Of a DNA stretch of 64,000 nucleotides, positions 1 to 64,000 are shown piece by piece (the first letter of the stretch is position 1; each line of letters starts with the position of its first letter). This DNA is from Mesorhizobium sp. NZP2077. GTDB taxonomy: Bacteria; Pseudomonadota; Alphaproteobacteria; Rhizobiales; Rhizobiaceae. The stretch spans positions 868,001-932,000 of the forward strand of contig NZ_CP051293.1 of NCBI RefSeq assembly GCF_013170805.1, read 5' to 3'. Position numbers and translations under genes: made by a program. The notes beneath the pieces were generated by a model. It saw only the letters and a program-made list of their open reading frames with translations, was not told the DNA's origin and did no database searches.

Positions 1-1327
1 TATGGGCAAATGCCCCGGCCGCGGCCTCGATCCAGTCGGGCCGCCCCAGCGAGCGGCCGGCCTCGGCGAGTGCTGCAATCATCAGACCGTTCCAGTCGGT
101 CAGGGTCTTGGCATCGAGGCCAGGCCTGACCCGCCCTTCCCGGGCAGCGAGAAGCCTGGCTTTTAGCGGGATCAGCCGATCGCGATCGGCCACGCCTTGG
201 GCTTGTTGGGAACGGGTCTGGTGGACAACGGGCTTGCCCTCCCAGCCATGCGGGCTGGAGAGCGTGAAGTATTTGAAAAATAATGCAGAATCGTCACCGA
301 GGACGGCCTCGATCTCGTCCTTGCTCCAAGTGTAGAAAAGCCCTTCCTCGCCATCGCTGTCGGCGTCGAGGCTGGCGGCGAAGGCACCGCCGTCGACGCG
401 CATTTCACGCAGCAGCCAGTCGACGGTCTCTTCGATTCGTACCCGGAACAAATCATTACCGCTCGCCGAGAAGGCCCAGGTGCAGAAGCGGATCAGCTCC
501 GCATTGTCGTAGAGCATCTTCTCGAAATGCGGCACCAGCCATTCGGCATCGGTCGAGTAGCGGCTGAGCCCGCCGCCAATATGGTCATAGATGCCACCGC
601 TCAGCATCTGTTCGAGGCTGATGAGCACGTCGTCGCGGTGGGAAGCGTTGCCGTCGCGCAGCCAGGACAGCCAGAGCGTGAGCATGAACGGCGCGTTGGG
701 GAATTTCGGGGCGCCGCGCAGGCCGCCAAGGTCGCGGTCGATCATGCCGTCGATGCGGCCGGCGAGGTCGGAGAGCCTGCCGCGATCAAGGCTTTCCTTG
801 GCATGCGTACCGGAAAGACGCGCCTCGACATGCGAGGTCAGGCCGTCGGCGCTTTGATGCAGGCTGGCGCGCTTTTCCCGCCACGCCTTGTCGACGGCTT
901 CCATGACCTGGATGAAGCCCGGGCGGCCGTAGCGCGCCTCACGTGGAAAATAGGTGCCGCCCCAGAAAGGCTTGCCGTCCGGCCTCAGGAACATGGTCAG
1001 CGGCCAGCCGCCTTGCTCGCCCATCGAGGACAGGGCGGCCATGTAGATCTGATCGATGTCCGGGCGCTCCTCGCGGTCGACCTTGATATTGACGAACAGA
1101 CGGTTCATGACGGCGGCGACGCCGTCATTCTCGAAGCTTTCATGCGCCATGACATGGCACCAGTGGCAGGCGGCATAGCCGATAGAGAGCAGGATCGGGC
1201 GATCGAGCGTCTTTGCTTCGTCGAGGGAAGCCGGCGACCAGGCCCGCCAATGGACGGGATTGCCGCTGTGCTGCTGCAGATAGGGGCTGGCTTCGTCGGC
1301 AAGCAGATTTTGCGCGGGCAGCGTCAC
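1..1327 (-). CDS. YyaL/SSP411-type thioredoxin-domain protein (DUF255), 3' end outside window
   Basis: The minus-strand frame is open from the window edge to a GTG at 1327 (an in-frame GTG at 1336 is an alternative). The product starts with the family signature NLLADEASPYLQQH, then has a thioredoxin-like active site ACHWCHVM near residues 53-60 and the WPLTMFL-type block, followed by the alpha/alpha toroid-like region containing GGIYDHIGGG and HFEKMLYDNA. About 442 residues are visible of a family usually near 670, so the C-terminus lies beyond position 1. The molecular role of bacterial members is not well established; the fold suggests a redox domain joined to a glycosidase-like helical domain. 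It is divergent from mnmE, with 61 bases between the starts. Confidence 0.88.
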   Translation of the reverse strand, partial: MTLPAQNLLADEASPYLQQHSGNPVHWRAWSPASLDEAKTLDRPILLSIGYAACHWCHVMAHESFENDGVAAVMNRLFVNIKVDREERPDIDQIYMAALSSMGEQGGWPLTMFLRPDGKPFWGGTYFPREARYGRPGFIQVMEAVDKAWREKRASLHQSADGLTSHVEARLSGTHAKESLDRGRLSDLAGRIDGMIDRDLGGLRGAPKFPNAPFMLTLWLSWLRDGNASHRDDVLISLEQMLSGGIYDHIGGGLSRYSTDAEWLVPHFEKMLYDNAELIRFCTWAFSASGNDLFRVRIEETVDWLLREMRVDGGAFAASLDADSDGEEGLFYTWSKDEIEAVLGDDSALFFKYFTLSSPHGWEGKPVVHQTRSQQAQGVADRDRLIPLKARLLAAREGRVRPGLDAKTLTDWNGLMIAALAEAGRSLGRPDWIEAAAGAFAH

Positions 1328-1388
1328 GATGAGCACACTCGGGTTGGTTTGAAGGCGCGAAGCTAGGGCGGTTCAACAGAGCGGGCAA

Positions 1389-2720
1389 ATGATTTCAGGC
1401 GATTCGATCGTTGCGCTGTCGAGCGGCCGGCTTCCGGCGGGCGTTGCCGTGCTGCGTATCTCCGGCCCACAGACTCGATTCGTGGTCGAAACGATCGCCG
1501 GCGGCATGGTTAGGGAGCGCGCGGCGGTTCTGCGCAAGTTGCGGGCGCCGGATGGAACCATGCTGGACAGCGGTCTTGTCATCTTCTTCCCTGGCCCAGC
1601 CAGCTTCACCGGGGAGGATGTCGCTGAATTCCATGTCCATGGCGGACGCGCTGTGGTGGCCAGGATGCTGGAGGTGATCGCCGGATTTGACGGCGTCAGG
1701 CACGCAGAATCCGGCGAATTCACGCGCCGCGCCTTTCTCCATTGCAAATTCGACCTGGTCGAGACTGAGGCACTGGCGGACCTAATCAACGCGGAGACCG
1801 AGGCACAACGTCGCTTCGCCATTCGGAATGCCGAAGGCGTCCAGAGCGATCTTTATATGAGCTGGCGGCGCCGGCTGATCCATGCGCGGGCGATGATCGA
1901 GGCAGAAATCGACTTTGCTGACGAGGACGATGTGCCCGGGTCCGTTTCGGATACGGTTTGGTCCGATGTGAGGGCGATGATCGGCGAGATCGATCGCCAC
2001 ATCGCCGGATTTCACGCGGCCGAAATCATCCGCGATGGGTTCGAGGTGGTCATTCTTGGCGCGCCGAATGCCGGCAAATCGAGTCTGTTCAACGCCCTGG
2101 CGAGGCGGGATGCAGCTATTGTAACGGATGAACCGGGCACGACTCGTGACCTGCTCGAGGTGACGCTGGATCTCGGCGGGCTGCGCGTCAGGCTGACGGA
2201 CACAGCTGGATTGCGCGAGGCGCCGGGTAAGGTCGAGGCGATCGGCATCGAAAAGGCGCGGGCCAAGGCCAATCGTGCCGATCTTTTGCTGCTGCTGGAA
2301 GACGTTCTTTCCCCACGGGAAACCGGTCCAGTCCCAGCGGCAGGGCCTCTTTTGCGCGTCGGCACGAAGCTCGACATGCTGGATGAACAGGCCGCCCGGG
2401 ATGCGTCCAGCCGATATGACCTCGTCATTTCAGTTCTGGACGGGACTGGTGTGGAAGCGCTGTTGGCTGAGATCGGCCGGCGCGCGGCGGATGCGGCGGG
2501 CGACGTCGGTGACGTGCTGCCGTCACGCCTCCGGCATGTGGAATTGCTCGCCGAGGCGAATCGCCATTTGCTTCGGGCCATCGATGGCCACGCCGTCGGC
2601 CAGGAGTTGCGGGCCGAGGAGTTGCGGCAGGCGGCTGACCGCTTGGGCCGAATCGTCGGTGCGATCGATGTCGAGGACATGCTGGACGTGATCTTCGGGC
2701 AGTTCTGCATCGGGAAATGA
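1389..2720 (+). CDS. mnmE: tRNA modification GTPase MnmE (TrmE)
   Basis: 443 residues, the usual family length. MnmE acts with MnmG to install the 5-carboxymethylaminomethyl group on wobble uridine of certain tRNAs. Visible are the N-terminal folate-binding domain, a G domain with P-loop GAPNAGKSS at about 224-232, the DEPGTTRD switch at 248-255, DTAG at 271-274, and the C-terminal CIGK whose cysteine is the conserved family end. The partner gene mnmG lies 348 bases downstream. The stop codon overlaps the first parS site. Start is the ATG giving MISGDSIVALSSG, which matches the normal start of the family. Confidence 0.97.
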   Translation: MISGDSIVALSSGRLPAGVAVLRISGPQTRFVVETIAGGMVRERAAVLRKLRAPDGTMLDSGLVIFFPGPASFTGEDVAEFHVHGGRAVVARMLEVIAGFDGVRHAESGEFTRRAFLHCKFDLVETEALADLINAETEAQRRFAIRNAEGVQSDLYMSWRRRLIHARAMIEAEIDFADEDDVPGSVSDTVWSDVRAMIGEIDRHIAGFHAAEIIRDGFEVVILGAPNAGKSSLFNALARRDAAIVTDEPGTTRDLLEVTLDLGGLRVRLTDTAGLREAPGKVEAIGIEKARAKANRADLLLLLEDVLSPRETGPVPAAGPLLRVGTKLDMLDEQAARDASSRYDLVISVLDGTGVEALLAEIGRRAADAAGDVGDVLPSRLRHVELLAEANRHLLRAIDGHAVGQELRAEELRQAADRLGRIVGAIDVEDMLDVIFGQFCIGK

Positions 2721-2733
2721 CTCACGTGAAACA
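2718..2733. promoter_or_regulatory. parS: parS site 1 (ParB binding)
   Basis: TGACTCACGTGAAACA, matching the widely conserved parS consensus TGTTTCACGTGAAACA at 14 of 16 positions. It overlaps the mnmE stop codon. ParB made from the downstream gene is the expected ligand. Confidence 0.85.
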
Positions 2734-2816
2734 ATGGCTTGGTCGAATATGAGCTTGGTTTTTTGCGGTGGTGAAGTATTTGCGGGAACGCCCGAAGTTG
2801 GGACGCCTCCGGGCTG

Positions 2817-2832
2817 TGACTCACGTGAAACA
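2817..2832. promoter_or_regulatory. parS: parS site 2
   Basis: TGACTCACGTGAAACA, identical to site 1 and 99 bases downstream of it (two mismatches to consensus). Confidence 0.85.
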
Positions 2833-2845
2833 AGTAGAACGGCCA

Positions 2846-2861
2846 TGATTCACGTGAAACA
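2846..2861. promoter_or_regulatory. parS: parS site 3
   Basis: TGATTCACGTGAAACA, one mismatch to the parS consensus, spaced 29 bases from site 2. Confidence 0.9.
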
Positions 2862-2976
2862 CGGCGCTGCGCCCTGCCTCTGCCTTGCGGGGAGGTTGGA
2901 CCGCAGGTCCGGATGGGTTCTGCGCGACGCCCACCCGCTGCCGCTGTGCAGTGGCCCTTCGGGTAACGTAATGTCT

Positions 2977-2992
2977 TGTTTCACGTGAAACT
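2977..2992. promoter_or_regulatory. parS: parS site 4
   Basis: TGTTTCACGTGAAACT, one mismatch (last base) to the parS consensus. It is 76 bases upstream of the mnmG start, so bound ParB could also affect mnmG expression (inference). Confidence 0.92.
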
Positions 2993-3068
2993 TGCAGCGA
3001 AGGTTTCTTGACAGCTTGGCCGCGCGGGGACATGTGTCCCTTCAATCGTTGAGTCCAGGAAAATTGAA

Positions 3069-4958
3069 ATGACCGATCACTATGATGTGGTTGTGGTGGG
3101 TGGCGGCCATGCGGGTTGCGAGGCGGCCAGCGCAGCCGCGCGCGCCGGGGCCAGGACTGCACTGGTGACGCTGCGCTTCGACACGATTGGCGTGATGTCG
3201 TGCAATCCGGCGATTGGCGGCCTGGGCAAGGGCCATCTGGTCCGCGAGATCGACGCCATGGACGGTTTGATGGGCCGGGTGGCGGATGCCGCCGGCATCC
3301 AGTTTCGCCTGCTCAACCGCCGCAAGGGCCCGGCTGTGCGCGGACCGCGCACCCAGGCCGACCGGAAGCTCTATCGCCTGGCGATGCAGGAAGCGATTCG
3401 GCACCAGAACGATCTCGATGTGGTCGAGGGCGAAGTCCTGGACTTCGAGATCGTCGAGGGGCGAATCGCCGCCGTCCTGCTGGCGGATGGCCGTCGGCTC
3501 GGCTGCGGCGCCGTGGTTTTGACGACCGGAACCTTCCTGCGCGGGCTCATTCATATCGGCGAAAGGAAGATCGTCGCTGGACGCATGAACGAGCAGGCGA
3601 GCCTTGGCCTGTCGGCAACGATGGACCGTGCGGGCTTCAAGCTCGGCCGGCTGAAGACCGGCACGCCGCCGCGGCTGGATGGAAAAACCATCGACTGGGC
3701 GTCGCTGGAAAGCCAGGCAGCGGATGAGGATCCGGTGCCGTTCTCGCTGATGACGGACCGCATCGAAACGCCGCAGATCGAGTGCGGCATCACCCGCACG
3801 ACGTCAGCCACGCATGAGCTGATCCGCGCCAATCTCGGCCGCTCGGCCATGTATTCCGGCTCGATCGAAGGCGTCGGGCCGCGCTATTGCCCGTCGATCG
3901 AGGACAAGATCGTCAAGTTCGGCGACCGCGACGGCCACCAGATATTTCTCGAGCCGGAAGGGCTCGACGATGACACGGTCTATCCCAACGGGATTTCGAC
4001 CTCGCTGCCCGCAGATGTGCAGTTGGACATCCTGAAAACCATCCCGGGGCTGGAGCGCGCGATCATGCTGCAGCCCGGCTATGCCATCGAGTACGATCAC
4101 GTCGATCCGCGCGAATTGCATCAGACGCTGGAGACCAGGCGCGTCGGAGGCCTGTTCCTCGCCGGGCAGATCAACGGCACGACCGGTTATGAGGAAGCCG
4201 CCGGCCAGGGCCTGCTCGCTGGCCTCAACGCGGCGCGGCGCGCGGCGGGCGGCGAACAGATCGTGCTCAGCCGCACCGAGGCCTATATTGGCGTGATGGT
4301 TGATGACCTCACCAGTCGCGGCATCAGCGAACCCTACCGTATGTTCACCTCGCGGGCCGAGTTCAGGCTGTCGCTGCGCGCCGACAATGCCGATGAAAGG
4401 CTGACGCCGGTGGCGGAGAGGCTCGGGATCGCTTCTGCGAAACGGATGCAACGCTACGGCGATGTCATGCAAAGGCTCGACGCAGCGCGGGACCTGGCGA
4501 AGGCGGTGGCGATGACCCCCAATGAAGCGGCGCGGCATGGGCTGGAGATCAATAGGGATGGCGTGCGCCGGTCCGGCTATGAGCTGCTGGCCTATCCCGA
4601 TGTCGACGTCGCCTGGCTGGCCAGGGTCGAGCCGAAATTTGCTGCAATCGATGCCAAGACCGCCGAGCGGCTCGAAACGGAAGCGAAATATTCTGTCTAC
4701 CTCGATCGTCAGAAGACGGATGTGGCGCAGATCCGCCATGAAGAGGGCCGGTTGATCCCAGAGACCGTCGATTTCGGCGGCGTGCCCGGACTGTCCAATG
4801 AATTGAGGCAGAAGATGCAGGCGCGGCGGCCGCGTTCGGTTGCGGACGCGCAGCGCATGGAAGGCATGACTCCGGCAGCGCTGGCGATCATTGTCGCGCA
4901 TGTCCGGTACCATGAGAGTGCGCAGAGACCCCAAGGTTCGCAAAGAGACGTTGCGTGA
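3069..4958 (+). CDS. mnmG: tRNA uridine-5-carboxymethylaminomethyl modification enzyme MnmG (GidA)
   Basis: 629 residues, normal for the family. FAD-dependent partner of MnmE in wobble-uridine modification. Seen: the FAD dinucleotide fold [13 protein letters not shown] at residues 8-20, the [13 protein letters not shown] block, KTGTPPRLD, and the hallmark [16 protein letters not shown]. The 3' end overlaps rsmG by four bases (GTGA), so the two are translationally coupled. The gene sits between parS sites 4 and 5. Confidence 0.98.
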
Positions 4959-5587
4959 GTTCTTTGTCGCTAGAGAGCCTAAAGGTCGCAGCCGGCCCGG
5001 TTTCACGTGAAACATTTGATCGTCTGGTGGCGTTCGAAGAGATGTTCCAGAAATGGAATCGCAGCATCAACCTCGTGGCGCAGTCGACCGCGGCCGATGT
5101 CTGGCAGCGCCACATATTGGACAGCGCGCAGCTTGCGCGCATAGAGCCCAATGCCACGCGTTGGGTCGACATCGGATCGGGTGGGGGATTTCCGGGCCTG
5201 GTCATGGCCTTTCTGCTCGCCGAGCGTCCGGGAGCCAGCATTGATCTGGTCGAAAGCAACCGCAAAAAGGCGTCGTTCCTGCAGACTGTCATCGGCCAGT
5301 TCAGCCTGCCGGCGCGGGTCGTGGCGCGCCGCATCGAGGACAGCCATGCGCTTGTTTCGACGCCACAAATCGTCACGGCGCGGGCCCTTGCGTCGCTTTC
5401 GGTCTTGCTCGATCTGACGGCGCCCTGGCTGACGTCCGGCGCGCGCGGGCTGTTCCACAAAGGCCGGGATTATCGCGCCGAAGTGCAAGAAAGCATTAAC
5501 CGATGGGCCTTCGATCTGGTAGAACATCCCAGTGTGACCGACCCTCATGGCGTCATCCTCGAACTGTCCGATATCAGGCCTGTCTGA
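4955..5587 (+). CDS. rsmG: 16S rRNA (guanine-527-N7) methyltransferase RsmG (GidB)
   Basis: 210 residues. S-adenosylmethionine-dependent methylation of G527 of 16S rRNA. The SAM-binding motif [12 protein letters not shown] is at residues 72-83 and the family block [11 protein letters not shown] at 34-44. Start is GTG at 4955, sharing four bases with the mnmG stop. A parS site lies inside codons 15-20 and helps encode GPVSRETF, so protein sequence and ParB binding share the same DNA. Confidence 0.97.
4999..5014. promoter_or_regulatory. parS: parS site 5, inside rsmG
   Basis: GGTTTCACGTGAAACA, one mismatch (first base) to parS consensus. Lies 45 bases into rsmG, about 2 kb from the upstream four-site cluster and 0.6 kb from parA. 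Confidence 0.9.
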
Positions 5588-5620
5588 GCTTCGATTTGTC
5601 GGGTAATTGGCGACCCAAAA

Positions 5621-6442
5621 ATGAACTTCTGGCATAGATCCATGATGAAAAACGGCCCGCGAATCATCACCGTAGCCAACCAGAAGGGCGGTGTCGGCAA
5701 GACGACCACCGCCATCAATCTAGCCACCGCGCTCGCCGCAATCGGCGAAAAGGTGCTGATCGTCGATCTCGACCCGCAAGGCAACGCCAGCACCGGTCTC
5801 GGCATCGATCGCAAGGACCGCACGGTCTCATCCTACGATGTGCTGACGGGCGAGCTGGACCTGGAAGCCGCGGCCATTCCGACCGCCGTGCCCGGTCTGT
5901 CGATCGTGCCGTCGACGCTCGATCTGCTCGGCATCGAAATGGAGATCGCCTCGGCGCCCGACCGCGTGCTCAAGCTGCGCAATGCGCTGCGCGCCGCGAG
6001 CGCGCGCGGGGCGCCCTTCAATTATGTGCTGATCGATTGCCCGCCTTCGCTGAACCTTTTGACTTTGAATTCAATGGCCGCTGCGGATTCTGTTCTTGTG
6101 CCGCTGCAATGCGAGTTCTTCGCGCTCGAAGGCCTCAGCCAATTGCTGGAAACCGTCGAGCAGGTGCGCCGCTCTATCAATCCGGACCTCATTATCCAGG
6201 GCATCGTGCTGACCATGTATGACGGCCGCAACAACCTCGCCAACCAGGTGGTGCAGGATGTACGGGCGCATATGGGCGACAAGGTCTACGAGACCATCAT
6301 CCCGCGCAATGTGCGGGTGTCCGAGGCGCCGTCCTACGGCAAGCCGGCGATTCTTTACGATTTGAAGTGCTCGGGCAGCCAGGCTTACCTGCAGCTGGCC
6401 TCGGAAGTGATCCGCCGCGAGCGCAAATTGCGCGCCGCTTGA
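5621..6442 (+). CDS. parA: Chromosome-partitioning ATPase ParA (Soj family)
   Basis: 273 residues from the first ATG; in-frame ATGs at 5642 and 5645 give a start closer to typical chromosomal ParA. Deviant Walker A KGGVGKTT at about 22-29, DLDPQGNASTG Walker A' region and LIDCPPSLNLLTLN Walker B are clear. ParA forms the ATP-driven gradient that moves ParB-parS complexes toward the pole. It follows rsmG by 33 bases and precedes parB by 64 bases, the standard origin-proximal cluster. Confidence 0.97.
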   Translation: MNFWHRSMMKNGPRIITVANQKGGVGKTTTAINLATALAAIGEKVLIVDLDPQGNASTGLGIDRKDRTVSSYDVLTGELDLEAAAIPTAVPGLSIVPSTLDLLGIEMEIASAPDRVLKLRNALRAASARGAPFNYVLIDCPPSLNLLTLNSMAAADSVLVPLQCEFFALEGLSQLLETVEQVRRSINPDLIIQGIVLTMYDGRNNLANQVVQDVRAHMGDKVYETIIPRNVRVSEAPSYGKPAILYDLKCSGSQAYLQLASEVIRRERKLRAA

Positions 6443-6506
6443 TTACGTCCGCCGCATAATTAACAGCCGATTCGATACCGAAACGATCTTGAGACCTGGA
6501 ATAGAC

Positions 6507-7394
6507 ATGAGCGAAGACCTTTCGAGAAAAAGACTGGGCCGTGGGCTGGCCGCGCTGATCGGCGAGATTGATCGCCCGGCGGCACCGGAAAAGCCCGGCA
6601 TGAGCGCCGACGGCAAGGTGCCGATCGAGTTCCTCAGCCCCAATCCGAAAAATCCGCGCAGGCATTTCGGCGATGCCGAGCTGACGGACCTCGCTCAATC
6701 GATCCGCGAACACGGTGTTGTGCAGCCGGTGGTGGCGCGGCCGTCGCCGACGCAGGCGGGTCGTTACGAGATCATCGCCGGCGAGCGGCGTTGGCGGGCG
6801 GCGCAGCGCGCCGGGCTGACCGAGATCCCGGTCATCATCCGCGATGTCAACGACCGCACCGCGCTCGAGCTGGCGATCATCGAGAACGTCCAGCGCACCG
6901 ACCTCAACGCGGTCGAGGAGGCGCTCGGCTACCAGCAGCTGATCGACGATCACGGCTACACCCAGGCCGACCTGGGCAATGTCATCGGCAAGAGCCGCAG
7001 CCATGTCGCCAACACGCTCAGGCTGTTGAAGCTGCCGGATGTGATCCGCGACATGCTGGTCGATGGCGCCCTGTCGGCTGGCCATGCCCGTACGCTGGTG
7101 ACGGCGGAGGATCCGGCCGGCCTTGCCAAGCGCATCGTCGAAGAGGGCCTTTCGGTGCGCCAGGCCGAAGCGCTGGCTCAAATGCCGGCCGGTCCTACGC
7201 CGGCCAAACCGAAGCAGGCTCAAGCCGCGTCGGAAAAGGACACCGACACGTTGGCGCTGGAAAAGCTGATGACCGACACGCTCGGCATGATTGTGGCCAT
7301 CGACCACAAGGGCAAGGGCGGCGAGCTCCGGGTGTCGTACCGGTCGCTGGAGCAGTTGGATGAGCTGTGCCGACGACTGAAGCAGGAGCGGTAG
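6507..7394 (+). CDS. parB: Chromosome-partitioning protein ParB
   Basis: 295 residues from the ATG giving MSEDLSRKRLGRGLAALIG; an upstream in-frame TTG is less likely. ParB binds parS and spreads as a CTP-dependent clamp. Visible: N-terminal ParA-interaction segment with RLGRGLAAL, the GERRWRAA CTP-binding box, ENVQRTDLNAVEEA, and the helix-turn-helix region with GKSRSHVANTLRLL. Five candidate target sites lie upstream at 2718-5014. Confidence 0.97.
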   Translation: MSEDLSRKRLGRGLAALIGEIDRPAAPEKPGMSADGKVPIEFLSPNPKNPRRHFGDAELTDLAQSIREHGVVQPVVARPSPTQAGRYEIIAGERRWRAAQRAGLTEIPVIIRDVNDRTALELAIIENVQRTDLNAVEEALGYQQLIDDHGYTQADLGNVIGKSRSHVANTLRLLKLPDVIRDMLVDGALSAGHARTLVTAEDPAGLAKRIVEEGLSVRQAEALAQMPAGPTPAKPKQAQAASEKDTDTLALEKLMTDTLGMIVAIDHKGKGGELRVSYRSLEQLDELCRRLKQER

Positions 7395-7486
7395 TTAGCC
7401 GGCGAATTATTTGGACTCTAAGGGCTGGCTGTTAGGCCGGTCCTTCTCTAATGGCGCTGGTGATGGAGCGAAATCGGCGAAGCGCT

Positions 7487-7637
7487 GATCTCCCCCTTGA
7501 GGGGGAGATGGCCGGCAGGCCAGAAGGGGTCGGTCCGACCGGGTGCTAGCCTTCATCTGCCACAAGGAGGTCGCATCCAGTCGCGCCGACCCCCTCTGTC
7601 GCCTTCGGCGACATCTCCCCCTCGAGGGGGGAGATTA
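7487..7637. repeat. Palindromic intergenic repeat, family A copy 1
   Basis: About 150 bases whose ends are inverted copies of the same block: GATCTCCCCCTTGAGG at the left and CTCGAGGGGGGAGAT at the right, with inner GGTCGG/CCGACC and GTCGCCTTCGGCGAC stems. A second copy is at 14298-14450. The right end merges into the holA stop codon. This resembles the mosaic palindromic elements of rhizobial genomes (family assignment is inference). Confidence 0.75.
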
Positions 7638-8681
7638 CCCGCGCTGCCCCAGCCTCGCGCTCTCTACCGCAATCCCCAGCAGCGCTTGCCGTGCCAGCGC
7701 CACCGAAAGGTCCGGCCTTCGCCGCGTCTGCAGCACCGCCGTCTGCAGCCGGGTCAGTGCGCGGCTGAGCGCATCGCTGCTCCAGCGATCGAGCGCCTTC
7801 TCCACCAGCTTGCGTCTGGAGAAGAAAACCGGCGGACGCGCGCCGGCAACGACCGACGCGGCGTTGCGGCCGCCCGAATCCATCTGGCCGCGCATAATCT
7901 GGATTTGCTGCAGCTGGCGCATCGCCGATGACAGCACGAGGAAGGGCGGGCCGCCGGACTGGCAGTGGCGGGTGAAGGCGGTGTCGAAGTCGCCGACCTT
8001 GCCCTCGAGCAACGCATCAACGGCGTCGTCGAAGGAGGCGCCGGAGACGTCGCCAGACATGGCCCGGACCTCTTCCAGCCCGATGTCCTTCTGGCCGTGG
8101 GCATAGAGAATGAGCTTTTCGATCTCGCCGCGCGAGGCCAGCCGGTCGCCGCCGAGATTGCGGCGCAGCGCCTGTCTCGCTTCCATGGTCATCGACATGC
8201 CGGCTTTGCGTAGTTCGTCGTCGATGACCGTGTCGATGTCGCGGGCTTCATCGGCGTAGCAGGGCAGCGCCATGGCACCGTCCGCGGCCTCGACCACGGC
8301 GCGCAGGCCGACGCCTTTCTTGAGATCGCCGGCCTCGATCAAGATGATGGCATCCCGCGCCGGCTCCGCTGTCAGTGCCTTGACGTCGTCGGCCAGCGCC
8401 TTCTGGCCGGTGGCATTGCGCACCCACAGCAGGCGCCGGTCTGAAAACATCGGCACGGTGCGAGCCTCGTCGAGCAGCCGGCCCTCGTCGCGGTCGACCT
8501 CCGAGCCCTCGAGCCGAACCACGGAGAACGGATCGTCGAGCGGCAGGCCGGTCTTTTCGGCAAAGGCCTTCGCGCGCTCCGAAACGAGGCCGCGATCGGG
8601 TCCGTAAAGCAGGACGATGGAGATGCGCGGATCAGGCTTCGCGAGCCACGAATCGACCTCGAACGCTTTCTTCTGTGCCAT
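7635..8681 (-). CDS. holA: DNA polymerase III delta subunit
   Basis: 348 residues, normal length. The delta subunit opens the beta sliding clamp in the clamp loader. The N-terminal nucleotide-fold part has IVLLYGPDRGLVSERAKAF, and the C-terminal collar region has RQLQQIQIMRG, as in alphaproteobacterial HolA. It is convergent with parB. The TAA stop is formed at the edge of repeat copy A1. The lptE and leuS genes often found beside holA in rhizobia are not seen here. Confidence 0.93.
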   Translation of the reverse strand: MAQKKAFEVDSWLAKPDPRISIVLLYGPDRGLVSERAKAFAEKTGLPLDDPFSVVRLEGSEVDRDEGRLLDEARTVPMFSDRRLLWVRNATGQKALADDVKALTAEPARDAIILIEAGDLKKGVGLRAVVEAADGAMALPCYADEARDIDTVIDDELRKAGMSMTMEARQALRRNLGGDRLASRGEIEKLILYAHGQKDIGLEEVRAMSGDVSGASFDDAVDALLEGKVGDFDTAFTRHCQSGGPPFLVLSSAMRQLQQIQIMRGQMDSGGRNAASVVAGARPPVFFSRRKLVEKALDRWSSDALSRALTRLQTAVLQTRRRPDLSVALARQALLGIAVESARLGQRG

Positions 8682-10308
<1,627 letters not shown>

Positions 10309-10311
10309 GCC

Positions 10312-11325
10312 ATGCCAAGACGGACCATGATCGAGGCGATCCGTGATGCCATGGATGTGTCGATGCGGCGTGACGACAACGTCGTCGTGTTCGGTGAGGA
10401 TGTCGGCTTCTTCGGCGGCGTGTTCCGCTGCACGCAGGGCCTGCAGGCCAAGTACGGCAAGAGCCGCTGCTTCGACGCGCCGATCAACGAATCCGGCATT
10501 GTCGGTTCGGCCATCGGCATGGCGGCATACGGCCTGAAGCCGTGTGTGGAAATTCAGTTTGCCGACTACATGTATCCGGCCTACGACCAGCTGACCCAGG
10601 AAGCAGCACGGCTGCGCTACCGCTCGAATGGCGATTTCACTTGCCCGATCGTGGTCCGGATGCCGACCGGCGGGGGCATTTTTGGCGGTCAGACGCACAG
10701 CCAGAGCCCCGAGGCGCTGTTCACCCATGTGTCGGGGCTGAAGACGGTGGTGCCGTCCAACCCGCATGACGCCAAGGGGCTGCTGATCGCGGCGATCGAG
10801 GATCCGGACCCGGTGATCTTCCTCGAGCCGAAGCGGCTCTACAACGGCCCGTTCGACGGCCACCACGGCCGGCCGGTGACGCCATGGTCGAAGCATGAAC
10901 TCGGCGAAGTCGCCGACGGCCATTACACCGTGCCGCTCGGCAAGGCGGCTATCCGCAGGGCGGGCTCCGCGGTCACCGTGCTGGCCTACGGCACCATGGT
11001 CTATGTCGCGCAGGCCGCGGCCGAGGAGACCGGCATCGATGCCGAGATCATCGATCTCAGGACATTGCTGCCGCTCGACCTAGACACGATCGTCGCGTCG
11101 GTCAAGAAGACCGGGCGCTGCGTCATCGTGCATGAGGCGACGCTGACCTCGGGCTTCGGCGCCGAGTTGTCGGCGCTGGTGCAGGAAAATTGTTTCTACC
11201 ATCTGCAGGCGCCGGTGGCGCGGGTCGCCGGCTGGGACACGCCCTATCCGCATGCACAGGAATGGGATTACTTTCCCGGTCCCGCCCGCGTCGGCCGCGC
11301 TCTGGTCGAAACCATGGAGGCCTGA
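10312..11325 (+). CDS. bkdA2: Branched-chain alpha-keto acid dehydrogenase E1 beta subunit
   Basis: 337 residues. Pairs with E1 alpha to form the ThDP decarboxylase. Visible transketolase-like blocks: VVVFGEDVGFFGGVFRCTQG, PINESGIVGSAIGMAAYG, EIQFADYMYPAYDQ and IDLRTLLPLD. It starts three bases after the bkdA1 stop and ends one base before bkdB, indicating a tightly coupled operon. Confidence 0.95.
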   Translation: MPRRTMIEAIRDAMDVSMRRDDNVVVFGEDVGFFGGVFRCTQGLQAKYGKSRCFDAPINESGIVGSAIGMAAYGLKPCVEIQFADYMYPAYDQLTQEAARLRYRSNGDFTCPIVVRMPTGGGIFGGQTHSQSPEALFTHVSGLKTVVPSNPHDAKGLLIAAIEDPDPVIFLEPKRLYNGPFDGHHGRPVTPWSKHELGEVADGHYTVPLGKAAIRRAGSAVTVLAYGTMVYVAQAAAEETGIDAEIIDLRTLLPLDLDTIVASVKKTGRCVIVHEATLTSGFGAELSALVQENCFYHLQAPVARVAGWDTPYPHAQEWDYFPGPARVGRALVETMEA

Positions 11326-11326
11326 C

Positions 11327-12646
11327 ATGGGCGAACACATCATCAAGCTGCCCGATGTCGGCGAAGGCGTCGCCGAGGCCGAGCTCGTCGAGTGGCACGT
11401 CAAGATCGGCGACATCGTGCGCGAGGACACCGTGCTTGCCGCCGTGATGACCGACAAGGCGACGGTCGAGATTCCGTCCCCCGTCGATGGCGAGATCCTG
11501 TGGCTGGGCGCCGAGATCGGCGACACGGTGGCGATCGGCTCGCCGATCGTGCGGCTCAAGGTGGTGGGCGAGGGCAATGTGAGGGGTGGCGCCAAGGCCG
11601 AGGGGGCGACCGAGCCTCCGGCCAAGCTTCCAACCCCGAAACCCGAGACCGCCGCGCCGGCCGCGAAGACCCCGGCAAAGGCCAGCGCTGCGGAGATGAA
11701 GCCCGCCCCGGCCGCATCGAAAAGCGCTGGCGTTTCGAAGAGCGCTGGGCAGACGTCCGGCGCGCCGCGCCCCGAAGGTGAAAAACCGCTGGCGTCGCCG
11801 GCCGTACGCCTGCGGGCGAAAGAGGCTGGCATCGATCTCAGGCAAGTCGCGGGAAGCGGCCCGGCCGGCCGCATCGGCCATGACGATATCGAGGCGTTCC
11901 TGGCGCGCGGACCGCAGGTCGCCAAGACCTCGGGTCTCGCCCGCAACGACGGGGTCGAGGACATCAAGGTTGTTGGTCTCAGGCGCAAGATCGCCGAGAA
12001 GATGACGCTGTCCAAGTCACGCATCCCGCACATCACCTATGTCGAGGAGATCGACGTCACCGCGCTCGAGGATTTGCGTGCCGCGCTCAACAAGGAAAAG
12101 CGTCAGGACAGGCCGAAGCTGACGCTGCTGCCGTTTTTGATGCGGGCGATGGTCAAGGCGATCGCTGACCAGCCCCAGCTCAATTCGCTGTTCGACGACG
12201 AGGCCGGCATCATCCACCAGCATGGCGGCATCCATATCGGCATTGCCGCGCAGACGCCGTCGGGGCTGGTGGTGCCTGTGGTCAAGCATGCCGAGGCGCG
12301 AGACATCTGGGATTGCGGGGCCGAGGTTATCAGGCTGGCGGAAGCGGCCAAGTCCGGCACGGCGACACGCGACGAGCTGTCCGGCTCGACCATCACCATC
12401 ACCTCGCTCGGCGCCATGGGCGGCATCGCGACGACGCCGGTCATCAACCATCCGGAAGTGGCGATCATCGGCGTCAACAAGATGATGGTGCGGCCGGTGT
12501 GGGACGGCACCCAGTTCATTCCACGCAAGATGATGAACCTGTCGTCGAGCTTCGACCATCGCGTGATCGACGGCTGGGACGCGGCGGTGTTCGTGCAGCG
12601 GATCAAGGCGCTGCTGGAAACGCCGGCGCTGATTTTTGTGGATTGA
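11327..12646 (+). CDS. bkdB: Branched-chain alpha-keto acid dehydrogenase E2 (lipoamide acyltransferase)
   Basis: 439 residues. One lipoyl domain with the modified lysine in MTDKATVEIP (about K44), an alanine/proline-rich linker, a peripheral-subunit-binding domain around ASPAVRLRAKEAGIDL, and a catalytic acyltransferase domain ending with SSSFDHRVIDGWDA, where the His and Asp are the conserved catalytic pair. Transfers the branched acyl group to CoA. Followed by a repeat element and the E3 gene. Confidence 0.95.
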   Translation: MGEHIIKLPDVGEGVAEAELVEWHVKIGDIVREDTVLAAVMTDKATVEIPSPVDGEILWLGAEIGDTVAIGSPIVRLKVVGEGNVRGGAKAEGATEPPAKLPTPKPETAAPAAKTPAKASAAEMKPAPAASKSAGVSKSAGQTSGAPRPEGEKPLASPAVRLRAKEAGIDLRQVAGSGPAGRIGHDDIEAFLARGPQVAKTSGLARNDGVEDIKVVGLRRKIAEKMTLSKSRIPHITYVEEIDVTALEDLRAALNKEKRQDRPKLTLLPFLMRAMVKAIADQPQLNSLFDDEAGIIHQHGGIHIGIAAQTPSGLVVPVVKHAEARDIWDCGAEVIRLAEAAKSGTATRDELSGSTITITSLGAMGGIATTPVINHPEVAIIGVNKMMVRPVWDGTQFIPRKMMNLSSSFDHRVIDGWDAAVFVQRIKALLETPALIFVD

Positions 12647-12702
12647 GGGGATGCGGTTGATCAAGACGGCTCGTCGGAAGTTGTCGGCGCCGGGGGATGT
12701 GC

Positions 12703-12850
12703 TCCCCCTTCTCCCCATGTGGGAGAAGGTGTCGCCGAAGGCGACGGATGAGGGGTGTTCCAGGGAACGCCGACCTCTCACTCCGCTGGAACACCCCTCA
12801 TCCGTCTCGGCGCTGACGCGCCGATCCACCTTCCCCCACAAGGGGGGAAG
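12703..12850. repeat. Palindromic intergenic repeat, family B copy 1
   Basis: About 150 bases with inverted ends (CTCCCCCTTCTCCCCATGTG versus CCCCCACAAGGGGGGAAGG) and a long inner dyad in which GGATGAGGGGTGTTCC pairs with GGAACACCCCTCATCC. It separates bkdB from the E3 gene without breaking the operon direction. A related element is at 48926-49087. Confidence 0.75.
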
Positions 12851-12892
12851 GAAGGGCTGCGACGCGGCCTTCGCCGAAAGGAAGCAGTCGAC

Positions 12893-14290
12893 ATGAAAGA
12901 AATCTCCTGCAAGCTGCTCGTCATCGGCGCCGGTCCGGGCGGCTACATCTGCGCCATCCGCGCCGGCCAGCTCGGCGTCGACACCGTCATCGTCGAAGCC
13001 GGCAAGCCTGGCGGCACCTGCCTCAATGTCGGCTGCATTCCGTCCAAGGCGCTGATCCACGCGGCGGAAGAATTCGAGAAGGTCGCGCGCATGGCCGGCG
13101 GCAAGAGCCCGCTCGGCATTTCGGTCTCGGCACCCGTGCTCGATCTCGGCAAAACCGTCGCCTGGAAGGACGGTATTGTCAGCCGGCTCAACAGCGGCGT
13201 CGCCGGCCTGTTGAAGAAGGCCGGCGTGAAGACCGTGCATGGCTGGGCGACGTTCCGTGACGGCAAGACCGTGGAGGTCGAGACCGAGATGGGAAGCCAG
13301 GTGATCCGGGCCGAGACGATCGTCATCGCAACCGGCTCGGCGCCGGTCGAATTGTCGTTCCTGCCCTTTGGCGGGCCAGTGATCTCGTCCACCGATGCGC
13401 TGGCTTTAAGCGATGTGCCCAAGAAGCTTGCCGTTGTCGGTGGCGGTTATATCGGGCTGGAACTCGGCATGGCCTTCGCCAAGATGGGGGCGAAGGTGAC
13501 CGTGGTCGAAGCCCTGCCGCGTGTGTTGGCGCAGTATGATGCCGAGCTGACCCGGCCGGTCGTCAAGCGACTCGCCGCGCTCGGCATCGAGGTGATGCTG
13601 GGTGCCAAGGCCAAGGGGCTGTCGACAAAAGGCGACGCGCTGCTGGTCGAAACAGCGGACGGCAAGAGCGTCAAGGTAGCCGCCGACAAGATCCTGGTGA
13701 CGGTCGGGCGCAGGCCGGTGACCGAAGGCTGGGGGCTCGACCAGATCGACCTCGACAGAGCGGGAAAGTTCATCAAGATCGATCAGCAGTGCCGCACCTC
13801 GATGCGCGGCATATTCGCCATCGGCGACGTCACCGGCGAGCCGATGCTGGCGCACCGGGCGATGGCGCAAGGCGAAATGGTCGCCGAAATCGTCGCCGGC
13901 CACAAGCGCAGCTGGGACAAGCGCTCGATCCCCGCCGTCTGTTTTACCGATCCCGAACTGGTGACATCAGGGCTGTCGCCGGACGAGGCGAAAGCGCTTG
14001 GCGGCGAGATCAAGATCGGCCTGTTCCCGTTCGCCGCCAATGGGCGGGCGATGACCAAGCTCGGCGAGGATGGGTTCGTTCGCGTCGTGGCGCGTGCGGA
14101 CAACCATCTGGTGCTCGGCATCCAGGCGGTCGGGCAGGGCGTGTCGGAACTGTCGGCGGCGTTCGGGCTGGCGCTGGAAATGGGCGCGCGGCTGGAGGAT
14201 ATCGCCGGCACCATCCATGCGCATCCGACGCAGGGCGAGGGGTTCCAGGAAGCGGCGCTGAAGGCGCTCGGGCACGCGCTGCATATTTGA
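12893..14290 (+). CDS. lpdV: Dihydrolipoyl dehydrogenase (E3) of the branched-chain complex
   Basis: 465 residues from the ATG at 12893, preceded by GAAAGGAAG. FAD flavoenzyme that reoxidises dihydrolipoamide with NAD. FAD-binding [19 protein letters not shown] at 10-28, redox-active disulfide [13 protein letters not shown] with C43 and C48, NAD-binding [12 protein letters not shown], and C-terminal HAHPTQGE containing the catalytic His and Glu. Its place behind bkdB indicates use in that complex. The symbol follows the Pseudomonas-type naming. Confidence 0.93.
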
Positions 14291-14297
14291 GGGAGTG

Positions 14298-14450
14298 ATC
14301 TCCCCCCTCGAGGGGGAGATGGCCGGCAGGCCAGAGGGGGTCGGTTCGACTGGACGCGACCCTCTTGCGACAGAAGGAAGTTGGCGCCTCACGTGCGGCG
14401 ACCCCCTCTGTCGTCTTCGGCGACATCTCCCCCTCAAGGGGGGAGATTAG
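14298..14450. repeat. Palindromic intergenic repeat, family A copy 2
   Basis: Same architecture as 7487-7637: GATCTCCCCCCTCGAGG at the left, CTCAAGGGGGGAGATTA at the right, inner GTCGTCTTCGGCGAC stem and a GGGGTCGG/CGACCCCC pair. It fills the gap between two convergent genes and ends five bases from the stop of the saccharopine-dehydrogenase-like gene. Confidence 0.75.
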
Positions 14451-14454
14451 GCGC

Positions 14455-15558
14455 TCAGCTCGCGAGCCGGCTTACCATCTCGTGCTGCGCGTAGGCGCGG
14501 CCGAAACGGTTGGCGAGGAAAGCATCGAGCGCGATGTCTTCCTGCCTGACGAAGCCGGTCGCCGGCAGGCTGCCGTCGGCCAGCATGTCGAGCACGGCGC
14601 AGATGCCCGACGCGGTGGTGATCTGGATGGCGCTGCGGACCTGGTTGCCGATGCGCTGCGAATAGATCTTGTTGGCGTAGGTCTCCTGCAAAAGGCGGCC
14701 GTTGCGGCGGCCGGAGACGGTGACGAAGACGATGACGACGTCCTGCAGCGTCGCCGGCAGGGCGCTTTCAAAAATGTCCTTCAGCACGTCGCGGCGGTGG
14801 CGCAGGCCAAGGTCGTTGAGTAGCGCCTTCATGATCGCGGCGTGGCCGGGATAGCGGATGGTGCGATAGTTCAGCGTGCGCACCTTGCCCTTCAGTGTCT
14901 CGGCCAAAGTGCCGAGCCCACCCGAGGTGTTGAACGCCTCATAGGTGACGCCGTCGAGCGAGAATTCCTCGCGCTCTTCCAGCGGCGGCACTTCGATCAG
15001 CTCGCCCTCGACGATCGCTTCGCAGGGCTCGCAATATTCGTTGATGACGCCGTCGGTGCTCCAGGTCAGATTGTAGTTCAGGGCATTGGACGGGTATTGC
15101 GGCAGCGCGCCGACGCGCATGCGCACGCTTTCCAGCGTGTCGAAGCGGCTGGCGAGATCATTGGCGACGATCGAGATGAAGCCCGGCGCCAGCCCGCATT
15201 GCGGGATGAAGGCGCTTTTGCCCGAACGCGCCAGCTCCTTGACGCGGCGGGTCGAGACGACATCCTCGGTGAGGTCGAGATAGTGGACGCCGGCGCGGGC
15301 CGCAGCCTCGGCGATGCGCGTGGTAAGATGGAAGGGGGCGGCGCTGAGCACGGCGAACTTGCCGGCCAATGCTGCCTCAAGGGTGCCGACGGCCGCGATG
15401 TCGAGTTCGAGCGTCTCGACGCCGGCGGGCACTTCGGCCGCGGCAAGCTGGGCCGCCGAGCGGTCGACGAGGGTGACGCGGTAGTCGCCCGTTACGGCAA
15501 GCATGCCGGCGATGGTCGAGCCGATCTTGCCAGCGCCGACGATAATGATGTTGTTCAT
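14455..15558 (-). CDS. Saccharopine-dehydrogenase-family protein (lysine-dehydrogenase-like)
   Basis: 367 residues from the ATG giving MNNIIIVGAGKIGSTIAG, a Rossmann NAD(P)-binding start. The middle has the family block YLDLTEDV and FIPQCGLAPGFISIVA. The family contains saccharopine dehydrogenases, lysine 6-dehydrogenases and carboxynorspermidine enzymes; which substrate is used cannot be read from the sequence. It is divergent from an Lrp-type regulator 124 bases away, a common arrangement for amino-acid catabolic genes controlled by a local Lrp. A role in lysine breakdown is inference. Confidence 0.85.
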   Translation of the reverse strand: MNNIIIVGAGKIGSTIAGMLAVTGDYRVTLVDRSAAQLAAAEVPAGVETLELDIAAVGTLEAALAGKFAVLSAAPFHLTTRIAEAAARAGVHYLDLTEDVVSTRRVKELARSGKSAFIPQCGLAPGFISIVANDLASRFDTLESVRMRVGALPQYPSNALNYNLTWSTDGVINEYCEPCEAIVEGELIEVPPLEEREEFSLDGVTYEAFNTSGGLGTLAETLKGKVRTLNYRTIRYPGHAAIMKALLNDLGLRHRRDVLKDIFESALPATLQDVVIVFVTVSGRRNGRLLQETYANKIYSQRIGNQVRSAIQITTASGICAVLDMLADGSLPATGFVRQEDIALDAFLANRFGRAYAQHEMVSRLAS

Positions 15559-15570
15559 GATCAAATATCC

Positions 15571-15592
15571 CTGCCAAATTTCGATTTGACAG
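15571..15592. promoter_or_regulatory. Hyphenated dyad, candidate Lrp operator
   Basis: An inverted repeat CTGCCAAAT-TTCG-ATTTGACAG (one mismatch between arms) 12 bases upstream of the saccharopine-dehydrogenase-like start, in the divergent promoter shared with the Lrp gene. Binding by the neighbouring regulator is inference. Confidence 0.45.
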
Positions 15593-15682
15593 GATTCATC
15601 GCAGCTTGCCTGTCGAAAGGAAGCGTGAAATCTGGCAGAATGAACCCTATCTTTAACGGATCCGCCGAAAGGTTCCGTCGAA

Positions 15683-16111
15683 ATGCTCAGTGAAGCCGAA
15701 CAGGCGCTGCTTTCCCTGCTGCGTTCCAACGCCCGCGCCTCGACGGCCGAGCTGGCGAGGCAGCTCGGCGTATCGCGCACGACGGTGCAGAGCCGGATCG
15801 AGCGGCTGGAACAGCGCGGCATCATATCAGGCTATGGCGTCAAACTGTCCGCGGACTATGAGCAGGGGCTGGTCAAGGCGCATGTGCTGCTCACTGTGAC
15901 GCCCAAGCTTGCCGACAAGGTGGTGCGGGCTTTGCAGGCGTTGCCGCCGGTGCGGACGCTGCACTCCGTCAGCGGCAATTTCGACATGATCGTCATCGTC
16001 GACGCACCGTCGATCCGCGACCTCGACGCGCTGCTCGACCAGATCGGCGCCATGGATGGAGTCGAGCGGACCGCGTCGTCGATCATCCTGTCGACGCGCA
16101 TAGACAGATGA
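15683..16111 (+). CDS. Lrp/AsnC-family transcriptional regulator
   Basis: 142 residues. N-terminal winged helix-turn-helix (STAELARQLGVSRTTVQSRI at about 20-39) and a C-terminal RAM ligand-binding domain with LHSVSGNFDMIVIVDA. Lrp-type proteins bind small effectors, usually amino acids, and control nearby genes. Divergent orientation with the saccharopine-dehydrogenase-like gene suggests local control of it. Confidence 0.93.
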   Translation: MLSEAEQALLSLLRSNARASTAELARQLGVSRTTVQSRIERLEQRGIISGYGVKLSADYEQGLVKAHVLLTVTPKLADKVVRALQALPPVRTLHSVSGNFDMIVIVDAPSIRDLDALLDQIGAMDGVERTASSIILSTRIDR

Positions 16112-16172
16112 GACCGGCTTCGGACCCGGCGGATTGCGCAGGTCCGAATCGATACCGATCCGGCCGGGGGTA

Positions 16173-16188
16173 CTTACAAATTTGTAAG
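16173..16188. promoter_or_regulatory. 16-bp palindrome CTTACAAATTTGTAAG (box 1 of three)
   Basis: A perfect palindrome 128 bases before the 49-residue membrane peptide that heads the glycosyltransferase cluster. Boxes with the same CTTAC-N6-GTAAG frame occur at 20440 and 23970 (the latter with one mismatch). Proposed target of the response regulator at 21855-22538 (inference). Confidence 0.6.
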
Positions 16189-16316
16189 AAACCGGCAAAT
16201 CTCCCGTATGTTCATGGGCGCATTGTGCTGCGCGGGCCGTTGATGACTATAGTCGACGAAAGTCGAAAGCCCGTCCAAAAGAATCATAATTATTGTTCTT
16301 GGTTCGGTTTTCACAA

Positions 16317-16466
16317 ATGCTGTACAGAATTCACTCCGCCAGTTTGAGCAAACTGGCCTTGGTCGCCACTTCCCTGGTGACTTTTACCCTCGTTTTATTG
16401 TCGACCGTTGTGTCCGGCTATGGGTTTGCGGCCGATGAGCGCTGGCACATGCTGTGGATGTGGTAG
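16317..16466 (+). CDS. 49-residue putative membrane peptide
   Basis: A small frame from ATG at 16317 to TAG at 16466. The product begins MLYRIHSASLSKLALVATS, has one hydrophobic stretch of about 20 residues (LVTFTLVLLSTVVSGYGFA) that could be a membrane anchor or signal peptide, and ends ADERWHMLWMW. It overlaps the start region of the following glycosyltransferase by 13 bases, which would allow translational coupling. No family was recognised. Codon use is ordinary, and the main doubt is its small size. Confidence 0.5.
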   Translation: MLYRIHSASLSKLALVATSLVTFTLVLLSTVVSGYGFAADERWHMLWMW

Positions 16467-18139
16467 ACAGGATGCGGGCTTTCCAGGCGTCGGCCGCCAA
16501 CTACGGTCCGACGGCCGGTTCGCCGGACGTGGCGGAGACAGGGATAGCCAAAGGCCTTTTTGGCTGGTCCTCCGGGCAAGGCCTTGCACCCGCCTCTCCG
16601 GTTTTGCAGATGCTCTTCCTGGTCGGAGCGTTCCTGATCTTCAGGATAGGGCTTGCGTCGGTCATCCCACTGTCGATCGACGAAGCCTATGCGGTGGTGG
16701 TGTCGCGCAGCCATTCGCTATCCTATTTCGATCATCCGCCGCTCGGCTTCGCGCTTGCCCGCTTCATGGCGGATATGTCCGGCTGCGAATGCCGGCTTGT
16801 GGTGAGGCTTCCCTATGTCTTGCTCGGCTCTGCGTCGGCGCTGTTGCTGTTTGCGCTGACGAGATACACCTATGGCGTCACTGCCGCATTCTGGGCCGTG
16901 GCCTGGTACAGCGTCGCGCCGTTCTTTCTCATATCGGCCGGCCATTTCGTCGTTCCCGACGGGCCGCTCGATTTCTTTCTGCTGGCAACCGCTTGCCTGG
17001 CCGTGCCGATGCTTTTCGGTGCAGAGCCGCGCTTCGCGTTCCTGCGCTGGTGCGCGGCCGGCGTGGCGCTCGGGTTGGCACTGATGTCGAAATATCAGGC
17101 CGGTCTGTTTTGCCTTTCCGCCCTGCTAGTGCTGCTGTTGACGAAATCTGGCCGGGACCAGCTGCGGACTGCCGGGCCATGGATGGCCGGCGCCATCGCT
17201 GCACTTGGCCTGCTGCCGGTCGTTCTGTGGAACATGGACCATGACTGGATCTCGCTGGCGTTCCAATCCGGGCGGGGTACGGCCAATGCCGGCTATCTCC
17301 TGCATCCCGGCAATCTCGCCGTCACGTTGCTCGGCCAGGCGCTGTATGTTTGGCCGCCGCTCTGGGCGGTCGCCATGGCGTGCCTGTGGCGAGGCGCCTC
17401 GGGCGACACGGAGGCCGGTCGCCTCTTCGTGCTGCTTTCGGCGCCTTCCATCATATTCTTCGATCTGATCGCCCTGTTCAGCGCCCACTCGCTGCCGCAC
17501 TGGTCGATGAGTGGCTTCCTGTTGGCCTTTCCGCTCGTCGGTCAATGGTGCGGCGCATTCTCATTGCGCAGGCCAAGACTGCTCGTGGTGTCCATTGTCG
17601 TCGCCGCTGTCGTCGTTCCGCTTCTGGCCACCGGGTTTGCGGTGCAGGCGACAACCGCCGCATTGACCAGGCCATTCTTCCAGAGTGCGCCGAAGTTCGA
17701 CGTCAACTGGCAGCTCGTCGACTGGTCCGCACTGACGGACAGCAAGGTCGCCGACGAGATCAGGCGCGCCAACGGATATGTCGTTGCCTCGAACTGGATG
17801 CAGGCGGCAAAGCTGTCCTACGAGCTTGGCCCGAACATTCCGATCGAGGTGCTTCCCGGCGACCCGCGTCATTTCCAGTTCATGGACAACGGGCCCCTTG
17901 CCGGCCGAAACACCGGCTTTTTCATTGCCGCCCTGAGTTTCAGCGACGAGGCTGCTCATGAACAGGACTATCGCGTCAGTCTCGGCGGCCTGTTCGTCGT
18001 CGACGGCGACGCCCGGCACATAACGCAGCGGCTCTCCGGATTTCCGGTCTTCGACATGTTGGTCCTGCCGGTGAAACCCGCGCGGCCGCCGCTCCCCAAG
18101 GCCGACGTCCAGCCGGCTGAAGGCGTGAAACTGCCATGA
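16454..18139 (+). CDS. Glycosyltransferase family 39-type integral membrane protein
   Basis: 561 residues from a GTG at 16454 (ATG at 16472 possible). Polytopic, with about ten hydrophobic segments. The motif SIDEAYAVVVSRSHSLSYFD (D76, E77) followed by HPPL is the acidic loop of polyprenyl-phosphate-sugar transferases such as ArnT and PMT enzymes. It probably moves a sugar from a polyprenyl carrier to an envelope acceptor. It overlaps the next gene by four bases (ATGA); that gene could make the carrier-linked sugar. Acceptor and sugar are unknown. Confidence 0.88.
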   Translation: MDVVDRMRAFQASAANYGPTAGSPDVAETGIAKGLFGWSSGQGLAPASPVLQMLFLVGAFLIFRIGLASVIPLSIDEAYAVVVSRSHSLSYFDHPPLGFALARFMADMSGCECRLVVRLPYVLLGSASALLLFALTRYTYGVTAAFWAVAWYSVAPFFLISAGHFVVPDGPLDFFLLATACLAVPMLFGAEPRFAFLRWCAAGVALGLALMSKYQAGLFCLSALLVLLLTKSGRDQLRTAGPWMAGAIAALGLLPVVLWNMDHDWISLAFQSGRGTANAGYLLHPGNLAVTLLGQALYVWPPLWAVAMACLWRGASGDTEAGRLFVLLSAPSIIFFDLIALFSAHSLPHWSMSGFLLAFPLVGQWCGAFSLRRPRLLVVSIVVAAVVVPLLATGFAVQATTAALTRPFFQSAPKFDVNWQLVDWSALTDSKVADEIRRANGYVVASNWMQAAKLSYELGPNIPIEVLPGDPRHFQFMDNGPLAGRNTGFFIAALSFSDEAAHEQDYRVSLGGLFVVDGDARHITQRLSGFPVFDMLVLPVKPARPPLPKADVQPAEGVKLP

Positions 18140-19296
18140 ACCACGCGGCCTCCCAGCATGGCGCCGTGGCGCTTGCAACGGACAGCGCATTTCCCGTCGC
18201 GGCCCGGCATGGCGGCCCGGAATTGACGCTCGTGGTTCCGACACTGAACGAGCGCGCCAATATCGGCCTGCTGGTGGCGCGGCTGCGGCAATCGCTGGCA
18301 CGCATCGACTGGGAAGTGGTCTTTGTCGACGACGATTCGAAGGATGGCACGATCCTGGCGGTTCGTGACATTGCGGCAGGCGATCATCGCGTTCGCGGCA
18401 TCCGGCGTATTGCCAGGCGCGGTCTTGCCGGTGCCTGCCTCGAGGGCATCCTGTCGAGCTCGGCACCAATCGTCGCCGTGATGGACGGAGACCTGCAGCA
18501 TGACGAAACCTGTCTGTCCGCCATGTTCGCGATCCTGCGGCGTGGCGAAGCCGATCTGGTGATTGCCAGCCGTTACCAGGGCGATGGCAGTGCCCTTGGC
18601 GGATTTAGCAGGCTGCGGTCGAGCATTAGCCGGCTGGCGACGCGTCTTGCGCGCCTGCTTCTGAGAACGCCGGTCGATGATCCGATGAGCGGGTTCTTCA
18701 TGTTGCGCAGGGAAATCGTTGACGCGGTGGCCCCGCGACTGTCGCGGCAAGGGTTCAAGATCCTGCTCGACATTGTCGCGTCTTCGCCAGCCACCATCAG
18801 GATCAAGGAAATTCCCTACGTGTTTGGCCCGCGCCTGCACGGACAGAGCAAGCTCGACTCCCTGGTCGCGCTTGAATATGCCGGTCTGCTGGTCGCGAAA
18901 ATGTCGGGAGACCTGATTTCGACGCGCTTCCTTGCCTTTGGCCTGGTCGGATCCGCCGGCGTTGCCGTCCATCTCGGGGTCCTGCATGCGTTGCTGCCGC
19001 ACGGACTGTCCTTTGCCGTCGCCCAGACAGTCGCCATGTTCACCGCGATGGCCTTCAACTACACGCTGAACAACAGCTTCACCTATCGCGACCAGCGCCG
19101 TCGCGGCTGGCGATTCTTGACCGGCTTGCTGATGTTCGCGGCGCTGTGCAGCTTTGGCGTCGTGGCAGGTGTCGGCGTGTCGACGCTTCTCTATAGCAGC
19201 CACTCACGCTGGTGGGTCGCCGGCCTTGCCGGCGCTGTCGTCGGCTCTGCGTGGAACTACATCACCAATTCCGCCATCACCTGGCGCCGCCAATAG
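18136..19296 (+). CDS. Dolichol-phosphate-mannose-synthase-like GT2 with C-terminal GtrA domain
   Basis: 386 residues. N-terminal GT-A fold with LTLVVPTLNERANIGLLV, the metal-binding FVDDDSKDGT and MDGDLQHDE, and SRYQGDGSALGG, as in polyprenyl-phosphate mannosyl/glucosyl transferases. The C-terminal about 130 residues form a GtrA-like domain with four hydrophobic helices (RFLAFGLVGSAGVAVHLGVL, AFNYTLNNSFTYR). Expected to load a sugar on a polyprenyl phosphate and help it cross the membrane for the GT39-type enzyme just upstream. Confidence 0.92.
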   Translation: MNHAASQHGAVALATDSAFPVAARHGGPELTLVVPTLNERANIGLLVARLRQSLARIDWEVVFVDDDSKDGTILAVRDIAAGDHRVRGIRRIARRGLAGACLEGILSSSAPIVAVMDGDLQHDETCLSAMFAILRRGEADLVIASRYQGDGSALGGFSRLRSSISRLATRLARLLLRTPVDDPMSGFFMLRREIVDAVAPRLSRQGFKILLDIVASSPATIRIKEIPYVFGPRLHGQSKLDSLVALEYAGLLVAKMSGDLISTRFLAFGLVGSAGVAVHLGVLHALLPHGLSFAVAQTVAMFTAMAFNYTLNNSFTYRDQRRRGWRFLTGLLMFAALCSFGVVAGVGVSTLLYSSHSRWWVAGLAGAVVGSAWNYITNSAITWRRQ

Positions 19297-19412
19297 ACCG
19301 GTTCACCGTTTCACGGAAACGCATAACCTCTCTATTTCTTTTGTTCCACACAAGTCGGACGGAAAACCATCACGCACTTTCCAGGACTTGCTCTGACCGA
19401 GGCCAACCACGC

Positions 19413-19964
19413 ATGCTCAAACTCGACGCCGCGCTGACTGCCTGGACCAACACATGGGCCGGACACGCTCCGATGCTCGATACCGTGATGATTGGCATAT
19501 CGACGGCAGGCGTGCCTCTGCTCGTGCTGGCCGTGGTGTCGCAGTGGTGGCTGTCGCGCGCCGATCCGGCCATCCGTCATGTCTTGATAGCGGCCGGCAC
19601 GTCGTTTCTTCTGGGGCTTGGCATCAACCAGCTGATCTTGCTGTTCGTGCAAAGGGCCCGCCCCTACGAAGCAGATGTCACGCATCTGATCATCGATAGA
19701 ACCGTCGACTTCTCGTTCCCCTCAGACCACGCGACGGCAAGCTTCGCCATCGCGGCGGCCTTTGTCGTCCACGGGCTCTCGCGGCGTGGGTTTGGCTTCC
19801 TTGCGGCCGCGCTGCTGATTGGATTGTCGCGTGTCTATCTCGGGACCCACTATGTCAGCGATGTTCTGGGCGGCGCCATGACCGGCTTTCTGGCCGCAGC
19901 GCTGGTGCGCCTTGCGTATCGGGAAAACACCCGGCTCGATCGCCTGATTACCCGAATATTTTGA
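19413..19964 (+). CDS. PAP2-family membrane phosphatase
   Basis: 183 residues from ATG at 19413. The three PAP2 signature blocks are present: QRARPYE (variant of KxxxxxxRP), the SFPSDHATASF block (PSGH-like) and SRVYLGTHYVSDVLGG (SRxxxxxHxxxD). Members dephosphorylate polyprenyl diphosphates or lipid A. After two polyprenyl-sugar genes it may recycle the lipid carrier or trim lipid A; both are inference. Confidence 0.9.
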   Translation: MLKLDAALTAWTNTWAGHAPMLDTVMIGISTAGVPLLVLAVVSQWWLSRADPAIRHVLIAAGTSFLLGLGINQLILLFVQRARPYEADVTHLIIDRTVDFSFPSDHATASFAIAAAFVVHGLSRRGFGFLAAALLIGLSRVYLGTHYVSDVLGGAMTGFLAAALVRLAYRENTRLDRLITRIF

Positions 19965-19985
19965 CGAAGTCGGCGCGGATGACCC

Positions 19986-20010
19986 GCCGGTAGTTGCCAT
20001 CGCTACCGGC
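19986..20010. terminator. Hairpin between convergent genes
   Basis: An 8-bp stem GCCGGTAG/CTACCGGC with a 9-base loop, between the PAP2 stop (19964) and the DUF1344 stop (20038). No T-tract follows on either strand, so it is at best a weak or bidirectional terminator. Confidence 0.4.
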
Positions 20011-20037
20011 GCGCCTCAGATCTTGCGTAGTGTTCGT

Positions 20038-20292
20038 CTATTTGGCGGGCTGGATGCTCGACACCAGCGATTTGCCTGACTTAGTCGAATAGGTGACGAC
20101 GACCTTCTGGCCGGCCTTCAGCGTCTCGACCTCGATGCCTTCCGGCAGCTTCAGCGTCTTGCCATCGGCCAGCGTAATGGCGTCGCCCTTGGCATCGACA
20201 CTGACGATGGTGCTGGTGACCGTCCTGGCAAAGGCCGCGGTCGACATCGCGGTCGCCAGCACGGTTGTGGCGACGATGACGAGTTTCTTCAT
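20038..20292 (-). CDS. DUF1344-family small periplasmic protein
   Basis: 84 residues. A clear signal peptide (MKKLVIVATTVLATAMSTAA, cleavage after AFA) is followed by a beta-rich domain with VTSTIVSVDAKGDAITLADG and LPEGIEVETLKAGQKVVVTY, the usual DUF1344 layout common in rhizobia. Function unknown. It follows the two-component operon on the same strand, but box 2 at 20440 lies in the gap, so it may have its own regulated promoter. Confidence 0.82.
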   Translation of the reverse strand: MKKLVIVATTVLATAMSTAAFARTVTSTIVSVDAKGDAITLADGKTLKLPEGIEVETLKAGQKVVVTYSTKSGKSLVSSIQPAK

Positions 20293-20439
20293 GGTCTTTT
20301 CTCCTGATGTTGGTCGGGGTGCCGAACTGCTCCGGCATCGATATGGCCGCGACGCCTGCAGTCGCCAACCCGCTTCCCTCGGGATCGAGAGAAGATCAGG
20401 GATCATAACGTGCCGAGTTCTTGAGCGGCTTGCCGTGCC

Positions 20440-20455
20440 CTTACGGATGAGTAAG
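20440..20455. promoter_or_regulatory. 16-bp box CTTACGGATGAGTAAG (box 2 of three)
   Basis: Inverted CTTAC/GTAAG halves with a 6-base centre, 147 bases upstream of the DUF1344 start and downstream of the histidine kinase stop. Same frame and length as box 1 at 16173 and box 3 at 23970. Confidence 0.6.
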
Positions 20456-20487
20456 ACCAGCGGACGGAGAGCCCTCCACTTTGCCGG

Positions 20488-21858
20488 CTACTCCGTCGCT
20501 ATGGGAAAGCTCACCATCACGGCGAGGCCGGGCCCGGAGTCCTCAAGGGCAATGGTTGCGCCGTGCAGATCGGCGATGGCCCTGACCAGGCTCAGCCCGA
20601 GGCCGTTGCCCGGCGTCGAGCGGCTGTGGTCCAGCCGGTAGAGTCGCTGAAACACTTTTTCGCGTTCGTCGGCTGGAATGCCCGGTCCATTGTCGGCGAC
20701 GCCGGCAAGGACACGATCGCCCTGGCGCTCCAGCGACAGTTTGATCGTCGCGCCGGGTGGGCAATGGCGCAGCGCGTTTTCGACCAGATTGGCGAACATC
20801 TGCGTCAAGAGTTCGCGATCTCCGTGGATCCGGTCCGCCGTTGCGTGCTGCGGCAGCGATGACAGCGACTTGCCGTCATCCTCGGCCACGTCGGCGTAGA
20901 TCTCGGCGATGGTTTGCAGGATCAGGCCCAGATCGACATCGGTGAAGCGCGCCTTGCGCGCGCCGGCCTCGATTTGCGCAATGCGCAGCAGCGCGTCAAA
21001 GGTCTCGTTGATCTGATGGCCCTCGGCGCGCGCATCGGCCAGGTCGCCGGAAACGTCCTGATGCTGCCCGGCTTTGTCGGCCGCACCCTCCAGGATCATC
21101 TGCAGCCGGTTGAGTGGTGTCTTCAAATCATGCGCGATGTCGGCGCTGACCTGTTTCATGCCTTCGACCAGAGCCGACAGGCGGTCGAGCGCCGCGTTGA
21201 CCTGGCTGGAGACGATGTCGATGTCGTCGCCCTTGCCGGTTAGCGGAATGCGGGCATCGAGCCTGCCATGTGACACATCGACCATGGTGGCGGCGATGCC
21301 ATCGAGGCGGCGCTGGACGCGCGAGGCGAGCAGCGCGCCGCCGGTGACAGCCAGCCCGGTGATGATCAGCGTTGCCCAGCCGAAGCTCATCATCGCCACC
21401 GTTTCCAGTTCCTCCGTCTCGGACAGGCTGAAGGCGACGGTCAGATTGTTGCCGCCGACCGAACCGGAAAAGGCGCGATACTCCGTATCCGGAGGGACGC
21501 CGGGCAATATGGCGTCGAATGCCGAGAACCCGTCGGGAAGCCCGGCCGCGGTGAAGTTACCGGCCAGGTGGTTTCCGGTGGGGCCGGTCAGCGAAAACAG
21601 CTGTTCTTTCTTCGGGCTGAGCTTGGCGTGGCTTTCGATCGTGGCGACAAGGTCTTCCAGGTCGTTATCGGTATAGGTGGCGGCGACAACGGCGTAGGTT
21701 TCCTTGATGGTGTCGTCTAGGCGCTCGGCAAGATCGGCGCTCATCATCTGGTAGACGATGGCGCCCGACAGCACGAAGGCCAGCATGAACAGAAAGCCGA
21801 ATGTCAGCGCGAGCCGGAACGGCGTGCTGCGCAGCAGGCGGGACCAGGTTCCGGTCAT
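20488..21858 (-). CDS. Two-component sensor histidine kinase
   Basis: 456 residues. Transmembrane helix at about 16-36, a periplasmic sensor of about 110 residues, a second helix near 150-175, a HAMP region, the H-box ADIAHDLKTPLNRL, the N-box NLVENALRH, and G-boxes in DNGPGIPADE and GNGLGLSLVRAI. Class resembles the QseC/CusS/PmrB type. Its ATG overlaps the regulator stop by four bases, so the pair is coupled. The signal is unknown; the gene neighbourhood suggests envelope stress or cations. Confidence 0.93.
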   Translation of the reverse strand: MTGTWSRLLRSTPFRLALTFGFLFMLAFVLSGAIVYQMMSADLAERLDDTIKETYAVVAATYTDNDLEDLVATIESHAKLSPKKEQLFSLTGPTGNHLAGNFTAAGLPDGFSAFDAILPGVPPDTEYRAFSGSVGGNNLTVAFSLSETEELETVAMMSFGWATLIITGLAVTGGALLASRVQRRLDGIAATMVDVSHGRLDARIPLTGKGDDIDIVSSQVNAALDRLSALVEGMKQVSADIAHDLKTPLNRLQMILEGAADKAGQHQDVSGDLADARAEGHQINETFDALLRIAQIEAGARKARFTDVDLGLILQTIAEIYADVAEDDGKSLSSLPQHATADRIHGDRELLTQMFANLVENALRHCPPGATIKLSLERQGDRVLAGVADNGPGIPADEREKVFQRLYRLDHSRSTPGNGLGLSLVRAIADLHGATIALEDSGPGLAVMVSFPIATE

Positions 21859-22538
21859 GGTGCGAGCGGAGTGTGCAGGCTGTAGCCGGTGTTGCGGATG
21901 GTGTGGATGAGCTGGGTCTCGAACGGCTTGTCGATCTTGGCCCGCAGCCGGCTGATATGGGTCTCGACGACACTGGTCTTGGGATCGAAATGAAAGTCCC
22001 AGACGCGCTCCAGAAGCATGGTGCGGGTGATGACGCGGCCTTCGCCCCGCATCAGCACCTCGAGTAGGCTGAATTCGCGTGGCTGCAGGTCGATCGGCTG
22101 GCCCTCCCGCGTGACGCGCCGCATGATGAGGTCCATTTCGAGGTCGCCGACCCGCAGAACCGTCTTCTGCTCCTGCGCCGCCGGCCGGCGGCCGAGCGCA
22201 TGGATGCGGGCAAGCAGCTCGGAAAAGGCGAAGGGCTTGACCAGATAGTCGTCGCCGCCGGCCTCCAGCCCCTCGACGCGGTCGTCGATGCCGCCGATGG
22301 AGGTGAGGAAGATCGCCGGCGTGCGCACACCCGCGGCTCGGACCGCCTTGACCATTGACAGGCCGTCGAGACCCGGGAGCATGCGGTCGGCGATGATCAC
22401 GTCGTAATTGTCCCGGGTCGCCGCGAAAAGCGCGTCATGGCCGTTGCGCAAGAGGTCGCAGACATGACCGGCCTCGGTCAGCCCCTTGACGATATAGTCC
22501 GCCGTCCTGTGGTCGTCCTCGACAAGAAGAAGTCGCAT
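21855..22538 (-). CDS. OmpR/PhoB-family response regulator
   Basis: 227 residues from the ATG giving MRLLLVEDDHRTADYIVKGL. Receiver domain with acidic EDD, phosphoacceptor Asp in IIADRMLPGLDG, and the Lys in DDYLVKPFAFSE. C-terminal winged helix with VVETHISRLRAKIDKPF and TGYSLHTP. Closest in appearance to CopR/CusR/QseB-type regulators. Proposed to bind the CTTAC-N6-GTAAG boxes nearby (inference). Confidence 0.94.
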   Translation of the reverse strand: MRLLLVEDDHRTADYIVKGLTEAGHVCDLLRNGHDALFAATRDNYDVIIADRMLPGLDGLSMVKAVRAAGVRTPAIFLTSIGGIDDRVEGLEAGGDDYLVKPFAFSELLARIHALGRRPAAQEQKTVLRVGDLEMDLIMRRVTREGQPIDLQPREFSLLEVLMRGEGRVITRTMLLERVWDFHFDPKTSVVETHISRLRAKIDKPFETQLIHTIRNTGYSLHTPLAP

Positions 22539-22643
22539 CGCTGTCCCGGTTGATCGCCGATATCGGGCACAGGCTATCACCGGCATGGGCCCTTTCCTAG
22601 GATGGTCGCAAGGCCAGCCAATCCTCCGGGGCGTGCCGCAGGT

Positions 22644-23438
22644 TCAGTCCGACTCCAGCAGGATCTCGTCGGCATCGCCGGCGGTTCTTTTCAATGTCAT
22701 GTAGAGAACCAGGGCCGCGATGCAGCCGAGGAAGATCAGGCTGGTGAAGGTGGTGCCGAAGCCGAGGCCGCCATATTCGGTCGGCTGCGATAGAAAATCG
22801 CCGAAGGAGGCGCCGAGCGGCCGCGTCAGGATGTAGGCAAGCCAGAAGGCCAGGATGGCGTCCAGGTGGATGAGGTAATAGGCGAGCGCGATCCCCGCGA
22901 TGACGCCGCCGAACATGAGGCCGGACGCGAGATAGCCCATGTCGAAGCTCTCGGCGACGAGATCGCCGGCGGCGGTGCCGAGCGAGAAGGTGAACAGGAT
23001 CGCCAGCCAATAGAAGATTTCGCGTCTGGTCGTGAAGATGGTGTGGATCGACAGCGTCCGCTCACTGGCGTACCAGACCGCGAATGTCGCCGCGAGTGCG
23101 ACCGAAAAGGCGATCGTCGTCGTCTGCAGGCGTACGCCGAAATTGTCGACGAGATTGTCGGTGATCAGTGTGCCGACGACGCTGATCAGCACCACCGCCA
23201 GCCAGTAGGCCCAGGGTACGTAGCGTTTCTGCGCGAACTGCAGGACGAGGGCGACGATCAGGACGCCGGTCATGATCAGCGAGGTGACGGTCAGCCCGAG
23301 CCCGAGGTTGACGGCGAGATAGTCGGCCGCCGTCTCGCCCATGGTGACCGCCATCAGCTTGATCAGCCAGAAATCGATGGCAACGTCCGGGACCCTGTTC
23401 TGGCTCGGTTCGGCAGGCTGCTTGTTGGTCGGGAGCAT
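22644..23438 (-). CDS. DUF347/COG4705-type multipass membrane protein
   Basis: 264 residues, about eight hydrophobic helices. Repeated motifs KLMAVTMGETAADYLA and FSLGTAAGDLVAE, and a similar RPLGASFGDFLSQ, are the DUF347 repeat signature. Biochemical role unknown; relatives are often near metal- or stress-sensing two-component systems. It precedes the response regulator on the same strand by about 105 bases and is probably part of the same unit. Confidence 0.8.
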   Translation of the reverse strand: MLPTNKQPAEPSQNRVPDVAIDFWLIKLMAVTMGETAADYLAVNLGLGLTVTSLIMTGVLIVALVLQFAQKRYVPWAYWLAVVLISVVGTLITDNLVDNFGVRLQTTTIAFSVALAATFAVWYASERTLSIHTIFTTRREIFYWLAILFTFSLGTAAGDLVAESFDMGYLASGLMFGGVIAGIALAYYLIHLDAILAFWLAYILTRPLGASFGDFLSQPTEYGGLGFGTTFTSLIFLGCIAALVLYMTLKRTAGDADEILLESD

Positions 23439-23579
23439 GGCTGATCCTGAGGTTGATGGTTACGGCGCGATGAAAGCGACTGCGACGGGTTCATGCGATC
23501 CGCCCTCTATTTCATGCATGTCATGTCTCAATCGCTGAACACCCTCGGGTGAGCACGAGGGTGCTTTGGACAGGAAGGA

Positions 23580-23837
23580 CTACTTGCCCATGACTTTCAT
23601 GCCCTGGGCGAAGAAGTCGTCGGCGCGCTTGTCGTCATCCGCGTTGCAGCGTTCGATGCCCTTGGTCTCCAGTTCCGAGACCTTGTTCTTGTCGGCGTCG
23701 TTGAGCTTGGCCGTAGCCTCCGCTGCGCGCAGTGCCTTCAGCGTCTCCTCGCAAGGCGCCGGCGCCGCGTAAACGGTGGAAATCGAGGCCGAGACAGCGA
23801 GGATGCCGACCGCGACGGCAAGTGCAAATCTTGTCAT
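23580..23837 (-). CDS. Small secreted protein of unknown function
   Basis: 85 residues from the ATG giving MTRFALAVAVGILAVSASIS; signal peptide ending near VYAA. The mature part is short and charged, with two cysteines (CEETLKAL and ERCNADDD) that could form a disulfide, and a helical stretch AAEATAKLNDADKNKVSELE. No family recognised beyond similar rhizobial periplasmic proteins. Box 3 lies 132 bases upstream. Confidence 0.7.
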   Translation of the reverse strand: MTRFALAVAVGILAVSASISTVYAAPAPCEETLKALRAAEATAKLNDADKNKVSELETKGIERCNADDDKRADDFFAQGMKVMGK

Positions 23838-23969
23838 GAAACCATTCCCTGCATGATGGCGGCCCCATCTGATAAAGGCGGTCCGGCTGCGATAATTGAA
23901 GCGGGCCCCTAATTGGCGGGCCGGCATCTCAACGATAGGGAAGCGACTTCACTCCAGCCTGTCTGCCGG

Positions 23970-23985
23970 CATACAAATTCGTAAG
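23970..23985. promoter_or_regulatory. 16-bp box CATACAAATTCGTAAG (box 3 of three)
   Basis: One mismatch in the left half to CTTAC-N6-GTAAG, and the centre AAATTC is close to that of box 1. It lies between the divergent small secreted protein (start 23837) and the methyltransferase-like gene (start 24113), about 130 bases from each start codon. Confidence 0.5.
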
Positions 23986-24112
23986 AATAGACGCAGACGG
24001 CAGAAAAGGCCTTTACGAAGCGCGCGCGCGCGCAGATAGAAGCCACCGCCTTGCATCTGCCATCAATGGCGTGTCCCAGTGCCCAAGCCTGCAATCGGCC
24101 AGGAAAACACGA

Positions 24113-24748
24113 ATGACCTATGCTTCCCTCAAGCCGGTTTCAAAGGCTTTCGTGCAGCGCAAGCGGCTGATTTTCGTGCGGGCGGCGGCGGTGCTGGCGG
24201 TGCTGCTGCTGTTCCTCACCAAGCCGGCACTCGCCGAGGGCTCAAACGGGCACGAAGCGCTCGAATTCTTCGGCTTCTGCCTGGTACTCGCCTGCGTCGC
24301 CGGCCGGCTCTGGAGCATCCTCTATGTCGGCGGCAAGAAGAACGAGGAGCTGGTTTCGACGGGGCCGTTCTCGATGAGCCAGAACCCGCTCTATTTCTTT
24401 TCGACGCTCGGGGCGGTCGGCATCGGTCTGCTCTACGGCTCGGCTTTCGCCGCCCTGGCGCTCGGCCTCGCCAGCTTCTTCATCTTCCGCGTCACGGCGC
24501 GCAAGGAAGCGGAATATCTGCTGGGCAAGTTCGGCCCCGCCTATCTTGCCTACATCAAAAGAACGCCAAGGTTCTGGCCGAACCCGCTGCTCTACCGCGA
24601 CAATGACGAGCTGCAGTTCTCGACGCGGGCGCTGAAGCGCACCTTCTTCGACGGGCTCTATTTCCTCGCCATCTTCCCGGCCATCGAGCTGATTGAGTAT
24701 TTCCGCGGGACGGGCCTGCTGTTCCCGGCCTTCATCACGCTCTACTGA
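24113..24748 (+). CDS. Isoprenylcysteine-methyltransferase-like (ICMT/PEMT family) membrane protein
   Basis: 211 residues from ATG at 24113. Several membrane segments. The family signature STGPFSMSQNPLYFFSTLG and the later EAEYLLGKFGPAYLAYIKRT followed by PRFWP match the SAM-binding part of bacterial ICMT/PEMT-like methyltransferases. The natural substrate in bacteria is generally unknown; a lipid is possible. It shares the box 3 promoter region with the divergent secreted protein. Confidence 0.82.
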   Translation: MTYASLKPVSKAFVQRKRLIFVRAAAVLAVLLLFLTKPALAEGSNGHEALEFFGFCLVLACVAGRLWSILYVGGKKNEELVSTGPFSMSQNPLYFFSTLGAVGIGLLYGSAFAALALGLASFFIFRVTARKEAEYLLGKFGPAYLAYIKRTPRFWPNPLLYRDNDELQFSTRALKRTFFDGLYFLAIFPAIELIEYFRGTGLLFPAFITLY

Positions 24749-24824
24749 TCATTAAGGCCTGCTGCCGTTAAATCATGACGTTGCCGGAAGCCCGGCCGGT
24801 ATTGGTTTGAACGGAGATGACGCC

Positions 24825-25885
24825 ATGCCAGCTTCGCTGCTGACCGGCAGGGCCAGTGTGACAGTCTTCACAGCCGAAGATGCGTCCGCCTGGGCGGACC
24901 TGATGGCGGCGGTGCCGGCCGAGATCGGCGATCGCCTGGCCGCCCTGCAAAAATCTCCGGCGTCACCGGCGTGGCGCAATACAGCGACGGCGGCGCCGAG
25001 GCGATCGTGATCGGCCAGCGCCGGCCGGCGGCGGCGATGATGCGGATCGGCCTGTTCTGGTCCGCCGCCGGCTTCATCAGCGGCCCGCGCCTGCTGGAGG
25101 CGTTGGAGAAGGAGGCGCATGCGCAAGATGTGCTCTGCTTGCGCGCCGACGACGACACAGTGCTGCGCATCGGCGGCCAATGGGAGCGCCGCGACGGCTT
25201 TCTGCAGCGCTGGATCGGCATCGAGCCGATCCGCCGGCAGGAGCGCCTTCCGCCATCCTTGCCGCAGACCGCGGGCTTCACCTGCGGGCCATCGGCGCTG
25301 GCCATGGTGATGGCCGGCGTCGACCCGGCGTTGCGGCCGGACCGGGCGCTGGAGATCGAGCTCTGGCGTGAAGCCACCACCATCATCGGTCCGAGCGGGC
25401 CGGGCGGCTGCGATCCCTACGGCCTGGCGCTGGCGGCGCACCGGCGCGGGCTGCGGACCAAAGTGTTCATGAGTAGCACCGAGCCGATCTTCCTCGACCG
25501 CGCCGCCTCGGAGGAAAGGCGCGGGCTGATGCGCTTCGTGCAGGCCGGCTTCAAGCGCCGGATCGAAGCCGCATCATTGCCGATCGAGCCCCGCGCCTTT
25601 GCAGTCGAAGAAATCGCCCAGGCGCTCGATCGCGGCTTCTCGGCGCTGGTGCTGATCGATCAGGCACCGATGATGGGCTACACCTGCCCGCACTGGGTGC
25701 TCGTCCACGGCCATGGCGGCGGGGTCTATTTCCTCAACGACCCCTGGATCGAGCCGGACCGGCTCGAACAGATGATGGACGTTGTCGACCTGCCGGTGAT
25801 GGCGGCAGAGCTCGACCGGATGGCCTGGTACGGCAATCCGGCCTACAGGGCGGCGGTGCTGGTTGGGCCGAACCCCGGGATCTAG
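24825..25885 (+). pseudogene. Peptidase C39-like protein with a frameshift in an A5 run
   Basis: The 5' part (from ATG 24825, MPASLLTGRASVTVF) is open only to 25010 in one frame, while the rest runs to 25885 in another. The frames join exactly at AAAAA 24949-24953: one extra A would give LQKISGVTGVAQYSDGG and a continuous 353-residue protein. The C39-like papain fold has catalytic Cys in GFTCGPSALAMV, His in CPHWVLVHGHGGG and the following NDPW. Similar proteins (DUF3335) occur as peptidase-like domains of unknown substrate. It may be a sequence error, a true pseudogene or, less likely, a site of slippage. Confidence 0.75.
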
Positions 25886-26367
25886 GCTCCCAGCGGATAC
25901 GGCATATACCCAACAAAGCCGGCTATCTTCCAGCTGCCTTCGACCTTCCTGCAGAAATACAGCGTCTGCCATTTCAGCCGGTCGACGCTGCCATCCGCCT
26001 TGGCAATGGTGCCGTCGAACTTCTTGTGCAGCACCGCGCGGTCGCCGTCGACATCGATGTCGCGCAGATTGGTGACGCGAAAAATCGCCTCGCGCAGCGG
26101 CTCGGCGAATTTGGTCGCCGCCGTCTCCTCGGCCTGGCGCAGCCATTCGTCGCGATAGATCTCCAGCCGTGGGAATTGCAGCCGCCAGCCGTCGGCGTTG
26201 GCGAGAAAATGCGCATGCATGCCGAAGAAGCTTTCGGCGATGAAATCATTTTCGACCATCGACCAGTCCTGGCCGATGAAGGCGTCGATGTCGCGCCGCA
26301 CCAGCATCTCCCACAGCGCGTGGCGATCGGCGTCGCCTGACGGAAACGGGTTCTTGTCGAAGGTCAT
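25882..26367 (-). CDS. SnoaL/NTF2-like protein of unknown function
   Basis: 161 residues from the ATG giving MTFDKNPFPSGDADRHALWE. Size, secondary-structure pattern and the ending KVEGSWKIAGFVGYMPY resemble NTF2-like ligand-binding or calcium/calmodulin-association-like proteins. Convergent with the C39-like gene, overlapping it by four bases. Role not known. Confidence 0.65.
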   Translation of the reverse strand: MTFDKNPFPSGDADRHALWEMLVRRDIDAFIGQDWSMVENDFIAESFFGMHAHFLANADGWRLQFPRLEIYRDEWLRQAEETAATKFAEPLREAIFRVTNLRDIDVDGDRAVLHKKFDGTIAKADGSVDRLKWQTLYFCRKVEGSWKIAGFVGYMPYPLGA

Positions 26368-26593
26368 TCTCGGTTTCTCCGGTCTCGCGCAGGCATCGGT
26401 CCATCGCGGCTTGAAAGCCGCGCGGCCGGCGTGCACGATGCAAGCGCTCCTGTAATAAAGCAACACGAATTTCAAGGAATGAATGTTGCTTTCCAACAAG
26501 AGCCCTATCGGGGCCGCCCCGATCGCGGTAAATCTGCGCCGAAGCGGGCGCCGCCCCGGGGCCCTGTCGCGTAACGATCAGAGGAGGCATGCC

Positions 26594-26959
26594 TTGCCCA
26601 AGCAGACTTTTGGAACGTCACATGTGCCGCTGTCGCCCGCCGTGCGGGCCGGCGACTTTGTCTTTGTCTCGGGCCAGGTTCCGGTCGGCAGCGACGGCAT
26701 CGTGGTCAAGGGCGGCATTACGGAACAGACGGAACAGGTGCTTGCCAATGTGAAGGCGGCGCTGGCGCTCGCCGGCTGCACGCTGGACGATGTGGTGAAG
26801 ACCACGGTGTGGCTAGAGGAAGCGCGCGACTTCGGCCCTTTCAATGCGGTTTATGCCAGGCATTTTCCGAAGAACCCGCCGGCCCGCACCACGGTCGAAT
26901 CGCGGCTGATGATCGATATCAAGATCGAGGTCGAGGCCGTCGCCTACCGGCCCGTCTAA
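26594..26959 (+). CDS. RidA-family (YjgF/YER057c) protein
   Basis: 121 residues. Start is TTG at 26594, chosen because GAGGAGG lies six bases upstream; the nearby ATG at 26589 is out of frame. RidA proteins hydrolyse reactive enamine/imine intermediates. Seen: FVFVSGQVPVGSDG, TEQTEQVLANVKAALALAG and the Arg in PPARTTVESRL that contacts substrate. It is 32 bases upstream of an amidohydrolase in the same direction, likely one operon and one degradation pathway. Confidence 0.9.
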   Translation: MPKQTFGTSHVPLSPAVRAGDFVFVSGQVPVGSDGIVVKGGITEQTEQVLANVKAALALAGCTLDDVVKTTVWLEEARDFGPFNAVYARHFPKNPPARTTVESRLMIDIKIEVEAVAYRPV

Positions 26960-26991
26960 GACAGACAACGAAGCGGAGGTTCCCCCAAAAA

Positions 26992-28224
26992 ATGCAATTC
27001 GACCTCCTGCTGAAGGGCGGACGGCTGATCGATCCGGCGTCCGGCATCGACGCGCCGCGTGATGTCGCCATCGCCAATGGCCGCATCGCCGCGATCGACG
27101 CCGATATCCCCGTGACCAGCGCCGCCAAAATTGTCGACGCGACGGGCTGCATCGTCGCGCCAGGCCTCGTCGACCTGCACAGCCACGTCTATTGGGGCGG
27201 CACTTCACTCGGGGTCGATGCCGACCGGCTGGCGGCAAAGAGCGGCACCGCCACCTTCATCGATGCGGGCAGTGCTGGCGCCGGCAATTTCCTCGGCTTC
27301 CGCCGCCATGTCATGGAGCGCTCGAAGGTGCGCATCCTGGCCTATGTCAACATTTCCTTTGCCGGCATTTTCGGCTTCTCGCAGACGGTGTCGGTCGGCG
27401 AATGCAGCGATCTCAGGCTCTGCGAACCGCGCGAGGTGGTTGCCGCGGCGCGCGAACACGCCGATGTCGTCGTCGGCGTGAAAGTGCGCTCCGGCAAGCA
27501 TGCCGGCGGCACCAGCGGCATCGCGCCAGTCGATCTGGCGCTGGAGGCCGCCGACAAAGCCGGCCTGCCGCTGATGGCGCATATTGACGAGCCGCCGCCC
27601 GGCCGCTCCGAAGTGCTGCCGCGCCTGCGCAAGGGCGATATCCTCACCCATTGCTTCCGGCCGTTTCCCAACGCGCCGGTCTTCGCCTCGGGCGCGGTGC
27701 GGCCCGACATGCGGCTGGCGCGCGAGCGCGGCGTCATCTTCGATCTCGGCCACGGCATGGGCTCGTTCGACTTCGAGGTCGCCCGGGCGATGCTCGCCGA
27801 GGGGCTGGCGCCGGACGTGATCTCAAGCGACGTGCATCTCTACTGCGTCGACGGGCCGGCCTTCGACATTCTTGTCTGCATGTCGAAGCTGATGGCGCTC
27901 GGCATGCCGCTGGTCGAGGTCTTGCGCGCCGCGACGCAAGCGCCGGCGCAGGCCATCGCACGGCCTGACCTCGGCACGCTGGCGGTCGGTACTGTCGGCG
28001 ACGTCGCTGTCCTTCGCCAGCGGTCGGGTCGTTTCACTTTCGTGGACGCCGTCGGGGCTTCGCTGGTCGCCGATCAGCGGCTGGTGTCGGAAGGCATCGT
28101 CATCGGCGGCACCTGGTGGCCGAACGAGGCGGTCAATGATGTCAGCGAGACGGAGCGTTTCGAGGCGCATGCCAGCCACACGCATGTCGAGGTTGCCGCC
28201 CGGCATTTTCGGGCATCGGCATGA
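26992..28224 (+). CDS. Amidohydrolase/deacetylase-family metallohydrolase
   Basis: 410 residues from ATG at 26992. Cyclic-amidohydrolase layout: N-terminal LLLKGGRLIDPASG and PGLVDLHSHVYWGG (metal-binding HxH), then VGVKVRSGKHAGG (possible carbamylated Lys), LMAHIDEPPP, LTHCFRPFPNAP, and the late Asp in VISSDVHLYC. Close to the group annotated as amidohydrolase/deacetylase-family metallohydrolases whose substrate is uncertain. Operon with RidA suggests handling of an imine- or enamine-forming N-acyl compound (inference). Confidence 0.87.
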   Translation: MQFDLLLKGGRLIDPASGIDAPRDVAIANGRIAAIDADIPVTSAAKIVDATGCIVAPGLVDLHSHVYWGGTSLGVDADRLAAKSGTATFIDAGSAGAGNFLGFRRHVMERSKVRILAYVNISFAGIFGFSQTVSVGECSDLRLCEPREVVAAAREHADVVVGVKVRSGKHAGGTSGIAPVDLALEAADKAGLPLMAHIDEPPPGRSEVLPRLRKGDILTHCFRPFPNAPVFASGAVRPDMRLARERGVIFDLGHGMGSFDFEVARAMLAEGLAPDVISSDVHLYCVDGPAFDILVCMSKLMALGMPLVEVLRAATQAPAQAIARPDLGTLAVGTVGDVAVLRQRSGRFTFVDAVGASLVADQRLVSEGIVIGGTWWPNEAVNDVSETERFEAHASHTHVEVAARHFRASA

Positions 28225-28253
28225 TTGAGTGCGAGGATGCGGTGCCGGCATGT

Positions 28254-28835
28254 TCACGCCGGCTCGACCGCGCTCAGGAACCGATCGACGCCCATCGTCG
28301 TCAACAGCTCGACGCGTTCACGGATCAGATCGTCGCTCCAGTTCCACCATTGCAACGCCTGTAGGCGCTCGATAATTTCGGGCGCGAAACGATAGCGCAT
28401 GATGCGGGCCGGATTGCCGACAGCGACGGCATAGGGCGCAATGTCGCGGGTGACGATGCTGCCGGCACCAATGACCGCGCCATTGCCGATGGTTACGCCG
28501 CCAAGGATAATACAGCGGGCACCGATCCACACGTCATGACCGACCGTGATCGGCCCCTTGCCCGCCGTGCCGGGCGCATTGCGGATCTTTCCGTCCACGA
28601 ACTGGATCGGAAAGGTGGTCGCGGTGTCGATGCGGTGCTCGGCAGCGCAGATGAAGAGAACACCCGGGCCAATCGAACAGAACGACCCGATGCGCACCGG
28701 CACGTTCTTATGCGGGACGAAGAACGAGCCTCTGTTGAGACCGTAGGTATGGCGACCAATCGTGACACCAGGCAATGCCGGCAATGGGTCCTTCTTCAGT
28801 CCAAGCTTTATGCGAAGCCCTCTCAGCAGTCCCAC
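28254..28835 (-). CDS. Hexapeptide-repeat acetyltransferase (CatB/Vat-like)
   Basis: 193 residues from GTG at 28835, chosen for the strong GGGAGGGGAG just upstream; a TTG at 28862 would add nine residues. Left-handed beta-helix repeats are visible in [26 protein letters not shown] and [19 protein letters not shown], with the catalytic-type His in AAEHRID. Ends with [17 protein letters not shown], typical of xenobiotic or polysaccharide O-acetyltransferases. Substrate unknown. Confidence 0.85.
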
Positions 28836-28943
28836 CGGCTCCCCTCCCAGAATGCCAGGCAATACAGGGGAGAACTACTCACCGTATATGGAAAGTTCGC
28901 AAGCAATTTCGAGTACTGGCCCAACGCTAGTTGCGTTGCGGGA

Positions 28944-30728
28944 TCAGGCGTTGCTCGGCTTTCCATAAACCGGCGTCTCGATGCCTTCCATCCGCGCCTT
29001 GATCTGCAGCGCCACATATTTCGAATAAAACCGCGACAGCGCCAAATTGCCGCCGTGAAACCACAGCGCTTCCTGCGCCGTCGGCTTCCACATGTTGCGC
29101 AGCTCGCCTTGCCAGGGGCCGGGGTCGCCCTTCACACCCGAACCAAGGCCCCAGCAGGGACCGACCTTGTCGGCGACCTCGCGTGAGACGAGTGCGGCGA
29201 CATTCTCGTTCATCGATTGGTAGCCGGTGCAGGCGATGATGGCGTCGGCTTCGATTTCGCTGCCGTCCTCGAACAGGATGCCCTTCGGCGTCAGCGACTT
29301 GATGGCGACGCCGCTGCGGATGCCGATCTTGCCGTCGATGATCAGGTCCGATGCGCCGACATCGATGTAATAACCGGAGCCGGTGCGGCAGGCCTTCATC
29401 AGCAGGCCGGTTTCGTCGTCGCCGAAATCGATGGCGAAGCCTGAGGTGCGCAAGCGGTCGTAGAAGGCCGCGTCGCGCGCCTTGATCACCTCGTAGAGCG
29501 CGCGCTGGCCCTTGGGCACCAGCGCGAAGGGAGTCGAGGCGACGATCATGTCGGCCTTTTCGGTCGTGATGCCGCGCGCCAAGGCGCTTTCCGAGAAGAT
29601 CTCGAAGCCGACCTCCATCAGCGTGTCCGACTTGACCACGGTCGTCGGCGAGCGCTGGATCATGGTTACGTCGGCGCCGCTTTCCCAGAGATCGACGCAG
29701 ACGTCATGACCGGAGCTTGCCGCGCCGATGACTGCAACGCGTCTGCCGCGGAATTTGTCGCCGTTCGAATACTGGCTGGAATGCAGCAGCTCGCCCTTGA
29801 ACTGATCCGCGCCGGCCAGGTCGATCTTTCGCGGCGGGCCATAGGCGCCGGTGGCGAAGACGATGTGTTTCGGCTTCAGCGTGATGTGGCGGCCGACCCG
29901 GTCGACCACCACGGTCCAGACCTTCTCGGTCTCGTCATAGGAGGCGCTGAGGCACTTGGTGGCGACCCAGTAATTGAGCTCCATGACGCGCGTGTACATT
30001 TCCAGCCAGTCGCCCATCTTGTCCTTCGGCGTGAAGACAGGCCAGTTTTCCGGAAACGGAATGTAGGGCAGATGGTCGTACCAGACCGGGTCGTGCAGTA
30101 CGAGCGTGCGGTAGCGGTTGCGCCAGGAATCGCCTGGCCTTGCATTCTTCTCGATGACGATGGTCGGCACGCCGAGCTGCCGCAGTCGCGCGCCCAGCAT
30201 GATGCCGCCCTGGCCGCCGCCGATGACCAGGCAATAGGGCTGCTCGGAGGCGCCGAGTTCGCGCGTTTCTCGCGCCCGCGCTTCCGACCAGGTCTCGCGT
30301 TCGGGGTCGGCCTTGTGGCGCACGCCGAGCGGCCGTTCCGCACCCTTGCGCTCTTCGAACCCCTTGAGGTCGGTCATCGCCGTGAACAGGGTGCGGCAGC
30401 GGCCATCGCGCAGCCGCATGATGCCTTGTCCCCAGGCCACCGCGGTCTCGAATGTGAACCAGGCTTCGATCGTGCCTTCGTCCGAGGTCGCTTCGCCGGT
30501 GAGCTGCCAAGCCGTTGGCTTGGTCGTCGCCAGCGTTGCCTTGAGCATGTCGGCGATGGCCTCGCGCCCCTCCATCGTCGTGACGTTCCAGGTGAAGGTC
30601 AGAAGATCGCGCCAGTAGCAATCGTCGACGAAGAGGTTGCTCGCCGCCGTCGCATCGCCGGCTGCGAGCGCTTGGGCCAGGGAGTCGAGCCATGCGGCGG
30701 CCTGTTTCGTTGGTGCGATATCGAGCAT
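28944..30728 (-). CDS. Flavin-containing monooxygenase with N-terminal NTF2-like domain
   Basis: 594 residues from the ATG giving MLDIAPTKQAAAWLD; GAGGGAAG precedes it, so the ATG 21 bases upstream is less likely. Residues 1-130 look like an SnoaL/NTF2-like domain (NLFVDDCYWRDLLTFTW). The remainder is a class B flavoprotein monooxygenase: FAD motif CLVIGGGQGGIMLGARLRQL, the PGDSWRNRY region, NADPH motif VAVIGAASSGHDVC, and IACTGYQSMNENVAALV. Family members oxygenate soft nucleophiles or ketones. The fusion recurs in soil bacteria; the substrate is unknown. Confidence 0.88.
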   Translation of the reverse strand: MLDIAPTKQAAAWLDSLAQALAAGDATAASNLFVDDCYWRDLLTFTWNVTTMEGREAIADMLKATLATTKPTAWQLTGEATSDEGTIEAWFTFETAVAWGQGIMRLRDGRCRTLFTAMTDLKGFEERKGAERPLGVRHKADPERETWSEARARETRELGASEQPYCLVIGGGQGGIMLGARLRQLGVPTIVIEKNARPGDSWRNRYRTLVLHDPVWYDHLPYIPFPENWPVFTPKDKMGDWLEMYTRVMELNYWVATKCLSASYDETEKVWTVVVDRVGRHITLKPKHIVFATGAYGPPRKIDLAGADQFKGELLHSSQYSNGDKFRGRRVAVIGAASSGHDVCVDLWESGADVTMIQRSPTTVVKSDTLMEVGFEIFSESALARGITTEKADMIVASTPFALVPKGQRALYEVIKARDAAFYDRLRTSGFAIDFGDDETGLLMKACRTGSGYYIDVGASDLIIDGKIGIRSGVAIKSLTPKGILFEDGSEIEADAIIACTGYQSMNENVAALVSREVADKVGPCWGLGSGVKGDPGPWQGELRNMWKPTAQEALWFHGGNLALSRFYSKYVALQIKARMEGIETPVYGKPSNA

Positions 30729-30920
30729 GTCTTCCCTCTTTCGTTTCACATTGGCGCGGCCGCCTTATGGGGTGAGAAGCGGTCTGCGTAGCGGACGAAA
30801 AGCCAACTGCCTGGCTTTTCGAGCTTCGAACGCCCTGAGCCTGCGAAGGGCCGGGCGATGGACGATCCACCCGCCGGGTTTCCCCGCTGCTTCACAGCGT
30901 CCCGGCGTCGCCGGCCTTTC

Positions 30921-31148
30921 ATCGTGCCACACATCTGCGATGTCGAGCAGCTCCGCCAGGTCGCCCGCGACATTGTCGGCGATCTCACTGCCTACGACCT
31001 TTTCATCACGCCGACGCCGACGCAACTGCCGTGCCCGTTCGGCTATTACGACATGTCGGAGACCGACATCGACCGCTACAACGCCAAATGGGCGGGAACG
31101 GCAGAACCTTTCCCGTCGTGGAAGGGCCTCGGCCAATCTCCGGAGTGA
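30921..31148 (+). pseudogene. Remnant of an amidase C-terminal region
   Basis: A plus-strand frame reads VEQLRQVARDIVGDLTAYD then LFITPTPTQLPCPFGYYDMS and ETDIDRYNAKW, which resembles the C-terminal part of amidase-signature enzymes (the block before the FNISGQPA motif). The catalytic Lys-Ser-Ser part is absent, and upstream sequence in the same frame looks unrelated. Best read as a degraded fragment between the monooxygenase and M24 genes, a 428-base gap. Confidence 0.5.
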
Positions 31149-31156
31149 AACCCCCG

Positions 31157-32398
31157 CTACCCAATCGTCTCCAGCCGCCTCGGCAGCCGGTTCATCGCAA
31201 CAGGCCCATCCGCCGTGATGAGGAACTGGTCCTCGAGGTTGAAGCTGGCGAGGCCGTCTATGTAGAGCGGGATTTCGAAGGCCAGCACCATGCCGGCCTC
31301 GATCACGACTTCGCTGTCGGCTGCAATGAACGGCCATTGCTCGGAAAAGACCGACTGGCCGACGCTGTGCCCGAAATGGCCGCGGCGGTAGGAGCGCAGG
31401 CCCCGCCGCGCCAGGCTGTCGGCGGTGACGCGGTGCACATGGGCGAGCGTGTTTCCGGGGATCAGCGCCGCCAGCCCGTCCTCGAAGGCGCGCTCGGCGA
31501 TCGCGTGCAGCTCTGCCTGGTCGGCGGAAGGCGGCCCGAAGATGAAATTGCGCGACATGTCGGAGGCGTAGAAGCCGACCGTGCAGACCATGTCGCATTT
31601 CAAGGGATCGCCGGCCATGGCCCTGGCGTCGGCACTTTTGGCCCGGGCGCCCAGCGTCACATATTCGGCTGTCACGACCGGATGTGACAGCCCGGCGGCG
31701 GCGTCGGCGACGCCTTTGCGGTAGAGCGCGATGAGATCAGCCTGGCGCATGCCGGCCATCGCGTCCACCTGCAGCCGCTCCAGCCCGGCCTCCGACAGAA
31801 AAATACCTTGCTGCAGGAGATCGATCTCGCGCTGCGACTTGATGGCTCGTAGCCTGTCCAGCACGGGTGAGCCGTCGACCATCGGCCAACCCGGTAGCAG
31901 TGCTTGGATGGCCGCGAAATCGGCGGCTGGAATAAAGTCGAGGTCGATGCCGAGCGTTGCGCGCGCCAGTCCGAAGTCGTCCAGCAAGGTTTGCAACTGG
32001 CGCACCGAGCCGGCGAGATCGAAGGTCGCGGGCCGCGAGAAATCCGGCGCACGGCCAAGCGAGGCCAGGCCGGCCTCGATGCGCTCGGCCAGAAGACCGT
32101 GAGCGCCTGTCTCCACAGGTGCGGACTCGATCCAGATCGGGTGCGAACGCACAACCGCTTCGGGCGCGGCGAGCCGCAGCTGCGCCGCGTTGAAGTCCGC
32201 GACGACAACACCGATCGGCAGGTCTGGTTTGGCCGGGATGACGACGAAGCCGCCGCCGGCGCGCCGGAACAGGCCGGCCGGGCCGATCCACGCGCCGGTC
32301 GCATAGTGGAAGGCCTCGGGCGCCGAGAGCACAAGTGCTTCGATGCCGGCGCGTTGCATCAGTTGCGCGGCGCGCTGGCGGTCGACAAAGCCCGTCAT
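31157..32398 (-). CDS. M24-family (Xaa-Pro peptidase/creatinase fold) protein
   Basis: 413 residues from the ATG giving MTGFVDRQRAAQLMQ. N-terminal creatinase-like domain, then the pita-bread domain with KSQREIDLLQQGIFLSEAGL, a metal-ligand region CDMVCTVGFYASDMSRNFIFG, the His in GHFGHSVGQSV, and late Glu in AFEIPLY and FNLEDQFLI. Some canonical metal ligands appear altered, so it may be a peptidase or another C-N hydrolase. Substrate unknown. It precedes the amidase remnant and monooxygenase on the same strand. Confidence 0.85.
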   Translation of the reverse strand: MTGFVDRQRAAQLMQRAGIEALVLSAPEAFHYATGAWIGPAGLFRRAGGGFVVIPAKPDLPIGVVVADFNAAQLRLAAPEAVVRSHPIWIESAPVETGAHGLLAERIEAGLASLGRAPDFSRPATFDLAGSVRQLQTLLDDFGLARATLGIDLDFIPAADFAAIQALLPGWPMVDGSPVLDRLRAIKSQREIDLLQQGIFLSEAGLERLQVDAMAGMRQADLIALYRKGVADAAAGLSHPVVTAEYVTLGARAKSADARAMAGDPLKCDMVCTVGFYASDMSRNFIFGPPSADQAELHAIAERAFEDGLAALIPGNTLAHVHRVTADSLARRGLRSYRRGHFGHSVGQSVFSEQWPFIAADSEVVIEAGMVLAFEIPLYIDGLASFNLEDQFLITADGPVAMNRLPRRLETIG

Positions 32399-32478
32399 GT
32401 CTTTCTCCGGATGTCCGAAGCGGCAACGGAGCATTGTGGGTGCAGACAATCAAGCCGGTTGCTGTGATGCCTCCCCAG

Positions 32479-32541
32479 CGTCGTCATCCTCGGTCTGCGC
32501 TGCGTCGCTGCACTCCTTGCTCCGCCCGTGGATGACGAAGG
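32479..32541. repeat. Short copy of palindromic repeat, family C
   Basis: About 63 bases bounded by CGTCGTCATCC and GGATGACGAAG, with GGTCTGCGC and CTCCTTGCTCCGCCC as in the larger family C copies (40287-40511, 54464-54678). It marks the left edge of the accessory region. Confidence 0.6.
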
Positions 32542-32558
32542 AAAAGGGCGGCGTTCCG

Positions 32559-32855
32559 CTAATCGTCGAGGCATGCGATGATGGTAGACCCAGTCCACAC
32601 CCAATCGAACGGCGAAACCGCTACTTGATCGTCTCGAGCAACCGCAAACGCGAGCTTGGCATCAACGTGGATTCGGGTCGTCGCTTGGGCGCGGAACTCG
32701 CATTCAGCCATGGCATAGGTAAGGGTCGGGGCATTGGGATCTAAGGCAAGCCGATTTGCCGCCGGCTGCACGCCATAGATAGACGAAGCGGCAACTTCGA
32801 TTGCGTCGAGAATCAGTTCGCTCTGTCTGTCCCAGTAGATACCAGCAACAACCAC
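32559..32855 (-). CDS. Hypothetical protein, accessory region
   Basis: 98 residues from GTG at 32855, beginning MVVAGIYWDRQSELILDAIE and ending FDWVWTGSTIIACLDD. No family recognised, no strong ribosome binding site. It is divergent from the AlpA gene with 17 bases between starts, which leaves little room for two promoters. Composition looks coding, but it could be spurious. Confidence 0.4.
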   Translation of the reverse strand: MVVAGIYWDRQSELILDAIEVAASSIYGVQPAANRLALDPNAPTLTYAMAECEFRAQATTRIHVDAKLAFAVARDDQVAVSPFDWVWTGSTIIACLDD

Positions 32856-32872
32856 TGAGAAGCAGGCAAGCT

Positions 32873-33076
32873 ATGTCCGAGCCGGATCGTATTGTACGCC
32901 TCAAAACCGTCCTTGCCAGGACCGGCCTGTCCCGTTCAACCATCGATCGCAAGATCGCCGAAGGCACGTTCCCGGCTCAGATCAAGTTAAGCATCAACGG
33001 GGTGGGCTGGCGGGAATCCGATGTCAATCGATGGGTCGGCGATCCAGGTGCATGGCGACAAGAGCGTCAGGTCTGA
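32873..33076 (+). CDS. AlpA-family phage-type regulator
   Basis: 67 residues. MerR-like winged helix: RIVRLKTVLARTGLSRSTID then RKIAEGTFPAQIKL and GWRESDVNRWV, the AlpA pattern. Such proteins activate excision or integrase genes of prophages and islands. No integrase is visible in the window. It converges on and overlaps by 10 bases the XRE gene. Confidence 0.85.
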   Translation: MSEPDRIVRLKTVLARTGLSRSTIDRKIAEGTFPAQIKLSINGVGWRESDVNRWVGDPGAWRQERQV

Positions 33077-33297
33077 TTGCGAGACAGACGAACACCAGGG
33101 CCGCCGCCGTTCTCTGGAATGAATTCGACCCCGGCAGCCTCAAATGTGTTCCGAAGTGCCGCGACGGTAGTGCCCTTTAGTTGTTCTCCCCGTTCAAACC
33201 GGGCGACGGTATCAGGTGAAACTCCAGCATTCCGAGCCAAGTCTCTCGTCCCCCAACCGAGGGCGACACGCGCCATTTTGCACTGGACGACGTTCAT
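33067..33297 (-). CDS. XRE-family helix-turn-helix regulator
   Basis: 76 residues. Single HTH domain: ARVALGWGTRDLARNAGVSP then DTVARFERGEQLKGTTVAAL, ending in VEFIPENGGGPGVRL, a form common in rhizobial plasmids and islands. Probably a repressor for the neighbouring promoter; repeated TACGAT motifs lie just upstream of its start. Confidence 0.87.
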   Translation of the reverse strand: MNVVQCKMARVALGWGTRDLARNAGVSPDTVARFERGEQLKGTTVAALRNTFEAAGVEFIPENGGGPGVRLSRNQT

Positions 33298-33305
33298 TTC
33301 GTAAC

Positions 33306-33364
33306 ATCGATACGATTTATGTTGATCTGCATCGTCACCTGAGATATCGTAACCCTGATACGAT
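33306..33364. promoter_or_regulatory. Repeated TACGAT motifs, candidate XRE operator
   Basis: TACGAT on the plus strand at 33311-33316 and 33359-33364, and its inverse ATCGTA at 33346-33351. The first forms the dyad ATCG-ATA-CGAT at 33306-33316. The cluster sits between the XRE start (33297) and the unknown gene at 33451, fitting autoregulation (inference). Confidence 0.4.
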
Positions 33365-33450
33365 TATGGGAGTCGCTTACTGCGGCTGCTGACGGTGTTA
33401 TTACCACCTTCAGCAGCCTTGCCACGCCCAAGCTGCGAGGAGCTCGGATC

Positions 33451-34041
33451 ATGACTGATTCCGACAATAGCACGACTTTGGCTTCCGTCACGCACAGCCG
33501 CCGCGATCGGCAGGTCTCAAACGCGTATGGATATTTCGACGATTCAGACCCTGCCATCCTACTGCAGCGAGAATGGCTGCGGGCAGAGTATGCTTCGCAC
33601 GTCCTTTGCCGACTTCAACAACGTCTCGAGAGGCGCGTTCTCGATGCTGCGGCCCCGGATGCGATGGATGAGAAGGTCGGCTATTCGATCGCCTGCCAAG
33701 CGGAAGTCGAGGCCGCGACTGCTGCCTTAAAGCTCCAAGACAATCTTCCTTGCATCCAGGCGCGGTCGCTTCTGGGCATTGTTGCCAAGCTTGAAATCAT
33801 CGCCGGCGCAGATCGCGACATTGACGATCCAACAGACTTTCCCTGGCCGCACATTGCATCGGTCCTTGACGACTTGAAAAAAATCGCCGGGAGCCCTCCC
33901 CTTGGACGGCCTGAGCGATCCGTCGTTCAGACGGACTGCAGGCGATATCAAGCGATGGCGGCAGACATGATCGGTCTGGAAAAGCAGGCCGCTAACCTTC
34001 GTTTAGGCCGTAGCTCCGTGTTGCGCATTAAGGCGGAGTGA
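33451..34041 (+). CDS. Unknown protein, accessory region
   Basis: 196 residues, MTDSDNSTTLASVTHSRRDR at the start, mostly helical and charged, with no recognised domain or membrane segment. Lower GC than the flanking core genes. It is the first gene downstream of the XRE operator-like repeats and ends with a GTGA overlap to a second, broken reading frame. Proteins like this are usual cargo of rhizobial islands. Confidence 0.6.
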   Translation: MTDSDNSTTLASVTHSRRDRQVSNAYGYFDDSDPAILLQREWLRAEYASHVLCRLQQRLERRVLDAAAPDAMDEKVGYSIACQAEVEAATAALKLQDNLPCIQARSLLGIVAKLEIIAGADRDIDDPTDFPWPHIASVLDDLKKIAGSPPLGRPERSVVQTDCRRYQAMAADMIGLEKQAANLRLGRSSVLRIKAE

Positions 34042-34331
34042 GGGCCTTCTTTGATTGGCCAACGAAGTTTTCGTGGCCGCACGACACCGATCCTCGACAG
34101 CAAGGCCTTGGCCCTTCAGACTTCAAGAGGATGATAGAGGCGTAAATCGCAGTCGAGCTTGTAGGCGGCGCGGTCGAGGAACTCATAAAGCACGCGCGCT
34201 CGGCCATTGATGTTGCCAATCAAACCACGCACAAGCGAACCCCTGGTTTCCGAGATGCGGCGATCAGCCTGGAAGCGACGGGCTCAGTCGTGAACATCGT
34301 TGCGATTGTCTCGGCGCGACGGGATCCCTAA
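34038..34331 (+). pseudogene. Small ORF interrupted by an in-frame TAA
   Basis: From GTG 34038 (overlapping the previous stop) one frame reads VRAFFDWPTKFSWPHDTDPR to a TAA at 34143, and the same frame stays open afterwards through IAVELVGGAVEELIKHARSA to 34331 with no own start codon until late. Together they would make a 97-residue product. Best explained as a nonsense-disrupted gene; the first 35 residues may still be translated. Confidence 0.4.
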
Positions 34332-34384
34332 CCAATGTGCACTATGGCTTCCTCCTGCGCACGGCAAAGGAGGACCGCCGGCTG

Positions 34385-34745
34385 TCAGTCTGGCCTTTCT
34401 TCGAGCGGATCCCTCTCAGTCCACGACTCGACATTTTCGACATGCGCATCCCAAAATGCGGAAAGCGTCTCGATGTCCTGAGGCAGGAGCCATGCGGCCT
34501 CAAGATTGTCGAAATGATTAAACTGGGGGATGGGGAGCAACCCGCTCGATCCCTCCCACAGGAGGGGCCCATATATCGCCGCTGCGGCGCGGCAAATGCC
34601 CTCGTGGCAGCGTGCAAGCTTGTCGAGAGAGAAGCCGTCCTGACCGTCCAACAAAGTACCGCGCGAATGCTCGTCGGCAGCGTGAGCAATGAACTTGTTG
34701 CCGAACTCGGCAATATCTTGCCATCCACTTTTAGTCAGCATGGCT
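34385..34745 (-). pseudogene. 3' fragment of a gene cut by the IS21 element (possibly HEPN-like)
   Basis: The minus frame ends at 34385 and runs rightward into the insertion-sequence end at 34745. The host part reads WQDIAEFGNKFIAHAADEHS and later LARCHEGICRAAAAIYGPLL, which faintly resembles the C-terminal half of HEPN/AbiU2-type proteins around their xxxIAH motif, though the usual Arg is Asn here. The N-terminal half is missing. An internal ATG (MLTKSGWQ) could still give a 117-residue product. Family is a guess. Confidence 0.4.
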
Positions 34746-34846
34746 TGTTGATTTCCACTGAGAAGTGACCCGGCATTGGAGGATATTTCCATCGAGAATT
34801 GACCCATGTTTGAACCACCCCTTGCTGTCTCAGCGGGGGTTATGGA

Positions 34847-36385
34847 GTGATCGACATGGCGTTATTGAGCGTGATCCGACGCTGGCATTTTCGAGAGCAA
34901 TTATCGATCCGTGAGATCAGCCGCAGGACCGGCCTGTCGCGGAATACCATTCGCAGATATCTGCGTTCTGATGGCGTCGAGCCGAAGTTCAAGGTGCCGG
35001 TCCGGCCGAGCAAGCTCGATGCCTTTGCCGACCGATTGTCTGCCTGGCTGAAGACAGAAGCCAACAGGTCTCGCAAGCAGAAGCGAACCGTCAAGCAGCT
35101 GCACGCTGATCTGATCAGCCTTGGCTATGAGGGCTCATACAATCGGGTGGCGGCCTTTGCCCGGGATTGGAGAGCTGATCGGCAAAGGGAGTTGCAGACA
35201 TCCGGCCGTGGGACCTTCATTCCCTTGGTGTTTGAGCCCGGCGAAGCGTTCCAGTTCGATTGGTCCGAAGACTGGGCAATCATCGGCAATGAGCGCACCA
35301 AGCTGCAGGTGGCCCATACGAAGCTGAGCTACAGCCGTGCCTTCATTGTTCGGGCTTACCTGCTGCAGACGCACGAGATGCTGTTTGACGCGCACAATCA
35401 CGCTTTCCGTGTGTTTGGCGGCATTCCCCGGCGCGGCATCTACGACAACATGAAGACGGCGGTCGACAGGGTCGGACGAGGCAAGGAGCGCGACGTCAAT
35501 GTCCGCTTCATGGCAATGGCCAGCCACTATCTGTTCGAACCCGAGTTCTGCAATCCCGCATCGGGTTGGGAGAAAGGACAAGTCGAGAAGAATGTTCAGG
35601 ACGCACGTCACCGGCTTTGGCAGCCCATTCCACGCTTTCCCTCGCTGGATGCCCTGAACGACTGGCTTGAGCAGCGTTGCAGGGTGTTGTGGCAGCAGAC
35701 GCCACATGGGCGAATGAGGGGGACCATCAATGACGTCTGGACCGAAGAAGTCCAGTCTCTGATGCCGACATCACGGTCCTTCGATGGGTTTGTCGAATAC
35801 ACCAAGCGGGTGTCTCCGACCTGCCTTATACATCTGGAGCGCAACCGCTACAGCGTGCCGGCGTCCTTTGCCAACCGGCCCGTGAGCCTGCGGGTCTATC
35901 CAGATCGTGTCGTGGTTGCCGCGGAAGGTTTGATCATCTGTGAGCATCGCCGCATCATCGATCGCTCACATGATCGGCCAGGACAGACGGTCTATGACTG
36001 GCGGCACTATCTGGCTGTTGTTCAGCGCAAACCAGGCGCCCTTCGCAACGGAGCACCTTTTGCCGAACTTCCCGATGCATTCAGATCTTTGCAGCAGCAT
36101 TTGCTCAAGAAGCCCGGCGGCGATCGCGAGATGGTCGACATCCTGGCACTTGTCCTTCAGCACGACGAGCAGGCGGTGCTCTCCGCCGTGGAGATGGCAT
36201 TGCAGGGCGGTGTTCCCACCAAGACCCATGTGCTGAATCTGCTTCATCGCCTGGTCGATGGCAAATCCCTCACACCCCCCACCATCGACGCTCCTCAGGC
36301 TTTGACGCTTACCAACGAGCCGAAGGCCAATGTCGAACGCTACGATGCTTTGAGAAAGGCCTTGGAGGTGCGCCATGCGTCATAA
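34847..36385 (+). CDS. istA: IS21-family transposase IstA
   Basis: 512 residues from GTG 34847 (ATG at 34856 preceded by GGAG is equally likely). N-terminal [22 protein letters not shown], then an rve-type DDE domain with the catalytic residues near D138 (FQFDWSEDW), D200 ([10 protein letters not shown]) and E247 (EKGQVEKNV). Full length and apparently intact, so the element may be active. Overlaps istB by 11 bases. Confidence 0.95.
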
Positions 36386-37187
36386 TCCTGCCAGTGGCGC
36401 AATCGTCATCATGCTCAGGAGCCTGAAGATGCACGGTATGGCGCAAGCTGTAGGCGAACTCACCGAACAGGGAGCGCCGGCGTTTGAAGCCGCCATTCCC
36501 ATCCTGTCGCAACTGCTGAAGGCCGAGACGGCAGAACGCGAGGTCAGGTCGACAGCCTATCAGCTCAAGATAGCTCGCTTTCCAGCCTATCGTGATCTCA
36601 ACGGCTTTGACTTCGCCAGCAGCGAGGTAAACGAGGCACTGGTGCGGCAACTTCATCGTTGCGAGTTCGTCGACGAAGCCAACAACATCGTGCTCGTCGG
36701 CGGCCCTGGAACAGGCAAAACCCATATTGCGACCGCTCTCGGCGTGCAGGCCATCGAGCATCATCACAAACGGGTTCGCTTCTTCTCGACTGTCGAGTTG
36801 GTCAATGCGCTGGAACAGGAGAAGGCACAGGGAAGGTCCGGCCAGATCGCCAATCGCCTCGTCCATTCTGATCTCGTCGTCCTGGACGAACTTGGCTATC
36901 TGCCGTTCAGTGCATCAGGTGGAGCATTGCTCTTCCATCTGCTGAGCAAGCTATACGAACGCACAAGCGTCATTATCACCACCAACCTCAGCTTCAGCGA
37001 ATGGGCCAGCGTCTTCGGCGATGCCAAGATGACAACCGCGCTACTCGACCGGCTGACCCATCATTGCCACATCCTGGAAACCGGAAACGATAGCTTCCGA
37101 TTCAAAAACAGCTCCGCACACGAGCCCAAAAAAGCGAAGGAGAAAGCCAGAACCTTGACCGTAAACCCCGAACCGAAACATACATGA
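36375..37187 (+). CDS. istB: IS21-family helper ATPase IstB
   Basis: 270 residues. AAA+ ATPase that directs the IstA transposase to target DNA. Walker [16 protein letters not shown] at about 109-123, Walker [12 protein letters not shown], and [14 protein letters not shown], the IstB/DnaC-like signature. Start overlaps the istA end. Intact length. Confidence 0.95.
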
Positions 37188-37350
37188 CAGGCGGGTCACT
37201 TCTCGGTGGAAATGCCGGGTCACTTCTCAGTGGAAATCAACATCCTTGAGATCACACAGCAGTGGTCACCCGGTGGACACCAGGAATAGAACGCAAAACG
37301 GCCACCTTTCGGCAGCCGCTTTAATTGCTTGATTTCCCTAGGAAAACTGG

Positions 37351-37422
37351 AGCGGGTGAAGCGATTCGAACGCTCGACCCCAACCTTGGCAAGGTTGTGC
37401 TCTACCCCTGAGCTACACCCGC
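37351..37422 (-). tRNA. tRNA-Gly (anticodon GCC)
   Basis: On the minus strand the sequence folds as a cloverleaf: acceptor GCGGGTG pairs with CACCCGC, D-loop TAGCTCAGGGGTAGAGC, anticodon stem-loop CAACCTTGCCAAGGTTG with GCC, and T-arm GCGTTCGAATCGC. Encoded CCA follows at 37348-37350. Its 3' end faces the accessory region, a usual place for island integration. Confidence 0.95.
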
Positions 37423-37634
37423 TCACACGGCGTCTTGGCCGCAAGCCGGGCCTATATGGCTGAAGAGCGCGGCGATTGCAACAGGGAAATCGCAGGCTTT
37501 TTGCAACGTCCTGGGCGACGCCGGCAAACCGCCCGCGCCGCGCGGATTTTGCCACGCGGTTGCGCGATGGTCTTGTGTCGGCCACCGCATTGGCCGTAAA
37601 CGGCAAGGCAGGAATTGGACGAAGAAGAAGATCG

Positions 37635-38132
37635 ATGCCGAAGAGCGAAGCCGAACTTTTTGCCTTTCTAGCCGAACTCGGCATTGCCGTTTCGACGATA
37701 CGCCATCCGCCGCTCTATACGGTGGCCGATTCGCAGGCGCTGCGCGGCGAAATCGCCGGCGGGCACACCAAGAACCTGTTCCTGAAGGACAAGAAGGACA
37801 ATTTCTTCCTGGTCACGGTCGGCGAGGATGCTGTCGTCGATCTCAAGCAGGTCCACCAGCTGATCGGCGCCGCCAGCCGTGTTTCCTTCGGCAAGCCGGA
37901 GATGCTGATGGAGCTTTTGGGCGTTTCGCCGGGCGCCGTTACCGTCTTCGGCGTCATCAACGACACGGCAAAGCGTGTGAAGCTGGTGCTCGACAAGGAT
38001 TTGATGGAACATGCCGTCATCAACGCGCATCCGCTGACCAATGAGGCGACGACATCGATCGGCGCGGCCGATCTCATCAGATTCGTCGAGGCAACCGGGC
38101 ATGATGCTGCTATCTTGAAAGTCTCGGCATGA
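37635..38132 (+). CDS. YbaK/ProX-type prolyl-tRNA editing domain protein
   Basis: 165 residues from ATG at 37635. Free-standing trans-editing domain that removes wrongly attached amino acids from tRNA(Pro) (ProXp-ala/PrdX group). Seen: GGHTKNLFLKDKKDNFFLVT, with the conserved Lys region, SFGKPEMLMELLGVSPGAVT, and AHPLTNEATTSI. Adjacent to the thioredoxin-like gene in the same direction. Confidence 0.9.
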   Translation: MPKSEAELFAFLAELGIAVSTIRHPPLYTVADSQALRGEIAGGHTKNLFLKDKKDNFFLVTVGEDAVVDLKQVHQLIGAASRVSFGKPEMLMELLGVSPGAVTVFGVINDTAKRVKLVLDKDLMEHAVINAHPLTNEATTSIGAADLIRFVEATGHDAAILKVSA

Positions 38133-38213
38133 TCGCCACATGCATGGCGAAACCGACTTCCAATGACACGGCGGCGACCGGCGGACCGGCGGCGCGACCG
38201 AAAGGGTGACGAG

Positions 38214-39221
38214 ATGAGCGACAACAAGCCGTTTGGCGGGTCATTCGGCAGCAGTGGCGGCCAGTATGCCACCACCGTGCAGTATGGCGGAACCGCACCA
38301 GCGCCGGCAAAGGTCGCGCTTGGCGGTGCGCCGGCTGCCGCCCCCGCCGGCGATGTCATCAAGGACACGACGACCGCCGCCTTTGCCGCCGACGTCATCC
38401 AGGAATCGCGTCGTCAGCCGGTGCTGGTCGATTTCTGGGCGCCGTGGTGCGGGCCTTGCAAGCAGCTGACGCCGCAGCTGGAAAAGGCGGTCAAGGCCGC
38501 CGGCGGCAAGGTCAAGCTGGTCAAGATGAACATCGACGATCACCCCTCGATCGCCGGCCAGCTCGGCATCCAGTCCATTCCGGCGGTCATCGCCTTCAAG
38601 GACGGCCAGCCGGTCGACGGCTTCATGGGGGCGATCCCCGAGAGCCAGATCAACGAATTCATCACCAAGGTCGGCGGCAAGGGCAATGGCGCGCCTGCCG
38701 TCGCCGACGCACTGGCGGCAGCGACCGAGGCGCGCGATGCCGGCGACATGCAGACCGCCGCCGACATTTTTGACGCCGTCCTGGCGCAGGCGCCTGAGAC
38801 GATCGAGGCGATCGCCGGGCTGGGCGATCTGTTGTTCGAGGCCGGCGACACGGAAGGCGCCGAGGCGTTGCTGGCAACGGCACCCGAGGCCAAGAAGGAC
38901 GCGCCGGCGCTTGCCGCCGTGCGCGCCAAGATGGCGCTGGCCGCGCAAGCGGCAGCGCTTGGCAATCCGGCCGAATTCGAGCGCCGCCTGGCGGAAAATC
39001 CCAAAGACCATCAGGCGCGTTTCGATCTGGCCATGATCCAGAACGCCAGGGGCGAGCGCACGGCGGCAGCAGACAATCTGCTGGCCATCATCAAGGCCGA
39101 CCGCAGCTGGAACGAGGATGGCGCGAGGGCGCAATTGCTGCAGCTGTTCGAGGCCTGGGGCATGACCGACGAGGCGACGCTGGCTGCTCGGCGCAAATTG
39201 TCGGCGCTGCTGTTTTCCTGA
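38214..39221 (+). CDS. Thioredoxin/TPR protein, CnoX (YbbN)-like
   Basis: 335 residues from ATG at 38214. A low-complexity N-terminus of about 50 residues, then a thioredoxin domain with FWAPWCGPCKQLTPQLE (C79, C82), cis-Pro region SIPAVIAF, and a C-terminal helical TPR-like half (ARDAGDMQTAADIFDAVLAQ). CnoX-type proteins act as chaperone-redox factors. The intact CGPC suggests redox activity. Followed by the LON-domain gene. Confidence 0.92.
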   Translation: MSDNKPFGGSFGSSGGQYATTVQYGGTAPAPAKVALGGAPAAAPAGDVIKDTTTAAFAADVIQESRRQPVLVDFWAPWCGPCKQLTPQLEKAVKAAGGKVKLVKMNIDDHPSIAGQLGIQSIPAVIAFKDGQPVDGFMGAIPESQINEFITKVGGKGNGAPAVADALAAATEARDAGDMQTAADIFDAVLAQAPETIEAIAGLGDLLFEAGDTEGAEALLATAPEAKKDAPALAAVRAKMALAAQAAALGNPAEFERRLAENPKDHQARFDLAMIQNARGERTAAADNLLAIIKADRSWNEDGARAQLLQLFEAWGMTDEATLAARRKLSALLFS

Positions 39222-39344
39222 GCCGGCGGCTCAATCGTCGCATGGGCTTGGCGTCGGCGGTGGCCGCGCCAGATTAGGTACCTGACTTCGGCAGGCCGAG
39301 GTTCCCTGTGGCGGGAGGCGGAAGAAGTCGATCGGAGGAATGAG

Positions 39345-40016
39345 GTGCAAGCGGGAAACGCGCATTATCGGCTCGCCAAGGATTTGCCGTCGACGATCCC
39401 GATCTTTCCGCTCGAGGGGGCGCTGCTGCTGCCGGGCGGCCGCATGCCGCTCAACATCTTCGAGCCGCGCTATTTGCAGATGGTGGATGAAGCGGTGGCC
39501 GGCTCGCGGCTGATCGGCGTCATCCAGCCCCGTCTCGACGGTGGGCTGCGCGACGATGGCGAGCCGGAGCTGTGCAATGTCGGCTGCGCCGGCCGCATCA
39601 TCGCCTTTTCCGAAACCGGCGACGGCCGTTACCTGATTTCGCTGCAAGGCGTGTTTCGCTTCCGCATCGCCCATGAACTGACGGTCAAGACGCCGTTTCG
39701 CCAGGCGAAGCCCGCGCCCTTCCTCGCCGATCTCGATGACGATCCGGCGGCGAACGAGATCGATCGGCCGGCGCTGCTGAAGGCATTTCGCGCCTATCTG
39801 CAGGCCAATGATCTCGAAGCCGACTGGGAAAGCGTCAGCCGCGCCGAAAATGCCATGCTGGTCAACGCGCTGTCGATGATGGCGCCCTACGGGCCGGCCG
39901 AGAAACAGGCGCTGCTCGAGGCGGCGGACCTGAAGACGCGGGCCGAAACGCTGATCGCCATCACCGAAATGGCATTGGCGCGCGAGAATGAGGACTTTGG
40001 CTCGAGCTTACAATAA
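39345..40016 (+). CDS. LON N-terminal substrate-binding-domain protein
   Basis: 223 residues from a GTG at 39345. Only the LAN (Lon N-terminal) domain is present: IPIFPLEGALLLPGGRMPLN then IFEPRYLQMVDEAV and GCAGRIIAFSETGDGRYLIS. No ATPase or protease part, as in the stand-alone family common in alphaproteobacteria. Function unknown, possibly protein quality control together with the upstream CnoX-like protein (inference). Confidence 0.92.
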   Translation: MQAGNAHYRLAKDLPSTIPIFPLEGALLLPGGRMPLNIFEPRYLQMVDEAVAGSRLIGVIQPRLDGGLRDDGEPELCNVGCAGRIIAFSETGDGRYLISLQGVFRFRIAHELTVKTPFRQAKPAPFLADLDDDPAANEIDRPALLKAFRAYLQANDLEADWESVSRAENAMLVNALSMMAPYGPAEKQALLEAADLKTRAETLIAITEMALARENEDFGSSLQ

Positions 40017-40025
40017 GAGGGCGCG

Positions 40026-40268
40026 ATGGCGGCGGACGAACGGGACGGAAAGAGAGCCAATGTCGACCCCAAGCTGCTGGAGCTCCTGGCCTGCCCGCTG
40101 ACCAAGGGGCCGCTGGCCTGGGATCCGGAGCGGGGCGAGCTGATCTCGCGGGTCGCCAAGCTCGCCTATCCGGTGCGTGACGGCATCCCGATCATGCTGC
40201 CTTCGGAGGCGCGGACGCTGTCGGCGGAGGATGTGCTGGCGCCGCCGAGGTTGGGTGGGCCGGGTTGA
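40026..40268 (+). CDS. Trm112/UPF0434-family small protein
   Basis: 80 residues. [20 protein letters not shown] followed by [18 protein letters not shown] is the Trm112-like signature. Such proteins activate partner methyltransferases in eukaryotes and archaea; the bacterial role is uncertain. Starts nine bases after the LON-domain gene, so they are probably co-transcribed. Confidence 0.9.
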
Positions 40269-40286
40269 GTGTCAGAGCGCCCTCCT

Positions 40287-40511
40287 TTCGTCATCCCAGG
40301 GCGGAGCAGCCGCGCAGCGGCGTCGCGGAGACCCTGGGATCCATGCCGCGACGTATGTGACGTGCGAAAGCGGGCCAGAACCAGGTGCCTTTTCTTCCCA
40401 CGATATAGAGACGCAATTCTGGACCGTGGCATTCTTTGATCGCTGTCGCGGCATGGATCCTCGGGTCTCCGCGACGCCGCTGCGCTCCTGCTCCGCCCGT
40501 GGATGACGAAG
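40287..40511. repeat. Palindromic repeat, family C copy 1 (large)
   Basis: About 225 bases with long imperfect inverted arms: TTCGTCATCCCAGGGCGGAG near the left and CTCCGCCCGTGGATGACGAA at the right, with inner CGGAGACCCTGGGATCCATG versus CATGGATCCTCGGGTCTCCG. Fills the gap between convergent Trm112-like and dnaE2 genes. Sister copy at 54464-54678. Confidence 0.8.
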
Positions 40512-40541
40512 GTACGTGCAGAAAGCCCGTGCGCCGCAGCT

Positions 40542-43500
40542 CTACTGAAAATTCCGTCCCTTGGGCATGACGCTTTCCGCTTCTTCCGACAGTGTTGCGA
40601 GGTCCTGCCTAGCTGGCGCGTTTTGTATCGCGGGTTGGCTGGAGCGATCCGGACCGTCGCTGGAGGCGTGTCGCGTGGCCGGCAGCCCGGCCCCGCTGAC
40701 CTTCTCCAGAAGCACGGTGAGCCAAGGCGTCAGATCCTCGACCTTCTCAGCGACGATATGGACCACACCGGATTCCGACTGCAATTTGCCGCTGACCTTG
40801 ACGAACCGCGCGCCCATGACGATGGGGCGGAAGCGGGTGAAAGTTCGCTCCCAGAAGATGACATTGGCGACGGCGTTGTCGTCCTCCAGCGTGAGAAAGA
40901 TCGCGTTGCCCTTGCCCGGGCGCTGCCGCACCAGCACCAGGCCGGCGACGGAAACCCGCCTGCCGTCGCGCACCGATGGCAGGTTGGCATTGGGGGTAAC
41001 GCCGGCGCGGTCGAGCCGCTCGCGCAGGAAGGCGACCGGGTGCGCCTTCAGCGACAGGCCGAGCGAGCGGTAGTCGTGGATGACATGCTCGCCGAGCGGC
41101 ATTTTCGGCAGCTTCGTCTCGGGTTCCAGTTCGCGAAGGCGCAACGCCGGCTGGTCGAACAGCGGCAGCTTTTCGGCCGCACTCCTGGCGCCCAGCGCGC
41201 GCACGTCCCACAGCGCGGCACGGCGGTCGAGGCCGATCGAGCGGAAGGCATCGGCCTGCGCCAGCCGCTCGATCTCGTCGACATCGAGGCCGGAACGCAG
41301 CCAGACATCCCGGACGGTCGAGTAGCCGGAGCCGCGTCGCGCGACGAATTGCTCCATGCGTTCCTTGGACAGGCCTTTGATCTGCCGGAAACCGAGCCGC
41401 AACGCATGGCTCGTCTCGATCACACCGCGCATCTCGGCATGGCGCGGCAGGATGCGGGCCGGATCGAAAGGCGCTTTTTCCAAAGTGCAGTCCCAGACGG
41501 AGAAATTGACGTCGACGTCGCGGATGTCGACGCCATGGTCGCGCGCGTCGCGCACCAATTGCGCCGGCTGGTAAAATCCCATCGGCTGCGCGTTCAGGAT
41601 CGCGGCGCAGAACACGTCGGGATAGAAGGTCTTGAACCAGCACGAGGCATAGACGAGCAAGGCGAAGGAGGCGGCATGGCTTTCGGGAAAGCCGTACTCG
41701 CCGAAACCCTCGATCTGCTTGAAGCAGCGCTCGGCGAAGTCCCTGGTGTAGCCCTTGCCGACCATGCCATTGATCATACGATCGCGGTAATTGCCGATCG
41801 TGCCGGTGCGCTTGAAGGTAGCCATGGCGCGGCGCAGTTCATCGGCCTCGCCCGGCTTGAAGCCGCCGGCGACGATGGCGATCTTCATCGCCTGCTCCTG
41901 GAACAGCGGCACGCCCAGCGTTTTGCCGAGGATCTCTTTCAATTCCGCCTTCTGATATTCCGCCTTCTCCTTGCCTTGCCGGCGGCGCAGATAGGGATGG
42001 ACCATATCGCCCTGGATCGGGCCCGGCCGAACGATAGCCACCTCGATGACAAGGTCATAGAAATCGCGCGGCTGGAGCCGCGGCAGCATCGACATCTGTG
42101 CGCGAGACTCGATCTGGAAGACGCCGAGCGTATCGGCGCGGCAGATCATGTCATAGACGCGTCGATCCTCTGCCGGCAGAGTGGCCAGCACATAGGGTTG
42201 CCCGTATGGATCCCGTGCCTTCGGATAGTGGTCGGCAAGCAAGGTGAAGGCGCGCTGGAGGCAGGTCAGCATGCCGAGCGCCAGGATGTCCACCTTGAGG
42301 ATCTTCACCGAGTCGAGATCGTCCTTGTCCCATTCGACCATCTTGCGCTCGTCCATCGCCGTCTTGACGATGGGCACGATCTCGTCGAGCCGGTCCCTGG
42401 TGATGACGAAGCCGCCGACATGCTGGGAGAGGTGACGGGGAAAGCCCATGATCTCGTTGGCCCGCTCCATCACATGCCGCGACGTGGGGTCGCTGCGGTC
42501 GAGGCCGCCGGCGCGGGCTTCCTTCTCGCCAAGCTCGGATGTCGACCAGCCCCAGATCGAGCCGGAAAGCGACGCCCTGACGTCTTCCGACAGGCCCATC
42601 GCCTTGGAGACTTCGCGCAGCGCCGAGCGGCCGCGATAGCTGATGACGGCGGCGGCAAGCGCGGTGCGTTTGGAACTGTATTTCGTATAGATGTACTGCA
42701 TGACCTCTTCACGCCGCTCATGCTCGAAGTCGACGTCGATATCCGGGGGCTCGTTCCTCTCCTCGGAAATGAAGCGCTCGAACAGCGTATCGATCTTGTC
42801 CGGCCCGACCTCGGTGATGCCGATGCAAAAGCAGATGATCGAATTGGCGGCGGAGCCGCGGCCCTGGCAGAGGATGTTCTGGTTGCGGGCGAATTTGATG
42901 ATGTCGTAGACGGTCAGGAAGTAGCGCGCGTAGTTGAGACGCTCGATCAGAGCGAGCTCTTCCTCGATGCGTTTTATGACGCTGGCCGGGACACCGCCGG
43001 GGAAGCGCCTGACCGCACCTTCCCGTGCCAGTCTTTCCAGTTCTGCCTGCGGGCCAAGGCCGGATTCTGTCGGTTCGTCGGGGTAGTTGTACTGGAGGTC
43101 GCTGAGTGAGAAGGTCAGCTCTTCCGCAAAGCGCAGCGTCTCGGCCAGCGCCTGCGGATGGCGGCGGAACAAGCGGGCCATTTCCAGCGGTGGCTTCAAA
43201 TGGCGCTCGGCATTGGCGGTGAGCTCCAGCCCGACCTCGGCGACGGGTGTGTTGAGGCGGATCGCGGTCAGCACATCCTGCAGCGGGCGCCGTTCGGCGG
43301 TGTGGTAGAGGACATCGTTGGTCGCCATCAGCGGGATGCCGGTAATTTCGGCCAACGCCGCCGCCTGCTCGATCCGGAACCGGTCATTGCCTGCATAACA
43401 GGGCGAGACGCCAAGCCGCAGGGTCCTGCCGAAGCGGTCCTTGAGCTGGCGGAGCAAAGCAAGGCTGTCTTCAGCGTCCGCCGCCAGATCGGGCAGGACG

Positions 43501-43889
43501 GCCAGCGACATCAGGTCCCCCCATTCGAAGAGGTCGCGGCGCTGGAGCAGGGTGGCGCCCTTTTCGGTCTCGTCACGCAGATTGGCCTGGGTGAGCATGC
43601 GGCAGAGATGCCCCCAGCCCGCGCGATCCCTGGGATAGGCGAGAATGTCCGGCGTGCCGTCGCCAAAAACCAGCCGGCAGCCGGGGTGATAGGCGAGCTT
43701 TTCGACCTTGGCCTGCTGCCAGGCGCGCACCACGCCGGCCACCGTGTTGCGGTCGGCAAGGCCGATCGCGGAAAAGCCCGTCAGCTTGGCCGCGACCACC
43801 AGTTCTTCCGGCTTGGAGGCGCCGCGCAGGAAGGAGAAATTCGACTGGATGCCGAACTCCGCATAGGGGATGACGGTCAGCGCGTTCAT
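40542..43889 (-). CDS. dnaE2: Error-prone DNA polymerase III alpha subunit DnaE2
   Basis: 1115 residues, the usual DnaE2 length. PHP domain start [20 protein letters not shown], polymerase-core block [20 protein letters not shown] and [20 protein letters not shown] with catalytic aspartates, and C-terminal OB-fold ([20 protein letters not shown]). Performs translesion synthesis with ImuA and ImuB during SOS. It overlaps imuB by four bases, giving an imuA-imuB-dnaE2 operon under the LexA box at 46347. Confidence 0.97.
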
Positions 43890-45517
43890 GCAAAGACGCC
43901 ATGCATGAACCAGCGCGGTGGCACCTGCGGGTTGCCGTAAAGGCCTTGCCGGTAGAGCCAGTAGCGGCGGCCGTCGACATCCTCGATGCGAAAATAGTCG
44001 CGGGTCGATGTGAGCGGATCGCTTGACGCTTCACGCCACCATTCGGCGGCGATGCGTTCCGGACCCTCGGCACGGGTGACGCGGTAGAGCGCGCGCCGCC
44101 AGCGGAAATTGAGCGGCGGACCCTCGGGCATTTCGGTCGCCGGCACCTCGATGGGCTCGGGCGCGCGGAACAGCCGGATCGGCCGCTCCGGGGGGAAGAT
44201 GGTTTTGGGCGCCTGCAGTCTGCCCGGCTTCTTCGGCGGTGTGGTTCGGCGCGGCGCCTCGGTGAAGGGGATGGTGGCGACGGCGCGTTCCGGCAGATGA
44301 CTTTCGACGAGGACCGGCTGCAGCACCGCGCCCTCGCCGAGCCGGGCGCGGATGCGGTCGGCGAACAGCGCGATGTCGGCGCCGTCGTCGGTCACGTCGC
44401 CGGTCAGATCGGCCTGCGCCATGTCGAAAGCGGCGGCGGCCAGCACCGAAAGCCGCACCAGATCGAAGCCGTAGCCGGCATCGATGTCCTGCTCTAGCGC
44501 CGCCAGCCTTTCATGGAACAGTTTCTGGATCAGCCGGGGGTCGCGCAGCGGCCGTGAGGTGCCGAGCGCAATGCGGCTGACGGCGCCGTCGACACGGAAG
44601 AGCAGCAGAGCCAGCGTCCGGGCGCCCTCGCCACGACGCTCGAGATCGGTCTTCAAGGTCGTCGCCAGCAGGCCGACCAGCCGTTCGATGTCCTCGGTCA
44701 AGGTGACGGGCTCGGCAAGATGCCGCTCGACGGAAAGCGGGGCGACGGGAAGGCGCGGCGAGACCGCCTCGTCGAGACGGCCAAGTGCCTGATCGAGACG
44801 CAGCAGCAAGGTGGCGCCGAAGCGGCGGGCGAGCGGCGCGCGGGGCGCGGCCATGACGGCGCCTGCCGTGCGCAGGCCGACGCTTTCCAGGCTGGCGCGG
44901 GTTGCCGGGTCGATGCGCAGTGCGGCGAGCGGCAAGGGTGCCAGCAGGGCTTCCTCGTCGCCGCCATCAACGATGCGGTCGCCGCAAAACCGGGCCGCCG
45001 CCCAGGCCGCGCCTGGAGTCGGGGCAAGGCCGGCGCGGACATCGAAGCCCTGATGGAAGAAGCGCGACAGGATGTCGTCCAGCATGGCGCGTTCGCCGCC
45101 GAACAGATGGGTGCAGCCGGTGACGTCGAGGAACAGGCCGTCCACGCCGTCCAGCGCCACCAGCGGGGTGTAGCGGTCGCACCAGTCGGCCAGGCCTTCG
45201 AGCAGGCGGCGGTCGGCCTCGGGATCGGCCTCGACGATGTCGATCGACGGATGCATGGCGCGCGCATCGGCGATGCCCATGTCGCGCTTCAGGTGCAGCG
45301 CCTCAGCCCGCTCGTCGAGGGCCGAAATGCGCTGCGCGTTGCCCTGGCGGTGGCTGACCACCAGTGGCGTATGATCCGACGACGGCCGGGAACGCCACGA
45401 CCGCCCTAGACGCTGCCGCAGGATCCTTTCGGCCGCCAGATAGGGAAACCACAGCGACAGGATTCTTTGCCCGTTCCCGTTTTTCCTCGCCTCTTCTTTC
45501 GTCGAATGCGCGTTCAT
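43886..45517 (-). CDS. imuB: Y-family polymerase-like protein ImuB
   Basis: 543 residues. Starts [20 protein letters not shown] and continues [20 protein letters not shown], the Y-family N-terminus; [20 protein letters not shown] is the palm region. Known ImuB proteins are catalytically inactive hubs that link DnaE2, ImuA and the beta clamp; the acidic polymerase residues look incomplete here too. The first 215 bases overlap the imuA frame. Followed by dnaE2 with a four-base overlap. Confidence 0.94.
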
Positions 45518-46322
45518 CGGGGTTCCACTCCAGTGTGAATTGTCCAGGCAGGGCCGTGCGGCTCTTGCCGATGGTGATGGTGAAGGCGGGGCGGCCGATC
45601 GAGCCGGCGAGCGGCCCGGCGATGGTATCGCGTGGTGTTGCCGGCGCCGACGCGAGGATGAGGCGGACGGGCGCTGCCGTCGGCTCGGGCGCGGCCGCCT
45701 GCCGCAGCAGGAACACCGGGCGGCCGGCGGCCTGCGCCCTGGCGTGCAGCCGGCGCGTCGCGGTCAGGTCCAGCCGCTGCGGGTTGCCACGGATTTCGAG
45801 GATGACGGCGGCGAGCGCCGTCATCCGGGCGGCCTCCTCGGCGACCCACAGCGCATCGACGAGCTTTGGCGCCTCGGAAAACAGCAATTGCCCGGGCTCG
45901 ATGCCGAACGAGGCCTGCAGCCCCCTGGCATAGGGAAAGCCGGCCTCGCGGAAGATTTCCGTGGTGCCGATCCAAAGCACCGGCAGCCCTTGCGCCTGCT
46001 TGAGGATCAGGCTGGTGAGCGACAGGGCGAAGCCGGCGACGGCTCCGGCATCGCGGGTTTCCAGGCCATGGATTTCGCTGAGCGCGGCTTTCGGCAGGCC
46101 GCCACCCAAAGCGGCATCGAGCCGCTCGACGCCGATGGGCAGGAAGGCATCCGGCAAGGCTGCGGCAAGGCCGCGCCGGACGATTGTGAGATCGGCATTG
46201 GCGTCAGCATCAAGCGGCGCGCCAGCCGGCGCCTGCAAGCGCTCCGGCAGCGTTCCCTCGATTTTCGCGATCTGGCGGCGCAGGGAAAAAACGGTTTCCC
46301 GCGCCACGGCTGATATCGCCAT
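45303..46322 (-). CDS. imuA: SOS mutagenesis protein ImuA (RecA-like)
   Basis: 339 residues by the open frame. RecA-like core: GVERLDAALGGGLPKAALSE, VLWIGTTEIFREAGFPYARG and LILASAPATPRDTIAGPLAG, ending [18 protein letters not shown] where most homologues are close to their end. The tail of about 70 residues overlaps imuB, so the stop may be an accident of the GC-rich frame, or a frameshift may have extended it. First gene of the SOS operon. Confidence 0.88.
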   Translation of the reverse strand: MAISAVARETVFSLRRQIAKIEGTLPERLQAPAGAPLDADANADLTIVRRGLAAALPDAFLPIGVERLDAALGGGLPKAALSEIHGLETRDAGAVAGFALSLTSLILKQAQGLPVLWIGTTEIFREAGFPYARGLQASFGIEPGQLLFSEAPKLVDALWVAEEAARMTALAAVILEIRGNPQRLDLTATRRLHARAQAAGRPVFLLRQAAAPEPTAAPVRLILASAPATPRDTIAGPLAGSIGRPAFTITIGKSRTALPGQFTLEWNPDERAFDERRGEEKRERAKNPVAVVSLSGGRKDPAAASRAVVAFPAVVGSYATGGQPPPGQRAAHFGPRRAG

Positions 46323-46346
46323 GACGGTCAGTGTCCACTCACAATT

Positions 46347-46361
46347 GTTCCTGTTATGTTC
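46347..46361 (-). promoter_or_regulatory. LexA box (SOS operator) of imuA-imuB-dnaE2
   Basis: GAACATAACAGGAAC on the minus strand, an exact GAAC-N7-GAAC, the alphaproteobacterial LexA direct-repeat operator. It is 25 bases upstream of the imuA ATG, as expected for SOS control of the mutasome. Confidence 0.88.
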
Positions 46362-46433
46362 CTATAGATTCCAGAGGCGGCCCGAAGAGTCAAGCAGAGT
46401 CATAAGGAATTTATTCCTGCAAACGCGTGTGCT

Positions 46434-47066
46434 TCAGCGCTGGCCGCCAAATGCCAGCCGTGCGGCCAGACCCGCGAACACGGTTCCGAGCAGGATCTGC
46501 GGCGCGCGCTGGAACCGCGTGCGCTTCGACAACGCCGTTCCGATCCGGCTGGCGGTCAGGATGACCAGGCCGTTGACCAGCAGGCCGATCAGGTTGAGCA
46601 CGGTCGCCAGCAACAGGATCTGGCCGGCGACGGAACCGGCCTCGGGGCGCACGAATTGCGGGAACAGCGCCAGCACGAACAGCGCCATTTTCGGGTTGAG
46701 CAGATTGGTCAGCAGGCCTTGCCGAAAAATCCGGCCGCGTGAATAGCGCGGCAGGCCGGCGACCGGGGCAAGAGCCGTTCCGTCAGAACGGAACGCCTTC
46801 CAGGCCAGCCAGGCGAGGTAGGCCGCGCCGGCATAGCGCACGATGTCGTAGGCGATGGGCGCTGCCAGGAACAGTTGCGACAGGCCGAAGGCGGCAGCCA
46901 GCGCGTGGCAATAGGTGCCGGCGGCGATGCCGGCATAGGTCGCCAGGCCCGATGCGCGCCCCTGGCTGGCGCTGCGCGAAGCGATCAACAGCATGTCCGG
47001 CCCCGGCGTTGCGGTCAGCGCTAGGCAGGCAATGGCAAAAAGTCCGATGGTGGAAAGGTCCGGCAT
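46434..47066 (-). CDS. LysE/RhtB-family amino-acid exporter
   Basis: 210 residues from the ATG giving MPDLSTIGLFAIACLALTAT. About six membrane helices; signature ATPGPDMLLIASRSASQGRA with the conserved GPG-like turn, and LLTNLLNPKMALFVLALFPQ. Exports amino acids or related small molecules. Substrate not readable. Divergent from the metallopeptidase gene. Confidence 0.9.
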   Translation of the reverse strand: MPDLSTIGLFAIACLALTATPGPDMLLIASRSASQGRASGLATYAGIAAGTYCHALAAAFGLSQLFLAAPIAYDIVRYAGAAYLAWLAWKAFRSDGTALAPVAGLPRYSRGRIFRQGLLTNLLNPKMALFVLALFPQFVRPEAGSVAGQILLLATVLNLIGLLVNGLVILTASRIGTALSKRTRFQRAPQILLGTVFAGLAARLAFGGQR

Positions 47067-47201
47067 GAGAACTCCTGAGAGATGGCCGGAACCGACCCCT
47101 ACGCGATTCCCCGGCGACGGCAAAGGCGCTGCGGCAAGAATTGCCGCTTCATTTGCCTCGACCGGTGCGAAAGCCTATATGCCGGGTTCAAAGGACAAAG
47201 C

Positions 47202-47624
47202 ATGGCCCGCATCTACAAAACCCGCACCTGGCATAGCGAACTCGCGCCCTCGATGGAGGAGTTCGAGTTCCTGGCATTGGAGGCCTACGCCCATCTGCCG
47301 GAGGACTTTCGCAAGCTGACCGGCGAGATCGTCATCCAGATCGCCGAATTCCCGACCGACGAGATCATGGACGATCTGTCGCTGGAAACACCGTTCGACC
47401 TGCTCGGCCTGTTCGAGGGCCGCGGCATCGCCGAGCGCTGGAACCCGCAGACCGGCGAAGGCCCGAACCGCATCACGCTCTACCGCCGCGCCATGCTCGA
47501 CTACTGGGCCGAAAACGAGGAAACGCTGGGCGACATCGTCACCCATGTGCTGATCCACGAGATCGGCCACCATTTCGGCCTGTCGGATGATGATATGGAG
47601 AAGCTCGAAGAGGCGGCCGAGTAG
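47202..47624 (+). CDS. Zincin-like metallopeptidase family protein (DUF1025 type)
   Basis: 140 residues from ATG at 47202. Zinc motif HVLIHEIGHHFGLSDDDMEK (HExxHxxG) near the C-terminus and the DLLGLFEGRGI and NRITLYRRAMLDYW blocks are typical of this small family (minimal MMP-like domain). No signal peptide, so cytoplasmic. The substrate is unknown. A family C repeat begins six bases after the stop. Confidence 0.88.
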   Translation: MARIYKTRTWHSELAPSMEEFEFLALEAYAHLPEDFRKLTGEIVIQIAEFPTDEIMDDLSLETPFDLLGLFEGRGIAERWNPQTGEGPNRITLYRRAMLDYWAENEETLGDIVTHVLIHEIGHHFGLSDDDMEKLEEAAE

Positions 47625-47630
47625 GCCACA

Positions 47631-47694
47631 CTTCGTCATCCTGGGATCTGCGCCGCGTCGGTTCGCTCCTTGCTTCGCCATAGGATGACGAAGA
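47631..47694. repeat. Short copy of palindromic repeat, family C
   Basis: CTTCGTCATCCTGGGATCTG at the left and CATAGGATGACGAAG at the right, enclosing CGCCGCGTCGGTTCGCTCCT. Similar in size to the copy at 32479-32541 and just after the metallopeptidase stop, where it could form a hairpin. Confidence 0.6.
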
Positions 47695-47726
47695 GAAGGG
47701 AGGGCCTCGGCGCTTTTTGCAAAAAT

Positions 47727-47933
47727 CTACCAGTCGCTGAGCTTGGTGTCCGGCCCATATTCCTGGCCGTCGATATCCTTCACCACGGCCTGGCCGCAGC
47801 GCATGGTCTTGGCTTTCTTGTCATAGGCGTAGGTCGGCGAGCCGAACAGGTGCCAGCCCTTGTTCAGCGCCGCCGTCACCTTGTGGCAGAAGCTGGCGTC
47901 ATCCGGGGCGGTCAGAAAGCGGTAGAGTTTCAT
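47727..47933 (-). CDS. DUF1737-family small protein
   Basis: 68 residues: MKLYRFLTAPDDASFCHKVT followed by NKGWHLFGSPTYAYDKK. The short YRxLTxxDxxxFxxxVxxxLxxGWxLxG pattern defines DUF1737. Function unknown. Located downstream of the CitE-like gene on the same strand, 34 bases after its stop. Confidence 0.85.
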   Translation of the reverse strand: MKLYRFLTAPDDASFCHKVTAALNKGWHLFGSPTYAYDKKAKTMRCGQAVVKDIDGQEYGPDTKLSDW

Positions 47934-47967
47934 TTTTCAGTCCTGTCGTGAATAGACTTAGCCGGGA

Positions 47968-48843
47968 TCATGCGCCGATGGCGGCGGCTTTCGCCAGCAG
48001 TTTTTCGGCCTGCGCCAGATGCAGCCGCTCGACCATCCTGCCGTTCAGCGCGATCACGCCCTTGCCAGCATTCTCCGCAAGTGAAAAGGCCTCCTTAACC
48101 AGACGCGCCTCGGCAATCGCCTCCGGCGAGGGCGCGAAGGCGCGGTTAGCCGCTTGGACCTGGGCCGGATGAATGAGGGTCTTCCCGTCGAAGCCCATGG
48201 CGGCGGCTTCCGCGCACTCACGGGCAAAGGCATCGAGGTCACGGAAATCATCGGCAACGCCGTCGAGCATGTCGAGGCCGCCGGCGCGCGCCGCCAGCAC
48301 CATCTGCATCAGCCATGGCACGAGGTAGCGCCGATCGGGCGTCGCCAGCACGCCGGTGTCCTTGGCCAGATCATTTGTTCCGGCAACGAAACAATTGAGG
48401 CGGGAGGCCGGATCGCGGCCGAGTTCGGCAATGGCGCCGATGTTGAGCAGCGCCCTGGGCGTCTCGATCATCGCCCAGAGTTTCACGCTGTCCGGAGCAA
48501 AATTGTCGTCGAGCACATCGCCGACTTCGAGGATATCGCGCGGTGTGGCGACCTTGGACAAAAGGATGCCGTCGGGCTCGAATTTTGACGCGGCCAGCAG
48601 ATCGTCGGCGCCCCAGTCGCTGGCCAGCGCATTGACGCGCACCACCATCTCGCAGCGCCTAGCGGGGCGATCGGCGAAAATTCCGGCCAGCTTATCGCGG
48701 GCGGCGATCTTGTCGGCCGGGGCGACGGCATCCTCGAGGTCGATGATGACGGCATCGCAGGACAGCTGCGCGATCTTGGCCAGCGCCTTGTCGTTGGAGG
48801 CCGGGACATAGAGCACCGAGCGGCGCGGGCGGTAGGGTTCCAT
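47968..48843 (-). CDS. HpcH/HpaI aldolase/citrate-lyase beta family protein (CitE-like)
   Basis: 291 residues from the ATG giving MEPYRPRRSVLYVPASNDKA. TIM-barrel CoA-ester lyase: VIIDLEDAVAPADK, VVRVNALASDWGADDL, WAMIETPRALLNI, and GFDGKTLIHPAQVQAANRAF with the conserved lid residues. Stand-alone CitE-like proteins in alphaproteobacteria act as malyl-CoA or citramalyl-CoA lyases or thioesterases; which one is not determined. Confidence 0.9.
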   Translation of the reverse strand: MEPYRPRRSVLYVPASNDKALAKIAQLSCDAVIIDLEDAVAPADKIAARDKLAGIFADRPARRCEMVVRVNALASDWGADDLLAASKFEPDGILLSKVATPRDILEVGDVLDDNFAPDSVKLWAMIETPRALLNIGAIAELGRDPASRLNCFVAGTNDLAKDTGVLATPDRRYLVPWLMQMVLAARAGGLDMLDGVADDFRDLDAFARECAEAAAMGFDGKTLIHPAQVQAANRAFAPSPEAIAEARLVKEAFSLAENAGKGVIALNGRMVERLHLAQAEKLLAKAAAIGA

Positions 48844-48925
48844 GCCTGTTCTATGCCGCGTGTGGGCGAGTGAGGCAAGCGTCCGGCTTGTGCCTGAGAC
48901 GAGCCAATTGCGAAAGCTGGCGCTG

Positions 48926-49087
48926 CCCCTCATTGCCCTGCCGGGCATTTCTCCCCGTAAACGGGGCGAAAGAAGCCGGCCGCAACGCCGGCATCCTTTC
49001 CGCACCGCTGACAGTTGGCGAAAACAGCGGTGACAGCTCCCTTCTCCCCGTTCACGGGGAGAAGATGCCGGCAGGCAGATGAGGGGC
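48926..49087. repeat. Palindromic repeat, family B copy 2
   Basis: Long inverted arms: GCCCCTCATTGCCCTGCCGG at the left pairs imperfectly with GCCGGCAGGCAGATGAGGGG at the right, and TTCTCCCCGTAAACGGGG with TTCTCCCCGTTCACGGGG. Two small hairpins inside. Fills the 379-base space between the divergent CitE-like gene and the signalling operon. Confidence 0.75.
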
Positions 49088-49222
49088 CGCGCCAACCTCT
49101 GGAGGGTTGGCCGAATTCCAACCCAAGTGATTGCCACCCTCTGCACGAAAACTGCACGCAGCTGCGGAAAAGCTCCTCGGATCCGCCCTGCCGTCTCCCT
49201 GCCGGCCTGCGAGACAGGCGGC

Positions 49223-49390
49223 ATGCACAAGCGAGCAAAACCCCGTTGGTCCCTCCCCTACCGGCTGCGCAGCGAAGGCTGGTCGCTGGTCGATCCGCCG
49301 CGCGCAAATCCTGCGGCGATCCTCATTCCCTATGTCCGCAAGAGCTCGCCGCCATGGCGACGGGAAGCGATCAGGAAGGCCAGATCATGA
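49223..49390 (+). CDS. 55-residue protein upstream of DUF4173 gene
   Basis: From ATG 49223 to a TGA overlapping the next ATG (ATGA). Sequence MHKRAKPRWSLPYRLRSEGW then SLVDPPRANPAAILIPYVRK; strongly basic, no membrane segment. The four-base overlap and the GAGACAGGCGG upstream support translation. No family recognised. Possibly a small partner of, or coupling leader for, the DUF4173 protein. Confidence 0.5.
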   Translation: MHKRAKPRWSLPYRLRSEGWSLVDPPRANPAAILIPYVRKSSPPWRREAIRKARS

Positions 49391-50934
49391 CATCGTTTTT
49401 CACTGCCGCGCCGAGCTATTGCAGTCGCTTCGGCGTTGCCGTGCTGCTGGTCGTGCTGGCGGATTTTCTCTTCTATGGCCAGCCTGCCGGCATCACGATC
49501 TTCCTGTTCGCCACCCTGATTGCCGCCGCGGTCGTGGCCGTGCATCCGACAGCCTTCAGCGACATCAGGGTCTGGCTCAAACCCGCCGCCCTGCTTGTCG
49601 CGCTGCTGCCGCTCGCCGAAAATGTCAGCCCTCTGTCGGTCTCGATCGCGCTGGCGGCGCTGGTCGTTTTCGCGCTTTCGCTGAGCGGCCGCCTACGGCA
49701 CAGCATCGCTCGCATTCCCGGCCAGGTCGCGTTGTTCGGGCTCGCGGCGCTGTTCCGCTTCATCAGAGATTTCATCCGCTGGCGCAAGACGGCGCGGCGC
49801 TTCGGCCGGCGCCGCGTGCGGCTGGCGGCGATTGCCGTCTGGGTGATGCCGCTGACGCTGGGCGCCGTCTTCCTGGCGCTGTTCGGCGCCGCCAATCCGG
49901 TCATCGAATACTGGCTGTCGCTGATCGACCTAATGAAATTGCTCGATCTGATCCAGCTGGCGCGGATTGCCTTCTGGCTGTTCGTGCTCGCCGGCGTCTG
50001 GGTCTTTTTGCGGCCACGCCTGCCGCGTTTTTCGAAGCGCGTCTCCCGGCCGAACAATCCTCTTGCCGCTGCTCAACCGGTGACCGATGCGCAAAGGCAC
50101 GTCGTCGAGGATATCGTGTTCGGCAAGGCAGCCATCCTGCGCGCCTTGATCGTCTTCAACGTGCTGTTCGCGCTGCAGACCGGGCTCGACGCCACCTATC
50201 TCTGGGGTGGGGTCTCGCTTCCCGATGGCTTGAGCTACGCCGCCTATGCGCATCGCGGCGCCTATCCCTTGATCGTCACGGCGCTGCTTGCCGCCGGTTT
50301 TGTGCTGGCGGCGCTCAGGCCTGGAAGCGAGACCTCAGGCGATCCGCTCATCCGCCGGCTGGTCTATGCCTGGGTGGCGCAGAACATCATGCTGGTCGTC
50401 TCGTCGATCCTGCGGCTCGATCTCTATATCGGCATCTATGCGCTGACCTACTGGCGCATCGCCGCTTTCGTCTGGATGGGGCTGGTGGCGGCAGGGCTGG
50501 CGCTGATCATCGCCCGCATCGCGCTCAGAAAATCCAATGAATGGCTCTCCTCCGCCAATCTTCTGACGTTATCGCTGACGCTTTATGCCTGCTGCTTCAT
50601 CAATTTCGCCGCGACGATTGCCAATTACAATGTCGACCATTCCCTCGAAATGACCGGCCAGGGCATTCCCCTCGACGCCTGGTATCTGCGCTCGCTTGGC
50701 CCCGGCGCGTTTCCGGCGCTTGATCGTTTCTTCGATCATCAGGGCAAAACGGCTGCCGCCGGCGCGGTCCGCGAACTTGAAGGATTGCGGGCCAGCGACG
50801 AAGATTGGTACCGCGCCGCCCAGCAGAACTGGAGGGCCTGGAGCTTTCGCGACTGGCGCCTGATTCGATATCTCGACAGCAAGGGGTCGCTCGTGCTTCC
50901 TCAGCCTTCGCAACCTTCCTTGCCGGGCCGCTGA
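49387..50934 (+). CDS. DUF4173/DUF4153-type multipass membrane protein
   Basis: 515 residues from ATG at 49387. Twelve or so hydrophobic segments; GLDATYLWGGVSLPDGLSYA then AYAHRGAYPLIVTALLAAGF is the family hallmark, followed by a hydrophilic C-terminus with LRASDEDWYRAAQQNWRAWS. Function unknown. The response-regulator gene starts three bases after the stop, so this membrane protein is part of a signalling operon and may modulate the kinase (inference). Confidence 0.85.
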   Translation: MTSFFTAAPSYCSRFGVAVLLVVLADFLFYGQPAGITIFLFATLIAAAVVAVHPTAFSDIRVWLKPAALLVALLPLAENVSPLSVSIALAALVVFALSLSGRLRHSIARIPGQVALFGLAALFRFIRDFIRWRKTARRFGRRRVRLAAIAVWVMPLTLGAVFLALFGAANPVIEYWLSLIDLMKLLDLIQLARIAFWLFVLAGVWVFLRPRLPRFSKRVSRPNNPLAAAQPVTDAQRHVVEDIVFGKAAILRALIVFNVLFALQTGLDATYLWGGVSLPDGLSYAAYAHRGAYPLIVTALLAAGFVLAALRPGSETSGDPLIRRLVYAWVAQNIMLVVSSILRLDLYIGIYALTYWRIAAFVWMGLVAAGLALIIARIALRKSNEWLSSANLLTLSLTLYACCFINFAATIANYNVDHSLEMTGQGIPLDAWYLRSLGPGAFPALDRFFDHQGKTAAAGAVRELEGLRASDEDWYRAAQQNWRAWSFRDWRLIRYLDSKGSLVLPQPSQPSLPGR

Positions 50935-50937
50935 TCG

Positions 50938-51630
50938 ATGCCGCACCACATCCTCGTCGCCGACGATGACCCGCATATCCGCGAAGTGATCTGCTTCGCC
51001 CTGGAAAAGGCCGGCATGAAAACGCTTGGGGTGGCCGACGGCGCCGCCGCCTTGCAGGAGATCGAACGGCGCACCCCTGACCTTGTCGTGCTCGACATCG
51101 GCATGCCGGAGATGGACGGGCTGGAGGTCTGCCGGCGGCTGCGCCACACTTCAGATGTGCCGGTGCTGTTCCTGTCCGCGCGCGATGAAGAAATCGACCG
51201 CATTCTCGGGCTGGAAATGGGCGGCGACGACTATGTGACGAAGCCGTTTTCCCCGCGCGAGCTGGTCGCCCGCGTCAACGTCATCCTGCGGCGCGCGCGC
51301 CCGGTGCCGCCCGAACCGGCCGACGACCGGCAGTTCGCGCATGGCAAGCTCAGCCTGGCGCCGGCCAGCCACAGCGTCAGCTTCGACGGCAAGCCGCTGG
51401 CTCTGACGGGCATCGAATTCTCGATCCTGAAAGGGTTTTTGGCGCGGCCGACTTATGTGCTCGACCGCGACGCGGTGATGGCCAATGCCTATGCGGGAAA
51501 AATCCATGTCGCCGACCGCACCGTCGACAGCCACATCCGCAACATTCGCGCCAAGCTGGCGGCGGTGGGCTGCCTCGACGCCATCGAGACCGTGCATGGC
51601 GTCGGCTTCCGGCTCGGCCGATGCGGCTGA
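50938..51630 (+). CDS. OmpR-family response regulator (CreB-like)
   Basis: 230 residues. Receiver domain with ADDDPHIREV, phosphoacceptor in VVLDIGMPEMDG and DDYVTKPFSPRELVARV; winged helix with HVADRTVDSHIRNIRAKLAA. The domain order and the VDSHIRNIRAKL segment resemble CreB/BaeR-type regulators. Overlaps the kinase gene by 10 bases. Confidence 0.93.
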   Translation: MPHHILVADDDPHIREVICFALEKAGMKTLGVADGAAALQEIERRTPDLVVLDIGMPEMDGLEVCRRLRHTSDVPVLFLSARDEEIDRILGLEMGGDDYVTKPFSPRELVARVNVILRRARPVPPEPADDRQFAHGKLSLAPASHSVSFDGKPLALTGIEFSILKGFLARPTYVLDRDAVMANAYAGKIHVADRTVDSHIRNIRAKLAAVGCLDAIETVHGVGFRLGRCG

Positions 51631-53222
51631 CGACTTCGCGCAAATGGATCGGCCGCAAATGGCGGCCACGGCTTGCCACGGTCGTCGTCGCCATCCTGAT
51701 CCTGGTCATGGCCTTGCCGCTGGTCGGCCTGTTCTTCTTCCGCCTCTACGAGAACCAGCTGATCCGCCAGACTGAGGCGGAGCTGATCGCGCAAGGGGCG
51801 GCCATCGCCGCCACCTATGCGCAGGAGGTGCGCGACGCCGGCATTGCCCTGGAAAAACTCGGCGCGCCGATGCCGCAGGCCAATGGCGGTGCCAGCCGAG
51901 ACGCCAATCCCGACGGGCCATACAGGCCGATCGAGCCGAGCCTCGATCTCGCCTCCGACACTGTGCTGCCGACCCGACCGGCCGCTGTTCCCGCCACCGC
52001 CGATCCCGCCTTTGCCGCGATCGGCACGCGCCTGTCCGGCATTCTCGACGCGACGCAGAAAACCACGCTGGCCGGCTTCCGGCTGCTCGATCCCCGAGGC
52101 GTGGTCATTGCCGGGCGCGGCGATGTCGGGCAGTCGCTTGGCGAGGTCGAGGAGGTGCGCGCCGCGCTCGCCGGCAACTATGCCAGTGCGCTGCGCCTGC
52201 GCATCCCGGACCAGCCGACGCCACCGCTCTATTCGGTCAGCCGCGGCACCAAGGTGCGCGTTTTCGTCGCCTTGCCGGTGGCCGTCGACGGCCGGGTCGC
52301 CGGCGTGGTCTATGTCTCGCGGACGCCCAACAACATCATAAAGCATCTCTACGGCGAACGCGGCAAGGTGACGTTGGCGGCTATCGCCATCCTCGGCGGC
52401 ACGCTGCTCATCGGCCTCGTCTTCCTGCGCACCGTCAGCCGGCCGATCTACGCGCTGATCGACCGCACGCAGCGCATCGCCGCCGGCGAGCGCGACGCGA
52501 TCCGGCCGCTCGACCACCACGGCACCTATGAAATGGCGGAACTGTCCGCCGCCTTCCTCGACATGGCGGAAAAACTGCAGGCGCGCTCGGATTCGATCCA
52601 GACCTTTGCCACCCATGTCTCGCACGAGCTCAAATCGCCGCTGACGGCGATCCAGGGCGCGGCGGAACTGCTGCGCGATTCCGGTTCGGCGATGGATGAT
52701 GACGAGCGGCGGCGCTTTTCCAACAACATCGTCACCGATGCCGGGCGGCTCAATCTGCTGGTCCGGCGCCTGCTCGACCTAGCGAAGGCCGAAAATCTTG
52801 CACCCAGCGGCGAAAGCAGCTCCATCGTTGCGGCGCTGGCACTGCTTCCGGTCGACACCAGGCTGGCGGTCCGCATCGAGGCGGGCGGCGATCTCGCCTT
52901 GCGCATATCGGCCGAGAACGCTGCAATCGTGCTTGCCAATCTCATCGACAATTCGGCCAGGCACGGCGCGACGCTGGTTTCGATCACAGCGACAAGCGCC
53001 GGCGACAAGGCGACGCTGCTGATCAGCGACGATGGCGACGGCATTTCACCCAGCAACCGGGCGCGCATCTTCGAGCCGTTCTTCACCACGCGGCGCGCTA
53101 CCGGCGGCACCGGCATGGGCCTCGGCATCGTGCTGGCCCTCCTGAAAGCGCATGATGGTATGATCCGGCTGGTTGACAGCGAGCGCGGCACGCGCTTCGA
53201 GATCATCCTGCCGGCGGCATAG
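51621..53222 (+). CDS. Sensor histidine kinase (CreC-like)
   Basis: 533 residues. Transmembrane helix at about 18-40, a large periplasmic domain of about 220 residues, second helix near 250-270, HAMP, H-box THVSHELKSPLTAIQGAAEL, N-box LIDNSARHG, and G-boxes DDGDGISPSN and GMGLGIVLAL. Periplasmic part contains SRGTKVRVFVALPVAVDGRV, a CACHE-like pattern. Partner of the preceding regulator. Confidence 0.93.
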   Translation: MRLTTSRKWIGRKWRPRLATVVVAILILVMALPLVGLFFFRLYENQLIRQTEAELIAQGAAIAATYAQEVRDAGIALEKLGAPMPQANGGASRDANPDGPYRPIEPSLDLASDTVLPTRPAAVPATADPAFAAIGTRLSGILDATQKTTLAGFRLLDPRGVVIAGRGDVGQSLGEVEEVRAALAGNYASALRLRIPDQPTPPLYSVSRGTKVRVFVALPVAVDGRVAGVVYVSRTPNNIIKHLYGERGKVTLAAIAILGGTLLIGLVFLRTVSRPIYALIDRTQRIAAGERDAIRPLDHHGTYEMAELSAAFLDMAEKLQARSDSIQTFATHVSHELKSPLTAIQGAAELLRDSGSAMDDDERRRFSNNIVTDAGRLNLLVRRLLDLAKAENLAPSGESSSIVAALALLPVDTRLAVRIEAGGDLALRISAENAAIVLANLIDNSARHGATLVSITATSAGDKATLLISDDGDGISPSNRARIFEPFFTTRRATGGTGMGLGIVLALLKAHDGMIRLVDSERGTRFEIILPAA

Positions 53223-53250
53223 ACAGGCCGCCGCCCGGATCGGAGAAAAA

Positions 53251-54417
53251 ATGCGCTACGACATCGTCATCATCGGTGGGGCCATCGTCGGGTCCTCGAT
53301 CGCCTACTATCTGCGCGAGGAAGGGTTTTCCGGCTCCATCGCGCTCATCGAGCGCGATCCGCAATTCGCCCATGCGGCAACGACGCTGTCCATGGCCTCG
53401 ATCCGCCAGCAGTTCTCGATACCGGAAAACATCCGCCTGTCGCAGTTCACGCTAAAACTGTTCAGGCGGCTAAAGGAAGAATTCGGCACGGATGCCGATA
53501 TCGGGTTCCGCGAGGGCGGCTATCTGATCCTCGCCGGAGAAGCCGGGCTGCCGATCCTCAAGGCCAATCACAAGGCGCAGATCGCCGAGGGCGCCGACAT
53601 CGTACTCGAGGATGCCGAGCAGCTGGCGCGGCGCTTCGCGTGGCTGTCGACCGAAGGTATTGCTGCCGGCGCCTATGGCCGCACCGGCGAAGGCTGGTTC
53701 GACGCGCATGCGATGCTGATGCTGTTCCGCAAGGCGCTGCGCGACAAGAAGATCGATTTCATCAGCACTTCGGTCACCGGCATTGCGCGCGACGGCAACC
53801 GCGTCACCGGCGTCTCCCTCGACAATGGCCAGATGCTGGAGGCCGGCATCGTCGTCAACGCCGCGGGGCCAAATGCCGGCAAGGTCGCAGCGCTTGCCCA
53901 TCTCTCGCTGCCGGTCGAGCCGCGCAAGCGCAACGTCTTCGTCTTCGAGGCGCGCGAGAAATATGCCGACATGCCGCTGCTGGTCGATCCCTCGGGCATC
54001 TATGTGCGGCCGGAAGGCTCGGTCTACCTCACCGGCGGCGCCGAACCGGAAGAGGGCGACGGCCCGGCCGATCCCGGGGATTTCGACGTCGACTGGTCGC
54101 TGTTCGAAGAGGTGATCTGGCCGGTGCTGGCAACCCGCATTCCGGCCTTCGAGGCGATCAAGGCGACCCGCGCCTGGGCCGGCCATTATGATTACAACAC
54201 GCTCGACCAGAACGCCGTTATCGGCCCGCATCCAGAGGTCGGCAATTTCATCTTCGCCAATGGCTTTTCCGGCCACGGCCTGCAGCAGGCGCCGGCGGTG
54301 GGCAAGGCGCTGGCCGAGTTTTTGGTGCATGGCGGGTATCGGACGGTGGATTGCTCGTCGTTTGGATACGGGCGGGTAGCCGAAGGGAGGGCGTTCCGGG
54401 AATTGAATGTGATTTGA
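53251..54417 (+). CDS. FAD-dependent oxidoreductase of the DAO (glycine/D-amino acid oxidase) family
   Basis: 388 residues from ATG at 53251, preceded by CGGAG. N-terminal FAD-binding fold MRYDIVIIGGAIVGSSIAYY, then SIRQQFSIPENIRLSQ, GWFDAHAMLMLFRKA, and C-terminal NFIFANGFSGHGLQQAPAVG with the flavin-contacting Gly-His-Gly. Deaminates an amino acid or sarcosine-type substrate; identity unknown. It follows the kinase by 28 bases, so it may be regulated with, or by, that system. Confidence 0.9.
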   Translation: MRYDIVIIGGAIVGSSIAYYLREEGFSGSIALIERDPQFAHAATTLSMASIRQQFSIPENIRLSQFTLKLFRRLKEEFGTDADIGFREGGYLILAGEAGLPILKANHKAQIAEGADIVLEDAEQLARRFAWLSTEGIAAGAYGRTGEGWFDAHAMLMLFRKALRDKKIDFISTSVTGIARDGNRVTGVSLDNGQMLEAGIVVNAAGPNAGKVAALAHLSLPVEPRKRNVFVFEAREKYADMPLLVDPSGIYVRPEGSVYLTGGAEPEEGDGPADPGDFDVDWSLFEEVIWPVLATRIPAFEAIKATRAWAGHYDYNTLDQNAVIGPHPEVGNFIFANGFSGHGLQQAPAVGKALAEFLVHGGYRTVDCSSFGYGRVAEGRAFRELNVI

Positions 54418-54463
54418 GCGAGGCGGGCTACGACCTTCAATATTTGCCAAGGCGTCCCAGTTT

Positions 54464-54678
54464 CTTCGTCATTCCAGGGCGGAGCAGGAGCGAAGCTCCG
54501 TCGCGGAGATCCTGGAATCCATGCCGTTACCGCTGCCGATGGGCGCCAGCGGTGCAGAATGAAACGCCCGTGCGTTGTCCTAACAGTTCTGATCCGTCGC
54601 GACACATCGACGTCGCGGCATGGATTCTAGGGTCTGCGCGCGTCGCTTCGCTCCTTGCTCCGCCCTAGAATGACGAAG
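54464..54678. repeat. Palindromic repeat, family C copy 2 (large)
   Basis: About 215 bases with arms CTTCGTCATTCCAGGGCGG and CCGCCCTAGAATGACGAAG, and inner CGGAGATCCTGGAATCCATG versus CATGGATTCTAGGGTCTGCG. The right end reaches into the DUF72 gene: its last codons and stop (TAG complement at 54665) come from the repeat. Confidence 0.8.
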
Positions 54679-55411
54679 TTCGGGGTATCACCGCATCAAC
54701 CCTGAGAGCGTTGCCGAGAGCATGGCCGGCAGCCGTGTTGTCGAAGATGCCCCAGACCTCGGCGCCCGAAGCGGACGCTGCTTGCACTTGCCGGCTGATC
54801 CGGTCGAGCGCTTCGGTGTCGTAGTCCGAATAGTAGACGCGCGGCATGCCGTGCCAGCGGAAATAGGCGAGGCCGGCCCAACCGCCCGGCACTGCCGCCG
54901 CCGGGACCGGAGCGGGATCGGCGGCAACGCGCGCGATCCTGCGGCTTGCGAGAAGCGCTTCCGCCTCTGCTTCGAACCAGCTGGGGTGGCGCGGCTCGCA
55001 TGCCAGCCTGGCGAGACTGCGCCATCCCAGCATCTCGAAGAAACCGTCCGCGACGTCCGGCTCGAAGGCCAAGCTCGGCGGCAGCTGTACCAGAAGGACG
55101 CTCAGTTTTTCATCGAGACCGTCAACCTGCTGAAGAAAGGCATCGGCAAGCGTTTCACAGTCGACGAGCCGATTTTCATGGGTCATCGCTTTCGGCGTTT
55201 TCACGGCAAAGCGGAAACGCTCCGGCACAGAGCCTGCCCAGCGTTCATAGGTCTCGCGGCGATGCGGCTTGTAGAAGGATGTGTCGATCTCGACGATCGG
55301 AAAGTGCCTGGAGTAGCGTTCGAGATGTGAGCCGGGCTGGGGCAAGTCTTCCTTGTATCGGGTTGGAATGCCCCAGCTGGCCGTGCCTATGAAACATCGC
55401 TGCTTTTCCAT
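54665..55411 (-). CDS. DUF72-family protein (YecE-like)
   Basis: 248 residues. TIM-barrel-like family of unknown function: FIGTASWGIPTRYKED, VEIDTSFYKPHRRETYERWA and RFRFAVKTPKAMTHENRL at the N-terminal side, LACEPRHPSWFEAEAE, and YFRWHGMPRVYYSDYDTEAL near the end. Last residues TSSF and the stop are encoded inside family C repeat DNA, so the original C-terminus may have been different. Confidence 0.88.
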   Translation of the reverse strand: MEKQRCFIGTASWGIPTRYKEDLPQPGSHLERYSRHFPIVEIDTSFYKPHRRETYERWAGSVPERFRFAVKTPKAMTHENRLVDCETLADAFLQQVDGLDEKLSVLLVQLPPSLAFEPDVADGFFEMLGWRSLARLACEPRHPSWFEAEAEALLASRRIARVAADPAPVPAAAVPGGWAGLAYFRWHGMPRVYYSDYDTEALDRISRQVQAASASGAEVWGIFDNTAAGHALGNALRVDAVIPRTSSF

Positions 55412-55466
55412 GCATGGGATGTGGACCAGATGAGGTGCGGGTCAAGGCGGGGGCGCGACCCGCCGC

Positions 55467-55957
55467 CTAAGCCGCCGCCAGTCTCCCAGCCGCGACATAG
55501 GCCTGCAACCAGGCCAGCACCCAGCCCCAGCCCTCGGCATGTTCAGCCGCCGCATCGCTGCGCCCGGCAAAACCGCCATGGCAGATGGTGAGGCGCGTAC
55601 CCCTGGCGATCGGTTGCAGCAACCAGGCGACCGTCGTCTGCCGCCGGCCAAGCGTCGGGTGGTCCCATGCATAGGCCCGCGTCTGCACGATCCGGCGTGG
55701 CGCTTCGATCTCGAGGAATTCGCCGCTGGCCGGGAGGTCGCTGCCGTCAACTGTGCGGACAACAACGGTCCAGCGGCCGCCGACGCGAAGGTCGGCCGAC
55801 CAGTCGGCCATCCGGTAGGTGCCGGCGGACCCCACCATTGTTCGACTTCTTTCGTGACCAGCGCCGTAAAGATGCGTTCCGGCGGCGCTTCGATCTCGGC
55901 TGATGCCATGATCGTCTCGCCATTGGTCATGCTCCGCACCCTGGGAATGTGTGTCAC
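55467..55957 (-). pseudogene. SRPBCC/AHSA1-domain protein with a frameshift in a G-run
   Basis: Start GTG at 55957 with GGAGG five bases upstream. The first 40-odd residues (MASAEIEAPPERIFTALVTK, EVEQWW) are in one frame, and the rest (ADWSADLRVGGRWTVVVRTV to the TAG-type stop at 55467) in another. The frames join at the four-G run (CCCC 55830-55833 on the plus strand); one more G would give a 163-residue SRPBCC ligand-binding protein. Third gene of the ArsR operon. True loss or sequence error cannot be told apart. Confidence 0.72.
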
Positions 55958-56000
55958 GGATGCCTCCAAAAATATTTGTTTCGGTATCGAAACGAGCCTT

Positions 56001-56447
56001 TCATCCTTTCGATGGCGGGCGCTCGAAACCCTTGCCGGTCTCGAGCAGGCTCTTCAGGCTGGCCAGCACCAGCGGCCAGCCCTTGGCGACGTTGCCGATC
56101 AGCCTGTGCGGCCCGTCCGCTTCGTGGGTGACGGCAAGCTTCATCAATTCGCCGTCCTGTTCTATTGCGAAGGTGCAGCGCGTGTAGCCGTCCTCCCTGA
56201 TCTCCGGCATCCATTCATTGCGCCATTTGATGACCAGGCGACGCGGCGGGTCGATCTCGAGGATTTCACCGCTGTCGGCGACGCGGCCGTCAGGGAAGAT
56301 CAGCTTCCAGCTGGCGCCCACCTTCCATTCGCTCTCCTGATAGGAGCAGAGGAAGAACTGCCGGTTGAACTCCGGGTCGGTCAGCGCTTCCCACAGTTTT
56401 TCGGCCGTGGTGCGGATGTAGGTCACGTAAACGAAGCTGTTGCTCAT
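56001..56447 (-). CDS. SRPBCC/AHSA1-domain protein
   Basis: 148 residues. Helix-grip hydrophobic-ligand domain: YVTYIRTTAEKLWEALTDPE, QESEWKVGASWKLIFPDGRV, DPPRRLVIKWRNEW. Second gene after ArsR, joined by a one-base TGATG overlap. Such ArsR-SRPBCC pairs are common; the ligand is usually unknown. Confidence 0.9.
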   Translation of the reverse strand: MSNSFVYVTYIRTTAEKLWEALTDPEFNRQFFLCSYQESEWKVGASWKLIFPDGRVADSGEILEIDPPRRLVIKWRNEWMPEIREDGYTRCTFAIEQDGELMKLAVTHEADGPHRLIGNVAKGWPLVLASLKSLLETGKGFERPPSKG

Positions 56448-56764
56448 CAGTCTTCCCTTTCGAGGCGTTTCTTCAGGTCACTCAATGCATCCAGCCGATG
56501 GCGCTCGAATTTGCCGATCCAGCGCTCGGCGATCTCGTTGATCGGAACCGGGTTGAGGTAATGTTCCTTCTCCCGGCCCCGGCGGAGCGTGGAGACGAGG
56601 TTTGCTTCCTCCAGGATCACCAGATGCTTGGTCACAGCCTGGCGCGTCATGGCCATCTCCGCGCACAGCGCGTTCAGCGTCTGCCCGTTCCGGGCATGGA
56701 GGCTGTCCAGCAATTGCCGGCGTGTCGGGTCGGCCAAGGCGCGAAAGACGGCATCCATGCTCAT
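56447..56764 (-). CDS. ArsR-family transcriptional regulator
   Basis: 105 residues from the ATG giving MSMDAVFRALADPTRRQLLD. Winged helix QTLNALCAEMAMTRQAVTKH followed by LVILEEANLVSTLRRGREKE. It has no evident metal-binding cysteine pair (CAEM only), so it is of the SRPBCC-linked subgroup rather than a metal sensor. Autoregulation by the dyad at 56774 is likely. Confidence 0.92.
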   Translation of the reverse strand: MSMDAVFRALADPTRRQLLDSLHARNGQTLNALCAEMAMTRQAVTKHLVILEEANLVSTLRRGREKEHYLNPVPINEIAERWIGKFERHRLDALSDLKKRLERED

Positions 56765-56773
56765 GGCGTTAAT

Positions 56774-56793
56774 ATGCAACCATTTAGTTGCAT
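56774..56793. promoter_or_regulatory. Dyad ATGCAAC-N6-GTTGCAT, candidate ArsR operator
   Basis: Perfect 7-bp inverted halves with a 6-base centre, ten bases upstream of the ArsR start. Position and symmetry fit an autoregulatory ArsR site (inference). Confidence 0.6.
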
Positions 56794-56846
56794 GTCAAGT
56801 GGCAAGAGTGCGCGTTGGCGCCGGGGCGCGACCGCGGGAGAAAGAA

Positions 56847-57272
56847 TCAGCGCTTGCGGGAGAACCAGAAGGCGTCCGGCATGCGCTTCATGCCGATGCG
56901 CTCGTAGAAGGCGGCGGCCTCCGGCATGGAGAGAAGGCTGATGGCGACCGACGGGCCGAGTTGCCGGCGCGCCTCGTTCATCAGGCCCTTGCCGATGCCA
57001 AGCCCTTGCGCTGATTGGGCAAGGGCGAGTTCCGAGATGTAGCAGATCCACGAAAAGTCGGTGATGGCCCTGATAACACCGATGAGCGGCTTGCCCTCGA
57101 TGTCGAGACGCGCGGTCAGCACCAGATCGGCGCCGGACAGCATCGCCTGCAGCCTGATGTCGTCCTCAATGGGCCTGACATCGCCGAGGCCGGATTCCAC
57201 CAGCACTTTGCGGAATTCGGCGGTGCCGAGCGCCGGTTCACTGTTGTAGAGGACGTGGGAGTTTTCAACCAT
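56847..57272 (-). CDS. GNAT-family N-acetyltransferase
   Basis: 141 residues from the ATG giving [20 protein letters not shown]. Acetyl-CoA loop in [20 protein letters not shown] (Q/RxxGxG/A type) and ending [20 protein letters not shown]. Acceptor unknown. Upstream start options exist in the same frame, but sequence before MVENSH does not look like the family. Confidence 0.85.
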
Positions 57273-57484
57273 GCTGGTCAGACTGCACCAGGGGGCAGCG
57301 AATTCGAAGCCGTTTTCGCCTCTTGTTTCTATGCATGTCGTTCTCCCGAAAACCGGGGCCACTTTTGGGCGACATGCATTGCCTCTTATGCCAGCGCGCA
57401 CAAACAGTTGCCTTTTATTTGCCCGCGGCTTTGTGTAAACCGGGCCTCAGCAAATCCCCCGAAACGAAAACACGGGCCAAAGTC

Positions 57485-58090
57485 ATGGAAAAATTCACCA
57501 AGCTCACCGGCGTCGCCGCTCCGATGCCGATCGTCAATGTCGACACCGACATGATCATCCCGAAGGATTATCTCAAGACGATCAAGCGCACCGGGCTCGG
57601 CACCGGCCTGTTCGCCGAAATGCGCTACAAGGACGACGGTTCGGAAAACCCGGATTTCGTGCTCAACAAGCCGGCTTACCGCAAGGCGCAGATCCTGGTC
57701 GCCGGCGACAATTTCGGCTGCGGCTCATCGCGCGAGCACGCACCGTGGGCGCTGCTCGATTTCGGCATACGCTGCATCATCTCTACCTCGTTCGCCGACA
57801 TCTTCTACAACAACTGCTTCAAGAACGGCGTGCTGCCGATCACCGTCAGCCCCGAGGATCTGGAGAAGCTGATGGATGACGCCTCGCGCGGCTCCAACGC
57901 CACTTTGTCGATCGACCTCGAAGCCAAGGAAATCCGCGGCCCCGATGGCGGCGTCGTCACCTTCGACCTCGACGATTTCAAGCGCCACTGCATGCTCAAC
58001 GGCCTCGACGACATCGGCCTGACCATGGAGAAGGCCGGCGCCATCGCCTCGTTCGAGAAGAAGAACGCCGAACAGCGCCCCTGGGCCTGA
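57485..58090 (+). CDS. leuD: 3-isopropylmalate dehydratase small subunit LeuD
   Basis: 201 residues from ATG at 57485. Small subunit of the isomerase that converts 2- to 3-isopropylmalate in leucine synthesis. Seen: [37 protein letters not shown] and [20 protein letters not shown]. The large-subunit gene leuC is not in the window; leuB lies 2 kb downstream. Confidence 0.97.
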
Positions 58091-58112
58091 GCGGCACGAT
58101 CCGAGATATAGG

Positions 58113-58132
58113 CCCGGCCCTTTCAGGCCGGG
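58113..58132 (+). terminator. Hairpin after leuD
   Basis: CCCGGCC-CTTTCA-GGCCGGG, a 7-bp GC stem starting 22 bases after the leuD stop, followed only by TT. Likely a terminator or stabilising stem. Confidence 0.55.
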
Positions 58133-58161
58133 TTGGCGACGACTGAATGGGAGGGACAGTC

Positions 58162-59097
58162 ATGGCACGTTCGCTTCTTGCCGGCGTTTGCGGACTGGCG
58201 CTGTTGCTGGTGCCCGCCGTGAGCGCCTTTGCCCAGACACAGACGCCTGCCGCAGCCCAGAAGCCGGCCGATCAGCCGGCGACCGACCAGGGGTCGTCGA
58301 ACACCAGCGACGCGGCGCCCTCCGACGACGACAAGCAGGCGCCGATCGCGTTCGAGGGCGGCCAATTGACCATCACGCAGCCGGAGCAGGATGGCGAGAA
58401 GGTGCTCGCCTATGACGGCAAGCAGCTGGCCAGCAACTACGATGTCTTCTTCGACAAGATCGTGAAGATCGGCGACGTCAACGTGGCGCTGGTCGACGTC
58501 GGCGACGGCGGCAATCAATGCGGCCCGGCCAAGGTCATCGTCTGGAAGCCGAAAGACGGCGAGATCAAGACCACGACGGTCGAACAGGACGAATGCGGCG
58601 CGCCGCCGGCGGCAATCTCGGACAGCGCCATCTATTTCGTGCCCTATCTGCTGCCCGGCGAGATAAAGGCGGCACTGCAATGGTCGCCGACAGAAGGCCT
58701 GACGACCTCCGGCAACCTCGCCTATACGCCGGAACCCGGCACCGACTGGAAGGATGTCGATCCGGCGAAGTATGAGAATATCATCGATGCCTTCCACAAC
58801 GAGGCTGTCTACACGGCGGCCAAGGCGCTGCTTGGCGACACCATGCCTGACATGGCCACCAGCCTGCTGGTCGGTGGTGGCACGGAAAAGACTGCGTCGG
58901 GTGCCTTCTACGCCAGCGGATGCGTGCCGCATGACTGCGGCGGAAATGACGGCTTCATGGCGGTCGACCCGGCCAAGCACAAACTCTATTTCTCGCGACG
59001 CGGCGACAACGGCGAGCCGGCGGCTTGGCCGGCGCTGAAAGACTGGCCGGACGATATCAAGAAGGCGCTGGACGACGCGCAGGGATCGGCGAACTAG
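58162..59097 (+). CDS. Secreted protein of unknown function
   Basis: 311 residues from ATG at 58162 (GGGAGGGAC upstream). Signal peptide MARSLLAGVCGLALLLVPAV ending near AFAQ, then a Gln/Pro/Ala/Asp-rich linker to about residue 60, and a globular part with four cysteines (NQCGPAKVIVW, QDECGAPPA, SGCVPHDCGGNDG) that could form two disulfides. The block VALVDVGDGGNQCGPAKVIV and the acidic GNDGFMAVDP suggest a lysozyme-inhibitor-like or metal-binding fold, but no family is certain. Confidence 0.75.
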   Translation: MARSLLAGVCGLALLLVPAVSAFAQTQTPAAAQKPADQPATDQGSSNTSDAAPSDDDKQAPIAFEGGQLTITQPEQDGEKVLAYDGKQLASNYDVFFDKIVKIGDVNVALVDVGDGGNQCGPAKVIVWKPKDGEIKTTTVEQDECGAPPAAISDSAIYFVPYLLPGEIKAALQWSPTEGLTTSGNLAYTPEPGTDWKDVDPAKYENIIDAFHNEAVYTAAKALLGDTMPDMATSLLVGGGTEKTASGAFYASGCVPHDCGGNDGFMAVDPAKHKLYFSRRGDNGEPAAWPALKDWPDDIKKALDDAQGSAN

Positions 59098-59209
59098 GGT
59101 TCTCCACGGTCCGCGTGCGCCGCGTCGTGACAACGGTCCGCCCTGCTTGGCCCACGACCGGCGGTGTCTCGCCTGCTAAATGCAGGCTGACAAACCCCGC
59201 GAGGACCCC

Positions 59210-59593
59210 ATGCGCAAACTCATCTCCACCGGCTCGCCCTTCGAAAAGACAGCCGGCTATTCGCGCGCCGTGGTGCAGGGCGACTGGTGTTTCGTCTCGG
59301 GGACGACCGGCTATGACTATGCGACGATGACGATGCCGGAGACGGTCGAGGCGCAGACGCGCAATTGCCTGGCGACGATCGGCAAGGCGCTGGCTGACGG
59401 TGGGTTCGACATGGCTGATGTGGTGCGGGCGCATTATTACATCACCGACCAGGCCTTCGTGGATGTGGTCTTCCCGATCCTCGGCGAGACGTTCGGCGAC
59501 ATCAGGCCGGCGGCGACGATGATCGTCTGCCAGCTCAACAAGCCGGAAATGAAGATCGAGATCGAAGTCACGGCGCTGCGGCGGACGGCCTGA
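59210..59593 (+). CDS. RidA-family protein
   Basis: 127 residues from ATG at 59210. FEKTAGYSRAVVQGDWCFVS followed by GTTGYDYATMTMP and RPAATMIVCQLNKPEMKIEI; the usual substrate Arg near the C-terminus is replaced in part, as in the Rid4-7 subgroups. Deaminase role less certain than for the RidA at 26594. Four bases before the glyoxalase gene. Confidence 0.88.
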   Translation: MRKLISTGSPFEKTAGYSRAVVQGDWCFVSGTTGYDYATMTMPETVEAQTRNCLATIGKALADGGFDMADVVRAHYYITDQAFVDVVFPILGETFGDIRPAATMIVCQLNKPEMKIEIEVTALRRTA

Positions 59594-59597
59594 GCGG

Positions 59598-59948
59598 ATG
59601 AAGGTCAAACGCATCATCGCCAATATAGGCACGCACGACATCACGGCTGCGAAGCGCTTCTACCAGGACGTGCTTGGCCTTGATTTGCTCATGGATCACG
59701 GCTGGATCGCCACGTATGGCTCGCACGAAACAATGGACGTGCAGATCAGCTTTGCCGAGCAAGGCGGATCGGGCACGCCGGTGCCGGATCTGTCGATCGA
59801 GGTCGACGATGTCGAGGCGGCACTCGAAGGCATGAAGGCGGCCGGCTTCGCCATCGAATACGGACCGGCCGACGAACCCTGGGGCGTGCGGCGCTTCTAC
59901 GTGCGCGATCCCCTGGGCCGGCTGGTCAACATTCTCTCGCATCGGTGA
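59598..59948 (+). CDS. Glyoxalase/bleomycin-resistance (VOC) family protein
   Basis: 116 residues. betaalphabetabetabeta repeats: IANIGTHDITAAKRFYQDVL then GLDLLMDHGWIATYG and VRDPLGRLVNILSHR. Metal-dependent VOC proteins act on many small molecules; substrate unknown. Probably co-transcribed with the RidA gene. Confidence 0.9.
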   Translation: MKVKRIIANIGTHDITAAKRFYQDVLGLDLLMDHGWIATYGSHETMDVQISFAEQGGSGTPVPDLSIEVDDVEAALEGMKAAGFAIEYGPADEPWGVRRFYVRDPLGRLVNILSHR

Positions 59949-60086
59949 TGGCGCTTCTCAAGCGCAGGCTTGCGCGCAGGCCGGTTGGCGGTTAGCAAGG
60001 CCGCGGTCGCACAGCGCCGCGCGCCTCGTGGCGCGCAAAGGACGCTGTGCAAAATCGAAACGCATTCTTTCTGGGACGGTTTCTCC

Positions 60087-61190
60087 ATGGCAACGAAGCA
60101 TCTTTTCCTGCTCCCCGGCGACGGCATCGGCCCCGAGGCCATGGCCGAGGTCAAGAAACTGATCGCGGCCATGAACGACAAGCTCGGCAGCGGCTTCGTC
60201 ACCGATGAGGGCCTGGTCGGCGGCTGCGCTTACGATGCGCATGGGGCAGCGATCTCCGATGCCGACATGGCAAAGGCGATGGCGGCCGACGCGGTGCTGT
60301 TCGGCGCGGTCGGCGGGCCGAAATGGGATGCGGTGCCTTACGAGGTGCGCCCGGAGGCCGGCCTGCTGCGCCTGCGCAAGGACATGGAGCTGTTCGCCAA
60401 TCTGCGCCCGGCGATCTGCTACCCGGCGCTGGCCGCATCCTCCTCGCTCAAGCAGGAAGTGGTCGAAGGCCTCGATATCCTCATCGTGCGCGAGCTGACC
60501 GGCGGCGTCTACTTCGGCGAACCCAAGCAGATCATCGATCTCGGCAATGGCCAGAAGCGCGGCATCGACACCCAGGTCTACGATACGTTCGAGATCGAGC
60601 GCATTTCGGGCGTCGCCTTCGAATTGGCGCGCACCCGCAAGAACCACGTCACCTCGATGGAAAAGCGCAACGTCATGAAGTCGGGCGTGCTGTGGAACGA
60701 GGTCGTCACCCAGACCCACAAGGCGCGCTATTCCGACGTCAAGCTCGACCATATGCTGGCCGATGCCGGCGGCATGCAGCTGGTGCGCTGGCCCAAGCAG
60801 TTCGACGTCATCGTCACCGACAATCTGTTCGGCGACATGCTGTCCGACATCGCCGCCATGCTGACCGGCTCGATCGGCATGCTGCCGTCGGCCTCGCTCG
60901 GCGCGCCTGACGCCAAGACCAAGAAGCGCAAGGCGCTGTACGAGCCGGTGCACGGCTCGGCGCCCGACATTGCCGGCAAGGGCATCGCCAACCCGATCGC
61001 CATGATCGCCTCCTTCGCCATGTGCCTGCGCTATTCCTTCGGCATGGTCGATGAAGCCGACAAGCTCGAAGGCGCCATCGCCGCCGTGCTCGATCAGGGC
61101 CTGCGCACCAAGGATATCTTGTCCGCCGGCATGACCGAGGTCGGCACGGTTGCGATGGGCGACGCGATCATCGCCAAGTTCCTGGGATAA
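60087..61190 (+). CDS. leuB: 3-isopropylmalate dehydrogenase LeuB
   Basis: 367 residues from ATG at 60087. NAD-dependent oxidation and decarboxylation of 3-isopropylmalate. Seen: [51 protein letters not shown], the metal-binding [20 protein letters not shown], and [20 protein letters not shown]. Belongs to the same leucine pathway as leuD. Confidence 0.97.
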
Positions 61191-61207
61191 TTCCGGGGCG
61201 GACCCAC

Positions 61208-61663
61208 TCAGCGTATCTCGCCGGCCAGCTGGCGCAGCAAGCCAACGAGTTGCGCTTCGTCCACCGGCTCGAAGAAGGCCGCGTCGGCGGCCTCGACGGC
61301 GACTATGGCGCGCTGCGCTGCGGCCGTCCCTGTCGGCGTGATGCGGATCACCTTGGCGCGGGAATCCCTGGGGTCGACCTCCCGCGCAATCAATCCTTTT
61401 GCCTCCAGCCGGGCAACGACATCCGACGTCATCTTCACCTCGGTACCGGCCTGGGCGGCGAGCTGCACCTGATTGGGCGGCTCGCCATTGCGGCCGAGCC
61501 ACATCGCCGAGGCAAGCAGCACGAACTGGACGTGGGTCAGGTCGAGTGGGGCCAATGCCGCCGTCATGACGCGCTGCCAGCGCATGGTGGTTCGCCAGAG
61601 CAACAAGCCGGGGCTCTCCGATGGTCCGCTGAAGCGTGTGTTCAAATCCTGCCCATCAGCCAC
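61208..61663 (-). CDS. MarR-family transcriptional regulator
   Basis: 151 residues. Winged helix with HVQFVLLASAMWLGRNGEPP then VQLAAQAGTEVKMTSDVVAR LEAKGLIAREVDPRDSRAKV in order, and a dimerisation C-terminus. Second gene after the SRPBCC gene, overlapping it by eight bases. Ligand unknown. The doubled palindrome at 62124 fits a MarR operator. Confidence 0.9.
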   Translation of the reverse strand: MADGQDLNTRFSGPSESPGLLLWRTTMRWQRVMTAALAPLDLTHVQFVLLASAMWLGRNGEPPNQVQLAAQAGTEVKMTSDVVARLEAKGLIAREVDPRDSRAKVIRITPTGTAAAQRAIVAVEAADAAFFEPVDEAQLVGLLRQLAGEIR

Positions 61664-62084
61664 GGCTTGCCAGCTCCTCTGCCTGCTCGAACAATTTAGC
61701 CATCGAGGTGTCGAAATCGCCGCTGATCTGCGGCCCGAGTTCCGGTCCGACCTCGGCGGCCGAAGGGCCTGATATTTCGAGCCGATGGGTCACCTGCGTG
61801 CCGCCTTCGACCGACACCAGCGTATGCCGAAACAGCAGCCTGGTGTCACCGAACGAGGTCTCGTCGGCATAGGTGACGTTCTCGACGAGATCGACGATAA
61901 CAGATTCAAACGTGTCCTGACCGACCGGCGTCACCGAGACACGGGTGCCCTTCGCGAACGGGCCGTGCAGCACGAAGGTGTCGGAGCCCTCATAGGTCAG
62001 GCGGCCTTCATGCAGCGCCTTCAGCGCGTTCCAGACGGCTGCTGCGGGAAGGGAGGAAATTGCGGTGTACTCGTTGCTCCACAT
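61656..62084 (-). CDS. SRPBCC-domain protein
   Basis: 142 residues from the ATG giving MWSNEYTAISSLPAAAVWNA with GGAG eight bases upstream; ATG at 62102 is an alternative. Hydrophobic-ligand helix-grip fold: VWNALKALHEGRLTYEG, LFRHTLVSVEGGTQVTHRLE, and C-terminal DFDTSMAKLFEQAEELASRG. First gene of a two-gene operon with MarR. Ligand unknown; the protein might bind or modify the MarR effector (inference). Confidence 0.85.
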   Translation of the reverse strand: MWSNEYTAISSLPAAAVWNALKALHEGRLTYEGSDTFVLHGPFAKGTRVSVTPVGQDTFESVIVDLVENVTYADETSFGDTRLLFRHTLVSVEGGTQVTHRLEISGPSAAEVGPELGPQISGDFDTSMAKLFEQAEELASRG

Positions 62085-62123
62085 TGTCTTGGCTCCGTTC
62101 ATCCTGGCCGACCGATTATTCGA

Positions 62124-62150
62124 TCTGTGCACAGACTATCTGTGCACAGA
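62124..62150. promoter_or_regulatory. Tandem palindromes TCTGTGCACAGA (two copies), candidate MarR operator
   Basis: Two identical 12-bp perfect palindromes at 62124-62135 and 62139-62150, 15 bases centre to centre, about 40 bases upstream of the SRPBCC start. MarR dimers bind such sites, and two dimers on one face are plausible. Binding by the neighbouring MarR is inference. Confidence 0.65.
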
Positions 62151-62280
62151 TAATATTGCAAGAGGAATCTTCTGCCGCGATGCCCCTGCCTGAACGGTGG
62201 CTCTTGAGTGGGACTTAACCTCTCCCTGCTCGTATGCAGCTTCGAGCGGGAAAGATTTCTTGTTTTCTCGGGACTGGTCT

Positions 62281-62938
62281 CTAGGTCCTGACCCCTGCCG
62301 GCACCGGCCCCCAGGGGTTTTCGCCCACCTGAGACTGCACAAGCCCCAAGACCAGCATGGCCACCCCGCCGACGGCTGGGATGAAGCAGGGCAAGACAAA
62401 CCAGCCGCTCAGGCCGACATCGTGCAAACGCCGCACAACGAGTGCGATCCACGACAGGCCGGCTGCAAATGTGAAGATAAGAGCGGGTATCAACCCTATC
62501 GTGCTCTGGCCCGCGTTGATGCCGAAGCCATTGATAGCGATTGACGAGTATCCCGAAGCCGAGAAGCACTAGCTGCACCAGGATAAAGCACAGGCAAAAG
62601 GCCCAGAATTCCTTGCGGCGAGCGCGTCCGTTGAAATTATAATAATTCACGGTCACCGTTTGCAGGAAGTAGGCCCACAGTCCTGTAGACCCGGCAGGCC
62701 GATTTTCGGCAAGCTGGCCAGGCCGTGATGGTTGACCGCTGCTTGACGACGGCGTGGTTGAGGCGGCGACGATATTGTGGGCCGCGCCATCATCCGGCTG
62801 GAATTCGACGAGGGTTCCCCTTGCGGGGGCGATGTCAGGGCTTAGGTCGTTACGCGTAAAGATATAGCGCTTGCCGTCGACGCCATTGATGTAACCGAAA
62901 TCCTGCTCCTGGTCATAGTGATAAACCGCGCCGCGCAT
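62281..62938 (-). pseudogene. CSD-DUF805 fusion, frameshifted copy
   Basis: The N-terminal part (MRGAVYHYDQEQDFGYINGV, a cold-shock/CSD-like domain with KRYIFTRNDL) is in one frame through the first DUF805 helix NFNGRARRKEFWAFCLCFIL. The second half (LIFTFAAGLSWIALVVRRLH to GPVPAGVRT) lies in another frame, joining near 62540-62545; removing one base would restore a 218-residue protein. Tandem paralogue of the intact gene at 63008. Stop TAG at 62281. Confidence 0.75.
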
Positions 62939-63007
62939 GCTTCCCCCTTACAATGCGATGCGCAAATGCTACCCAGAGTTGTTCACAATTGCAATATGCA
63001 CGCCAGG

Positions 63008-63715
63008 CTAAATGATGAGGCCCGCCGGCACCGGCCCCCACTGGTTTTCGCGTCCCTGTGTCGGGATCAGCGCGAAGACCAGGATGATCAGGCTGCCGAA
63101 GGTGGGGATCAGGATGAGCAGGCAGAGCCAGCCGGTCAGGCCGAGGTCGTGCAGGCGGCGCACGATCATGCCGAGATTGGGCAGGAAGGTGGCCAGCAGG
63201 AAAAGGCCGAAAAGCCCGACCGTCATCGCCGGCACCTCGGCGTTGTCGAAATTGCCCATCTCGACATCGGCGAAAACGCCGACGCCCATGATCATCAGCA
63301 ACGCAATCGTCCAGAACAGGCAATAGCCCCAATATTCCTTGCGCCGGGCGCGGCCGGCGAAGTTGAAGTAGTTTTGGGTCACCCCGCGCCAGAAATAACC
63401 CCAGAGATCGGTGGGCTCGGCTGGTTCGGAAGACCGGCCGAAAGGCTGCGCCTGCGCTGCACTGGCTGCGGGAACGGCTTGAGCCGGTGCGGCGCTTATG
63501 CTGGACTCGGCGGCCGGGCTTGCTGTCTGTGAGGCAATCGAGAAAACGTCACGCGCCTGGCCGCCGCCGGCCTGGAACTCGACTGCCGCTCCCTTGGGCA
63601 TCGCGGCTTGCCGGCGGAGGTTCTCGCGGGTGAACGTGTAGCGGTTGCCGTCGGCTCCGGTGATGAAGCCGAAGCCCTGATCCTCGTCATAGTGGAGCAC
63701 TTCGCCGCGCATCAC
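63008..63715 (-). CDS. Cold-shock-like domain fused to DUF805 membrane domain
   Basis: 235 residues. N-terminal about 65 residues: MMRGEVLHYDEDQGFGFITG then ADGNRYTFTRENLRR, like a CSD RNA/DNA-binding domain, then an Ala/Ser/Gln linker, then DUF805 with NFAGRARRKEYWGYCLFWTI, four hydrophobic helices and RRLHDLGLTGWLCLLILIPT, ending NQWGPVPAGLI. CSD-DUF805 fusions occur in alphaproteobacteria; function unknown. Intact twin of the upstream damaged copy. Confidence 0.85.
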   Translation of the reverse strand: MMRGEVLHYDEDQGFGFITGADGNRYTFTRENLRRQAAMPKGAAVEFQAGGGQARDVFSIASQTASPAAESSISAAPAQAVPAASAAQAQPFGRSSEPAEPTDLWGYFWRGVTQNYFNFAGRARRKEYWGYCLFWTIALLMIMGVGVFADVEMGNFDNAEVPAMTVGLFGLFLLATFLPNLGMIVRRLHDLGLTGWLCLLILIPTFGSLIILVFALIPTQGRENQWGPVPAGLII

Positions 63716-63813
63716 CCACCCCCTTTTGTCGCCACGTCGCTGCCAAGGTGTGACACAAGGCCAAGCCAGCGGGCAAGCCCGTGCGACATGGGCCGTGCGA
63801 CATGGCTACCATA

Positions 63814-63996
63814 TCAGCGGCAAATCAAGCATAAGGCTTCACGTGCAGCCTCGTCGCCAAAGCGGACCATGACAGTCGAGCATTCTGAAGCCAGCGCCGC
63901 GACCGAGGGTATAAAACCTCCGAGGCTGACTCCTACATTGGCCATCGATGCCACCGGGCTGATGCTCTGGCCGCCCGGCAAGGGCCTGGCGGGCAT
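63814..63996 (-). CDS. Unassigned reading frame at the right edge
   Basis: The minus strand is open through the window edge, with product segment MANVGVSLGGFIPSVAALAS and ECSTVMVRFGDEAAREALCL at its end. The frame may be the 3' end of a gene starting beyond 64000 or a spurious frame. No family recognised. Confidence 0.25.
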   Translation of the reverse strand: MPARPLPGGQSISPVASMANVGVSLGGFIPSVAALASECSTVMVRFGDEAAREALCLICR

Positions 63997-64000
63997 TCCG

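Follow-up and report, generated by a model that had tools for sequence, protein, structure and literature searches.

Three copies of a palindromic box, CTTAC-N6-GTAAG, in the window (the whole 64-kb stretch of DNA analysed here) are probably operators of the OmpR-type response regulator encoded in their midst (21855..22538, minus strand; Pfam Response_reg and Trans_reg_C), which sequence comparison places as a relative of the CzcR/CopR/CusR/HprR/UzcR class. The regulon predicted from these boxes is apparently an undescribed, envelope-centred variant of this known regulator class. A previous sequence-only reading had proposed a single envelope regulon around the local two-component pair, and sequence evidence from relatives supports that proposal, because the box precedes both the same and unrelated genes in relatives, because some targets are unlinked to the regulator, and because the motif is nearly absent where the regulator is missing. 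The genomes compared show directly where the boxes stand, that they are conserved, which genes they precede and that the motif depends on the presence of the regulator. That reading had also called the regulon undescribed; this seems to hold for the target set, and we found no description of the regulon in the literature searched, most subscription journals lying outside that search, but the box class itself is known, being of the CzcR/CusR/HprR type.

Boxes and genes in the window

The boxes lie at 16173, 20440 and 23970, with coordinates and letters as originally claimed. The frame is exact in box 1 (CTTACAAATTTGTAAG, 16173..16188, plus strand) and in box 2 (CTTACGGATGAGTAAG, 20440..20455, minus strand), and box 3 (CATACAAATTCGTAAG in plus-strand letters, 23970..23985, minus strand) has one mismatch and reads CATAC on one side. 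Two exact matches in the window compare with 0.01 expected, and none of 100 dinucleotide shuffles contained two or more. No other copy had been seen in the 64 kb, and at up to two mismatches these three boxes are the only ones; this count is, however, lower than the chance mean of 5.2, and at three mismatches the window again holds no excess (65 found, 77 expected), so that the significance of the boxes rests on the exact matches and on conservation. The claimed distances of 127–148 bases to a start codon fit the ATGs of a small open reading frame (ORF, 16317), of the DUF1344 gene (20292, minus strand) and of an ICMT-like gene (24113).

The glycosyltransferase cluster expected behind box 1 is present, but the nearest ORF is instead a small one (16293..16466, plus strand), encoding 57 aa if it starts at TTG 16293 and 49 aa if it starts at ATG 16317, with one hydrophobic stretch as judged by eye, the C-terminus DERWHMLWMW and no Pfam match. 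We add this overlooked protein, a predicted membrane protein, to the proposed regulon. Fifteen copies occur in 14 of 99 genomes, every one (15/15) preceded by a box at up to two mismatches; dN/dS is 0.20–0.74, and homologues come from Mesorhizobium wherever the source names the organism. Two loci (L100 and L123) have an ArnT gene with a box yet no intact small ORF. Downstream follow genes for an ArnT-like PMT_2 glycosyltransferase (16454..18139, plus strand; PF13231; start GTG 16454 or ATG 16610), a GT2 glycosyltransferase with a GtrA/DPMS membrane domain (18136..19296, plus strand; PF00535, PF04138) and a PAP2-family phosphatase (19413..19964, plus strand; PF01569), for which the best NCBIfam match, undecaprenyl-diphosphate phosphatase, is below cut-off. 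Sixteen letters identical to box 1 precede a PAP2 gene in Thalassospira mesophila (locus L235).

Box 2 precedes the DUF1344 gene (20038..20292, minus strand), whose product has a weak, sub-threshold similarity to CusF_Ec; boxes stand before DUF1344 in relatives as well. Box 3 separates a minus-strand gene group from the ICMT-like gene. The group encodes a small exported protein (SSP; 23580..23837), with a signal peptide judged by eye and no Pfam match, that is conserved in relatives' loci; a DUF347 membrane protein (22644..23438; PF03988), present in 59 of 99 genus genomes; the response regulator; and a sensor histidine kinase (20488..21858) with HAMP, HisKA and HATPase_c domains. The best NCBIfam match of the kinase, TIGR01386, scores 174.2 against a cut-off of 292.55, and its periplasmic part contains one near-invariant His. 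Foldseek matches listed for its low-confidence structure model (pTM 0.42) are mostly kinase cores, including HprS and CusS. On the other side of box 3 lies the gene for a PEMT/ICMT-like membrane methyltransferase (24113..24748, plus strand), which matches PF04191 above cut-off, ICMT below cut-off and LmtA weakly.

Conservation and dependence on the regulator

We collected 40 regulator loci from 36 genomes and left out L109, L110 and L112 (62–65% identity) as non-orthologues, which leaves 37. Within the genus, 33 of these 37 orthologue loci carry the box, with one mismatch at most, in the regulator-operon promoter; L111, L115, L116 and L122 lack it at that threshold, L122 having it at two mismatches. 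A 14-sequence alignment of this promoter ranks the box first in conservation among 261 16-mers. The 593 kb of orthologue loci hold 57 matches with no more than one mismatch, 56 of them intergenic, intergenic DNA making up 17% of the bases. A comparison with relatives' promoters, which the sequence-only reading had suggested, thus finds the box conserved. Boxes unlinked to the regulator stand before genes for DUF1344, an exported protein, a phosphodiesterase, DUF535 and HlyD-type proteins. One genome (G054, L325) has a box before such an unlinked DUF1344 gene, and in another (G027, L174) a second contig holds DUF1344, an exported protein and an SSP–DUF347 group with three boxes. For an ENPP-type phosphodiesterase gene, the box occurs in all 8 loci that have the gene and in 0 of the 22 that lack it (30 of the 94 matching genomes). 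A histidine phosphatase was rejected as a target, the nearby box tracking the ENPP gene instead.

Across 99 genus genomes, 72 have an orthologue of the regulator (including G007 and G018, with fragments only) and 27 do not, their best match being a 53–64% relative. The strict motif is found in 65 of the 72 (it is absent from 7) versus 3 of the 27; a control motif gave 3 matches in the 99 genomes. The presence of the regulator and that of the motif are each confounded with kinship, and sites in repeats and at the promoter of the regulator itself enter the motif count. As for the three genomes with motif and without orthologue, the G014 site is next to the gene that usually neighbours the locus, where the contig ends, an unrelated gene stands 382 bp away from the site in G097, and G067 is a draft that is 79% complete. 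In G075, which has two copies of DUF347 and no regulator, two stretches examined held no box, and a search of 25 of the 27 regulator-less genomes gave no close DUF1344 orthologue, only distant homologues (best 47% identity).

In several target promoters the box is followed, two helical turns downstream, by a third half-site, a newly noticed feature of these promoters. At box 1 it is GTATG (16206..16210, plus strand), 22 bp past the second half-site; on the regulator-operon side of box 3 the same position reads GTGAA (23948..23952, minus strand), two mismatches from GTAAG. The full 38-bp pattern is found in 27 genomes, every one with an orthologue, versus 2 control matches, and its single match in the own genome is at box 1. 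No third half-site was found at the ICMT, ENPP and NMT1 promoters, nor at box 2. The case for co-regulation is weakest for the ICMT-like gene, because this half-site is missing from its promoter side, and we treat the gene as a candidate target only.

The genome-wide search that had also been suggested found 8 exact sites in the own genome (7.69 Mb). When one mismatch is allowed there is no enrichment, with 33 places versus 144 for the reversed control. For 24 of these 33 we inspected the neighbouring sequence. Three exact sites (1883056, 1883233 and 2176074) fall within or next to repeated blocks, other genomes have similar blocks with CTTACGGATTCGTAAG, and a 316-bp query around 2176074 gave one further long own-genome match, 1883127–1883257. 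As these blocks recur in other genomes, we dropped 1883056 and 1883233, upstream of kdpA, as kdp target sites, and likewise 2176074, 430 bp from a pentapeptide-repeat gene. That every genomic copy is a target was rejected, some copies lying within interspersed repeats.

Regulator class and alternative readings of the boxes

The best NCBIfam match of the regulator is TIGR01387 (CzcR/SilR/CopR), at 262.7 against a cut-off of 279.2, and because it is below the family cut-off we call it a relative rather than a member. Its next matches, the CusR and HprR models, are also below cut-off, as are all five other alphaproteobacterial regulators scanned against TIGR01387; those of Limnobacter and Stutzerimonas pass. 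A TTAC-N6-GTAA type box stands at its own promoter, as in the TIGR01387 class, and no metal-efflux gene was found beside it among the ten proteins scanned (15.7–24.7 kb).

The CzcR footprint in Pseudomonas putida reads aTTAC-N6-GTAAT, with a longer protected region and three half-site motifs at the czcR promoter itself (PMC8469834), and a P. stutzeri site reads ATTAC-N6-GTAAT (PMC8025907). CzcR and CzcR3 thus share with the present system the operator core TTAC-N6-GTAA and a regulator that adjoins its kinase, whereas the cluster here comes with envelope and exported proteins and no metal-efflux pump. The Escherichia coli CusR/HprR box, CATTACAAAATTGTAATG (PMC9302797), agrees with box 1 (TTACAAATTTGTAA) at 13 of 14 core positions, and both regulators are reported to recognise one sequence (PMC8249747), but in E. 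coli they act on Cus efflux and MsrPQ/HiuH genes (PMC8249747, PMC9302797). UzcRS of Caulobacter crescentus involves an alphaproteobacterial regulator of the same class, and a review reports a secretion signal or membrane segment for 52 of 66 activated genes; UzcRS differs from the present case in the motif, CATTAC-N6-TTAA, with TTAA for GTAA in the second half, and in targets that include TonB receptors and an RND pump (PMC8963506). A search for the UzcR-like TTAC-N6-TTAA in 47 of 80 named loci gave a site 73 bp before the regulator in Limnobacter (L259), few and scattered sites elsewhere, and none in Caulobacterales loci.

PmrAB and PhoPQ exert two-component control over ArnT-type and PAP2-type envelope genes, and small membrane proteins such as MgrB are feedback partners in systems of this type. 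The present system is like them in its ArnT-type and PAP2-type genes and its predicted small membrane protein. PmrA sites are direct repeats, and the regulator scores 163.6 on the PmrA model, whose cut-off is 330.

It is unlikely that another OmpR-family regulator reads the boxes or shares them. The likeliest such reader is a 53%-identical paralogue (5267188–5267850), for which TIGR01387 is also the best match (240.2, below cut-off) and whose recognition-helix region resembles that of Haliea L255, where an exact TTAC-N6-GTAA lies 75 bp upstream; CusR and HprR are a precedent for a shared box (PMC8249747). Yet five paralogue loci (L315–L319) have no box, and 24 of the 27 orthologue-less genomes are without the strict motif although they carry a paralogue-type match.

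Short palindromes of such spacing also suit TetR- or MarR-type repressors, and the length and spacing of the boxes would fit a factor of that kind, with the two-component genes merely among its targets. We hold this to be very unlikely: box class, regulator class and autoregulatory position match footprinted CzcR and CusR/HprR, 33 of 37 loci have the box in the promoter of the regulator operon, and the spacing of the third half-site, two helical turns, fits tandem dimers. It is scarcely credible that the boxes are palindromes arisen by chance, or fragments of interspersed repeats, with no regulatory role; the three repeat-associated exact copies speak for it, but the 800-bp surroundings of the window boxes match no other among the 19 sites compared, and the orthologous conservation of these boxes and the shuffles contradict it.

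A proposed envelope regulon

With the response regulator at 21855–22538 as the preferred binder, we infer phosphotransfer, binding, activation rather than repression, and the operons. The kinase (20488–21858) would phosphorylate the regulator, a dimer of which would bind CTTAC-N6-GTAAG, joined at several promoters by a second, weaker site whose clear half adjoins the promoter 22 bp further along. The bound regulator would activate transcription, controlling its own operon, SSP–DUF347–RR–HK (RR, response regulator; HK, histidine kinase), and the small membrane protein with the ArnT-like, GT2-GtrA and PAP2 genes behind it. Further targets would be DUF1344 and possibly the ICMT-like methyltransferase, and in relatives an exported protein with ABC/FtsX genes, an ENPP-type phosphodiesterase, and DUF535/VirK-like and HlyD-type genes.

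The signal is most likely a metal ion or other envelope stress; whether it is metal by itself is evenly balanced. More doubtful, and offered tentatively as a joint proposal, is that a heavy-metal-class system has been recruited as a general envelope-remodelling switch, with a 38-bp three-half-site operator and a small one-helix protein always under the box, and that this protein may be an MgrB-like feedback partner of the kinase, acting through its conserved C-terminal ...LWxW tail.

For a genus whose members are nitrogen-fixing symbionts, the analysis names specific candidate targets of an envelope system that is apparently undescribed, and it would tie DUF347, DUF1344, DUF535 and the small protein to one regulator. 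The third half-site operator offers a handle for studying OmpR-type dimer assembly, and a site best known from metal efflux would here serve other physiology.

Boxes and genes in the window

A motif scan confirmed the three boxes of the sequence-only reading at 16173 (box 1, CTTACAAATTTGTAAG), 20440 (box 2, CTTACGGATGAGTAAG) and 23970 (box 3, CATACAAATTCGTAAG), and the box-to-start distances quoted there agree with ATG 16317, ATG 20292 (minus strand) and ATG 24113. The exact form, CTTAC-N6-GTAAG, occurs twice in the 64-kb window against 0.01 expected, and none of 100 shuffles contained two. That the window has no further copy holds at up to two mismatches, a count that is by itself not significant, and no excess was seen at three mismatches.

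In the 15683–24748 region, a Pfam scan identified an AsnC/Lrp regulator (15683–16111), PMT_2 (ArnT-like, 16454–18139), GT2 with a GtrA domain (18136–19296), PAP2 (19413–19964) and a PEMT/ICMT-like methyltransferase (ICMT, ending at 24748), together with, on the minus strand, DUF1344 (20038–20292, with a sub-threshold CusF_Ec match), a histidine kinase (HK, 20488–21858), an OmpR-type response regulator (RR, 21855–22538) and DUF347 (22644–23438). A small protein without family (SSP, 23580–23837, minus strand) was judged by eye to be exported. SSP, DUF347, RR and HK look like a single operon, since they share a strand, the first three being spaced by 141 and 105 bases, and RR and HK overlap by four bases.

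Association of the box with the regulator

The comparison covered 40 regulator loci in 36 genomes of the genus, 37 of the loci holding an orthologue (at least 76% identity) and three just a 62–65% relative. Orthologous promoters, whose comparison had been proposed, mostly carry the box: a box with up to one mismatch lies in the regulator-operon promoter of 33 of the 37 orthologue loci, being absent from L111, L115, L116 and L122, the last of which has it at two mismatches. In L102, L105, L113 and L124 it stands immediately upstream of RR. Over 593 kb of loci, 56 of 57 matches fell between predicted genes, where 17% of bases lie, and the box was the most conserved of 261 16-mers in the SSP/ICMT promoter (14 sequences). 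The full arrangement of box-preceded gene groups is found in G071 (L330), with boxes before small ORF/ArnT-GT2, before exported protein-ABC-ABC-FtsX and between SSP-DUF347-RR-HK and ICMT, and with TTAC-N6-GTAA preceding DUF1344.

Among these loci, L111 (4919–6961; G005:C1 near 5437418), with no box in its regulator-operon promoter, has RR and HK in a single 680-aa open frame, a possible fusion. At L110, the 62–65% sister regulator adjoins multicopper oxidase, cupredoxin and CusF genes, with box CTTACAAAAATGTATG; at L112, which like L109 holds such a relative, CTTACAGATATGTAAG lies ahead of a porin-like gene.

Boxed genes also occur away from the regulator. In G054 (L325), DUF1344 is on another contig, with a box 77 bp upstream, and in G027 (L174) the regulator sits on contig 1 and a boxed group on contig 2, comprising DUF1344, an exported-protein/ABC pair and SSP-DUF347, all three preceded by a box at a distance of 83–147 bp. 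In 30 of 94 matching genomes examined, CTTACGGATTGGTAAG was present in 8/8 loci with an ENPP phosphodiesterase gene, and the 22 loci lacking that gene had no box with one mismatch or fewer. Further boxed genes were DUF535/VirK-like (L165 and L321 by Pfam, L407 by similarity), HlyD-type (L328 by Pfam, L398 by similarity) and, in four genomes, an NMT1-type binding protein (L161, L162, L326 and L328, with Pfam on L328).

Among the matches listed, a regulator orthologue occurs in 72 of 99 genus genomes (including fragments in G007 and G018) and is absent from 27, all of which have a 53–64% relative; the strict motif CWTACNNATTNGTAAG was found in 65 of these 72 and 3 of these 27, with 3 matches in the 99 genomes for its reversed control. 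The Fisher p of about 1e-13 overstates the independent evidence, since the species are related and the counts take in the promoter of the regulator itself as well as sites in repeats. None of five paralogue loci examined has a box; the paralogue of the own genome is a 53%-identical RR.

The genome-wide search found eight exact sites, two of these in the window; at one mismatch there were 33 places versus 144 for the reversed control, and loose counting is therefore uninformative. Of the exact sites elsewhere, one (2866932) separates the genes of an ENPP-type phosphodiesterase and a histidine phosphatase, one (5237530) precedes a DUF2147 gene by 60 bp, measured from its centre to the start, and one (212197) lies between two divergent genes. 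Those at 1883056, 1883233 and 2176074 were discounted as targets because they are in or beside repeated blocks.

Mosaic interspersed repeat blocks contain CTTACGGATTCGTAAG or near forms, inside the block or at its edge, at L017:7057-7249 and L018:6075-6090 (the three discounted sites) and at L155, L156, L158 and L160; such blocks could disseminate the operator across the genome, or carry it by accident. L155 (G009) has three exact boxes in 4 kb (2988, 4665 and 6931) surrounding a small protein and a further small gene, both exported-looking. The boxes at 2988 and 4665 have flanks matching repeat blocks, and the box at 6931 has flanks matching L021.

A third half-site and a small ORF

In a survey of 56 box-to-gene stretches, many orthologous, a third half-site (at most one mismatch to GTAAG; background rate 0.007) was found at +18 after the box, two helical turns (22 bp) from the second half-site. 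It is present in small-ORF (6/7), exported-protein/ABC (6/6), regulator-operon (5/9) and DUF1344 (2/9) stretches, and in none of the ICMT (0/6), ENPP (0/2) or NMT1 (0/2) stretches. In the window only box 1 has it; box 3 has GTGAA at that position, and box 2 has no such site. Of the 99 genomes, 27 contain the 38-bp pattern, every one with an orthologue among the matches listed, and the control gave 2 matches. A -10-like TA at about +33 would place the box centre near -50; UzcR sites are reported 43 or 53 bp ahead of the start (PMC8963506).

Box 1 had been assigned to the glycosyltransferase cluster; the ArnT-like gene does lie downstream, but an overlooked small ORF intervenes, running from ATG 16317 (49 aa) or TTG 16293 (57 aa) to 16466. 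Inspection by eye shows a single hydrophobic stretch in its predicted product, which ends in DERWHMLWMW, and dN/dS for the ORF is 0.20–0.74 (seven aligned sequences; 20/21 pairs with a finite estimate). A profile built from six sequences found 15 copies in 14 of 99 genus genomes, all 14 with a regulator orthologue among the matches listed, and a box with no more than two mismatches starts about 90–150 bp upstream of 15/15 copies; the G029 copy is about 3 Mb from its regulator. L087, L094 and L121 have small ORF and box without a visible glycosyltransferase in the stretch examined, and conversely, at L100 and L123 a one-mismatch box precedes ArnT with no intact small ORF. A protein database search returned eight homologue clusters, labelled unnamed or hypothetical; where an organism was given, it was Mesorhizobium.

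Operator class and candidate signal

The regulator's top NCBIfam match is TIGR01387, followed by CusR and HprR, each below cut-off. Boxes 1 and 2 have a TTAC-N6-GTAA core in common with Pseudomonas sites, namely the P. putida CzcR3 footprint aTTAC-N6-GTAAT, which at the CzcR3 promoter is reported within a longer protected region with three half-site motifs (PMC8469834), and the P. stutzeri CzcR site ATTAC-N6-GTAAT (PMC8025907); the E. coli CusR/HprR box is given as CATTACAAAATTGTAATG (PMC9302797). Of 47 named loci examined, six have the exact core starting 68–78 bp upstream of the regulator (Haliea, Aromatoleum, Limnobacter, Stutzerimonas and two MAGs), the others having one-mismatch forms or no TTAC-N6-GTAA. 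Thalassospira mesophila carries box 1's exact letters ahead of a PAP2 gene adjoining RR-HK and a one-mismatch box ahead of DUF347, and in Rhodobacter sp. SW2 the SSP-like/DUF347 genes and RR-HK have a one-mismatch box between them; these sites place the RR-HK-DUF347-box module outside the genus as well. In a Rhodobacterales UBA5972 MAG (L238:3437-5765), a one-mismatch box is close to a DegP-type protease gene and to genes homologous to those for the small protein and permease adjoining the ICMT-like gene in other loci.

The regulator class hints at metals as the signal, DUF347 is a candidate metal transporter, and an OFeT_1 iron-lead permease lies close to the locus in relatives; DUF347-UppP operons of a Bacillus are reported to be lead-induced (PMC4531530). 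Against a metal signal counts the kinase score, which is below its family cut-off, and the Pfam scan found no metal-efflux pump within the window cluster. Non-metal envelope stress is about as likely a signal as metal.

The observation in the sequence-only reading stood, and its interpretation as one regulon appears largely right, with binding by the regulator predicted. The operator class was already known; we found no description of the regulon, the third half-site or the small protein in the literature searched. What appears to be new is the proposed regulon, together with its third half-site and small protein, built on a known class of operator.
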